Source of the DNA: Pseudomonadota bacterium
GTDB taxonomy: Bacteria > Desulfobacterota > Binatia > UBA1149
NCBI GenBank assembly: GCA_014382245.1
Contig: JACNKC010000073.1
Span: 1-41,814 of the forward strand
Direction: 5' to 3'
DNA length: 41,814 nt
Shown one piece after another: positions 1 to 41,814 of this stretch. The position numbers and the translations under genes are program-made. Each line of letters begins with the position of its first letter. Position 1 is the stretch's first letter. A model generated the notes under the pieces. The model was not told where the DNA came from, did no database searches, and saw nothing but the letters and a program-made list of their open reading frames with translations.

Positions 1-16
1 CTCGGGCGCGGGCACC

Positions 17-19
17 TAG
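17..19 (+). other. In-frame TAG inside the VKOR domain
   Basis: In the frame of the VKOR-DsbA gene this TAG sits four codons before the first conserved loop cysteine codon (29-31). The residues on the downstream side (TRFCNVNESVNCDQV) are good VKOR sequence, so the stop lies inside the domain rather than upstream of the gene. It could be a real nonsense mutation, a sequencing or assembly error near a contig edge, or the end of an overlapping neighbour. Confidence 0.7.
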
Positions 20-61
20 ACGCGCTTCTGCAACGTCAACGAGTCGGTCAACTGCGACCAG

Positions 62-1150
62 GTGCTCACCAGCCCCTTCGCAGAACTTATGGGGCTGCCG
101 GTGGCATGGTACGCCATCGTCGTTTACACGGCCACGGCGCTCTGCTTTGCCGGCGCCGCCAGGTTGGCTTCACAGGCCGGCAGGCTGGCGGCTCTTCGTG
201 CGGCCTGCGTGCTGGTGCTTGGCTCGTTGGCCTGGTCGCTGTGGATGGCACTGGTGTCGGCCTTCATACTCCACACCGTCTGCCTGGTCTGCAGCGCCCT
301 CTACCTGCTCACCCTGGCGCTGGCCGCTGTGACCTGGAAAGTCGCATCTCCCTTTCCGCCGGGTGACCTCGTGCTGGGCCGAGCATCGCTGGCGAGGGTC
401 GCGGTGGTCGCGACAATTCTCACCGCGGCTGTAGCGGCCATGAGCGGACCATGGGCGCGGACCTCGACCTCCCCGGGGGCCAACGACAGCGTGAGCCTGG
501 AACAGATTCGCGAATCTCACCCCGATTTTCTCACGTGGTACCTCGGACTGCCCAGGCGAAGCGGAAGCGCGCCAGCCAGTGATACCGAGGCTGGCGATAC
601 CGAGGCTGGCGATACCGAGGCCGTGGTCACGATAGTGGAGTTCTCGGACTTTCTCTGCGTTTTCTGCCGCCGCAACGCCGAGATGCTGAGCGGCCTGCTG
701 GAGCGCCGTAGCGGACAACTGCGCCTGCTACACCGCCACTTTCCGCTTGATACGACCTGTAACGACGGCGTGAGCAGGACCATGCACCCCTTTGCCTGCC
801 ACGCTGCTGAGGCGGCCGAGTGCGCCGGCGAGCAGGGGCGCTACGACGAAATGTCCACCTTGCTGTTTGCTGACCAGGACAAGCTGCTTCCCACCACCGT
901 GGCAAAGCTCGCGGCCGAGACCGGGCTGGACAGCGCCGCCTGGCAGAAATGTATGGACTCCGGCCGGGGCATGGACCGCGTTACTGCCGATGCCCGCGCA
1001 GGAATCGAGCTCGGTGTGAGCTCCACCCCCACCATGTTCTTCAACGGGCGACGGATCGAGGGGGCCTTTGACGGCCCCGGTGGATACGACCTGGCCGTGT
1101 TGACCGAGCTGGCCCTGCTGGCGCAAAAAAGCCAGTCGCCCGCGGACTGA
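62..1150 (+). CDS. VKOR-DsbA fusion disulfide-bond-forming protein, 5' end interrupted and cut by window edge
   Basis: A membrane vitamin K epoxide reductase (VKOR) domain is fused to a DsbA-like thioredoxin domain. Such proteins oxidise exported proteins and pass electrons to quinone. In the 362-residue form from GTG 62, several hydrophobic helices fill residues 12-130. The VKOR CXXC is CLVC (C74, C77). The thioredoxin domain starts near residue 188, with CVFC (C199, C202) and a cis-Pro motif SSTPTMFF near the end. The same frame upstream of 62 encodes the conserved VKOR loop pair, Cys at 29-31 and Cys at 53-55 (CX7C, then NCDQV), so the true protein begins further left. An in-frame TAG at 17-19 breaks that frame, and GTG 62 is only the first start after it. 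Residues 174-187 are an acidic DTEAG repeat linker between the domains. The family call is firm; whether this copy is intact is not. Confidence 0.88.
   Translation: MLTSPFAELMGLPVAWYAIVVYTATALCFAGAARLASQAGRLAALRAACVLVLGSLAWSLWMALVSAFILHTVCLVCSALYLLTLALAAVTWKVASPFPPGDLVLGRASLARVAVVATILTAAVAAMSGPWARTSTSPGANDSVSLEQIRESHPDFLTWYLGLPRRSGSAPASDTEAGDTEAGDTEAVVTIVEFSDFLCVFCRRNAEMLSGLLERRSGQLRLLHRHFPLDTTCNDGVSRTMHPFACHAAEAAECAGEQGRYDEMSTLLFADQDKLLPTTVAKLAAETGLDSAAWQKCMDSGRGMDRVTADARAGIELGVSSTPTMFFNGRRIEGAFDGPGGYDLAVLTELALLAQKSQSPAD
581..622 (+). repeat. 15-bp tandem repeat in the VKOR-DsbA linker
   Basis: The unit GATACCGAGGCTGGC occurs at 581-595 and 596-610, and its first 11 bases (GATACCGAGGC, then C) at 611-622. 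It encodes DTEAG-DTEAG-DTEA between the membrane domain and the thioredoxin domain. A repeat of this kind would be expected to vary in copy number, changing linker length in steps of five residues. Confidence 0.9.
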
Positions 1151-1285
1151 CGCCGCAGGCCGTCTCGCTCGGGCAGCGCAAAGCAGAACGCACATCACCC
1201 GCCCCCCCCCTCTGGCAACCGGGCCACACCCTTGCGCGATTGCAAGACCGTCCACCTGCTCTCCCATGCGGGGGGGGCAGTTATA

Positions 1286-1299
1286 CCCACACTGGTGGG
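1286..1299. repeat. Inverted repeat upstream of the sigma-54 promoter
   Basis: CCCAC-ACTG-GTGGG forms a perfect 5-bp dyad whose right edge is about 40 bp from the -24 element at 1340. It could be a binding site for an activator, but short dyads occur by chance in GC-rich DNA. Confidence 0.3.
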
Positions 1300-1339
1300 C
1301 ATTTCGGCTCATCCGGGTTGTCGCGCTGCCGGTTCTAGA

Positions 1340-1355
1340 TGGCACACAAGTTGCT
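1340..1355 (+). promoter_or_regulatory. Sigma-54 (-24/-12) promoter for the LuxR-type gene
   Basis: The sequence TGGCACACAAGTTGCT matches the sigma-54 consensus TGGCAC-N5-TTGC(A/T) at every conserved position. The GG is at 1341-1342 and the GC at 1353-1354. It is followed by a T-rich patch, and transcription is predicted to begin near 1366. The regulator gene starts at 1409 on the same strand, leaving a leader of about 43 nt that contains its ribosome binding site. Such promoters need an AAA+ enhancer-binding activator. Confidence 0.75.
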
Positions 1356-1408
1356 TTTCAGTCCCCATGATCGCCGCACCAAGACTACTTACGAGGGGAA
1401 TATAACCA

Positions 1409-1714
1409 GTGAAGAACTTTCTCATTTCCGACCCGGTGCGCACACAATCAGGCAACGCCGAATCGCAACACCAGGAACAGCCATACGAGGGCACGTTTCG
1501 CTACGAGCCCAACATGCCCAGGCCCAACCTCACCGAAAGGGAAAAAGAAGTACTGCGCCTGGTCTGTGATGGCCTGACCAACGCCGAGATAGCCGGCGCT
1601 CTGCACGTCTCCCGGGAGACGGTTAAATCAGAGTTGAAGCGGATCTTCCGCAAGATCGGCGTCGCAAATCGTACCCAGGCCGCCGTGCTGCTCGTAAAGC
1701 AGCGCTGGGTCTGA
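1409..1714 (+). CDS. Stand-alone LuxR/GerE-type helix-turn-helix protein
   Basis: This 101-residue protein has a LuxR-family DNA-binding domain in residues 38-97: LTEREKEVLRLV, then LTNAEIAGALHVSRETVK, then the recognition-helix region ELKRIFRKIGVANRTQA. The first 35 residues are polar and show no receiver, PAS or autoinducer domain, so it is a minimal DNA-binding unit like GerE-type proteins. GTG 1409 is chosen because GAGGGG (1393-1398) lies 10 nt upstream; ATG 1515 is possible but has no comparable site. A sigma-54 promoter precedes it and a strong hairpin follows. The next gene, an S41 protease, is on the same strand and is a possible target, which is inference. How its activity is switched cannot be seen. 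Confidence 0.85.
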   Translation: MKNFLISDPVRTQSGNAESQHQEQPYEGTFRYEPNMPRPNLTEREKEVLRLVCDGLTNAEIAGALHVSRETVKSELKRIFRKIGVANRTQAAVLLVKQRWV

Positions 1715-1740
1715 ACCAACAAATTTCTCTCCTCCCTTCG

Positions 1741-1780
1741 TGGCAGCCGGGGTCCCTTTGCGGGGTCCCGGCTGTTGCCA
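1741..1780 (+). terminator. Strong hairpin after the LuxR-type gene
   Basis: AGCCGGGGTCCC (1745-1756) pairs with GGGGTCCCGGCT (1762-1773) around a TTTGC loop. This is a 12-bp stem with two G-T pairs, and flanking TGGC/TTGCCA bases may extend it. No T-run follows, so it may attenuate transcription or protect RNA rather than terminate fully before the protease gene. Confidence 0.45.
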
Positions 1781-1820
1781 TGGGCCCCCGAACCCGGGGT
1801 GAGACTCAAGGGATGCCAAT

Positions 1821-4565
1821 GTGCCAGGGTTACTCCTCGGCCCTGTAGCACTGCGGATTCCGACAGGCCGGGACTTGCTATACAAGTTCGGGCTGGCGAG
1901 GCAAAAATTGTTGAAACGGAGACAATTAGAGCAGCTACAACCCACCCTTCGCCGGCGACGCAAGCCGCGCAGGCTGGCACTGCTGGTGACAGCCGTTGCC
2001 CTGCTCGCCTGCGGCCTGGCGCTTCACCAAACGCTGTCTTTTGCCTCCTCCACTCTCGACTACGGACTCAACCTGATCCAGCGCTACTACCTCTTTGACG
2101 CTGAACTCAATAACGAAAAGCTGCTCGGCGACTCGCTGCAGTACCTGGAAAACAGGATCCCCGAGCTGACGTCTGACACCGAGGACGATAAGTCCTACAC
2201 CGTGCGAGTGGGCAGCTGCACTCTGCGCGTGGAAGCCCCGCCGGGACCGGACCTGTCGGCGCTCGCCGAGCCGCTCGCCAAGGTCGCGGTGCTGACCGAG
2301 CGCTGCGTGAAAGACCTGCCCGAAGAACTCGACTCGCTCGAAAGCGTGTTGCTGTCGGGGGTGCTCTACGGACTTGATCCCTACTCGATACTTTTCAGCG
2401 CCAAAAAACACACCGAGCACACCATCCAGTTCAGAGGAAAGCTCGCTGGTATCGGTGCCCGGGTCGGCATACGCGAAGACGAGCTGACGCTGATCAAGGT
2501 GTACGAGGACTCGCCTGCCTACAAGGCCGGCCTGCGCGACGGCGACGTCGTGCAACGCATAGGCCCGATGTCGGCCGCCAACATAACAGTGACCGACGCT
2601 GTGGCCCGCATTCGAGGCCCGGTGGGCACGGAGATAGCCCTCGCGGTGCGCAGCGAAGGCTCGGACGAAACGCATGTTGAGACCGTGACCAGGGGCATGG
2701 TGACCATCCCGTCTGTAACCGTAGAATTGCTCCCCAACGACGTGCTCTACGCCGAGATAACCCACTTCAGCCAGTCTACGCCCAACGATTTTCGCGACGA
2801 GGTACTCTCAGTGGTCGAGGCCAACCCCGGCTTGCGCGGCCTTGTAATTGACCTGCGTAGAAACTCGGGCGGGAGCATGCTGGGCGCGTCCTCGATAGGC
2901 GACCTCTTTCTCAAGAAGGGAATGCTCATAACTACCGCCGGCCGGAAGGGTAAAGCGGTGTCGGGACTTCGCGCCGAGATCGCCGCCGGCGAAGACGCTC
3001 CCTTGCTCGACATGCCGGTCGCCTTCCTCACCTCGCCGCGTACCGCTTCGGGGTCCGAACTACTGGCGGCCGCCCTGCGAAACAACAACAGGGCTATTGT
3101 TGTAGGCGAAAGGTCTTACGGAAAAGGAACCGTCCAGAAAACTTACCGAATGAACGAAGGAGCGGCCATCAAACTCACGGTGGGCCGCTTTCTTCCCAAC
3201 AAGCTGCCCATACCCGGTGGTGGGCTGGTGCCCGACGTCGAGCTGAGAGAAATCGAGCTGCACGACAAGGGCACCCTGCTGCGCGGCTACCGCGACCTCG
3301 ACGACCTCCCCTTCTGGCTGCGCACGCCAACCTGGTCTGCCGCGCCGGTGAGAAAGCCCGCGGCGGTTATATCGATAGCCCGGACGGTGACCGACGAAGA
3401 ACTAGATAACCCCGATCACGATGACGAAAACGCGGACCGACCCGACCCCGCCCGCGAGCTGGCAGTGGCCATCCTCAGGGGCTACGGCTCAAGATCGGGC
3501 TCGGAAATGCTCGCCTCCGCGCGCCACTTTCTTGACCTCAAGGGCAGGCAGGCCGATATAGAAGTCGAGCAGTTTCTCGGCCGACAGGGGATCGACTGGA
3601 GCCGCGGCAGCCGGCCGGCCGGCGAGGCCGTGCTCGAGACCAGGGTTGAAACCAGTGGTGGCAAGCTCAACCCCGGCGAAGAAAATACCGTCACCGTGAC
3701 GGTTACCAACCGCGGCGATGCGCCGCTTTTCAGACTCAGGGCCGTCAGCGACTCGGCCGCCACCGGGCTCGGCGCCTGGGGTTTTCTTTTTGGCCACATC
3801 GAGCCCGGCGAGAGTCGCAGCGCCAGTTTCACGACCAAGCTCCCGGTTTCGCTGCGCACCAGCCGCCGCCAGGTCGAGCTGAGATACTTTGACGACGACG
3901 GCCTACTGAGCAAGACCGGGCCTTCCTACCTGGCCGTGGAATCCGCCGGCCGTCCGTCCCTTGCCTGGCGGACCAGGGTAGAGCAGCCCGACGAGAAGTC
4001 GCGCACCGACATAGTGGTCGAGATCGAGAACCGCGGACAGAGCGCCACGCGTAACCTCCGTGTCTTCGTCAAGAACTCGCTGGGCGAAGACTTCGAGCCG
4101 CTGGACATCATGCACCCGCTGGACCCACTGGCCCCCGGCGAGAAAAGAGAAATCAGGCTCGGCCTTCGTCGCACAATCGAAACAGTTGAGATACCCGCGG
4201 CCACGGTGGTCGTGAGCGACGCAGACTTCGAGGTCTTCATGGAAACCGAGGTGCCGCTGTCTACAGACACCGCCACCAGTAGCTGGAGGCAGGCGCCTAC
4301 TGTAAAACTGGAAATTGCCCGCGAAGCCAACGACAGCGGTGACTACCGCCTGCTGGCCCGGGCTACCGACGACTCCGGCCTCAGCCTGGTCATCGCCACC
4401 CTCGACGGCGACCAGGTAGACTACGTCGAAGCTTCAGAGTCGACGACACCGATGAAAGACATCAGCCTCAAGATGATGTGGAACCCCGACAAGGGCGTCC
4501 GCAATTACAGCATCCGCGCGGTCGACCGCGACGGACTGATCACCGTCTACCACGCCGCGCTCTAG
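1821..4565 (+). CDS. Membrane-anchored S41 (C-terminal-processing) peptidase with PDZ and Ig-like C-terminal domains
   Basis: The protein has 914 residues. A basic N-terminal stretch (residues 40-51) precedes one transmembrane helix at about 52-69, placing the rest in the periplasm. A PDZ domain spans about 205-285. The S41 catalytic domain (about 290-480) contains LVIDLRRNSGG, the nucleophile region TASGSE (Ser410) and SYGKGT (Lys435); the 25-residue spacing equals that of the Ser/Lys dyad in known CtpA/D1 proteases. After an acidic linker, residues about 600-690 and 695-830 look like beta-rich CARDB/Ig-type domains (for example NPGEENTVTVTVTNRG). It is much longer than ordinary CtpA (400-550 residues) and recalls long S41 peptidases of myxobacteria. 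GTG 1821 has AAGGG eight nt upstream; TTG 1908 or 1911 are alternative starts. The substrate is unknown. Confidence 0.88.
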   Translation: MPGLLLGPVALRIPTGRDLLYKFGLARQKLLKRRQLEQLQPTLRRRRKPRRLALLVTAVALLACGLALHQTLSFASSTLDYGLNLIQRYYLFDAELNNEKLLGDSLQYLENRIPELTSDTEDDKSYTVRVGSCTLRVEAPPGPDLSALAEPLAKVAVLTERCVKDLPEELDSLESVLLSGVLYGLDPYSILFSAKKHTEHTIQFRGKLAGIGARVGIREDELTLIKVYEDSPAYKAGLRDGDVVQRIGPMSAANITVTDAVARIRGPVGTEIALAVRSEGSDETHVETVTRGMVTIPSVTVELLPNDVLYAEITHFSQSTPNDFRDEVLSVVEANPGLRGLVIDLRRNSGGSMLGASSIGDLFLKKGMLITTAGRKGKAVSGLRAEIAAGEDAPLLDMPVAFLTSPRTASGSELLAAALRNNNRAIVVGERSYGKGTVQKTYRMNEGAAIKLTVGRFLPNKLPIPGGGLVPDVELREIELHDKGTLLRGYRDLDDLPFWLRTPTWSAAPVRKPAAVISIARTVTDEELDNPDHDDENADRPDPARELAVAILRGYGSRSGSEMLASARHFLDLKGRQADIEVEQFLGRQGIDWSRGSRPAGEAVLETRVETSGGKLNPGEENTVTVTVTNRGDAPLFRLRAVSDSAATGLGAWGFLFGHIEPGESRSASFTTKLPVSLRTSRRQVELRYFDDDGLLSKTGPSYLAVESAGRPSLAWRTRVEQPDEKSRTDIVVEIENRGQSATRNLRVFVKNSLGEDFEPLDIMHPLDPLAPGEKREIRLGLRRTIETVEIPAATVVVSDADFEVFMETEVPLSTDTATSSWRQAPTVKLEIAREANDSGDYRLLARATDDSGLSLVIATLDGDQVDYVEASESTTPMKDISLKMMWNPDKGVRNYSIRAVDRDGLITVYHAAL

Positions 4566-4567
4566 TT

Positions 4568-4598
4568 GTCCGGCGAGAGCTGCCCGGCGCGCCCGGAC
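4568..4598. terminator. Weak hairpin between convergent genes
   Basis: GTCCGG (4568-4573) and CCGGAC (4593-4598) can pair in the 42-bp gap between the S41 protease and the convergent prolyl isomerase gene. The loop is long and there is no T-run, so a terminator role is only suggested by position. Confidence 0.25.
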
Positions 4599-4607
4599 GA
4601 CGAAGCG

Positions 4608-5579
4608 TTACTCTTCGGTCTGCGAAGCCTCGCCCGACTCCAGGTCCTCGCCCTCGTCGCCGGCAAGAACGTCAGCGTTAATGCTGAGTCCCGATTTCTC
4701 CTTGATCGAGGCTATGAAATCGTCGGTCGCGGTGCGCCGCTTCAAGTTGACCAGGCGAACCCGTATCTGAGTCTTGACGTCATCAAATGATTTCTGCGCG
4801 CCGTCTTCACGACCGGTGCGGCGTATGACGTGGTAACCGAAGCGTGTCTTCAACGGGCCCACCAGCTGCCCGTCCTCTTCGATTCCAAACGCGGCCTCCT
4901 CGAATTCCTTCACCATGCGGCCCCTGCCGAAAAACCCGAGGTCACCGCCACGCTTGGCGTTTGACTGGTCGGTGGAGTGCTCGGCTGCCAGTTCGGCAAA
5001 CGCGTCGGGGTCAGCTTCAATACTGGCCAGTATTTCAGCGGCGAGTTCTTCCTCGGCCACCAGTATGTGGCTTACGCGCACCCGGTCGGTGGCGAACTCG
5101 GCCTTGTTATCAACAAAGTACTGGCGCACTTCGTCCTCGGTTACCGTGGCCGCCTGGCTTTCGCGCATCATTTTCTGCACGACCAGCCTGCGCTCAAGAT
5201 CTCCTACCTGCTGCCGTATGGCCGAGTCCTGGTCGTAGCCCCGGGCCCGGCCCTCGTCGAATACTATTTCCGACACCAGGTGGTTCTCGAGATACTGGAC
5301 CTTCTTGTCCACGGTGTTGAGCGACGTACGGGCGCGGGTGTTGAGCTTGTCGAGCAGAGCTTCAAAGTCGGACTCGCTGAACGACTTGCCGTTGTAAGTG
5401 GCGAGTGTCGCACTGTCTGCCTGCTCCGCCACTGCCGCGGGCTCAGCCTGTCCACCATTGGAGGCCTCTTCGCCGCCGCCGCAGCCAGCTATCATAAAAA
5501 CAGCTAGCAGAATTGCCGCGAGCACTTGCCCGCGCGAACTCCTCAAACCCGAACCTTTACCAGCTCTAGCGATAAACAT
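4608..5579 (-). CDS. Lipoprotein parvulin-type peptidyl-prolyl cis-trans isomerase (PpiC/PrsA-like)
   Basis: This 323-residue lipoprotein foldase should act on exported proteins in the periplasm. The signal peptide ends in a lipobox MIAGC with the lipidated Cys at position 33, followed by a low-complexity G/E/A linker. A SurA-N-like helical segment (about 60-165) precedes a parvulin domain at about 165-260, with VSHILV, GGDLGFFGRGRM and TRFGYHVI motifs. The tail is acidic (EGEDLESGEASQTEE). ATG 5579 is chosen because GAGAGGAG lies about 7 nt upstream and the signal peptide starts there; a 30-residue upstream extension in frame lacks signal character. A perfect TATAAT and an inverted repeat lie in the 91-nt gap after selD, so it may have its own promoter as well as read-through from the sel genes. 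Confidence 0.9.
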   Translation of the reverse strand: MFIARAGKGSGLRSSRGQVLAAILLAVFMIAGCGGGEEASNGGQAEPAAVAEQADSATLATYNGKSFSESDFEALLDKLNTRARTSLNTVDKKVQYLENHLVSEIVFDEGRARGYDQDSAIRQQVGDLERRLVVQKMMRESQAATVTEDEVRQYFVDNKAEFATDRVRVSHILVAEEELAAEILASIEADPDAFAELAAEHSTDQSNAKRGGDLGFFGRGRMVKEFEEAAFGIEEDGQLVGPLKTRFGYHVIRRTGREDGAQKSFDDVKTQIRVRLVNLKRRTATDDFIASIKEKSGLSINADVLAGDEGEDLESGEASQTEE

Positions 5580-5595
5580 CGTTGTCTCCTCTCCC

Positions 5596-5617
5596 CCTGC
5601 ATTTGAATGCATGCAGG
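5596..5617 (-). repeat. Inverted repeat in the leader of the prolyl isomerase gene
   Basis: A perfect 7-bp dyad, CCTGCAT and ATGCAGG around an 8-base centre, lies between the -10 element (5634-5629) and the ribosome binding site (about 5592-5585). It could be an operator or a leader RNA hairpin close to the start codon. Confidence 0.4.
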
Positions 5618-5628
5618 AGCCAGCAATC

Positions 5629-5634
5629 ATTATA
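5629..5634 (-). promoter_or_regulatory. -10 element (TATAAT) before the prolyl isomerase gene
   Basis: A perfect TATAAT on the minus strand stands out in this GC-rich gap, 49 nt upstream of ATG 5579. The -35 region about 17 nt further upstream (TCGGAC) is a poor match, so the promoter may depend on an activator. Confidence 0.45.
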
Positions 5635-5670
5635 CACGGCCGCGGGGCCGGGTCCGACACTGAAATCACG

Positions 5671-6750
5671 TTACTTCAGTGTCACCCTGCTGCGTGTGCG
5701 CGGCCCGGCCGCCTGCACCTCGCCCACGATGGCGGGCCTGAGGCCGCGGTCGTGCAGGGCTTCCACCAGTTGGTGGGCATCGTCGGGTCCGAGCGCCATG
5801 AGCAGGCCTCCCGAGGTCTGGGGGTCGAGCAGGGCTTCTACGGTCGCCAGTTCCGCGTCGCGGCCCAGCGACAGGCGCCCCCCCAGGAACTCGCGGTTGC
5901 GACGGGCACCGCCGGTGGTGAAGCCAGCCTCGGCCAGGCGCGCAGTACCCGGAAGCAGCGGTAACGCAGTCGAATCGAATACTATCTTGACGCCGCTCGA
6001 GGCAGCCACCATTTCGGCAGCGTGTCCAGCCAGCCCGAAACCGGTGACGTCAGTACACGCGTGCACCCGGTAACGCAGCATCAGCGAAGCGGCTGTGTCG
6101 TTGAGCTCCACCATTGATTTTGCGACCGCATCTTCTTCGGCCTGCGTGGTCTTGCGCTGCTTGATGCCGGTCGAGACGATACCGGTGCCCAGCGCCTTGG
6201 TCAGGACCACCAGGTCTCCAGCCTTCGCGCCACCGTTACGTACAATACGATCGGGGTGGACAAGCCCACTCACCGCCATGCCGTACTTGAGATCGCTGTC
6301 TTCCACGGTGTGGCCACCGACGATCACGCCGCCGCCGGCGCGCACTCGTTCATCTCCACCCGCCAGTACGGCCGTCAGCACCTCGCTACCCATTTCGCCG
6401 AGCGGGAAGGTAACTATGTTGAGCGCCGTTACGACCCGACCTCCCATGGCGTAGACGTCGCTCATGGCGTTAGCGGCAGCCACCTGGCCAAAGGTGTAGG
6501 GGTCATCGACCATGGGCGTAAAAAAATCCACGGTCGTCACCAGAGCCAGGTTCGAGCGCAGCCGGTAGACTCCCGCGTCTTCGCTGTCGGTCATCCCGGC
6601 CAGCAGGCGAGGGTCGTCGTTGGTCGGCAGGCCACCCAGTATCCGGCCCAGGTCCGACGGACCCAGCTTGGAAGCTCAACCACCGGCCCGTGCTTTCTCG
6701 GTGAGCCTCACTGTCTCGCGACCCCTGGCCGTCTTCGCTTTCTTTGCCAT
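5671..6750 (-). CDS. selD: Selenide, water dikinase (selenophosphate synthetase), selenocysteine-containing
   Basis: SelD makes selenophosphate from selenide and ATP, the selenium donor for selenocysteine synthesis. The body is typical: TTDFF-like TTVDFFTPMVDDP, FGQVAAANAMSDVYAMGG, GGHTVED, TDVTGFGLAGHA and PQTSGGLL. A conventional reading starts only at ATG 6594 and loses the catalytic N-terminus. Reading from ATG 6750, which has GAGGAG about 8 nt upstream, gives 52 more residues in frame with one UGA at 6678-6676. Around it the sequence is LTEKARAGG-U-ASKLGPSDL, aligning with the SelD active-site motif GGC..K. Thus Sec25 replaces the catalytic Cys and Lys28 matches the essential Lys of E. 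coli SelD. The full product is 359 residues, close to family length. A SECIS-like hairpin follows the UGA. It lies 40 nt after selB. Confidence 0.93.
6648..6678 (-). promoter_or_regulatory. Selenocysteine UGA codon and bacterial SECIS hairpin in selD
   Basis: The UGA occupies 6678-6676. Nine bases later CTGGGTCC (6666-6659) pairs with GGACCTGG (6655-6648) around a GTC loop. This is an 8-bp stem with two internal G-T pairs. The loop starts 18 nt after the UGA and carries the G-U expected for SelB binding. Size, distance and loop content fit the known bacterial SECIS pattern, and SelB is encoded next door. Confidence 0.82.
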
Positions 6751-6790
6751 GAAAAACTCTCCTCGCCCGACCGTGGCCGCCGCGGTGCCT

Positions 6791-8707
6791 TCAGTGTTCG
6801 CGCAGCAGCCGGTAGTCGCCCGAACGGATTGTAACACCAGAATGGTCGAAGTAGTCAAGCAACGGAATAGAGTACTTTCGCGACGCGCCGATGAGGTCGC
6901 GAAAACCCGCCGCCGTGATTTTCTCGTTGTCGGCGAGGAAGTCTTTCAGCTGCTGCTCGAGCCCGGTTGCCACCGCCGCATCTACAATAAAATCAGGGCT
7001 TACACGCACCACGAGGCCGCGCTCCTCGAGCACCCTGGCGATGCCGGCCAGGCGCCGGCGCTCGGTGCCGAGGCTGTCGGCCAGGTCGCCCGCAAACGGT
7101 GGCGTGCAGCCCGCCTCGGCCAGCAGGCCGCACAAGCGGTCGGCCAGCGCCTGGTCGCCCGCGTCGAGTTCGGCCCGGTGACCGGGCAGTAGCACGCGGC
7201 TGCCCGCCCGCTCGAGTATTCCGCTGGCAACCATCTCGTCGACAATCACCCGAAAAATCTTTGCGTCCAGGGTGTCGCCGCCAATCCCACCGCTGCTCTC
7301 CCGCCGAAGCTGCTCCAACTCCAGCCCACCCGCGCCCTTGTTGTCAGACAGCCAGCCGCCAACGCGCTCAACCAGGCCATGGCGAAAAGCCTCCAGGCCG
7401 GCCGTGCTGACCACCAGCTGGGCCTTCTTGCTGTCGGGGAGCATGACCAACGACTCGCCGGTCATGGCGGCGAGCTCCCCCGGCTCCACGCCGAGAAAAA
7501 TTGCCAGCTCCGCGGGCGAAGCCCCCAGTGAAGAAACAGCGTCGAGATAGGCGAGCGCGCGTTCCAGCGTCGAGCCGTTCATCATCGTAGACAGGCTATG
7601 CCCGACCTCGCTCTCGTGGGAGCGATGCCGGGGCGCTCGCGGCAACACCACCCTGCCGCCACCCAGGGTGCGGGCCGCCGTCTGATCGCGGATCACGAAG
7701 CGATCGCCGGCCAGCACGATGGCCGGCCGCGAAAGCACGAGCTGCGCCCACGCCCTGCCGCGTGGCTCGAGCGATTCGACACCGTCGAGCCACAGCACGC
7801 GCCCCGCCAGCTCGTCGGTGCCCACGTAGACCCTCACGCGTTCGTGCGACGCCACCGGGTTGCGAGCCGAGGGACGCAGTTCGACCAGGGCGTCGAAGCG
7901 ATCGGTCTCTATCTCCACGCCGGGGGTCGCCACGGTGTCGCCACGCCCGGCCTGCGAACGGTCTACGCCTGACAGGTTCAAAGCAACGCGCTGCCCGGCC
8001 CATACCCGGTCTACCTTTTCGCCGTGCACCTGTATCTCGCGCACCCGGCCCCCGGTGCCCCCCGGCAATACTGCTATTTCGTCACCCGGCGCGAGCGAGC
8101 CACCCGCCGCCGTGCCGGTAACGATCGTGCCGTGCCCCTTGAGAACAAAGGACCTGTCGATAGGCATGCGGAACACCCCCGGCCGGTCGGGACGTTCGAG
8201 CTGGTCGAGGCCGGCAAACAAGACGTCGCGCAACTCTTCGATGCCCGCTCCGCTGCGCGCGCTCACCTCTTGTACGACCGAGTTTTCAAACGGCGTATCG
8301 GCGGCGAGTATCTGTATCTCTTCGCGCACGTCGGCAATGCGAGCGGCGTCGGCGAGATCGCACTTGGTTATAACGAAAATCATCGCCCGGGCTCCGAGCA
8401 GGTGTACGATGTCAAAGTGTTCCTCTGTCTGTGGCATCACGCCGTCATCGGCCGCCACTGTCATGAGCACGAGGTCAAAACCCTGGGCGCCGGCAAGCAT
8501 CTGCCTGATGAAGCGTTCGTGTCCCGGTACGTCGACCAGCCCGACGCGTCCTCCCGAGGGGTGATCCATCCAGGCAAAGCCCAGCTCTATCGAGATGCCC
8601 CGCTGCTGTTCCTCGGGAAGGCGGTCGGTTTCAACCCCCGTGAGCGCCTTGACCAGCGCCGACTTGCCGTGGTCAATGTGCCCGGCAGTGCCTACGATCG
8701 CTTTCAC
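6791..8707 (-). CDS. selB: Selenocysteine-specific translation elongation factor
   Basis: SelB is the GTPase that brings Sec-tRNA(Sec) to ribosomes paused at UGA next to a SECIS. The 638-residue product has G1 [11 protein letters not shown] at residues 6-16, G3 DVPGHERF and G4 TKCD, then EF-Tu-like domains II and III. About 270 C-terminal residues carry winged-helix repeats of the kind that bind SECIS RNA. GTG 8707 is chosen because the GTPase fold starts there ([12 protein letters not shown]); a longer upstream frame is Arg-rich and overlaps selA. The start overlaps the selA stop as GTGA (8707-8704), implying translational coupling, with a weak AGGCGG upstream. Its length matches family norms. 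Confidence 0.95.
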
Positions 8708-10146
8708 TTGCCGCCTGTTGACCGCGGCTTGCCACCTGTCCGGGAAACGCCACCTGCCCGGGAGCCTTCTCCAACGAGAGACTCGGCGTCTTTGACCGCC
8801 GCGAGGTCGAGCAGGAACACGTCGCCTTCTATGCGTCCGATGACCGGTCTTGAAAGCTCTCTGAACCTGCGGGCAATGCCGTCGGCGCTGTCGCAAGACG
8901 AAGTGACCGCCACTGCCCTCGACTCTATGTCTACGCCCGGTTGCGCACCGCTGCCCACGCGCGCGCGCGAAGGTCGCAACTCCACGTTGTAATCCTCGCC
9001 CAGCCAGACCGCCACGAGCTCGGTGGCCCTGGCCCCGAGTTCATCGAGCAGTTGAACGTCGCGCGAAAGAAAATCCAGTGTTGGCACGAGCTTTTCGGGC
9101 TGGGGCTTGAAGCGATAAATCCTCAGCGTCGCGTCGAGAGCGGCCAGGGTCATCTTGTCACAGCGCAGCGCGCGCTTGAGCGGACTGCGACGCAGTTGCT
9201 CGACGAGATCTCGACGGCCGACCACGATGCCACACTGCGGGCCGCCCAGCAGCTTGTCACCACTGAAGGTCACCAGGTCGGCGCCAGCGAGCAGCCTGTC
9301 AGCCACGAGCGGTTCGCCGGGCAATCCCCAGCGCGACAGGTCGAGCAGGGCACCCGAACCGAGATCCTCGACCACGTGCAGGCCGGGTCTCGCCGACGCC
9401 AGCCCGGCCAGCTCGGCTATGGACACTGCCGAGGTAAAACCCTCCACGCGGTAATTGCTCGGGTGCACCTTGAGCAGCATGGCCGAATTAACGCCAAGGG
9501 CCTGTTCGTAATCGGCCAGGTGGGTACGGTTGGTGGTGCCGACTTCTCGCATCAACGCACCGCTGGCGGCCATGACATCGGGGATACGAAACGAGCCACC
9601 GATCTCTACCAGTTCGCCGCGTGACACGAGCACCTCGCGGCCCTCGGCCAGCGAAGCCAGCGTGAGCAGGACGGCGGCGGCGTTGTTGTTAACCACCGTC
9701 GCGGCCTCGGCACCGGTGAGCGCGACCAGGTGCTGCTCGACGATCGAATCCCGGTCACCGCGGCCGGCGCTGTCGATATCGTACTCCAGGGCGCAGGGCG
9801 CGGTGGCGGCCCGCAGCGCCGCCTCGGCAGCCTCGTCCGCGAGCAGGGCGCGCCCGAGGTTGGTGTGAAGGATAACCCCGGTGGCGTTGACCATCTCGGC
9901 GGGAGCAGACCGCTCGCCCGATTCGAGCAGCGCGGCAGCGGCCAGGCCAACAGCGTCGGCGCTGAGCTCCTCGTCGGCCAGCTCTTCCTGCGCCAGCAGG
10001 ACGCGCCGCAAGGCTTCGATAACCTTCCGGGTAGCCTCGACCAGTGCCGTCCGCGACCAGCGCTCGAGCAGCGACCGCCCACGCGAGCCCGCGAGAACGC
10101 TGTCCACAGAGGGAAGATCGGCGAGTTTGTCTGAACGCGCAGCCAC
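8704..10146 (-). CDS. selA: L-seryl-tRNA(Sec) selenium transferase
   Basis: SelA is the PLP enzyme that converts Ser-tRNA(Sec) to Sec-tRNA(Sec) using selenophosphate. Visible features are the N-terminal [55 protein letters not shown] and the PLP lysine in [11 protein letters not shown]. From GTG 10146 the product has 480 residues and that lysine is K298, close to K295 of E. coli SelA, which favours this start. The frame stays open to ATG 10248, giving a 34-residue Arg/Pro/Gly extension with no clear ribosome binding site and a start only 2 bp from the divergent gene at 10251; that longer form cannot be excluded. The C-terminus ends in a Gly/Ser/Arg tail (residues about 457-480) not typical of the family. 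First gene of selA-selB-selD. Confidence 0.94.
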
Positions 10147-10250
10147 GGCCGGTAATCTGCCCCTTTCCCACCCGCCAGACAAACGGACCGGGGGAAAGGA
10201 CGGTCTCCCCCCGCTTGACCTTGGACGGTGCCGCGTGAAAGCATTCATGC

Positions 10251-11558
10251 ATGTCGCTGCGCGCCATAGCCACTGAGCTGGTCCAGAAGCTGGTCGACGC
10301 CGGCCACGTGGCCCTTTTTGCCGGCGGCTGCGTCCGCGACGTTCTCCTCAACCGAGAGCCGGGAGACTACGACATTGCCACCTCGGCCCGGCCCGGGCAG
10401 GTGGAATCCATCTTTGATCGCACCATTGCCGTTGGCCGACGGTTCGGGATCCTGATCGTGAACTACCGGGGCCACTCCTTCGAGGTAGCCACCTTCCGCA
10501 GCGATGGCGATTACCTGGACGGCCGTCACCCCGAAACGGTTACCTTCGCCGACGCCCGCGCCGACTCCGATCGCCGCGATTTCACAATCAACTCGATGTT
10601 CGAAGACCCGCTCAAAGATGAAATCATCGATTACAACAACGGCCAGCGCGACCTCGAGGCCGGCCTGGTCAGGGCGGTCGGCGACCCGGCCAAGCGTTTT
10701 TCGGAGGACAGGCTGCGCATGTTGCGAGCCGTGCGTTTCGCGGCACGCCTGGGTTTCGAAATCGACCCCGCCACCATGCAGGCCGCGCGCGACCACGCCG
10801 ATACGATCGAACTGGTTTCGGCCGAACGCATAGCCGACGAACTCGTGCGCGTACTTACAGAAGGATCGGCCAGGCGCGGTTTCGAACTCATGGACGAGGC
10901 CGGTCTACTCGAGATAGTGCTGCCCGAAATCACAGCGATGAAAGGCGTCGAGCAGGACAGCGACTTCCATCCCGAGGGCGACGTTTACCTACACACGCTG
11001 GCCTGCATAGAACAGCTCGAGGCCGGCTGCACGGCAACGCTCGCGCTCGGCCTCCTGCTGCACGACGTCGCCAAACCGCCCTGCCACCTGATCAGGGACG
11101 GACGACACACCTTCCACGGCCACACCCGCGACGGTAGCCGCATGGCCGAATCCATATGCCGACGTCTGCGCATGAGTAACGCAACCATCGAGAGGGTATC
11201 GTTTCTCGTCGACCAGCACCTGCGCCACTGCAACGCCAGGGACATGAAGCAGTCCACGTTGAAGCGCTTCCTCGGCCAGGACGGAATAGAAGAACTACTC
11301 GAACTGGTGCGCATGGACGGCACGTCTTCGAGCTCAGACCTCGGCGATTACCAGTTCTGCAGCGACTCGCTGCGCGACCTGCCCGAAGAAGTCATCAAGC
11401 CGGCGCCGCTGGTCACGGGTCACGATCTCGTGGAGATGGGCATGAAGCCCGGTCCGCGTTTCAAAGAACTGCTGGCCACCGTCGAAGACGCCCAGCTCGA
11501 AGGCCAGCTGGAGACACGCGAGCAGGCGCTCGAGCTGCTCCGCGACCTGATCGACTGA
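10251..11558 (+). CDS. cca: CCA tRNA nucleotidyltransferase / poly(A) polymerase family protein with HD domain
   Basis: A class II nucleotidyltransferase of 435 residues. The head has FAGGCVRDVLLNREPGDYDIAT (GG plus DxD metal site at residues 40-42 region), RRDFTINSM and the RNA-binding RFSEDRLRMLRAVRFAARLGF motif. An HD-type domain follows near residue 268 (LLLHDVAKP, then HGHTRDGSR). It should add or repair the 3' CCA of tRNAs; poly(A) polymerase I is the main alternative and cannot be excluded by eye. ATG 10251 places the conserved domain at the usual distance from the N-terminus, although no strong ribosome binding site is seen. It diverges from selA and converges with pepA. Confidence 0.9.
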   Translation: MSLRAIATELVQKLVDAGHVALFAGGCVRDVLLNREPGDYDIATSARPGQVESIFDRTIAVGRRFGILIVNYRGHSFEVATFRSDGDYLDGRHPETVTFADARADSDRRDFTINSMFEDPLKDEIIDYNNGQRDLEAGLVRAVGDPAKRFSEDRLRMLRAVRFAARLGFEIDPATMQAARDHADTIELVSAERIADELVRVLTEGSARRGFELMDEAGLLEIVLPEITAMKGVEQDSDFHPEGDVYLHTLACIEQLEAGCTATLALGLLLHDVAKPPCHLIRDGRHTFHGHTRDGSRMAESICRRLRMSNATIERVSFLVDQHLRHCNARDMKQSTLKRFLGQDGIEELLELVRMDGTSSSSDLGDYQFCSDSLRDLPEEVIKPAPLVTGHDLVEMGMKPGPRFKELLATVEDAQLEGQLETREQALELLRDLID

Positions 11559-11581
11559 GCGCCCCCGGTCCCGGCTCGCAG

Positions 11582-13048
11582 CTAGATCTTCGCCAGGTAG
11601 GACAGCAGCGCGCGAACGCCGAAGCCGGTGCCGCCCCGCGGGGCATAGGGCCCCGGCTTCTCGGCGAAGGCGGGTCCGGCTATGTCGATGTGAGCCCAGG
11701 ACACGTCATCTACAAAAGCCTCGAGGAACATGGCCGCGGTTATCGTGCCGCCGTAGCCCGCGCCGATGTTCTTGATGTCGGCCACGCTCGACTTGATGTC
11801 GGACCGGTAGTCTTCCACCAAGGGGAGCTGCCACATGCGCTCGCCGGTCTGGTTGCCGCGCGCGATGAGTTCGTCCACCAGTCCCTGGTCGTTGCCCATG
11901 ATGCCGGCCACGCTGCTGCCCAGCGCCACCAGGCACGCACCGGTGAGAGTGGCCAGGTCGATTATGCAATCGGGCTTGTCTTCGGAGGCCACGCAGAGCG
12001 CGTCGGCCAGTACCAGCCTGCCCTCGGCGTCGGTATTGAGCACCTCGGCGGTCTTGCCGTTTCGGTAGGTGATAATGTCGCCCGGCTTCTGGGCCCCCTG
12101 CCCGGGCATGTTCTCGGCGGCCGCTATGTAACCGCGAACCTCGACCTGCGGGGCCAGTGCGGGCAAAGCCTTCATGACGCCCAGCACTACAGCTGCGCCC
12201 GACATGTCCTGCTTCATCCACTCCATCGACTTGGCCGGCTTGAGCGAAAGACCGCCTGAATCAAAGGTCACACCCTTGCCGACGATGGCCACGCGCGCGC
12301 GCGGCTTACCACTGGGCTTGTAAGTCATGCGCAGGAACGCGCCAGGCTCAACGCTGCCGGCCGACACCGCGATGATGCCGTTCATGCCCTCGTCCTGCAG
12401 GCGCTTACCCTGCCAGGCCTCGCAACGTATTCCCGTGCCACGGGTGATCGAGCGCGCGGTCTTTACAAGGTACGAGGGCGTCTTGACGCTCGACATCTCG
12501 TTTACGAGATCGCGCACCAGGGCCACCGATTCGCACGCGACGCCAGCCTCGCTTACGGCCTTGCGGCTGGCCGCGTCACGCTTCAGCCGCGTGCCGTTAA
12601 CAGTGAGCCTCGAGGGGCCCGCGTAGCTGCTCTTGTCGCCCGAACGGTAGCGATCAAAACGGTACCCCGCCAACGTGAAGCCCTCTATGGCCGCCGTGAC
12701 GCGCTCGGGACGCACGGCACCCGAAAGACAGATTGCGACTCTTTTTGCCCGTACCTCGCCCGCCACCGCACGGCCACGCGCCGCAGCACGCCGCAGGTCT
12801 TCGAGGTCACTGTTGCCGGCATCGCCGATACCCACCAGCAGCACGTCGCGGTCGGCCAACTGCACGAGCAGCCTGCCGCCCGACGAGCCCTTGTAGGCCG
12901 TCATTTTCACCCGTCGCGAAACAGCGCGCTTGTCCTCGGCCGACAATTCATGCACCGCGCCGGCCGTTTCTGAACCAAGCGCTACAGGAATGACCAGAAG
13001 GTCATCCTTCAATTCTCCAGCTTTACCCGTTCCGATTATTACTTTCAC
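11582..13048 (-). CDS. pepA: Leucyl (cytosol) aminopeptidase, M17 family
   Basis: A dinuclear-metal M17 exopeptidase that removes N-terminal residues from peptides in the cytoplasm. The 488-residue product has an N-terminal macro-like domain and a C-terminal catalytic domain with VGKGVTFDSGGLSLKPA (metal and catalytic Lys region), MKQDMSGAA and the signature NTDAEGRLVLADAL. GTG 13048 is chosen because GGAGG lies 7 nt upstream and the domain begins at VKVIIGTG; a 16-residue upstream extension (Trp/Arg-rich) looks spurious. A good -35/-10 pair is located just upstream. It converges with the cca gene, with 23 bp between their stops. Confidence 0.95.
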   Translation of the reverse strand: MKVIIGTGKAGELKDDLLVIPVALGSETAGAVHELSAEDKRAVSRRVKMTAYKGSSGGRLLVQLADRDVLLVGIGDAGNSDLEDLRRAAARGRAVAGEVRAKRVAICLSGAVRPERVTAAIEGFTLAGYRFDRYRSGDKSSYAGPSRLTVNGTRLKRDAASRKAVSEAGVACESVALVRDLVNEMSSVKTPSYLVKTARSITRGTGIRCEAWQGKRLQDEGMNGIIAVSAGSVEPGAFLRMTYKPSGKPRARVAIVGKGVTFDSGGLSLKPAKSMEWMKQDMSGAAVVLGVMKALPALAPQVEVRGYIAAAENMPGQGAQKPGDIITYRNGKTAEVLNTDAEGRLVLADALCVASEDKPDCIIDLATLTGACLVALGSSVAGIMGNDQGLVDELIARGNQTGERMWQLPLVEDYRSDIKSSVADIKNIGAGYGGTITAAMFLEAFVDDVSWAHIDIAGPAFAEKPGPYAPRGGTGFGVRALLSYLAKI

Positions 13049-13067
13049 CAACGTTCCTCCGAAGTTT

Positions 13068-13096
13068 CGTTTACGCCAGCCCCACCACCCGGTCAA
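13068..13096 (-). promoter_or_regulatory. Sigma-70-type promoter of pepA
   Basis: On the minus strand TTGACC (13096-13091), a 17-bp spacer and TAAACG (13073-13068) make a good housekeeping promoter. Transcription is predicted to begin near 13061, giving a 13-nt leader that just includes the GGAGG site. Confidence 0.6.
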
Positions 13097-13131
13097 CGCC
13101 GGCTTGCCAGGCGGCCTGCTCGCGGCTACAG

Positions 13132-13896
13132 ATGCAAGCTATGTTCCCAAGGCCCAAGGACCCGACTGACTCCCAGCTGACGGCAACGATAAGAAGGCGC
13201 AGGGAAAACGTTTTCCTCGTGCTGTCGGGTTTTTTTCTGGGCACCCTGGCGATGCTCAACCTGCTCGGCATCACCCGCTTTATTGACCTGTCCTTCACGC
13301 TGCCGTTCGCAGGTGTAACCGTGCCCATGGTCCTGGCCGTTGGCGTGCTGCCCTACCCGCTGACCTTCCTGTGTACCGACCTGTTGTCTGAATTCTACGG
13401 CAAGCGTCGCACCAACGCCGTGGTCATGACCGGCCTGGGACTCAACGCCTGGGTCGTGTTCATCCTCTGGCTCGGCGGCGTGCTACCCGGGGCGGGGGAG
13501 GGCGACGCCAGCGAGGTATTCTTCGGGCTGCGCGAACTCGCCTTCGGCGCCGTCATGGCATCGATGGTGGCCTACCTGGCCGCCCAGCTGATAGACGTGC
13601 AGCTGTTTCATTTCTGGAAACGGCTCACCAACGGACGACACCTGTGGTTGAGAAATAACGGCTCGACCATGGTCAGCCAGCTGGTGGACAGCGTGGCCGT
13701 GATCACGATCACCCACTACTGGGCGGGCGCCCTGCCGATAGACCCTGCGCGCCCGGTCGCCGCCCAGCTGCTTGTCTTCATAAGCTCGGCCTACGTTTTC
13801 AAGTTCACGATAGCGCTGCTCGACACGGGTCCGTTCTATGTTGCAGTCGCATGGCTGGGTAACTACCTGCAGCTGGACCCCGACCAACAGGACTGA
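13132..13896 (+). CDS. yhhQ: Queuosine-precursor transporter, YhhQ/DUF165 family
   Basis: A 254-residue inner-membrane protein with about six hydrophobic helices. It carries the family motifs YPLTFLCTDLLSEFYGKR near residues 75-92, AAQLIDVQLFHFWK in the middle and LRNNGSTMVSQLVDS near residue 180. Members import queuine or preQ precursors for the wobble modification of tRNA. ATG 13132 and ATG 13141 are both possible starts, and neither has a strong ribosome binding site. The gene diverges from pepA and converges with the small zinc-ribbon gene. No queuosine synthesis gene is visible nearby. Confidence 0.88.
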   Translation: MQAMFPRPKDPTDSQLTATIRRRRENVFLVLSGFFLGTLAMLNLLGITRFIDLSFTLPFAGVTVPMVLAVGVLPYPLTFLCTDLLSEFYGKRRTNAVVMTGLGLNAWVVFILWLGGVLPGAGEGDASEVFFGLRELAFGAVMASMVAYLAAQLIDVQLFHFWKRLTNGRHLWLRNNGSTMVSQLVDSVAVITITHYWAGALPIDPARPVAAQLLVFISSAYVFKFTIALLDTGPFYVAVAWLGNYLQLDPDQQD

Positions 13897-13902
13897 GAAC
13901 GG

Positions 13903-14226
13903 TCAGTCGGCCTCGTCATCGGCCTCGTCATCGGCCGGCAGCCGTCGACTCCAGAAGGTACCCTTGGCCCACCACCACACCGCCAGCCCCCCCACGGCGT
14001 AAACCAGTATGCCTTCAAAGAGGCCGGCACCACCGGCCCACAGGAACAGGGCCAGGACCAGGACGGTAGCGACAGCCGCGGTGACCTGTTCTATGCGCTT
14101 CTCGCGCAGGCGCGCGCGCGCAACGTGGGCGCTTATCGATGCCCCGCAAGCAGAGCAGCGGCCGCCCCCCTTGCGGATAAGCGGCCGCCCACAGCCAGGA
14201 CAATCTATACGGGTGGTATAAGGCAT
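13903..14226 (-). CDS. Small zinc-ribbon membrane protein of unknown function
   Basis: The protein has 107 residues. Residues 9-28 form a zinc ribbon (CPGCGRPL then CSACGA). Residues 45-62 and about 68-87 are two hydrophobic helices, the second Trp-rich (GGLAVWWWAKG). The tail is an acidic ADDEADDEAD encoded by a 12-bp tandem repeat. I do not recognise a named family. The 42-nt gap to the upstream unknown gene on the same strand suggests one transcription unit. GAGGCGGGG upstream of ATG 14226 can serve as a ribosome binding site. Confidence 0.7.
   Translation of the reverse strand: MPYTTRIDCPGCGRPLIRKGGGRCSACGASISAHVARARLREKRIEQVTAAVATVLVLALFLWAGGAGLFEGILVYAVGGLAVWWWAKGTFWSRRLPADDEADDEAD
13911..13934 (-). 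repeat. 12-bp tandem duplication in the zinc-ribbon gene
   Basis: CCTCGTCATCGG (plus-strand view) occurs twice head to tail and encodes the repeated acidic C-terminal residues. Confidence 0.85.
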
Positions 14227-14268
14227 TCCGGGGCCCCCGCCTCAAAGGCCAACACCCGTGAGGCTGAT

Positions 14269-14724
14269 TCAGGCCGTGGCCTGCATCGGCGCGTACTCGG
14301 GCTCCGCCTCCGAGGGGAGCCGGGCCACCGTCATCTCCTGCATCGCCTCGGCCAGGATACGGGTCCGCATCCGGGTGCGCTCGGCGTCACGCCACGCCAG
14401 CATGCCCTCGCGCACGTACACCGGGTTGATGCCCAGCATCGACGCTACGTTGTTGAACGAAAAAGTATCCCAGTTGTCGACGTCGGATACCCAGGCCTCG
14501 GCGTCAACAAAAAGCTGCCGCCGCTTGGCATCACGAGCGTGGATGTGTTTCTGAAAACACTCGACGCCGTCCTGAAGTATTGCCACCACCAGCCTGTGCT
14601 CACCGCAACGAAAACTCTTTCGCTTCAGCGCCGCAAAGTACTGCCCCGGCAACAGGACATCGGGTTCAAAAAGATCGTTAAGGCGCTCTTCAGCCTCGTA
14701 ACGAGTACGTTCCGCTTCCACCAT
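14269..14724 (-). CDS. Conserved-looking protein of unknown function with a possible HTH
   Basis: A soluble 151-residue protein with no signal peptide or membrane helix. Residues about 20-70 include LLPGQYFAALKRKS and LVVAILQDGVECFQKH. Residues about 75-112 carry a Trp-rich segment (AEAWVSDVDNWDTFSFNNV) followed by ASMLGINPVYVREGMLAWR, whose pattern resembles a helix-turn-helix. I believe similar small proteins occur widely in deltaproteobacterial genomes without assigned function, but I cannot verify that here. ATG 14724 is preferred over ATG 14742 because GGGAGG lies 6 nt upstream. The zinc-ribbon gene follows 42 nt downstream. A DNA-binding role is inference only. Confidence 0.75.
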   Translation of the reverse strand: MVEAERTRYEAEERLNDLFEPDVLLPGQYFAALKRKSFRCGEHRLVVAILQDGVECFQKHIHARDAKRRQLFVDAEAWVSDVDNWDTFSFNNVASMLGINPVYVREGMLAWRDAERTRMRTRILAEAMQEMTVARLPSEAEPEYAPMQATA

Positions 14725-14943
14725 CGCACACCTCCCAGCCACTCACGAGAAAACGGTACCACCGAGGGCCCGCCTCTCTTTTCCACTCCACCGATGCGAT
14801 CCACCCCAAAGGGCAGCTCCACCACTTCCCGCAGGCCCGGCTGAACCGAACCGCAATGCATTAAGCATGGCACAAGCCCGCCCGAGATTGCAATTATCGC
14901 TGGCCGCCTGTGCATGATCCGCAAAGCGCGGCAGCCGCAGACG

Positions 14944-15258
14944 TCAGACCACGAAGGACTCGCCGCAGCCGCAGCTGCTCTTCACGTTCGGATTTTCTAC
15001 CTTAAAACCGGCATTTACGAGATCGTCGCTGAAATCAACGGTACTGCCATTCACGTAAAGAAAGCTGCGGCGGTCAACGTACAATTTCGCACTGCCGTTT
15101 TCAAAGACCTTGTCGCCCTTCTTCTCTTCGTCGAGCTGTATCCGGTACTGCAAGCCCGAACATCCACCACCGGTGACCCTGATCCTCAGGCCGTTGGCCG
15201 GCCCGGCTTCTTCAACCAGGCCGATTATCCTTTCGGCCGCCTTGTCACTTATGTTCAT
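14944..15258 (-). CDS. iscA: A-type iron-sulfur carrier (IscA/ErpA/HesB family)
   Basis: A 104-residue Fe-S carrier that receives clusters or iron and passes them to apoproteins. The three ligand cysteines are present: Cys33 in GGGCSGLQY, and Cys96 and Cys98 in SCGCGESF. Length is standard. ATG 15258 overlaps the iscS stop as ATGA (15258-15255), so the two genes are translationally coupled. ErpA and IscA cannot be separated by eye, so the symbol is provisional. Downstream on this strand are 219 nt without a gene (14725-14943), in which I see no clear promoter or terminator. Confidence 0.92.
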
Positions 15259-16463
15259 CCGCTTGCAACCTCCCGCTCTTCCCGCCTGTACAGCGGCGAC
15301 AGCTTACGCAGTCTTTCGACCTCGGCTATCACTCTATCAGCCGCGAAATCGATATCCGATTCGTCATTGAAACGGCCAACACCAAAACGAATAGACGAGT
15401 GCGCCTGCTCGCTGCTGCGACCGAGCGCACGCAGAACGTACGAGGGCTCCATGCTGGCCGAGCTGCAGGCCGAGCCCGATGATACTGCTACGTCGGGCAG
15501 GCCCATCATAAGCGATTCGCCCTCGACACAGGCAAAACTCAGGTTGAGATTGCCGGGCAGTCGATGCTCCGGATGGCCGTTGAGCTGCACCTGGTCCAGG
15601 CCGGCGAACAACCGCGAGGCAAGCCGCTGCCTGAGCCCCAGCACGCGTTGCGCTTCGTCCTGCCATTCTTCGCCGGCCAGGCGGCATGCCATGCCCAGCC
15701 CCACTATGCCCGGTACGTTGAGGGTACCCGAACGCAGTCCGCGTTCGTGACCGCCTCCCAGGACCTGGGCCTGCAGGCGAACCCGGCGGCCACTTCTACG
15801 CAGGTACAGTGCGCCCACGCCCTTGGGCCCGTAAAGCTTGTGCGCAGAAACAGAGACCATGTCGGCGCCCAGCCGAGCCACGTCAACAGCCATCCTGCCC
15901 ACCGATTGCGCAGCGTCGCAGTGAAACAGCGCACCCTTTTCGTGGGTGGCGGCCACGAGCTCGGCGATCGGCTGCACGACACCGATCTCGTTGTTGGCCT
16001 GCATCACCGATACCAGCACAGTGTCGTCGCGCAGCGCCGCTCGCAGCTCATCCACGCTGACCATGCCCTGCTCGTCCACGCCCAGTGTCGTAAGCTCCAG
16101 GAGCCCCTCGTCCTGGAGTTGGCGGCAGGGATCGAGCACGGCCCTGTGTTCTGTAGCCACGGTGATCACGTGGCAACCACGCTCCCGCAGAAAGGGCAGG
16201 GCGCCTTTTATGGCGAGGTTGTCGGACTCGGTGGCGCCGCTGGTAAACAGTATCTCGCCCGGCTGGGCGCCGATAAGATCGGCCACTCTTTCCCTGGCAG
16301 TTTCAACCAGCGCATCGGCCTCCCAGCCCAGGCGGTGACTGCGACTGGCCGGGTTGCCGTAGACCCCGCCGAGGGCGGGCAGCATTTCTTCGAGCACGCG
16401 CGGGTCCACCCGCGTGGTGGCCTGGTTGTCCAGGTAAACAGTCCTGTCGCCTCGGGTGGTCAT
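15255..16463 (-). CDS. iscS: Cysteine desulfurase, IscS/NifS class
   Basis: This PLP enzyme takes sulfur from cysteine for Fe-S clusters and thio-cofactors; enzymes of this class can also release selenium from selenocysteine. The 402 residues include [27 protein letters not shown], the PLP lysine K209 in [12 protein letters not shown], and the persulfide cysteine C333 in [13 protein letters not shown] with the longer loop of group I enzymes. Spacing matches E. coli IscS (K206, C328). ATG 16463 is the natural start; the ribosome binding site is weak. A promoter lies 34-61 nt upstream. No iscU scaffold gene is adjacent, and iscA follows directly. Confidence 0.94.
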
Positions 16464-16496
16464 GGTGTCACGGGTCGCGGCCCGCGTATCATGACG

Positions 16497-16524
16497 ATAT
16501 TACGCACAAGCGCCGGTTATTCAA
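16497..16524 (-). promoter_or_regulatory. Sigma-70-type promoter of iscS-iscA
   Basis: On the minus strand TTGAAT (16524-16519), a 16-bp spacer and TAATAT (16502-16497) form a good promoter in the gap after uvrA. The predicted start is near 16490, giving a leader of about 27 nt before ATG 16463. Confidence 0.6.
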
Positions 16525-16538
16525 GGCATTATTACCGG

Positions 16539-16554
16539 GCAGGGAGCCCCCTGC
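16539..16554 (-). terminator. Perfect hairpin just after uvrA
   Basis: GCAGGG and CCCTGC around a 4-base loop form a 6-bp perfect dyad 11 nt beyond the uvrA stop. No T-run follows, so termination would be partial or factor-assisted. Confidence 0.35.
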
Positions 16555-16565
16555 GAGCAAGAACT

Positions 16566-19397
16566 TCAGCCCACACCCGCCTGGGAGAGACACTTAGCGG
16601 TGTGCGATTCGGAACAGGCTACCACCTGTTCGGGGGTGCCGGCCACCACCACGCGCCCACCACCGTCGCCACCGTCAGGGCCCATGTCGATAACGTGATC
16701 TGCTGTCTTGATCACGTCCACGTGGTGCTCGATTACCACCACGGTATTGCCCGCTTCAACGAGCCGGTTGAGCACCTCGAGCAGCTTACGCACGTCGGCA
16801 AAGTGAAGTCCCGTTGTCGGCTCGTCGAGGATGTAAAAAGTGCTGCCGGTCGCGGCTCGCGCCAGTTCTTTAGCCAGCTTTATGCGCTGGGCCTCGCCAC
16901 CCGAGAGCGTGTTGGCCGGCTGGCCGAGATGCACGTAGTCGAGGCCCACCGCCGCGAGTGTCTCGAGCTTGCGCCTCGCGGCGGGCACGGCCTCAAAAAA
17001 CTCCAGCGCCTCGGCCACGGTCATGTCGAGCACGTTGGCCACGGTGCGGCCCTTGTAACGAACCTGCAGCGTCTCGCGGTTGTAGCGCTTACCCGAGCAC
17101 ACGTCGCAGGTGACAAACACGTCGGGTAGAAAGTGCATCTCGACCCTGCGCAGGCCGTCTCCGGCACAGGCTTCGCAGCGGCCACCCTTGACGTTGAAAG
17201 AAAAACGGCCGATCTCGTAGCCGCGCATACGCGCCTCGGGCACCCCGGCAAAGAGCGTACGAATGTCGGAGAACAGTCCGGTGTAAGTCGAGGGGTTTGA
17301 ACGCGGGCTTCGTCCTATCGGGGCCTGGTCGATGTCGATGACCTTGTCTATCGCCTCCACCCCTTCCAGTTTTTTCATTGCCCCCACTTCGCCCTGGTAG
17401 TTGTGCAGGCGGCGGGCCAGCTCGGCGTGCAGGGTATCAATGACCAGCGAACTCTTGCCCGAGCCCGACACGCCGGTCACGCAGGTGAAGGTGCCAAGCG
17501 GAAACTCCACGTCGACCTCGTCGAGGTTGTTGGCCGACGCGCCCAGCAAGCGGAGTTTCTTTCCGTTGCCCGGGCGGCGAACATCCGGCAGGGCTATGAG
17601 CTCGCGACCGGCGAGGTAAGCCCCCGTCAGCGAGTTGTCGTCCTGCTTGAGTTCCTCGGCGGTGCCCTCGGCCACTATCGTCCCACCGAGACGGCCGGCT
17701 CCCGGGCCCATGTCGATTACATGGTCAGCCGCCACCATCGTGTCGGCGTCGTGTTCGACCACGATCACGCTGTTGCCCGTCTTCGTGAGCCCGCGCAGGC
17801 TCTTGAGCAGCCTGCCGTTGTCGCGCGGGTGCAGGCCAATCGAAGGCTCGTCGAGAACGTAGAGCACACCCGACAGGCCCGCGCCTATCTGCGTTGCGAG
17901 CCTTATACGCTGGCTCTCACCGCCCGACAAGGTGGCCGCCGCGCGGTCCAGCGACAGGTATACCAGCCCCACGTCGGCCAGGAATCCAAGCCGCTCCTCT
18001 ACCTCGCGCAGCACCAATTTCGCTATGCGCCGTTCGGCGGCGGTGAGTTTCAGCGACGAGAAAAAAAACTGCGCGTCGGAGATCGGCATCGCACAGACCT
18101 CGTGAATGCCCTTGCCCCCGATGCGCACGTGCCGCGCCTCGATTCGCAGGCGCGTCCCCCCGCAATCCTCGCAGCTGTTTTCCGACATGAAACGCTCGAG
18201 TTCTGAGCGGACAAAATCAGATTCAGATTCCCGGTAACGCCGCTCGATTATCGTCACGATACCCGGAAAGCTCCGCATCGGGCGCACGCCGGTCTTGCCA
18301 CCCGCGGTTATCGAGTGTATCGCCGCGCCCGCGCTCCCGGTCAGCAGCATCTCGCGGGCCCCGTCGGGCAACTGCCCGAAGGGCGTCGAAGCATCGGAGC
18401 CGAAATGCGCGGTTATGCTCCTTATGGCCGACGCGTATTTCTTCAGCAGGCGCTTGTTCCACGCGGGTATCGCCCCCTTCTCAAGTGACACCGTGGGATC
18501 AGCAACGAGCTTGGCGAAATCAATGCGCGTGGCGCGGCCCAGCCCATTGCAGGACGGGCACGCTCCCTGCGGGCTGTTGAAAGAAAACATCCTCGGCACG
18601 ACCTCGGGCCAGGACAGGTCACAGTACGAGCAAGCGTGGCGTTGGCTGAAACCGTGAGTGTCACTCTTGTCGTCGGATTTTTTCGAGCTGCGAACCACGA
18701 GATTGCCGTCCGCGAGCCGCAGCGCCACTTCCACCGAATCGGTAAGCCGTTGCTCTATTCCCTTGCGGGCTATCAGGCGGTCGACAACGACTTCTACGGT
18801 GTGTCGCTGCTGCCTGGCCAGCTTGAGCCCGGGATCGAGCTCAACCATTTCGCCATCGATGCGCGCCCTCACGAAGCCCCTGCGCCTGAGGTCGGCCAGT
18901 TCCTTGCGGTACTCTCCCTTGCGATCTCGAACCACCGGCGCGAGCACCTCTATGCGTGTGCGTGGCGGCAGCGCCATGACCCTGTCAACGATCTGGCCGA
19001 CGCTCTGCGCCGAGATCTCCCGGTCGCAGCCGTAGCAGAAGGGGCGACCCACGTTGGCAAACAGCAGGCGCATGAAGTCGTAGACCTCGGTGACAGTGCC
19101 AACCGTGGAGCGCGGGTTACGGCCACTGGTTTTCTGCTCGATCGCTACCGACGGCGACAACCCCTCTATGGAATCGACGTCGGGCTTTTCGGCCTGGTCC
19201 ATGAACTGCCTGGCGTAAGCGGACAACGATTCAACGTAACGGCGCTGACCCTCGGCGTAGATGGTGTCAAAGGCCAGCGACGACTTGCCCGAGCCCGACA
19301 GGCCCGTGAGCACGACCATGCTGTTGCGCGGAATGGTGACGTTTATGTCGCGAAGATTGTGTTCACGCGCACCACGAATGACGATCTGGTCTGCCAC
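16566..19397 (-). CDS. uvrA: Excinuclease ABC subunit A
   Basis: UvrA is the damage-recognition ATPase of nucleotide excision repair. The 943 residues match family length (E. coli about 940). Two ABC modules are visible: Walker [14 protein letters not shown] near residue 32 with signature LSGGESQRI, and [15 protein letters not shown] with [10 protein letters not shown]. Zinc-binding cysteines occur in CSYCDLSW...CPSCNGLG and [11 protein letters not shown]...[13 protein letters not shown] 19397 starts 8 nt after the stop of the phosphohexomutase gene; the conserved N-terminus [13 protein letters not shown] supports it. Last gene of a long minus-strand run, followed by a hairpin. Confidence 0.97.
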
Positions 19398-19405
19398 CCG
19401 GCGGT

Positions 19406-20779
19406 CTACGCATCCTCGAGCTCGGCGCGCAGGGCCGAGAGCTCGTCCTCCACGAAGCTACGGTACTTCGAAAGGTTCTCTTCGTTGTCGGCCTCGAAGC
19501 GAAGCACGAGCACGGGCTGGGTATTGGAAGCCCTGACCAGGCCCCAACCGTTTTCAAAACGCACCCTCACCCCGTCAACGTCGATAATGTCGCAATCCTT
19601 CTCGCGAAAACGATCGCGCGCTCGCTCGGCCAGTTCGAACTTGATGGCGTCCGGGCAGTCCAACCTTATCTCGGGGGTGTAAACCGCGTGGGGTAGATCC
19701 GACAACGCCTCCGACAGCGGCACGCCGCTGCGCGCCAGTATCTCGATCATGCGGGCACCGGCGTAGATGGCGTCATCGAAACCGAAGTAGCGGTCAGCAA
19801 AAGCCAGGTGGCCACTCATTTCGCCGCCCAGCAGGGCGCCGGTCTCGCGCATCTTCGCCTTGAGCAACGAGTGCCCCGCCTTCCACATGATCCCCTTTCC
19901 ACCGCGGTCGGCTATGTCGTCGTAGAGTCTCTGCGAACACTTGACCTCGGACACCACGGTGGCACCGGGATTGGCCTCGAGTATGTCGCGGGCGAATACC
20001 ACCAGCATTTCGTCGCCCCAGATGATGCGCCCCTCGCTGTCGACCAGGCCGATGCGGTCCGAATCACCGTCAAAGGCTATCCCGAGGTCGGCTTTTTCTT
20101 CGGCAACCGCGGCCACTAGGTCGCGCACGTTTTCTTCCACGGTGGGGTCGGGGTGATGATTGGGAAACGAGCCGTCCGGCTCGCTGAAAAGTTCGACGAC
20201 CTGGCAACCCATCGATCGGTACACCGCAGGAGCCACGGGACCGGCAGTCCCGTTACCGGAATCCACCACGACCTTGACACCCTCACCGCAGCGCCCGAAC
20301 TGCTCTTCGAGGTAGCCCTGGTACGCGGGAATGATGGGGTAACTCTCCTCGGTCCCATCGCCGCGCATCATGTCGCCGCTTTCTATGATGCGACCGAGCT
20401 CCATGATTTCGTCGCCGTGGATGGTCCATTTGCCCTTGCAGATTTTAAAGCCGTTGTGGTCGGCCGGGTTGTGGCTACCGGTAACCTGTATTCCTCCCAT
20501 GAGATCGAGATGAAAAACGGCGAAGTACATCAGCGGGGTGGGGCACTCGCCTATGTCGATCACGTCGACCCCGGTCGACCGCAGGGCCGACTTCATGATG
20601 CGGTGGTAGGTGGGGCCACTCAGTCGGCAGTCCCGACCCACCACGGCGCGCGTGATACCGTTGCGCTGCAGGTAAGTGCCGTAAGCACGGCCCAGGGCCT
20701 CGACGAAAGCGTCGTCGTAATCTTTGCCTGCTATTCCGCGTATGTCGTACTCGCGAAATATTTCCGGGTTCATCTTCAT
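19406..20779 (-). CDS. Phosphomannomutase/phosphoglucomutase (AlgC/ManB type)
   Basis: An alpha-D-phosphohexomutase of 457 residues that interconverts hexose 6- and 1-phosphates for polysaccharide or LPS precursors. It shows the N-terminal [11 protein letters not shown], the phosphoserine loop VTGSHNP, the metal loop FDGDSDRIG, the sugar-binding [10 protein letters not shown] and the phosphate-binding C-terminal [23 protein letters not shown] and the GEMSGH form favour the PMM/PGM (AlgC-like) group over GlmM. ATG 20779 has GGAG 9 nt upstream; ATG 20773 is an alternative. It lies 34 nt after pdxA and 8 nt before uvrA. Confidence 0.92.
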
Positions 20780-20813
20780 CGCTCTACTCCAACCTCACGT
20801 CTGCGTATCATCC

Positions 20814-21779
20814 TCAGTCTTTCCGGCGCGCGCTTTTCAGCATGCGTGCAGCCATCAGCATGGCCCCGGCCATGCTGCCCGCGTCGGCTTCGCCGCTACC
20901 GGCAAGGTCATAGGCAGTCCCGTGATCAGGCGACGTACGCAGGAAGGGCAAACCCATACTTATGTTCACCGCCCCACCAAAGTCCAATAATTTCAAAGGT
21001 ATAAGAGCCTGATCGTGGTACATGCAGAGAACCACATCGTAGTTTCCCTTCGCGGCCTGCGCAAACAGGGTATCGGCGGGCAGCGGGCCAATGGCGTCCA
21101 ATCCGCGCCTGCGCATGCGCCGCACGGCGGGCGCGATGACCCTGTTTTCCTCGTCGCCGAACAGCCCGCCCTCACCGCCGTGGGGGTTGAGGGCTGCCAC
21201 AGCCATACGCGGCCGGTCAAGGCCGTGAAACCGTCGCAGATGTTCGCTGCTCGTAAGGGCCTTGTCCACCAGCGCGCCCTCGTCCAGGGCCCCGGAAACT
21301 TCGCAAAGAGCGACGTGGGTCGTGGCCAGAACAACGCGTAGCCGGCGACCAACCAGCATCATCGTGGCCGGCTTACCCGCAAGCTGCGAAAGGTAACCGG
21401 TGTGGCCGTCGTAACGATGGCCCGCTTGATTGAGCCACTGCTTGTTTATAGGCGCGGTCACCAGGGCGTCGTGCTGGCCGAGCTGAACTGCCCGCGCGGC
21501 GGCGTCAAGGTATCTAAATGCCGCCTCGCCGGCCCTGGCAGAAGGCCGAGGCAGTTGCCCGCGAAGCCGCAGCGCTGTCACTTCCTCGACCCGGATAATG
21601 GCGGTCGCGGCAGAAGCCGACATGCCCAGTGCGCTCCTGGCCTCGGCCAGCACTGCGCTGTCGCCGTACACTACGAGCGAACAGGCCCTGGCCACGCCGG
21701 GACGGGCGGCAGCCGACAGCAGGACCTCCGGGCCTATACCGGCCGGGTCGCCCATGCTCACAGCCAGGACAGGTTTCAC
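20814..21779 (-). CDS. pdxA: 4-hydroxythreonine-4-phosphate dehydrogenase
   Basis: PdxA oxidises 4-phosphohydroxy-L-threonine in the DXP-dependent route to pyridoxal phosphate. The 321-residue sequence has the N-terminal MGDPAGIGPE, TAPINKQWLNQAGH, the metal-binding GHTGYLS, ALNPHGGEGGLFGDEE, and MYHDQALIPLKLL with GLPFLRTSPDHGTA near the end. GTG 21779 overlaps the surA stop as GTGA, as in the classical surA-pdxA arrangement. PLP made here serves SelA and IscS in the same window, which is a functional link only. Confidence 0.95.
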   Translation of the reverse strand: MKPVLAVSMGDPAGIGPEVLLSAAARPGVARACSLVVYGDSAVLAEARSALGMSASAATAIIRVEEVTALRLRGQLPRPSARAGEAAFRYLDAAARAVQLGQHDALVTAPINKQWLNQAGHRYDGHTGYLSQLAGKPATMMLVGRRLRVVLATTHVALCEVSGALDEGALVDKALTSSEHLRRFHGLDRPRMAVAALNPHGGEGGLFGDEENRVIAPAVRRMRRRGLDAIGPLPADTLFAQAAKGNYDVVLCMYHDQALIPLKLLDFGGAVNISMGLPFLRTSPDHGTAYDLAGSGEADAGSMAGAMLMAARMLKSARRKD

Positions 21780-22801
21780 CGCGCGGCGAGTTCCTCTACT
21801 TCTCCGAGCATCTTGCGGACGTAGTGACGTTGCGGCAGGTCTTCGACCGAGAAGCGCTGAAAGCGACTGTCCATGGCCTCGTTGTATAGCCTTGTCTCGA
21901 TCTGCTCGCTTACATCTTCCAGGGCTACCCGGCCCTGCGGGTGCTCTTTGACCAGGTGGATCAAGTTGAGGCCGCCGGCGGCCTCGAATGGAGGACTGAT
22001 CTCCCCCTCGCTCAGCGAAGAAATCGCACCCTCGAATTCGCTCGACATCGAACCCCGCCTGAACACGCCCAGCAGCCCGCCGTCGGCCGCCGTGGGCCCG
22101 TCCGAATGCCGCCGCGCTGCGTCGGCAAAACTATCGCGCCCCAGCTCCGAGTGCAGCCTCGCGGCCAGTTCACGTCGCGCCTCGAGCTTGTCCTCCAGGT
22201 AGTCACCAACGGGATCGGTAAGATAAATATGCGCGACCTCCACCCTCGCCGGAAGATCGTAAGAAGGGTCGGCCGCCCATGCGCGCTCGATTTCCTCGGG
22301 GGTCACGCTCACGCGCGAACTCACTTCGCGGTTGATCAGGGCCAGGCGCAGCACCTCTTCGCGCATGCGTTCAAAGTAGTCTTCCCAGCCCAGGCCCAGG
22401 CCCTCGAGCGTGGCCAACAGGTCCTCGCGGCTGCTATTGGTCTGCTCAAGTACGTTGTCTATATACTTTCCGACGTCGGCATCCGAAGCCTCCATGCCGC
22501 CGTACTCGTACTCGAGCCGGTACATGCGTGTCTGCACGAGAGCATCGAGGCGTTTCTGCCGGGTGTCGCGAGCCTCGGGAGGCATGAACATGGCGCGCGT
22601 GCGCTCAAACTCTTCGAGATCGCGCAGTGTCACCGCCTGCCCGTCGATGCTGGCCACGACCGCGTTGAGAAGCCGCGTGCCCGACGACGCGCCACTCGCG
22701 ATATCAGCCGCGGCCGAGGTCGGCGGCAGGGCGATGTTTACTGCCATCGCCACCGCCAGGGCCAGGCCTGTCGCCGGGATCCTGTGATCCTGTTCTGTCA
22801 C
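21776..22801 (-). CDS. surA: Periplasmic SurA-like peptidyl-prolyl isomerase/chaperone
   Basis: A 341-residue secreted parvulin. From GTG 22801, with GAGG 6 nt upstream, an N-terminal signal peptide (hydrophobic LALAVAMAVNIALP, cleavage near TSAAA) precedes a SurA N-domain at about 45-190 (NAVVASIDGQAVTLRDLEEF). One parvulin domain follows at about 195-290 (EVAHIYL, GGLLGVFRRGSMSSEFE, LNLIHLVKEH). E. coli SurA has two parvulin domains; this has one. The first 98 nt overlap the 3' end of mfd in another frame. An earlier ATG at 22822 is possible, but the signal peptide and ribosome binding site fit 22801. It should assist outer-membrane protein folding. Confidence 0.88.
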   Translation of the reverse strand: MTEQDHRIPATGLALAVAMAVNIALPPTSAAADIASGASSGTRLLNAVVASIDGQAVTLRDLEEFERTRAMFMPPEARDTRQKRLDALVQTRMYRLEYEYGGMEASDADVGKYIDNVLEQTNSSREDLLATLEGLGLGWEDYFERMREEVLRLALINREVSSRVSVTPEEIERAWAADPSYDLPARVEVAHIYLTDPVGDYLEDKLEARRELAARLHSELGRDSFADAARRHSDGPTAADGGLLGVFRRGSMSSEFEGAISSLSEGEISPPFEAAGGLNLIHLVKEHPQGRVALEDVSEQIETRLYNEAMDSRFQRFSVEDLPQRHYVRKMLGEVEELAAR

Positions 22802-25800
22802 CCGTTGCCTCAACATCAGCATCAACCAGAGATAACAGCTTTTCAAGCAACTTCTCAATCTCGTCCACGGTCTCTGTCCAGCCCCCGCCCTCAAGCCTCG
22901 CCGACAACAGGCCGTCCGGCTTGAGCCTGAGAGCCTGCGGCTCGTCGGCAACCATGGCTACCAGGGCGGAGATGTCCACGGGCGAATCCTCGTGCAAGCG
23001 CACCGTGACCACGCCTGCGCCGGCCTTCAGCCCCACTACCGCCAACTTCTTGAGCGCCGGACGAAGGGCCATCACGCGCAGGAGGTTGTCGGCGGGATCG
23101 GGCAGGGGGCCGAAGCGATCGGCCATTTCATCGGACATCGCCTCGATTTCGTGCCTGCCCGAGGCGTTGGCAAGCCGCTTGTACACCAGCAGGCGCTCGC
23201 CCACATCCTCGATGTAAGACTCTGGCAGGTAGGCATCTGCGCCGAGATCTATCTCGGGCTCAACCGACGGGCCGACCTGCAAGCCCCTGAGCTCCTGCAC
23301 GGCCTCTTCCATCATGCGCATGTAGAGGTCAAATCCGATGGCCATCATGTGGCCCGACTGCTCTCGCCCGAGCAGGTTGCCCGCCCCGCGTATCTCCATG
23401 TCGTGGGCCGCCACCCTGAAACCGCTGCCCAGTTCGTCGAGCTCCTTGAGCACGTCGAGCCTGCGCGCGGCTTCCTCGGTCACCGGCTTCTCGCCCGATA
23501 TCATCAGGTACGCGTATGCCCGCCGGTGCGAGCGGCCCACTCGGCCGCGCAACTGGTAGAGCTGCGACAGGCCGAAGGTGTCGGCCCGGTTGATCAGCAT
23601 CGTATTGGCGTTGGTGATGTCGAGACCCGATTCTATTATCGAGGTACACAACAACAGGTTGCTGTCGCCGGCCACGAAGTCGACCATCACGCGCTCGAGT
23701 TCATGCTCGTTCATCTGCCCGTGCCCCACCGCGACGCGGGCCTCGGGCACCAGCTCCTCCAACCGCCTGGCCACCGCCGCTATGGAGCTCACACGGTTGT
23801 GCACGTAGAACACCTGGCCGCCACGGCCGAGTTCCCTCAGGACAGCCTGGCGGATGAGCCCGTCATCCTTGCGTGAAACGTAGGTGCGCACGGCCAGGCG
23901 ATCGACGGGCGCGGTCTCGATGAGACTGAGATTCCGCACCCCCCCCATGGCCATCTGCAGCGTCCTTGGTATGGGTGTGGCCGAGAGCGTAAGCACATCG
24001 ACCTCTTTACGCAGGCGCTTGAGCTTTTCCTTGGCGCTCACCCCGAAGCGGTGTTCTTCGTCCACCACCAGCATGCCCAGCCGGGCAAAGTGAACGTCTT
24101 TCTGAAGCAGGCGATGGGTGCCTACCACCAGGTCCATGGTGCCGGCGGCCAGCTGCTCAAGCACTAGCGCGTTCTCGGCCTTGGAGCCCAGCCGAGACAC
24201 CATGCCTATGCGCAACGGGTAGTCCTTGAAACGCTCGCGCAGGGTTTCGTAGTGCTGCCGTGCCAGTACCGTAGTGGGTACCAGTATTGCCACCTGCCGG
24301 CCTCCCATGGCCACCAGGTAGGCGGCCCTCATGGCGACCTCGGTCTTGCCGAAACCAACGTCGCCGCAGACCAGGCGATCCATGGGGACTTCGCGTTGCA
24401 GGTCGCCGACCACGTCGCGTATGGCCTGGGCCTGTCCCTCGGTTTCTTCGAAAGGAAACCGCGCCTCGAACTCCTCGAAGTCTGCCCCCGGTTCCACGAA
24501 GCACGGCCGCGTGTGCACCGATCGCCACGCTTCTAGCTCGAGCAGTTCGGCGGCCATGACCATGACCGACTCGCGTGCGCGCTTGGTGGTGCGCTGCCAG
24601 GAAGTAGAGCCGAGGCGATCGAGCTGGGGGTCCGAGGTCCCAGCGCCGGAAAACTTTTCGACCAGGTTTATGCGATCGACCGGCAGGTAGAGCCTGTCGC
24701 CGCCGGCGTATTCCAGGTGCAGGAAGTCGCCCCCGCTGCCGGCCACGGTGATGTGCTTCAGCCCCCGGTAAAGCCCGATGCCGTGGTCCACGTGGACCAT
24801 GAAGCCGCCTGGCTCCAACTGGGCAAGCGCGGTCATGGCGCGCGCTCGCGAAACGCGACGGTGGCGACGATGCTGCCGCTTCTGCCCGAAGATTTCTTCG
24901 TCTGTGACCAGCACGAGGCCGTCGGCTGGCATGCGGAAACCGTACTCGAGATGAGCTTCTACTATCTTCAGCTGCTCGCGGTCGCCCTCGAGCGCCTCTA
25001 CCAGGGTTTCAAAACGCGCTACGTCCTCAACGCCTTCAAGCTCAAGCAGGTGCTCTACCCTGCCGGCCTGGGCGTGATCGCTGGCCGTCACGATCACGCT
25101 CGATCCCGATGCACGGGCCGCGACCAGTTCCCTGGCGACCGGCGCGAACCCCTGCCTCGCGCCACCGGCGCGCATCTGCGCACGCGCACTGGTGATGATC
25201 GCGTTGCCCGAGCTTTCCAACTTCCAGTTGCGATCGCCCGGTGAGCCCGAAGACTCCAGCGTCTCGGACAGGTCCAGCTCGAGCAAGGGACGGCGGGCGA
25301 GTAACTCGTGCAGCTCACCACGGTCGGCGTAGAGCGCGCGGGGCTCGGGAAAAAAGCCGCCCGCCGCCTGGGCGACTTCGGCTGCCTCGGCCAGTTTGTC
25401 CACCTGCTCCTCGAGCGCCTGCTCCACCGAGGGTGGGTCGAGCACCACCGTGACCGCGTCGGCCGGCAGCGCATCAGCCATCCACTCAGTGTGCGAGCAG
25501 GCGGCTGGTAGCATGAGCTCATAGCCGGGAAAGGGGCGCGCAGCCTTCATCGCGTCGTCGAGCAACCGCCGTTCACCCGACGGCAGCAGCAGCTCTTCGG
25601 CCCTCTCGGCCACGGCCGCCCTGGCCTCGGCCGACGCCATCCGTTGCAGCGAAAACGGGGTCACCGGGAGCACGGCGAGCTCTTCGGTCTCGTTGAAAGA
25701 ACGTTGGTCGGCGGGATCAAAAAACCGCATCGACTCTATTTCGTCTCCGAACAATTCGAGCCGGCAGGGGTAAGCGCCGCCGGGCGGCCAGAGGTCGACT

Positions 25801-26357
25801 ATGCCACCGCGCACCGCGTACTCGCCGGTTTCTTCAACGCTGCCCGTCCTGCGATAGCCAAGCCCGCCGAGCGTGGCCCTTGCCTGCTCAAGCTCGAGTT
25901 CATCGCCCGGCAGAAGGTACAGGGTGGCGTCGCGCAACGAGGCGAGCGGGGCCGAGCGCAAGGCCAGTGCTTCGACCGAAGCCACGACGACCGGCGCCTT
26001 CATTGCCGCCAATTGGTACAGCGCCGCTGTGCGCGCGGCCATGACCTCGGTGGACGGAGACACCATTTCGAGCGGCGGCGCCTCGGGTGCCGCAAACAGG
26101 TGCACCCTGCGCTCGAGGAAAGCCGCCTGCCCGGTCTCCCCGATCAGCGCCACCAGGTCCGTCACCATGCTCTCGGCTGCGGCCGGCGTAGCGGTTATGA
26201 CAAGCGCGGGCCGTTCGACCTGTTCGAGAAGGCGGGCTGCGACCCAGGCGGCCGCCCCGCGACCCAGCCCCAGTATACGCCAGCGAAGTTCGGCGTGGTC
26301 GCGAAGTTCTTCAGCGAGCCGTTCGCGCAGCTTCGAGGTGGACGGCGAAGGTGGCAA
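22704..26357 (-). CDS. mfd: Transcription-repair coupling factor
   Basis: Mfd removes stalled RNA polymerase and recruits UvrA. The 1217 residues include an N-terminal UvrB-homology region (about 1-340), the RNA-polymerase-interacting segment near GGFMVHVDHGIGLYRG and GDRLYLPVDRINLVEKF, then SF2 translocase motifs GDVGFGKTEVAMRAA, VVDEEHRFG and TLSATPIPRTLQMA, and the TRG motif region. The C-terminal domain includes EIDLGADAYLPESYI. The last 30 or so residues (GDRTGSQDPGDRPGPGGG...) are low-complexity and overlap the start of surA, so the tail may be a local extension. The start TTG 26357 lies 6 nt after the aroQ stop and lacks a clear ribosome binding site; a later start is possible. Confidence 0.94.
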   Translation of the reverse strand: MPPSPSTSKLRERLAEELRDHAELRWRILGLGRGAAAWVAARLLEQVERPALVITATPAAAESMVTDLVALIGETGQAAFLERRVHLFAAPEAPPLEMVSPSTEVMAARTAALYQLAAMKAPVVVASVEALALRSAPLASLRDATLYLLPGDELELEQARATLGGLGYRRTGSVEETGEYAVRGGIVDLWPPGGAYPCRLELFGDEIESMRFFDPADQRSFNETEELAVLPVTPFSLQRMASAEARAAVAERAEELLLPSGERRLLDDAMKAARPFPGYELMLPAACSHTEWMADALPADAVTVVLDPPSVEQALEEQVDKLAEAAEVAQAAGGFFPEPRALYADRGELHELLARRPLLELDLSETLESSGSPGDRNWKLESSGNAIITSARAQMRAGGARQGFAPVARELVAARASGSSVIVTASDHAQAGRVEHLLELEGVEDVARFETLVEALEGDREQLKIVEAHLEYGFRMPADGLVLVTDEEIFGQKRQHRRHRRVSRARAMTALAQLEPGGFMVHVDHGIGLYRGLKHITVAGSGGDFLHLEYAGGDRLYLPVDRINLVEKFSGAGTSDPQLDRLGSTSWQRTTKRARESVMVMAAELLELEAWRSVHTRPCFVEPGADFEEFEARFPFEETEGQAQAIRDVVGDLQREVPMDRLVCGDVGFGKTEVAMRAAYLVAMGGRQVAILVPTTVLARQHYETLRERFKDYPLRIGMVSRLGSKAENALVLEQLAAGTMDLVVGTHRLLQKDVHFARLGMLVVDEEHRFGVSAKEKLKRLRKEVDVLTLSATPIPRTLQMAMGGVRNLSLIETAPVDRLAVRTYVSRKDDGLIRQAVLRELGRGGQVFYVHNRVSSIAAVARRLEELVPEARVAVGHGQMNEHELERVMVDFVAGDSNLLLCTSIIESGLDITNANTMLINRADTFGLSQLYQLRGRVGRSHRRAYAYLMISGEKPVTEEAARRLDVLKELDELGSGFRVAAHDMEIRGAGNLLGREQSGHMMAIGFDLYMRMMEEAVQELRGLQVGPSVEPEIDLGADAYLPESYIEDVGERLLVYKRLANASGRHEIEAMSDEMADRFGPLPDPADNLLRVMALRPALKKLAVVGLKAGAGVVTVRLHEDSPVDISALVAMVADEPQALRLKPDGLLSARLEGGGWTETVDEIEKLLEKLLSLVDADVEATGDRTGSQDPGDRPGPGGGDGSKHRPAADLGRG

Positions 26358-26363
26358 GAGAAG

Positions 26364-26864
26364 TCAGTCCGCGAGTATCCCCGCCAGGCCACGAAGCGCC
26401 AGCAGGTAACTGTCCATGCCGAATCCCAGCACCACCCCGTCTACGACATCCGACAGCAAGGACTTGTGCCTGAACTCTTCGCGGCGGTGGATGTTGGACA
26501 GGTGCACCTCTATCACCGGCAACTCCAGTGTCAGAACGGCGTCGCGTATGGCGACGCTGGTGTGGGTGTAAGCCGCCGCGTTGACAAGAACACCGGCCAC
26601 GCGCCCGCGGGCAGACTGCAAGGCAGTCACGAGCTCTCCCTCGCTGTTGGACTGGAACGACTCTATCGCCAGGCCCAGTTCGCCGGCCAACGCGCCGAGA
26701 GCGCTGTCGATGTCGGCAAGGGTCGCGCTACCGTAGAGCTCGGGTTCTCTAGTTCCCAGCAGGTTGAGATTGGGGCCGTGCAAGACGAGTACGGTCCCGG
26801 GGGTAGACGTTTTTCTACCCTTCGAGGCTTTCAATGCCGCTGCCATCATTCCCCTGTCTGCCAC
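26364..26864 (-). CDS. aroQ: 3-dehydroquinate dehydratase, type II
   Basis: This enzyme dehydrates 3-dehydroquinate to 3-dehydroshikimate, step 3 of the shikimate pathway. The conserved core begins at [21 protein letters not shown] (active-site Tyr in the ELYG loop) and includes [24 protein letters not shown] and the catalytic His in [17 protein letters not shown]. The 166 residues include about 23 extra at the N-terminus compared with the usual 145. GTG 26864 is the first start after aroB; ATG codons at 26849 and 26846 are alternatives that shorten the extension. Confidence 0.94.
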
Positions 26865-26879
26865 CGCCCGGCGATACCT

Positions 26880-27989
26880 TCAAACACCCGCCGCGCTGTC
26901 TCCCATGGCGGCCACGATATCAGCAGGATCCAGAAGCTGCTGTCGGCAGGAGCCCGCGCCTTCGGTCAGAATGAACACCACGCCGCCGCCAGAAGATTTT
27001 TTATCGTGCATGACCGCGCCCGCGACCGCCTCGCGATCAAGGCCAGCGGGCAGAGACGTCGGCAGGCCCAGGCTGTCGAGCAGGGATTCAAGCCGTTCAA
27101 CGAAGGCCGCGTCACAGGCCCCCTGCCGAAGTGACACCCGCGCCGCCGCTACCATGCCTATCGATACAGCCTCGCCGTGAACGTAACGCTTGTAGTCGGT
27201 CAGCCGCTCCAGCGCGTGCCCCACCGTGTGGCCGAAATTCAGGATCCTCCGCAAGCCGTTCTCGGTCTCGTCACGCGAAACCACGTCGGCCTTTATCGCG
27301 CAATTGCGTGCGACTATCGGCGACATCACGGCCGGGTCCCTGGCCAGGACAGCGTCGGTTTTCTGCTCAAGCAACTCGAGCAACTCGGCATCGGCTATAA
27401 CGCCATGCTTGACCACCTCGGCCAGCCCGGCGCTGTACTCGCGTCCCGAAAGCGTGGACAGGCAAGCCGTGTCGGCCAGCACCAGCGACGGCTGGTGAAA
27501 CGCCCCCACCAGGTTTTTTCCCTGAGGCCGGTTCACCCCTGTCTTGCCGCCAACCGACGAATCGACCTGCGCCAATAGCGTGGTGGGCAACATGACAACG
27601 CGCAGTCCCCTCAGGACCGTGGCCGCGGCAAAACCGGCCACGTCGCCGACCACCCCGCCACCGAGCGCGATCACCACCGTGTTTCTATCACCGCCGAGCT
27701 CGAGCACCCGGTCGTAAATGCCCTCCACGGTGGCCAGGGACTTGTGCTCTTCACCGTCGGCTATCTCTACTGTCGCCACCGGGGACTCTATCCCCGGAGC
27801 GGCCTCCAACGATGCGCGCACCGGGTCACCGTATAGCGCGTCCACGGTCGGGTTGGTGACCAGTATCGCCCGCGAAATATTCTCCAACCCGGCCACCGCG
27901 CTGCCACAGGAAAACAGCAGCCCTTCGCCCACGAGTATGTCGTAGGAGCGAGGGCCCAGTTGCACGGTTAGCTGTAGGGTTTCGTTCAT
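26880..27989 (-). CDS. aroB: 3-dehydroquinate synthase
   Basis: AroB converts DAHP to 3-dehydroquinate, step 2 of the shikimate pathway, using NAD and a divalent metal. The 369 residues contain ALGGGVVGDVAGFAAAT, LPTTLLAQVDSSVGGKTGVN, the metal-ligand region SAGLAEVVKHGVI, RDETENGLRRILNFGHTVGHALE and YKRYVHGEAVSIGM. ATG 27989 overlaps the aroK stop as ATGA. aroQ follows 15 nt downstream, so aroC-aroK-aroB-aroQ are one block. Confidence 0.96.
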   Translation of the reverse strand: MNETLQLTVQLGPRSYDILVGEGLLFSCGSAVAGLENISRAILVTNPTVDALYGDPVRASLEAAPGIESPVATVEIADGEEHKSLATVEGIYDRVLELGGDRNTVVIALGGGVVGDVAGFAAATVLRGLRVVMLPTTLLAQVDSSVGGKTGVNRPQGKNLVGAFHQPSLVLADTACLSTLSGREYSAGLAEVVKHGVIADAELLELLEQKTDAVLARDPAVMSPIVARNCAIKADVVSRDETENGLRRILNFGHTVGHALERLTDYKRYVHGEAVSIGMVAAARVSLRQGACDAAFVERLESLLDSLGLPTSLPAGLDREAVAGAVMHDKKSSGGGVVFILTEGAGSCRQQLLDPADIVAAMGDSAAGV

Positions 27990-28564
27990 TTCGAGCCGCG
28001 CTCCGGGTCGCTGCCGTCACCCGTAGCTATTTTTTTCCTCGCGGGCGCTTCTCCCTTGAGCCAGGGTTCGATCATACGCTGCACGCGGGCAGCCGACTGG
28101 TCCACGGTAAGCCCGTCGGTCTCTATCATGATGTCGGCCTGCCTGTACACCGGTAGGCGTTGTTGCCACAGATCGCGAATCTTCTGCTCTGCGCCCTCGC
28201 CCGAAGCCAGCGGCCGCTTATCGTTGCGCGACACCCGTTCGATGATGGTCTCCAGGCCGGTCGCGAGGTACACCACCACGCCCAGCTCGCGCAGACGACC
28301 ACGGTTGACCGGGTCCACGAAGGTACCGCCGCCGGTAGCTATCACCGATTCGGGCTCTCCCGCGAGAACATCCACCGCCGTTCTCTCCATCTCCCTGAAC
28401 GCGGCCTCGCCGTCGCTATCGAAGATGGCGGCTATGCTGCGCCCTTCGCGTTTCTCTATCTGCTGGTCAAGGTCGATAAACGGTCTCCGCAAACGCCGGG
28501 CCAATCGCCTGCCGACGGCTGATTTACCGCTGGCCATGAACCCGGTGAAAATTACCTGGGTCAA
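27986..28564 (-). CDS. aroK: Shikimate kinase
   Basis: This enzyme phosphorylates shikimate with ATP. The 192 residues have Walker A GFMASGKSAVG at 8-18, the shikimate-binding DLDQQIEKREGRSIAAIF, ATGGGTFVDP and the lid segment with RNDKRPL. About 20 C-terminal residues (ARKKIATGDGSDPERGSK) extend beyond the usual family end and are basic then acidic. The start is TTG 28564, overlapping the aroC stop as TTGA, so translation is probably coupled. Its end overlaps aroB. Confidence 0.94.
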   Translation of the reverse strand: MTQVIFTGFMASGKSAVGRRLARRLRRPFIDLDQQIEKREGRSIAAIFDSDGEAAFREMERTAVDVLAGEPESVIATGGGTFVDPVNRGRLRELGVVVYLATGLETIIERVSRNDKRPLASGEGAEQKIRDLWQQRLPVYRQADIMIETDGLTVDQSAARVQRMIEPWLKGEAPARKKIATGDGSDPERGSK

Positions 28565-29724
28565 GGTAGACTGTCCTTGACCTGCTCAAGATAGCCCTGG
28601 TAGTTGCGCTCAATTTCCCGCAGCGAGTCGCCGCCGAACTTCTCGAGGAACAGGCGGGCGAGTTCGAAGGCGACCACGTTCTCGGCGATGACAGCGGCCG
28701 CAGGTATCGCCACGACGTCGGAGCGCTCCACGGCCGCGCTCGACTCCTTGCCGCTTGCGAGATCCACCGAGCGCAGCGGTTTCATGAGGGTCGATATCGG
28801 CTTGAAGGCAACCCTGAGCAACAGTGGTTCGCCCGAAGTCATGCCACCCTCGACACCACCATAGTTGTTTGACGCGCGGCCAATGCCATCGTCGGTGAGC
28901 ACTATCTCGTCGTGCACCTGCGAGCCGCGTACCCGCGACGCGTGAAAACCGGTGCCGAACTCAACACCCTTGGTGGCCTGGATGGACATCAGCGCGGCGG
29001 CCAGGCGCGAGTCGGTCTTGCGATCCCAGTGAACGTAGCTGCCGAGCCCCACCGGCAGGCCGGTAACGCAGACCTCGACGACTCCACCCAGGGTGTCGCC
29101 GTCTTTACGGCAGTCGTCTATCAGTTCGATCACGCGCTTTTCGGCGTCGGCGTCGGCCATGCGCACCTGCGAATCCTCGGCTGCGGCGAATATCTTTTCG
29201 GGCGTCATGGTCGAGTGGTCAGCCGTCACCCCGCCTATTTCGCTGCAGTAGCCCATCACGGCAACACCGAAGTGCTCGAGCAACTGCCGCACCAGGCCAC
29301 CCGCGGCCACCCGCGCAGTGGTCTCGCGGGCGGAAGCCCGCTCGAGAACGTTGCGCACGTCCTCGTGGTCGTACTTGAGGCTGCCCGCGAGATCGGCGTG
29401 CCCCGGGCGCGGACGGGTCACCGCCAGCGAGGGATCGCGATCGGCAGGGTCGGCTGACATTTTCTTGGTCCAGTTCTTCCAATCGAGGTTCTCGATCACC
29501 AGGGTTACGGGACTGCCCAGGGTCTCGCCCCAGCGCACCCCCGAGCGGATGCCAGCCCGATCTTTCTCGATTTTCATGCGCCCGCCACGCCCGTAACCCA
29601 GCTGGCGGCGGGCCAGCTGCTGGTCGATTGCCTCCACGCTGACAGTACAGCCCGAAGGCAAGCCTTCAACTATCACGGTCAGGCAGGGCCCATGGGACTC
29701 ACCGGCTGTCAGAAAGCGAAGCAT
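28561..29724 (-). CDS. aroC: Chorismate synthase
   Basis: AroC forms chorismate from EPSP using reduced FMN, the last common step to aromatic amino acids and folate. The 387 residues show the family signatures FLTAGESHGPCLT, GYGRGGRMKIEKD, RPGHADLAGSLKYDHEDVRNVLERASARETTARVA-type motif (split here over residues about 108-142) and GIGRASNNYGGVEGGMT. ATG 29724 is the natural start, although the ribosome binding site is weak. It follows the secretin gene after 79 nt, the largest gap in this run, where I see no convincing promoter. Confidence 0.96.
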   Translation of the reverse strand: MLRFLTAGESHGPCLTVIVEGLPSGCTVSVEAIDQQLARRQLGYGRGGRMKIEKDRAGIRSGVRWGETLGSPVTLVIENLDWKNWTKKMSADPADRDPSLAVTRPRPGHADLAGSLKYDHEDVRNVLERASARETTARVAAGGLVRQLLEHFGVAVMGYCSEIGGVTADHSTMTPEKIFAAAEDSQVRMADADAEKRVIELIDDCRKDGDTLGGVVEVCVTGLPVGLGSYVHWDRKTDSRLAAALMSIQATKGVEFGTGFHASRVRGSQVHDEIVLTDDGIGRASNNYGGVEGGMTSGEPLLLRVAFKPISTLMKPLRSVDLASGKESSAAVERSDVVAIPAAAVIAENVVAFELARLFLEKFGGDSLREIERNYQGYLEQVKDSLP

Positions 29725-29803
29725 GTCGCCAACTTAGCACAGCAGGCCGAAGAGGGAACTATTCTGCGCGCTTGCCGCGCCCAGGGACCACGCCCCCCCT
29801 GGT

Positions 29804-31255
29804 TCAGGACAGCAGCCGGGGCGTGACCAGTATCAATAACTCCTCGCTCTTCTTCTCCTCCTCGCGGCGGCCGAAGAGAGCCCCGAGCACGGGCACCCTC
29901 GACAGCAAGGGCAGACCGGCGCCGTTGGAGCTGCTCCCCTCGCGCCTCAGACCCCCCAGGATGGCGGTCTCGCCATCGCCCACTACCACCTCGGCGCTGA
30001 GCATGCGACTCAACTCCTCGGGAATTCCGTCGGGAGGCTGCGGCGCTCCCAGGGTGCTCGAGCGCGCTTCTATGTCGAGCAGCACGCGACCGTCGCCGAG
30101 CAGGCGCGGCTTTACCAGCATGCTGACGCCAACGCGTATTTCTTCGACCGCCTTGCGGTTGGCCTGCGCCTGGCCCTCGCCGGCCCCGGTTACTACCGAG
30201 TTGCTGTCGGGCAACCGTACCCTGAGCACGCGTACGCTCTCTACGCGGGCGCGGCCGCCCTCGAGTATCATGACCCTGGGTCGCGATACTATTCTCACCC
30301 TTCCCTGGGCCTCAAGCGCTCCCAACCTTGCCTCGATGGCGTGCCCCGCGGCGGTGGTGGCAACTGTGAGCGCAGCCAAAGACCCGCCGGCCGAAGACGA
30401 CGGAAAATCTAGGCCGGCACCGACCCGACCACTCACGTTCCACTGCACCCCCAGCTCGTCGCGCGCGGTACTCGAGAGCTCGACGATGCTCGCCTCGAGC
30501 AGAAAGCCCTGCCTCGGTTTGTCCACGAGGCTGACCAGCCCCTCGAGTTTTGCCAGCTCGGTGGCCTTGCCCCGCATGATGAGGCTGTTGGAGCGGGGCT
30601 CGGCTATCAGCCGGGCCGCGTTTTTGTCTACCACCCCGGAAAGCACAACGGCGAGCTTGTCCGCCTGCGCAAAACCCAGCGGCAACACCCTCTCTACCCC
30701 CGGCGCGGGCGCAGGCGGCTGTTCGCTGGGCCCGCCCTGAGAAGGCTGCCGCTGCGAGCCTGCCGCCGCCAGCTGCGCCTCTATCCGGGAAGCACTGACA
30801 CCCACCTCGAGTATCCCGTTGTCCACCCGGTAGGCGAACCCGGCCACGCGCGCGTATGCCTCGAGCTTGTGCCGCCAGTCGGCCGTGGAAACACTGGCCA
30901 CCATTTCACCGGCCGCCAGGCCCGGGTCGAGTACCAACTCGAGTTCGGCACCCGCAGCTATTTCCCTGAGCCAGTACTCCAGCGTCCGACTTTCAACCGC
31001 CCCGGCTGCCGCAGCCACGCCGGCCAGCTCCCCGGCTACGGGAGCCGGAGCGGTCAATGCCGATGCAGCTGCCGATGCAGTCGCCGATGCCGCCTCCACC
31101 GGGGGCTCGACAGACACCGGCCAGGCCAGCCAAGCCAGCGGCAACAACGACAGAAAGCCCAGCAACAACCACTTACGCGACAAAGGCGGGCTGCCACCAC
31201 CGGGACCCATGTCGCGACGGCCGAGCCCAGCCAACAGGTCAACCCGTCGTGGCAT
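29804..31255 (-). CDS. PilQ/GspD-family secretin-like protein
   Basis: The 483-residue protein has an N-terminal hydrophobic segment at residues 29-46, an Ala-rich linker and a short STN-like domain at about 90-155 (LEYWLREIAAGAELELVL). An N1-type domain spans about 185-250 (VLPLGFAQADKLAVVLSG, RSNSLIMRGK), and the secretin domain about 255-483 contains the typical VVVGDGETAILGGL, VPVLGALFG and ELLILVTPRLL. It would form or contribute to an outer-membrane pore for type IV pili or type II secretion. It is shorter than usual PilQ (600-900 residues), lacking AMIN repeats. ATG 31255 has GGGGAGG 10 nt upstream and overlaps the preceding gene by 17 nt. The position before aroC-aroK-aroB suggests PilQ descent. 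Confidence 0.82.
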   Translation of the reverse strand: MPRRVDLLAGLGRRDMGPGGGSPPLSRKWLLLGFLSLLPLAWLAWPVSVEPPVEAASATASAAASALTAPAPVAGELAGVAAAAGAVESRTLEYWLREIAAGAELELVLDPGLAAGEMVASVSTADWRHKLEAYARVAGFAYRVDNGILEVGVSASRIEAQLAAAGSQRQPSQGGPSEQPPAPAPGVERVLPLGFAQADKLAVVLSGVVDKNAARLIAEPRSNSLIMRGKATELAKLEGLVSLVDKPRQGFLLEASIVELSSTARDELGVQWNVSGRVGAGLDFPSSSAGGSLAALTVATTAAGHAIEARLGALEAQGRVRIVSRPRVMILEGGRARVESVRVLRVRLPDSNSVVTGAGEGQAQANRKAVEEIRVGVSMLVKPRLLGDGRVLLDIEARSSTLGAPQPPDGIPEELSRMLSAEVVVGDGETAILGGLRREGSSSNGAGLPLLSRVPVLGALFGRREEEKKSEELLILVTPRLLS

Positions 31256-31895
31256 CGAAGCCCATCCTCCCCAGGGCCAGTCCCACCGGCACGACCAGCC
31301 GCGAGCCGAGCCGACCGGCCTGCTCTTCGCAGCCCGGTGCCACCGAAACCGCCATCAACGGATCGACGGTCTCGCCGTTACCCGGTGGCGAGAGCTCGGC
31401 CAGGTTGTCGGCCGCGATATCAGCCAGTCCCAGCTCAACCAGCCTGAGTCCGCAGGCCGAAAACAATGTTTTTACGCCGGCGACCAGTTGCCGGGGTGCT
31501 GTTGCTAGCAGTTCTTCGTGGCTGCCAGCCACCATCCCCGCGGCAGCGCTCAGCTGTACCCTTACCGTGCCCGGGGCGAGATCGGCCGCCCCGGCTGGAT
31601 CGCTCCCGGAGCCCGCCGCCCTGACAACCGCTCCGCAGTCGGCCGACAAGGCGGCTATCTGCGGCAACCCGGTGGCCCTCAACAGCAGCGCCAACTCGGC
31701 TATTCCGGGGCAGACCAGCAGTCCACGGGCGGTTGAATCGGCACCGCCGAGACTGGCCTGCGCATCCGCGCAGGCCAGTAAAAGCGGCTCCTCGTCCGCG
31801 GCCTCTATCACCGCGGCCACCAATCCCGAGCGGGACAGGTGCCAGAACACGGCCCGGCGTGGATGTTTCCATCGTTCGAAGTTACAAAAAGCCAC
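31239..31895 (-). CDS. Short PilM/GspL-like protein (tentative)
   Basis: A 218-residue Ala/Leu-rich soluble protein. The second half (KTLFSACGLRLVELGLADIAADNLAEL) and the end (SRLVVPVGLALGRMGFD) resemble the actin-like PilM/GspL/MshI group, which ends in a comparable VPVGLAL segment. The usual nucleotide-binding DIGSSSVK motif is not visible, and it is about 130 residues shorter than PilM. GTG 31895 is preferred, with GGAAG 8 nt upstream; the frame stays open to GTG/ATG codons up to 32033, but that extension overlaps the divergent priA. It is followed directly by the secretin gene. The assignment rests on weak motifs plus context and could be wrong. Confidence 0.5.
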   Translation of the reverse strand: MAFCNFERWKHPRRAVFWHLSRSGLVAAVIEAADEEPLLLACADAQASLGGADSTARGLLVCPGIAELALLLRATGLPQIAALSADCGAVVRAAGSGSDPAGAADLAPGTVRVQLSAAAGMVAGSHEELLATAPRQLVAGVKTLFSACGLRLVELGLADIAADNLAELSPPGNGETVDPLMAVSVAPGCEEQAGRLGSRLVVPVGLALGRMGFDATTG

Positions 31896-31998
31896 CTTGG
31901 CAGCTTCCACCCCAGACCCCGCCCCCGTCAACGACTCAGCTGTAATAGACCTGCTTGGAGAAAAAGCAGGCGGTACAGCGAGCCCCGGCTGGGCCAGG

Positions 31999-34404
31999 GT
32001 GGTGCCCTTACCTCCGGTGCCCGGAATCGACACGCTGAGCTACTCGCTGCCCGCGCCCCTCGCCGAGCGCGTGCAGCCGGGCGTGCGCGTCCTGGTACCG
32101 CTGGGGCGGCGAAAGGTAACAGCGCTGGTGACGGCGCTTGAGACGCAAGCTCCGGCAGGAATAAAATGCCGCGATCTCAGCGAAGTCACCGACGACAAGC
32201 CTGTGTTTCCCCCCGAGCTGCTGAAGCTGTCGCGCTGGATGGCCGACTACTACCTGAGCAGCCTGGGCGAAGTGGTGTCGCTGGCCCTGGGCAAGGGCCT
32301 CACCTCCTCGTCCATAGCCACCGTCAGCCTGCTCGATGCTGACAAGGCATCCACGCCCGCCCAACGATCGGTTGTCGATGCACTGCGGTCAAGCGGCGAG
32401 GCAATGGAGCTGCCCTCGCTCGAGCGCGCCACCGGAAGTCGCTCACTGCGCGCAGTCGTGTCCACGCTTGAGAAACGCGGCGCGGTCAAGGTCGAGCAGT
32501 TGCTGCAATCAGCGAAGGTGAGCGAACAGTACCGAACGGTCGTGCGCCTGCTCAAGGCCGACGACGAGATGGCCGAGCAGCTCTGCAGCCGCGCACCGGT
32601 GCGACTGCAACTCTACGAGTACCTTCGTGATACCCCACCCCGGCGCGCCACCCTGCCCGAACTGGCCGAGCTTTTCGGTTCCACGCGTGACAAACTGCGA
32701 CCGCTCGAGGAAGCCGGGCTGGTCGAAGTCAGCAGGGAAGAGCTCTGCCGCGAGCACGACACGGAGAGCGAGGTAGACAAGCGCGTTGAGCTCAACGAGG
32801 AGCAGGCCACCGCGGTAGCAGCGGTGAGCGAAGCACTGGGCAGCTACCGCAGCTTTTTGCTCGAGGGCGTAACCGCGAGCGGCAAGACCGAGGTCTACCT
32901 GCAACTGGTGGCGGCCACCCTGGCCCTGGGCCGAAGCGCCCTGGTGCTGGTGCCCGAGATTTCGCTGACCCACCAGCTGGTGTCGCGCCTGGTAGCTCGC
33001 TTCGGGCCCACGGTGGCAGTGCTGCACAGCGAGCTCGGAGCCGGGCGGCGTTGGGACCAGTGGCGCCGCGTGGCGCGTGGCGAGGCCCGCATAGTGGTCG
33101 GCGCGCGTTCGGCTGTGCTCGCACCCATCGCCGAGCTGGGCCTCGTGGTGGTCGACGAAGAACACGACGGATCATACAAGCAGGAAGATGGCGTGCGCTA
33201 CAACGGACGCGACGTTGCCATCGTGAGGGCCAGCATGGCCGGCTGTCCGGTGGTGCTCGGATCGGCCACCCCCTCGGTTGAAACCTGGCGCAACGCCAAC
33301 GAGCAGCGTTACGGCCACCTGCGCCTGCCGCACAGGATACTCGAACGGCCGATGCCTGTCATCGAAACGGTGGACCTGCGCGGTCGCGACCTCGAAAAAC
33401 TGGGCGGCATATCCGATCGATTGGGCTACCTCATGAAACGCAACGCCGAGGAAGGCGGCCAGACCCTGCTCTTTCTCAATCGCCGCGGCTACGCCTCACA
33501 GCTGCAATGCTGGGCCTGCGGAGAGGCGGTGAACTGCAGTAACTGCAGTGTCAGGCTGACGCTTCACCGCGATCGCCGCGAGCTGCGCTGCCATCACTGC
33601 GACACCATAAAACCCCCGCCGTCGTGCTGCCCGTCCTGCGGTGCCGACGGGCTGAGCGGCCAGGGACTGGGCACGCAGCGGCTGCAGGACGCCGTGTCCC
33701 TGTTGCTGCCCGGCGCAAGCGTTGAACGCATGGACCGCGACACCACCTCGCGCCGGGGAGTCGGGCAATCGATGTTGTCACGCTGGCGACGCGGTGAGTT
33801 CGACGTACTCATCGGAACGCAGATGATAGCCAAGGGGCACGACGCGCCGGGGGTTACGCTCGTGGGAGTCGTGCACGCCGACATGACCCTGGGCCTGCCG
33901 GATTTTCGCGCGTCCGAACGGACCTTCCAGTTGCTGTCGCAGGTGGCGGGCAGGGCGGGGCGGGGAAAAAAACCGGGCAGGGTAGTGCTGCAGACCTACC
34001 AGCCCGATCACCCGGCGGTGCTGCTGGCGCTGGAGCACCGCTACACCGATTTCATCGAGTCCGAGCTGGCCGAGCGCGAAGAACTGGGCTACCCCCCGTG
34101 GTCGCGCATGGTCATGCTGCGCTTCGAATCCTCAGAGCAGGGCGCTGCCTCGTTGATGGCCGAGCGAGCGGCCGGGCTGGCGGTGTCGGCTGCGCGAGAG
34201 ATGAGCGAGCTCGAAATCCGCGGGCCTGCACCAGCCCCGCTCGAGCGCCTGCGCGGTCGCTGGCGCTTCGTGCTGCAGCTGCGCGCCCCGTCGGCCGCCA
34301 CCACGGCTGCGGCAGCCGGCTGGATACGCGACGTGCTCAAGGACCCCTGCCGGCAGGACAACGTGCGCATGTCGGTAGACGTCGACCCGGTGAGCATGCT
34401 CTAG
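31999..34404 (+). CDS. priA: Primosomal replication-restart helicase
   Basis: PriA reloads the replisome at stalled forks. From GTG 31999 the product has 801 residues. The 3'-DNA-binding domain (about 1-110) contains SYSLPAPLAERVQPGVRVLV. Helicase motifs include GVTASGKTEVYLQ (Walker A), LVPEISLTHQ and VVDEEHDGSYKQ. The zinc-binding insert has eight Cys in CWACGEAVNCSNC and CHHCDTIKPPPSCCPSCG. QMIAKGHD and QVAGRAGRG follow. An open frame runs about 940 nt further upstream but is antisense to the PilM-like and secretin genes and lacks PriA character, so the start is placed where homology begins; GTG 32002 is equally possible. Confidence 0.95.
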   Translation: MVPLPPVPGIDTLSYSLPAPLAERVQPGVRVLVPLGRRKVTALVTALETQAPAGIKCRDLSEVTDDKPVFPPELLKLSRWMADYYLSSLGEVVSLALGKGLTSSSIATVSLLDADKASTPAQRSVVDALRSSGEAMELPSLERATGSRSLRAVVSTLEKRGAVKVEQLLQSAKVSEQYRTVVRLLKADDEMAEQLCSRAPVRLQLYEYLRDTPPRRATLPELAELFGSTRDKLRPLEEAGLVEVSREELCREHDTESEVDKRVELNEEQATAVAAVSEALGSYRSFLLEGVTASGKTEVYLQLVAATLALGRSALVLVPEISLTHQLVSRLVARFGPTVAVLHSELGAGRRWDQWRRVARGEARIVVGARSAVLAPIAELGLVVVDEEHDGSYKQEDGVRYNGRDVAIVRASMAGCPVVLGSATPSVETWRNANEQRYGHLRLPHRILERPMPVIETVDLRGRDLEKLGGISDRLGYLMKRNAEEGGQTLLFLNRRGYASQLQCWACGEAVNCSNCSVRLTLHRDRRELRCHHCDTIKPPPSCCPSCGADGLSGQGLGTQRLQDAVSLLLPGASVERMDRDTTSRRGVGQSMLSRWRRGEFDVLIGTQMIAKGHDAPGVTLVGVVHADMTLGLPDFRASERTFQLLSQVAGRAGRGKKPGRVVLQTYQPDHPAVLLALEHRYTDFIESELAEREELGYPPWSRMVMLRFESSEQGAASLMAERAAGLAVSAAREMSELEIRGPAPAPLERLRGRWRFVLQLRAPSAATTAAAAGWIRDVLKDPCRQDNVRMSVDVDPVSML

Positions 34405-34451
34405 CAGCCCGGGTGGCCGCGCGACCCGGCCCGGCGAGCCGGGGTAAACCC

Positions 34452-34480
34452 TTGCAAGTGCAGTTTTTCTGCGGTTTATC
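34452..34480 (+). promoter_or_regulatory. Sigma-70-type promoter abutting the def start codon
   Basis: TTGCAA (34452-34457), a 17-bp spacer and TTTATC (34475-34480) are followed by only six bases before GTG 34487. Transcription would start at or within one base of the start codon, giving a leaderless mRNA. Confidence 0.5.
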
Positions 34481-34486
34481 TCGCGC

Positions 34487-35023
34487 GTGGCGGTACTCAG
34501 GATTCACACCTTCCCCGATCCCCTGCTCACGCGCACGAGCGAGCGCATAGCCGAGATAGACGGCCGGGTAGCGGGTTACGTGGCTGACATGGTCGAGACC
34601 ATGTACGCGGCCAACGGCGTTGGCCTGGCGGCACCGCAGGTGGGCCTGCTCGAGCGCGCCATCGTGGTGGACACCGACAGTGAGAACCGTGGACTGGCCC
34701 CCCTGTGCCTGCTCAACCCCGAGGTCGTGGAAGCCGAGGGTGACATCACCTGGGAAGAAGGCTGCCTGAGCGTGGTGGACTACACCGCCGAGGTGCAGCG
34801 CTCGGCGAGGGTCCTGGTGAGCGGCTGGAGCGTGGACCAGGAAGAAGTCCGCATCGAGGCCACCGGGCTGAAAGCAGTGTGCCTGCAACACGAGATAGAT
34901 CACCTCGACGGCAAACTCTTTCTCGATCACCTGTCGCCGCTGAAGCGGGGCCTGTATCGCAAGCGGTTGAAGAAAATCAAACGCAGCGGCGAACTGCCCG
35001 ACGACGGAGTGCCACGCATCTGA
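34487..35023 (+). CDS. def: Peptide deformylase
   Basis: This metalloenzyme removes the formyl group from nascent proteins. The 178 residues contain all three motifs: GVGLAAPQVG, EEGCLSV (metal Cys) and QHEIDHLDGKLF (two metal His and catalytic Glu). The C-terminus is a basic helix (KRGLYRKRLKKIKR). No ribosome binding site precedes GTG 34487; instead a promoter -10 element ends 6 nt upstream, consistent with leaderless translation. fmt follows after 4 nt, the usual def-fmt pairing. Confidence 0.96.
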   Translation: MAVLRIHTFPDPLLTRTSERIAEIDGRVAGYVADMVETMYAANGVGLAAPQVGLLERAIVVDTDSENRGLAPLCLLNPEVVEAEGDITWEEGCLSVVDYTAEVQRSARVLVSGWSVDQEEVRIEATGLKAVCLQHEIDHLDGKLFLDHLSPLKRGLYRKRLKKIKRSGELPDDGVPRI

Positions 35024-35027
35024 AGCC

Positions 35028-36038
35028 GTGGGCGAACCCTTGCAGGCAAAACCCATACCCGCTGCCGACGAACAGCCGCCCCCCGATCCCGCAGGCAGCC
35101 TGCGCCTGCTGTTCATGGGAACGCCACCCTTCGCCGCGCTGTCGCTCGACCGGCTGCTGGCCGGGCCGCACAGGGTCGTGTCCGTGCTCACCCGCCCTGA
35201 CAGGCCAAGCGGGCGAGGCCGCAAGCTGCGGCAACCGGCCGTCAAGGAACTCGCCCTCGGACACGGAATAGAAGTGTTACAGCCCGCCGACCCGGCCGAC
35301 GCCGGCGTCCACTCCCGGCTCCGCGACCTGCGCCCCGACCTCGGCGTGGTGGTGGCCTACGGCAGGATACTGCCGGCCTCCTTGTTCGAACTGCCACGGC
35401 TGGGCTGCATCAACGCCCACGCCTCGCTGCTCCCCCACCTGCGTGGAGCCGCGCCCATAGAGCGCGCCATACTTGAGGGCCGCAGCGAAAGCGGGGTGAG
35501 CATCATGCGGGTCAACGCCGGGCTCGACGAGGGCGACGTGCTGTTGTCCGAGAAAGTAACGATCAGCGGACAGACCGACGGTGGAGAACTGCGCGCAACG
35601 CTGGCCGATCTTTCGGCCCGCCTGCTCGAACGGGCAGTGCAGCGTATAGCCGACGGCAAGGCCGACTGGACCCCGCAGGACGACTCGCTGGCCAGCTGGG
35701 CCCCGGCGCTGCAAAGCGAAGACATGCGCGTGGACTGGAGCCGCGACGCGGTTGATATCGAGCTACAGGTGCGCGCCTTCCATCCCCGGCCCGGGGCCTT
35801 TACCACCCTGGGCGACCGACGCTTGAAAGTGCTGGGCGTTGAGATCGTGGCCGATGCGGCGGCTGGCGAACCCGGGCGCGTCCTGTCCTGCGAGGGGGGG
35901 CTGCTGGTAGCCTGCGGCCGGGGCGCGCTGAGGCTGCTGCGCGTGCATCCCGAGGGCAAGAAGGCCATGGACTGTACCTCCTGGCTGCGCGGCCTGGGGG
36001 CGTCCAGCCAACCCTCACAACTCGGCGATGAAAGCTGA
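35028..36038 (+). CDS. fmt: Methionyl-tRNA formyltransferase
   Basis: Fmt formylates initiator Met-tRNA using 10-formyl-tetrahydrofolate. The 336 residues have an N-terminal Rossmann-like domain with LRLLFMGTPPFAA at about 25-37, the catalytic INAHASLLPHLRGAAPIERA, and LDEGDVLLSE, followed by a C-terminal OB-like domain (VRAFHPRPGAFTTL). GTG 35028 leaves about 25 residues before the conserved core, rich in Pro; no better start is present between. It begins 4 nt after def and its end overlaps rsmB by 11 nt. Confidence 0.95.
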   Translation: MGEPLQAKPIPAADEQPPPDPAGSLRLLFMGTPPFAALSLDRLLAGPHRVVSVLTRPDRPSGRGRKLRQPAVKELALGHGIEVLQPADPADAGVHSRLRDLRPDLGVVVAYGRILPASLFELPRLGCINAHASLLPHLRGAAPIERAILEGRSESGVSIMRVNAGLDEGDVLLSEKVTISGQTDGGELRATLADLSARLLERAVQRIADGKADWTPQDDSLASWAPALQSEDMRVDWSRDAVDIELQVRAFHPRPGAFTTLGDRRLKVLGVEIVADAAAGEPGRVLSCEGGLLVACGRGALRLLRVHPEGKKAMDCTSWLRGLGASSQPSQLGDES

Positions 36039-37347
36039 TTCACGATCGGTGGCCCTGGAGGTGCTGCTGCGGGTAAACGCGGGCGCCTTCTCCGACGCCG
36101 CCCTGTCCCGTCAGCTGGAGCTCGACCAGCTCGACCGACGTGACAGCGCACTGGCCACGCTGCTGGTATACGGGTCGCTGGCCTGGCGCCTGGCGCTGGA
36201 CCACGAGATCAAAATGCTTTCGGACCGCAAGCTCAGCGCCATGGATGCCCCGGTGCTCGAAGCCATCAGGCTGGGGCTGTTCCAGCTGCGCTACCTCGAC
36301 CGCGTACCCGAGTGGGCCGCGGTCAACAGTTCGGTAGATCTCGCGCGTCGCCACCAGCGCCGCGCCGCTGGCATGGTCAACGCCGTGCTCCGCAGGGCCA
36401 TACGCCAGGGTCCTCCAGCGCTACCCGACGCCGCGCGGGTTGGGGCAGCGGCGCGACTGTCACTGGAATACTCGCACCCGCAGTGGCTGGTGCAGGCCTG
36501 GCTCGACCAGCTCGGCGAAGACGAGACCGTTGCCCTGCTGGCGGCCAACAACACGGCCGCGCCTACCGTGCTGCGCTGCCTGCTGCCGCGTGAGCAGGCC
36601 CTGGCCGAGTTGACCGCGCGCGGGGTAGAGGCAACAGCCGCGCCCTACGCCCCCGACGCGCTGCTGGCTCTCAACACCGGGGACTGGAGCGGCATAGCCG
36701 TGTCCCAGGGCGAGGCCTCGCAGCTGGTGGTGTTGTACCTCGACCCCCGCCCCGGGCAGCGGGTGCTCGACGCCTGCGCCGCGCCTGGTGGTAAGACCGC
36801 CTACGCGGCATGCCTGGCAGGCCAGGGGCCGGGCGGCCAAAACGGTCACGTGATTGCAGTCGACCCGGCGCGTGGAGCCCGATCCCGCGTGGCCTCGACC
36901 CTGGAGGCCAGCGGACAGGACAACGTGGAATTTCACGCCTGCTCGTTGCAGCAGCTCGACACGGACGACGATTTTGACGCCGTACTGGTCGACGCGCCCT
37001 GCTCGGGATTGGGAACCCTGAGGCAGAACCCCGAAATACGCTGGCGCCGACAGCCGTCGGACCTCGCCGACCTTGCGGCGCGACAAGCCGAACTACTGCA
37101 GCTCGCGGCCGAGTGCGTTGCCCCGGGCGGGGTGCTGGTCTACTCGACCTGCACGCTGGTGGACGCCGAAAACGACGCCGTGGTGGATCGTTTCCTGGCC
37201 GAGAACGACGATTTCACCGAACCGGTGGCCAACGATGAGGCAGCCGCCTGCCTGCAGCCCCTGCTCGATGCCCGCGGGCGGCTTCGTACCTTTCCTCACC
37301 TGCACGGCTGCGACGGCTTCTTTGCCGCGCGACTGCGCCGTCGCTGA
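36028..37347 (+). CDS. rsmB: 16S rRNA (cytosine-967 C5)-methyltransferase
   Basis: RsmB methylates C967 of 16S rRNA. The 439 residues begin with a NusB-like RNA-binding domain (1-140, VALEVLLRVNAGAFSDAAL). The SAM-dependent methyltransferase follows, with DACAAPGGKTAYAA, VDAPCSGLGTLRQNPEIRW (motif IV PC) and the catalytic-Cys segment VYSTCTL. The C-terminus HLHGCDGFFAARL is typical. ATG 36028 overlaps the end of fmt, as often seen in def-fmt-rsmB operons. Confidence 0.95.
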   Translation: MKADSRSVALEVLLRVNAGAFSDAALSRQLELDQLDRRDSALATLLVYGSLAWRLALDHEIKMLSDRKLSAMDAPVLEAIRLGLFQLRYLDRVPEWAAVNSSVDLARRHQRRAAGMVNAVLRRAIRQGPPALPDAARVGAAARLSLEYSHPQWLVQAWLDQLGEDETVALLAANNTAAPTVLRCLLPREQALAELTARGVEATAAPYAPDALLALNTGDWSGIAVSQGEASQLVVLYLDPRPGQRVLDACAAPGGKTAYAACLAGQGPGGQNGHVIAVDPARGARSRVASTLEASGQDNVEFHACSLQQLDTDDDFDAVLVDAPCSGLGTLRQNPEIRWRRQPSDLADLAARQAELLQLAAECVAPGGVLVYSTCTLVDAENDAVVDRFLAENDDFTEPVANDEAAACLQPLLDARGRLRTFPHLHGCDGFFAARLRRR

Positions 37348-37356
37348 GCCCGGCGT

Positions 37357-37385
37357 TTGCCCGTCCCGGGCACGATCCGTATAAA
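37357..37385 (+). promoter_or_regulatory. Sigma-70-type promoter abutting the rpe start codon
   Basis: TTGCCC (37357-37362), a 17-bp spacer and TATAAA (37380-37385) lie five bases before ATG 37391. Initiation 6-7 nt beyond the -10 would fall on the start codon, again predicting a leaderless transcript. Confidence 0.5.
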
Positions 37386-37390
37386 CGCGC

Positions 37391-38038
37391 ATGGCCCTTA
37401 TCGCTCCATCCATACTCGCCGCCGACTTCGGTCGCCTGGCCGAAGAAGCCCGCGCGGTTGAACTGGCCGGCGCCGACCTTATCCACGTGGACGTCATGGA
37501 CGGCCACTTCGTACCCAACCTCACCCTGGGCCCCGACCTGGTGGGAGCCCTGGACAAGGCCACCGAGCTGCCGCTGGATGTCCACCTGATGGTCGAAAAC
37601 CCCCTTGATTTTGTCGAGTCCTTCGTCCGGGCGGGAGCCGACTGGATCACCGTGCACTGCGAAGTTGTCGACGACGTCGAAGCCGCCCTGTCGGCCATAG
37701 AAAGCCACGGCTGCCGTGCATCGCTGGCCATCAACCCTGCAACACCGGTAGAGGCCGTCTCGCCCTGGATCGAGAGGGCCGCGATGATACTCATCATGAG
37801 CGTGGTGCCCGGTTTCGGTGGTCAGAGTTTCATGGAAAACTCCCTGCCCAAGCTGCAGACCCTGAGCGATCTCAAGGAGAAAACGGGTAGTGAATGCCTG
37901 CTCGAAGTCGACGGTGGTGTAAAAGCCGACAACATCTCGAGGGTCGTAGAAGCCGGCGTTGACGTGGTCGTGTCGGGATCCGGGATATTCGGCGCCGCCG
38001 ATTACAGCGAGACCATCGCCGCCATGCACGCCGCCTGA
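37391..38038 (+). CDS. rpe: Ribulose-phosphate 3-epimerase
   Basis: This TIM-barrel enzyme interconverts ribulose 5-phosphate and xylulose 5-phosphate. The 215 residues include APSILAADFGRL, metal/catalytic IHVDVMDGHFVPNLTLGP, VHLMVENP, SVVPGFGGQSF and the second catalytic Asp in LLEVDGGVKADN, then VVSGSGIFG for phosphate binding. No ribosome binding site is visible before ATG 37391, and a -10 element ends 5 nt upstream. The stretch to the tRNA (38039-38153) has no gene. Confidence 0.96.
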   Translation: MALIAPSILAADFGRLAEEARAVELAGADLIHVDVMDGHFVPNLTLGPDLVGALDKATELPLDVHLMVENPLDFVESFVRAGADWITVHCEVVDDVEAALSAIESHGCRASLAINPATPVEAVSPWIERAAMILIMSVVPGFGGQSFMENSLPKLQTLSDLKEKTGSECLLEVDGGVKADNISRVVEAGVDVVVSGSGIFGAADYSETIAAMHAA

Positions 38039-38153
38039 CGAGACCCCCCGCCTTTGCCCCTTGGCCGCAGACCCCGGCAGGCTGACCCCGGCCTACGGGC
38101 TTCGCTTTTGGCGGTGGGCGTGGTATTCCACCCTCGTTTCCCGGTTTCTAGTT

Positions 38154-38230
38154 CGGGGTGTAGCTCAGTCTGGTAGAGTACTGCGTTCGGGTCGCAGGAG
38201 CCGGAGGTTCAAATCCTCTCACCCCGACCA
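38154..38230 (+). tRNA. tRNA-Pro (anticodon CGG)
   Basis: The 77-nt cloverleaf folds completely. The acceptor stem is CGGGGTG/CACCCCG, the D stem GCTC/GAGT, and the anticodon stem CTGCG/CGCAG with loop TTCGGGT (anticodon CGG at 38188-38190). The T arm is GGAGG-TTCAAAT-CCTCT, the discriminator is A, and the CCA end is encoded. The C1-G72 acceptor pair and anticodon fit tRNA-Pro reading CCG. It is not tRNA-Sec, which would be about 95 nt with anticodon TCA. Confidence 0.97.
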
Positions 38231-38263
38231 CTTTGTTTCCAGCGGGAAAAAGCGGCTTAGACT

Positions 38264-39067
38264 ATGAGCTACAGGGGAAACCTCGGGTGTCTTTGGATCG
38301 CCCTGCTGCTGCTGCTGCTGGGAGGATCCCCACTACTCATAGGCGTGCTGCGCCTGCTGCTGGTCTTCGTGGTGGTAGTCGGAGTAGCCGGGGCCGCCAT
38401 GAGCTGGTGGCTGCGCCACCGCGCGGTCGAGTTCTACACGAAGAGCCAGACCGAGGCCCACAACCGCTTCGTTGAGCTGCTCGTGGCCCTGATGACCCGC
38501 ATGGCGCAGGTGGACGGCAATCTCGACCGCCGTGAAGTCAGCGTAATACGCGAGTACTTCCACCATCGGCTTGGCTATCGAGACGAGCGGCTGCTGTGGA
38601 TCCGCGACCTCATCAAGGAAGCGGCCAGCTCCCGGGAGTCGGTTGAATCTCTGTGCCACGAGTTCTCCAGCCGCTTCGGGCTGCGCGAAAGGCTGATGTT
38701 GCTCGAATTACTGGGCGAGGTGGCAAGGGCAGACGGCGAGGTCAGCGAGCCCGAACAACACTTTCTCGAACAGGTGGTCACGCTCCTGGGCCTGGGCGCC
38801 TATGCTCGATCCGGAGCCTATGCCAGCGGGGCCGAGCAGGCGCGGGCCGACCACGAATCACAGGTAGACCGAGCCCTGGCCACGCTGGGGCAGGATCGAA
38901 ACGCCTCGGCCGAGCAGATCAAGACGGCGTGGCGCAACCTTTCGCTTGAAAATCACCCCGACAGGGTCCGCCAGCTGGGCGAGGAATTCCGGGACCTGGC
39001 CGAGCGCCGAATGAAAGACATAAACTCGGCCTGGCAAACGATTAAAGAAGCCGGATTGGCCTCCTGA
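38264..39067 (+). CDS. djlA: DjlA-like membrane J-domain co-chaperone with TerB domain
   Basis: The 267-residue protein has two hydrophobic stretches (about 9-20 and 23-47) anchoring it in the inner membrane. A TerB-like helical domain follows at about 68-175 (ALMTRMAQVDGNLDRREV, GEVARADGEVSEPEQHFL). The C-terminal J domain at about 203-262 has the HPD motif at 231-233 (LENHPDRV). It should stimulate DnaK ATPase near the membrane. The TM-TerB-J order is that of DjlA, though the identity of the symbol is by architecture. ATG 38264 follows the tRNA by 33 nt, and no strong ribosome binding site is seen. Confidence 0.87.
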   Translation: MSYRGNLGCLWIALLLLLLGGSPLLIGVLRLLLVFVVVVGVAGAAMSWWLRHRAVEFYTKSQTEAHNRFVELLVALMTRMAQVDGNLDRREVSVIREYFHHRLGYRDERLLWIRDLIKEAASSRESVESLCHEFSSRFGLRERLMLLELLGEVARADGEVSEPEQHFLEQVVTLLGLGAYARSGAYASGAEQARADHESQVDRALATLGQDRNASAEQIKTAWRNLSLENHPDRVRQLGEEFRDLAERRMKDINSAWQTIKEAGLAS

Positions 39068-39178
39068 ACCTGCCCAAGACACGTGCAGTGCCGGTTTTTC
39101 GAGCAGCCAAAGCCGGCGATCCAGCGCCTCCTGCTGAAAAGGACCCACGGTTGGCGTGAATCGCCGGTTGAAGAGATC

Positions 39179-39194
39179 TGGCACCCGCCTTGCA
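39179..39194 (+). promoter_or_regulatory. Sigma-54 (-24/-12) promoter upstream of glnB
   Basis: TGGCACCCGCCTTGCA matches TGGCAC-N5-TTGC(A/T) exactly, with GG at 39180-39181 and GC at 39192-39193. Predicted transcription starts near 39205, giving a leader of about 140 nt to glnB. The 110 bp upstream contain no obvious NtrC consensus dyad. Confidence 0.75.
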
Positions 39195-39270
39195 AACAGG
39201 GGGTGCGGTGCTGAGAAGCGAGCCGTGGCGGTATCCTTGTCCTGGACGGCAAAAAATATCGCCCTCTCAC

Positions 39271-39298
39271 TTTACACACCGGGTCTATTGACTAATAT
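39271..39298 (+). promoter_or_regulatory. Sigma-70-type promoter of glnB
   Basis: TTTACA (39271-39276), a 16-bp spacer and TAATAT (39293-39298) lie 48 nt before ATG 39347. This would give basal expression downstream of the sigma-54 promoter. Confidence 0.62.
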
Positions 39299-39343
39299 AC
39301 GCCGCTTGGAACGGAGAGCGCCCCTGCTGACTGGAGGCCATGA

Positions 39344-39685
<342 letters not shown>

Positions 39686-39725
39686 ACAAGCTCGTACGGA
39701 GAAGCATTCGGCGAGGCGTCCCCGG

Positions 39726-39755
39726 ACGGGTCGGTCATGTGCCGGCCCGTTTTTT
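39726..39755 (+). terminator. Rho-independent terminator between glnB and glnA
   Basis: ACGGGTCGG (39726-39734) pairs with CCGGCCCGT (39742-39750) over nine base pairs with one G-T, around a 7-base loop, followed by six T residues. It implies that glnA is transcribed mainly from its own promoter in the 105-nt gap, where TATACA at 39774-39779 is a candidate -10 with a poor -35. Confidence 0.85.
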
Positions 39756-39860
39756 AATGTTACCGCTTTGGACTATACAGACTTGAACGACCCCCACGGC
39801 CCCGCCCCATGTGCGAGGCCCGCATCTCAACACTAAGCGCTTAAGGAGAACCGCCCCGAT

Positions 39861-41330
39861 ATGGCAACTAAAAAGAAATCCCAGACAAAAAAGAGCAGGT
39901 CAACTGCAAGGGCATCGGCAGGCGCCAAGGTCATCGCCAATGCAAAGAAGAACGGCGTCGAGATGATCGACTACAAGTTCTGTGACCTTCCCGGAACCTG
40001 GCAGCACTTCACGACCCCGCTGAGCGAGTTCGAAGAAGACGTCTTTGAGAACGGCCTGGGCTTTGACGGATCTTCTATCCGCGGCTGGAAGACCATCGAC
40101 AACTCCGACATGCTGGTCATCCCGGACCCCGACAGCGCGGTCATCGACCCGTTCTTCGAACGCCCCACACTGTCGCTGGTATGCAACATCGAAGACCCGA
40201 TGACGAGGGAGCCCTACGACAGGGATCCACGCCACATCGGCGCGAAAGCCGTCAACTTTCTGAAGTCCACCGGGCTGGGCTCCGACGCTGTGTTCGGCCC
40301 GGAACCCGAGTTCTTCGTCTTCGACAGCGTGCGCTACGACCAGACCGAGAACTCGGCCTTCTACGAAGTCGACTCGGTCGAGGGCCAGTGGAACACCGGC
40401 GAGGACGGCGGTCAGAACCTGGGCCACAAGCCACGCTACAAGGAAGGCTACTTCCCGGTTTCGCCGGTCGACAGCATGAGCGACCTGCGCACCGAAATGG
40501 TCCAAACCATGGAAGAAGGCGGACTGCACGTTGAGAAACATCACCACGAAGTGGCGACCGCCGGCCAGGCCGAGATAGACCTCTACCGCCTGCCGCTGGT
40601 ACCAATGGGCGACGCGTTGCTCTGGTACAAGTACGTCGTCAAGAACGTAGCCCGCCGCAACGGCAAGACGGCCACGTTTATGCCCAAGCCCGTGTTCGGA
40701 GACAACGGTACCGGCATGCACACCCACCAGTCGATCTGGAAGGGCACCAAGCCGACCTTCGCGGGTAACGAGTACGCGGGCATGTCGAAGACCGCCATGC
40801 ACTACATAGCCGGCATACTGCAACACGCACCGGCCTTGTGCTCGTTCACCAACCCGACCACGAACTCCTACCGCCGGCTGGTGCCGGGCTTCGAGGCTCC
40901 GATCAACCTGGCCTACTCGAGCCGCAACCGCTCGGCCGCGGTGAGAATTCCGACCTACTCGCCTTCGCCCAAGGCCAAGCGCATTGAGGTTCGCTTTCCA
41001 GACCCGATGGCCAACCCCTACCTCGCATTTGCAGCCATGCTGATGGCGGGACTGGACGGCATCGAGCGAAAACTGGATCCGGGACAGCCCCTGGACAAGG
41101 ACATCTACTCGCTGTCAAAGGCCGAGCTTCGCAAGGCAAAGGTGGCAAGCGTGCCCTCTTCGCTGGAAGACTCGCTGGCGGCCCTGACCAAGGACCACGA
41201 CTTCCTGCTCAAGGGCGACGTGTTCAACGAGGGCTTGATCGAGACCTGGATCGACATGAAGCAGGGCCAGGTCACCGACATGAAGCTGCGTCCGCATCCC
41301 TGGGAGTTGGCCCTGTACTACGACGGCTGA
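39861..41330 (+). CDS. glnA: Glutamine synthetase, type I
   Basis: GlnA makes glutamine from glutamate, ammonia and ATP as a dodecamer. The 489 residues include the DGSSIRGW segment at 69-76, catalytic [43 protein letters not shown] and [13 protein letters not shown]. Tyr416 in DIYSLSKAE occupies the place of the adenylylated Tyr397 of E. coli, suggesting GlnE-type control. About 20 extra N-terminal residues are Lys/Ser/Ala-rich ([19 protein letters not shown]), which is unusual. AAGGAG lies 12 nt before ATG 39861. A strong terminator follows. Confidence 0.97.
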
Positions 41331-41362
41331 GTCGTCAAGGACCAACAGGCCAGCAACACGCA

Positions 41363-41394
41363 GGGCCGCCCCCACCGGGGCGGCCCTTTTTTTT
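41363..41394 (+). terminator. Rho-independent terminator after glnA
   Basis: GGGCCGCCCC (41363-41372) and GGGGCGGCCC (41377-41386) form a perfect 10-bp stem with a CACC loop and eight T residues, 32 nt beyond the glnA stop. Confidence 0.95.
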
Positions 41395-41412
41395 GCGGGC
41401 AGCTCCCGCTTG

Positions 41413-41814
41413 TCAGTTGAGGATGACGACCTCGACGCGCCTGTTACGCGCGCGTCCCGTGGGATTGTCGCTGCCGTCCGCGTGGGCGTTTGGTGCCACC
41501 GGGTATTTCTCGCCGTATCCGCCCGCCTTGACCAGCGCCGGCGAAACCCCATGCGTGGACAGCGACTCCGCGACCACGCGGGCACGGCGTTCGGACAGGC
41601 CCTGGTTGTACAGCGCAGCCCCGATCGAATCGGTGTGCCCCTCGACCATCACGCGGCGACCGGGGGCCTCGGTCCTCACGATGTCGGCTATGTCCCTGGT
41701 CTTGCGATTGGCCGCGCGGGTAAGCGATGAACTACCGAACTCGAACAACACGTCGGGCAAGGTAACTACGACGCCACGGTCAGACACCGTCGCCGAGAGG
41801 TCGCGTGCCCTGAG
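41413..41814 (-). CDS. OmpA-family peptidoglycan-binding protein, 5' end beyond the window
   Basis: The visible 133 residues are an OmpA C-terminal domain, which binds diaminopimelate in peptidoglycan and tethers envelope proteins. Motifs are DRGVVVTLPDVLFEFGSSSL, the ligand segment VEGHTDSIGAALYNQGLSERRA, GYGEKYPVAPN and the end NRRVEVVIL. The frame is open to the window edge (residues LRARDLSAT precede a GTG at 41787), and the sequence before that GTG fits the coiled lead-in seen in YiaD-type lipoproteins, so this is a 5'-truncated gene rather than a short one. It converges with glnA. Confidence 0.92.
   Translation of the reverse strand, partial: LRARDLSATVSDRGVVVTLPDVLFEFGSSSLTRAANRKTRDIADIVRTEAPGRRVMVEGHTDSIGAALYNQGLSERRARVVAESLSTHGVSPALVKAGGYGEKYPVAPNAHADGSDNPTGRARNRRVEVVILN

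Follow-up and report, generated by a model that had tools for sequence, protein, structure and literature searches.

Does the selD gene of this bacterium encode a selenophosphate synthetase that itself contains selenocysteine (Sec), so that the enzyme needs its own product? The gene lies in a stretch of 41,814 nucleotides (the window), which is one contig of a 2.94-Mb genome that is assembled in 129 contigs and is 95% complete. A single frame on the minus strand runs from ATG 6750-6748 through TGA 6678-6676 (codon 25) to TAA 5673-5671, and the first-pass annotation, made from the sequence alone, had taken the whole of it as selD, with the UGA at the active-site Cys position.

5671..6750, minus strand: selD, selenide water dikinase (selenophosphate synthetase), 359 amino acids (aa) via UGA read-through, matching TIGR00476, PF00586, and PF02769.
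6676..6678, minus strand: predicted selenocysteine codon 25, an in-frame UGA in the catalytic Cys/Sec column, with TGA in 83 of 92 SelD genes of the class.
6748..6766, minus strand: ribosome-binding site AGGAG and start codon ATG 6750, read directly from the sequence.

Frame, profile match, and alignment agree on this reading. The translated product matches TIGR00476 with 355.8 bits (cut-off, 125) and contains the AIRS and AIRS_C domains. The segment around codon 25, with the TGA translated as Sec, reads RLTEKARAGG-U-ASKLGPSDL, and U25 and K28 fall in invariant columns of the SelD alignment (the catalytic Cys/Sec and the following Lys of the N-terminal glycine-rich segment), where homologues have Cys at the UGA position. 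The AGGAG motif stands at a normal distance 5′ of ATG 6750, which bears out the ribosome-binding site proposed earlier. As had also been anticipated for standard gene callers, a mechanical open reading frame (ORF) caller started selD at ATG 6594, giving a 307-aa form that is missing the catalytic segment. We consider it almost certain, on the strength of these and the following sequence comparisons, that selD encodes a selenophosphate synthetase, predicted to be active, in which Sec25 would be inserted via SelB and a hairpin downstream of the UGA.

6666..6648, minus strand: SECIS-like hairpin CUGGGUCC-GUC-GGACCUGG, apical loop at 6658-6656, assigned by the bacterial SECIS (bSECIS) model and by comparison between genomes.

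The bSECIS model specifies a loop of 3 to 9 nt with a G within its first two nucleotides, a stem of 4 to 16 bp, a spacing of 16 to 37 nt, and an energy of at most −7.5 kcal/mol (PMC13188914). The 8-bp hairpin with a GU-bearing loop that had been described 9 nt past the UGA is present, with two G-U pairs among its eight and the loop GUC, and lies within all of these limits (3 nt, G first, 8 bp, 17 nt, and −9.7 kcal/mol). No SECIS family matched anywhere in the window at the Rfam gathering score. Taken as a single sequence, the hairpin was only weakly better than chance, with 28 of 200 shuffled sequences folding as well, and shuffle z-scores were uninformative. Against synonymous recoding, P was 0.004 when 9 codons were taken and between 0.059 and 0.066 for 13 codons, and it reached 0.08 when codon usage was that of the gene itself; a longer stretch extending to the sequence before the UGA folds differently. 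The reality of the hairpin rests on comparative evidence, its excess stability in the single sequence being marginal. SelD might be Sec coded while this hairpin arises from coding constraint and a different fold serves as the SECIS; this is the alternative that keeps some weight, given recoding values of about 0.06 to 0.08 for this sequence and the existence of alternative folds, but we regard it as improbable on the following comparisons. In all 51 Sec genes of families f1 to f7 and f12, the loop follows the UGA by 17 nt, and the core pairs 13-25 to 17-21 are kept in nearly all of these relatives, which are related sequences and do not count as 51 independent events. The second selD of genome G081 carries a two-sided change from T-A to G-C in the stem. 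Gly30 is encoded by GGT in 50 of the 51 relatives, compared with 6.6 expected from own-gene codon usage, and the hairpin therefore appears to be selected. In addition, the four orthologues with Cys in this order have no such stem, and other families place the same G(U/G)N loop elsewhere.

SECIS positions differ between families over the selD loci of the class (L017-L043 and L151-L210). Families f8 to f11 have a stem 27 nt after the UGA, and families f15 and f16, in which the +17 stem is absent, have one with a GTN loop 33 nt after the UGA, with two-sided changes in both sets; in f16, an unbulged search found no clear stem in 4 of 19 genes, and the recoding test was mostly not significant. The SECIS of this one orthologous gene has thus probably moved within a single class, its loop lying 17, 27, or 33 nt after the UGA and always being a short G(U/G)N loop, with compensatory two-sided changes at each position and synonymous codons fitted to it (Gly30 GGT with GCG at codon 32 versus GGC with GCC). 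If so, SelB would recognize loop and stem while tolerating variation in their distance from the UGA, and a rebuilt hairpin elsewhere could serve without the loss of Sec insertion. All three positions are already allowed by the published range of 16 to 37 nt; relocation between families in one orthologous gene is a mildly new point, of which a limited search of open papers found no description.

What else does the genome offer for decoding the UGA? In the established pathway, tRNA(Sec) first receives Ser from SerRS; SelA then uses selenophosphate to turn this Ser into Sec, and SelB delivers the product to a UGA at a SECIS. The genes for SelA and SelB are complete and lie directly upstream of selD on the same strand, so that the selA-selB-selD cluster named in the first-pass annotation holds, with profile matches above their cut-offs.

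6791..8707, minus strand: selB, Sec-specific elongation factor, TIGR00475 with 356.8 bits (cut-off, 242) and the C-terminal SelB winged helix PF09107.
8704..10248, minus strand: selA, L-seryl-tRNA(Sec) selenium transferase, TIGR00474 with 526.6 bits (cut-off, 268) and PF03841.
15255..16463, minus strand: IscS-type cysteine desulfurase, NF010611 with 552.5 bits (cut-off, 548).

The selB GTG start at 8707 overlaps the TGA stop of selA, and selB also ends with TGA. A tRNA-Sec gene with a UCA anticodon is found on another contig (69 bits, above the Rfam cut-off; ARAGORN agrees), which removes the objection that selC might be missing. The objection that a complete Cys-type selD might exist elsewhere also falls, since a search of the 95% complete genome detected neither another SelD nor a Cys version; a weak SelD match on contig C6 (19.5 bits) was rejected as a second copy because its N terminus is missing. 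The cysteine desulfurase is a possible selenium donor to SelD. No selenouridine synthase (TIGR03167) was found in the genome at an E value of 0.001, and SelD therefore appears to serve Sec only.

The genome also contains further candidates for Sec insertion. Family searches identified at least 7 other redox genes with an in-frame UGA that would place Sec at the redox position, in answer to the earlier call to look for other selenoproteins. They encode a DsbA-like protein (UPFC), a FrnE-like protein (UPWC), two Bcp-type peroxiredoxins (TPGU), a redoxin (SWUGC), and a Prx-like protein (UPFC), with loci among L125, L124/L130, L140, L144, L145, and L146, and a deiodinase-like protein (SYTUPPF; L148, G000:C115:1104-1331; PF00837, 64 bits); Pfam checks covered four of these genes. 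In several of them, a stem whose short loop begins with G lies some 20 to 23 nt past the UGA, and over the eight UGA genes including selD, a constrained-hairpin test gave a combined P value of 0.002 and plain minimum free energy one of 0.12. The family search found no SelW/Rdx in the genome, and in-frame TGA occurred in 0 of 13 matches to molybdopterin oxidoreductases of the formate dehydrogenase type. Within the window, a VKOR domain fused to a DsbA/Thioredoxin_4 domain is encoded at 62-1150 on the plus strand; it is close to the Rcas_1661 (seleno)lipoprotein family, has the active site CVFC with Cys and no TGA, and may start beyond the contig edge.

Two genomes of the class provide a natural control. 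G018 (L203) and G022 (L202) are sisters in genus g17 on the SelD tree, and their congeners G017 and G023 have both a tRNA-Sec (74 bits) and a selD TGA. Searches for tRNA-Sec in G018 (97% complete) and G022 (96% complete) returned best matches of 50.1 and 43.7 bits, which we take to be ordinary tRNAs, because G017, too, has a match of 50.1 bits in addition to its true tRNA-Sec. Codon 25 is TGG in G018 and TGC in G022, and both genes retain GGTCC-GGC-GGACC, a fossil SECIS stem. Since TGA is gone where tRNA-Sec is missing, retention of the UGA here seems to require tRNA-Sec. In G088, from the same order, SelD and a strong tRNA-Sec match are both absent. G090 (L019) fits the pattern poorly, with a Sec-type selD and a best tRNA-Sec match of 48.5 bits in a genome that is 87% complete; missing sequence is probably the reason for the weak match. 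These observations bear on the suggestion that the UGA is read as some other amino acid, by general reassignment or by near-cognate read-through, which exists in general for UGA. Such a reading is very unlikely: UGA terminates both selA and selB and is therefore not used as a sense codon genome-wide; tRNA-Sec, selA, and selB are present; the UGA stands at a redox position, with Cys in relatives, in eight genes of the genome; and TGA has disappeared from the sister genomes that have no recognizable tRNA-Sec.

Sec at codon 25 is also the reading favored by conservation. Two genomes of the same genus, 97% identical, carry the same TGA in selD, and in the 24 codons before the UGA, every difference is synonymous, with 1 to 3 codons affected in each of the three genus pairs. 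A SelD match was obtained in 134 of 148 class genomes, a count that takes in weak, more distant relatives; in the 92 SelD genes compared at codon 25, the codons other than TGA are 7 TGC, 1 TGT, and 1 TGG, which gives eight genes with Cys and one with Trp. A genuine stop or a sequencing error at the UGA, the product being the 307-aa ORF from ATG 6594 or the gene decaying, agrees with the start chosen by the ORF caller but is very unlikely, as that form has no catalytic segment, the same TGA recurs in both genomes of the genus and in most of the class, and purifying selection acts upstream of the TGA.

Within the order, codon 25 encodes Cys in four members of family f2, which also carry a second Cys (CACK), whereas another member, G086, combines UASK with the stem. 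The four Cys genes cluster inside a mainly Sec group of the tree, which fits a conversion from Sec to Cys, the direction being inferred from a midpoint root. Conversions of this kind in SelD, as well as remnant SECIS elements in Cys homologues, are documented (PMC1794560). Two genomes have two divergent selD genes each, G081 (L021 and L168), in which one copy is of the Cys type and one of the Sec type, and G118 (L037 and L207). In G001-G007 and G093-G104, open frames of about 700 to 860 aa have a distant SelD-like C-terminal part and no TGA and resemble oxidoreductase/SelD fusions.

How, then, would a Sec-containing SelD be made and maintained? SelB carrying Sec-tRNA(Sec) would bind the hairpin just past the UGA and insert Sec at residue 25, SelD would make selenophosphate from selenide and ATP, and SelA would use the selenophosphate to charge more tRNA(Sec) for SelD and the at least 7 other redox selenoproteins. 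As the only SelD carries Sec25, the enzyme needs its own product, which closes the loop. In the steady state, SelD inherited at cell division may suffice. After a loss of SelD, occasional insertion of Cys at the UGA could prime the loop, a possibility that we consider because Cys forms of SelD work in other species (PMC4561486 cites activity of Cys mutants). The question of how such a pathway starts from zero, raised in the first-pass annotation, is thus legitimate, but it is not peculiar to this genome.

Sec-containing SelD is the second most widespread selenoprotein family of prokaryotes, and its self-dependence is known. The arrangement described here is well supported as real but already known from many bacteria. 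It accounts for 19% of SelD genes in a reference set of 223 genomes (PMC4561486), so its novelty had been overstated. With the Sec-SelD proteins of bacteria, archaea, and eukaryotes (SPS2), the protein shares TIGR00476 and Sec at the position of the catalytic Cys of Escherichia coli, and likewise a bacterial SECIS directly downstream and the presence of the Sec machinery. Nothing essential differs; residue 27 is Ser here and a second Cys in many Cys-type SelD proteins. Cys-SelD of the E. coli type has the same fold and predicted reaction, with GG-C-ACKLGP in same-order relatives, but does not need Sec insertion, and those Cys relatives, unlike this gene, have no hairpin.

Standard callers would annotate selD 52 residues short and without its active site, and as most of the class would be likewise misannotated, selenium use in these uncultured lineages is probably underestimated. 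The class offers a natural series, from intact Sec-SelD through conversion of Sec to Cys to loss of tRNA-Sec, in which the UGA has been replaced and the hairpin persists as a fossil, with the SECIS at three positions. With such a series, a surrogate host could be used to test how much variation in spacing SelB tolerates and how a self-dependent enzyme is primed.
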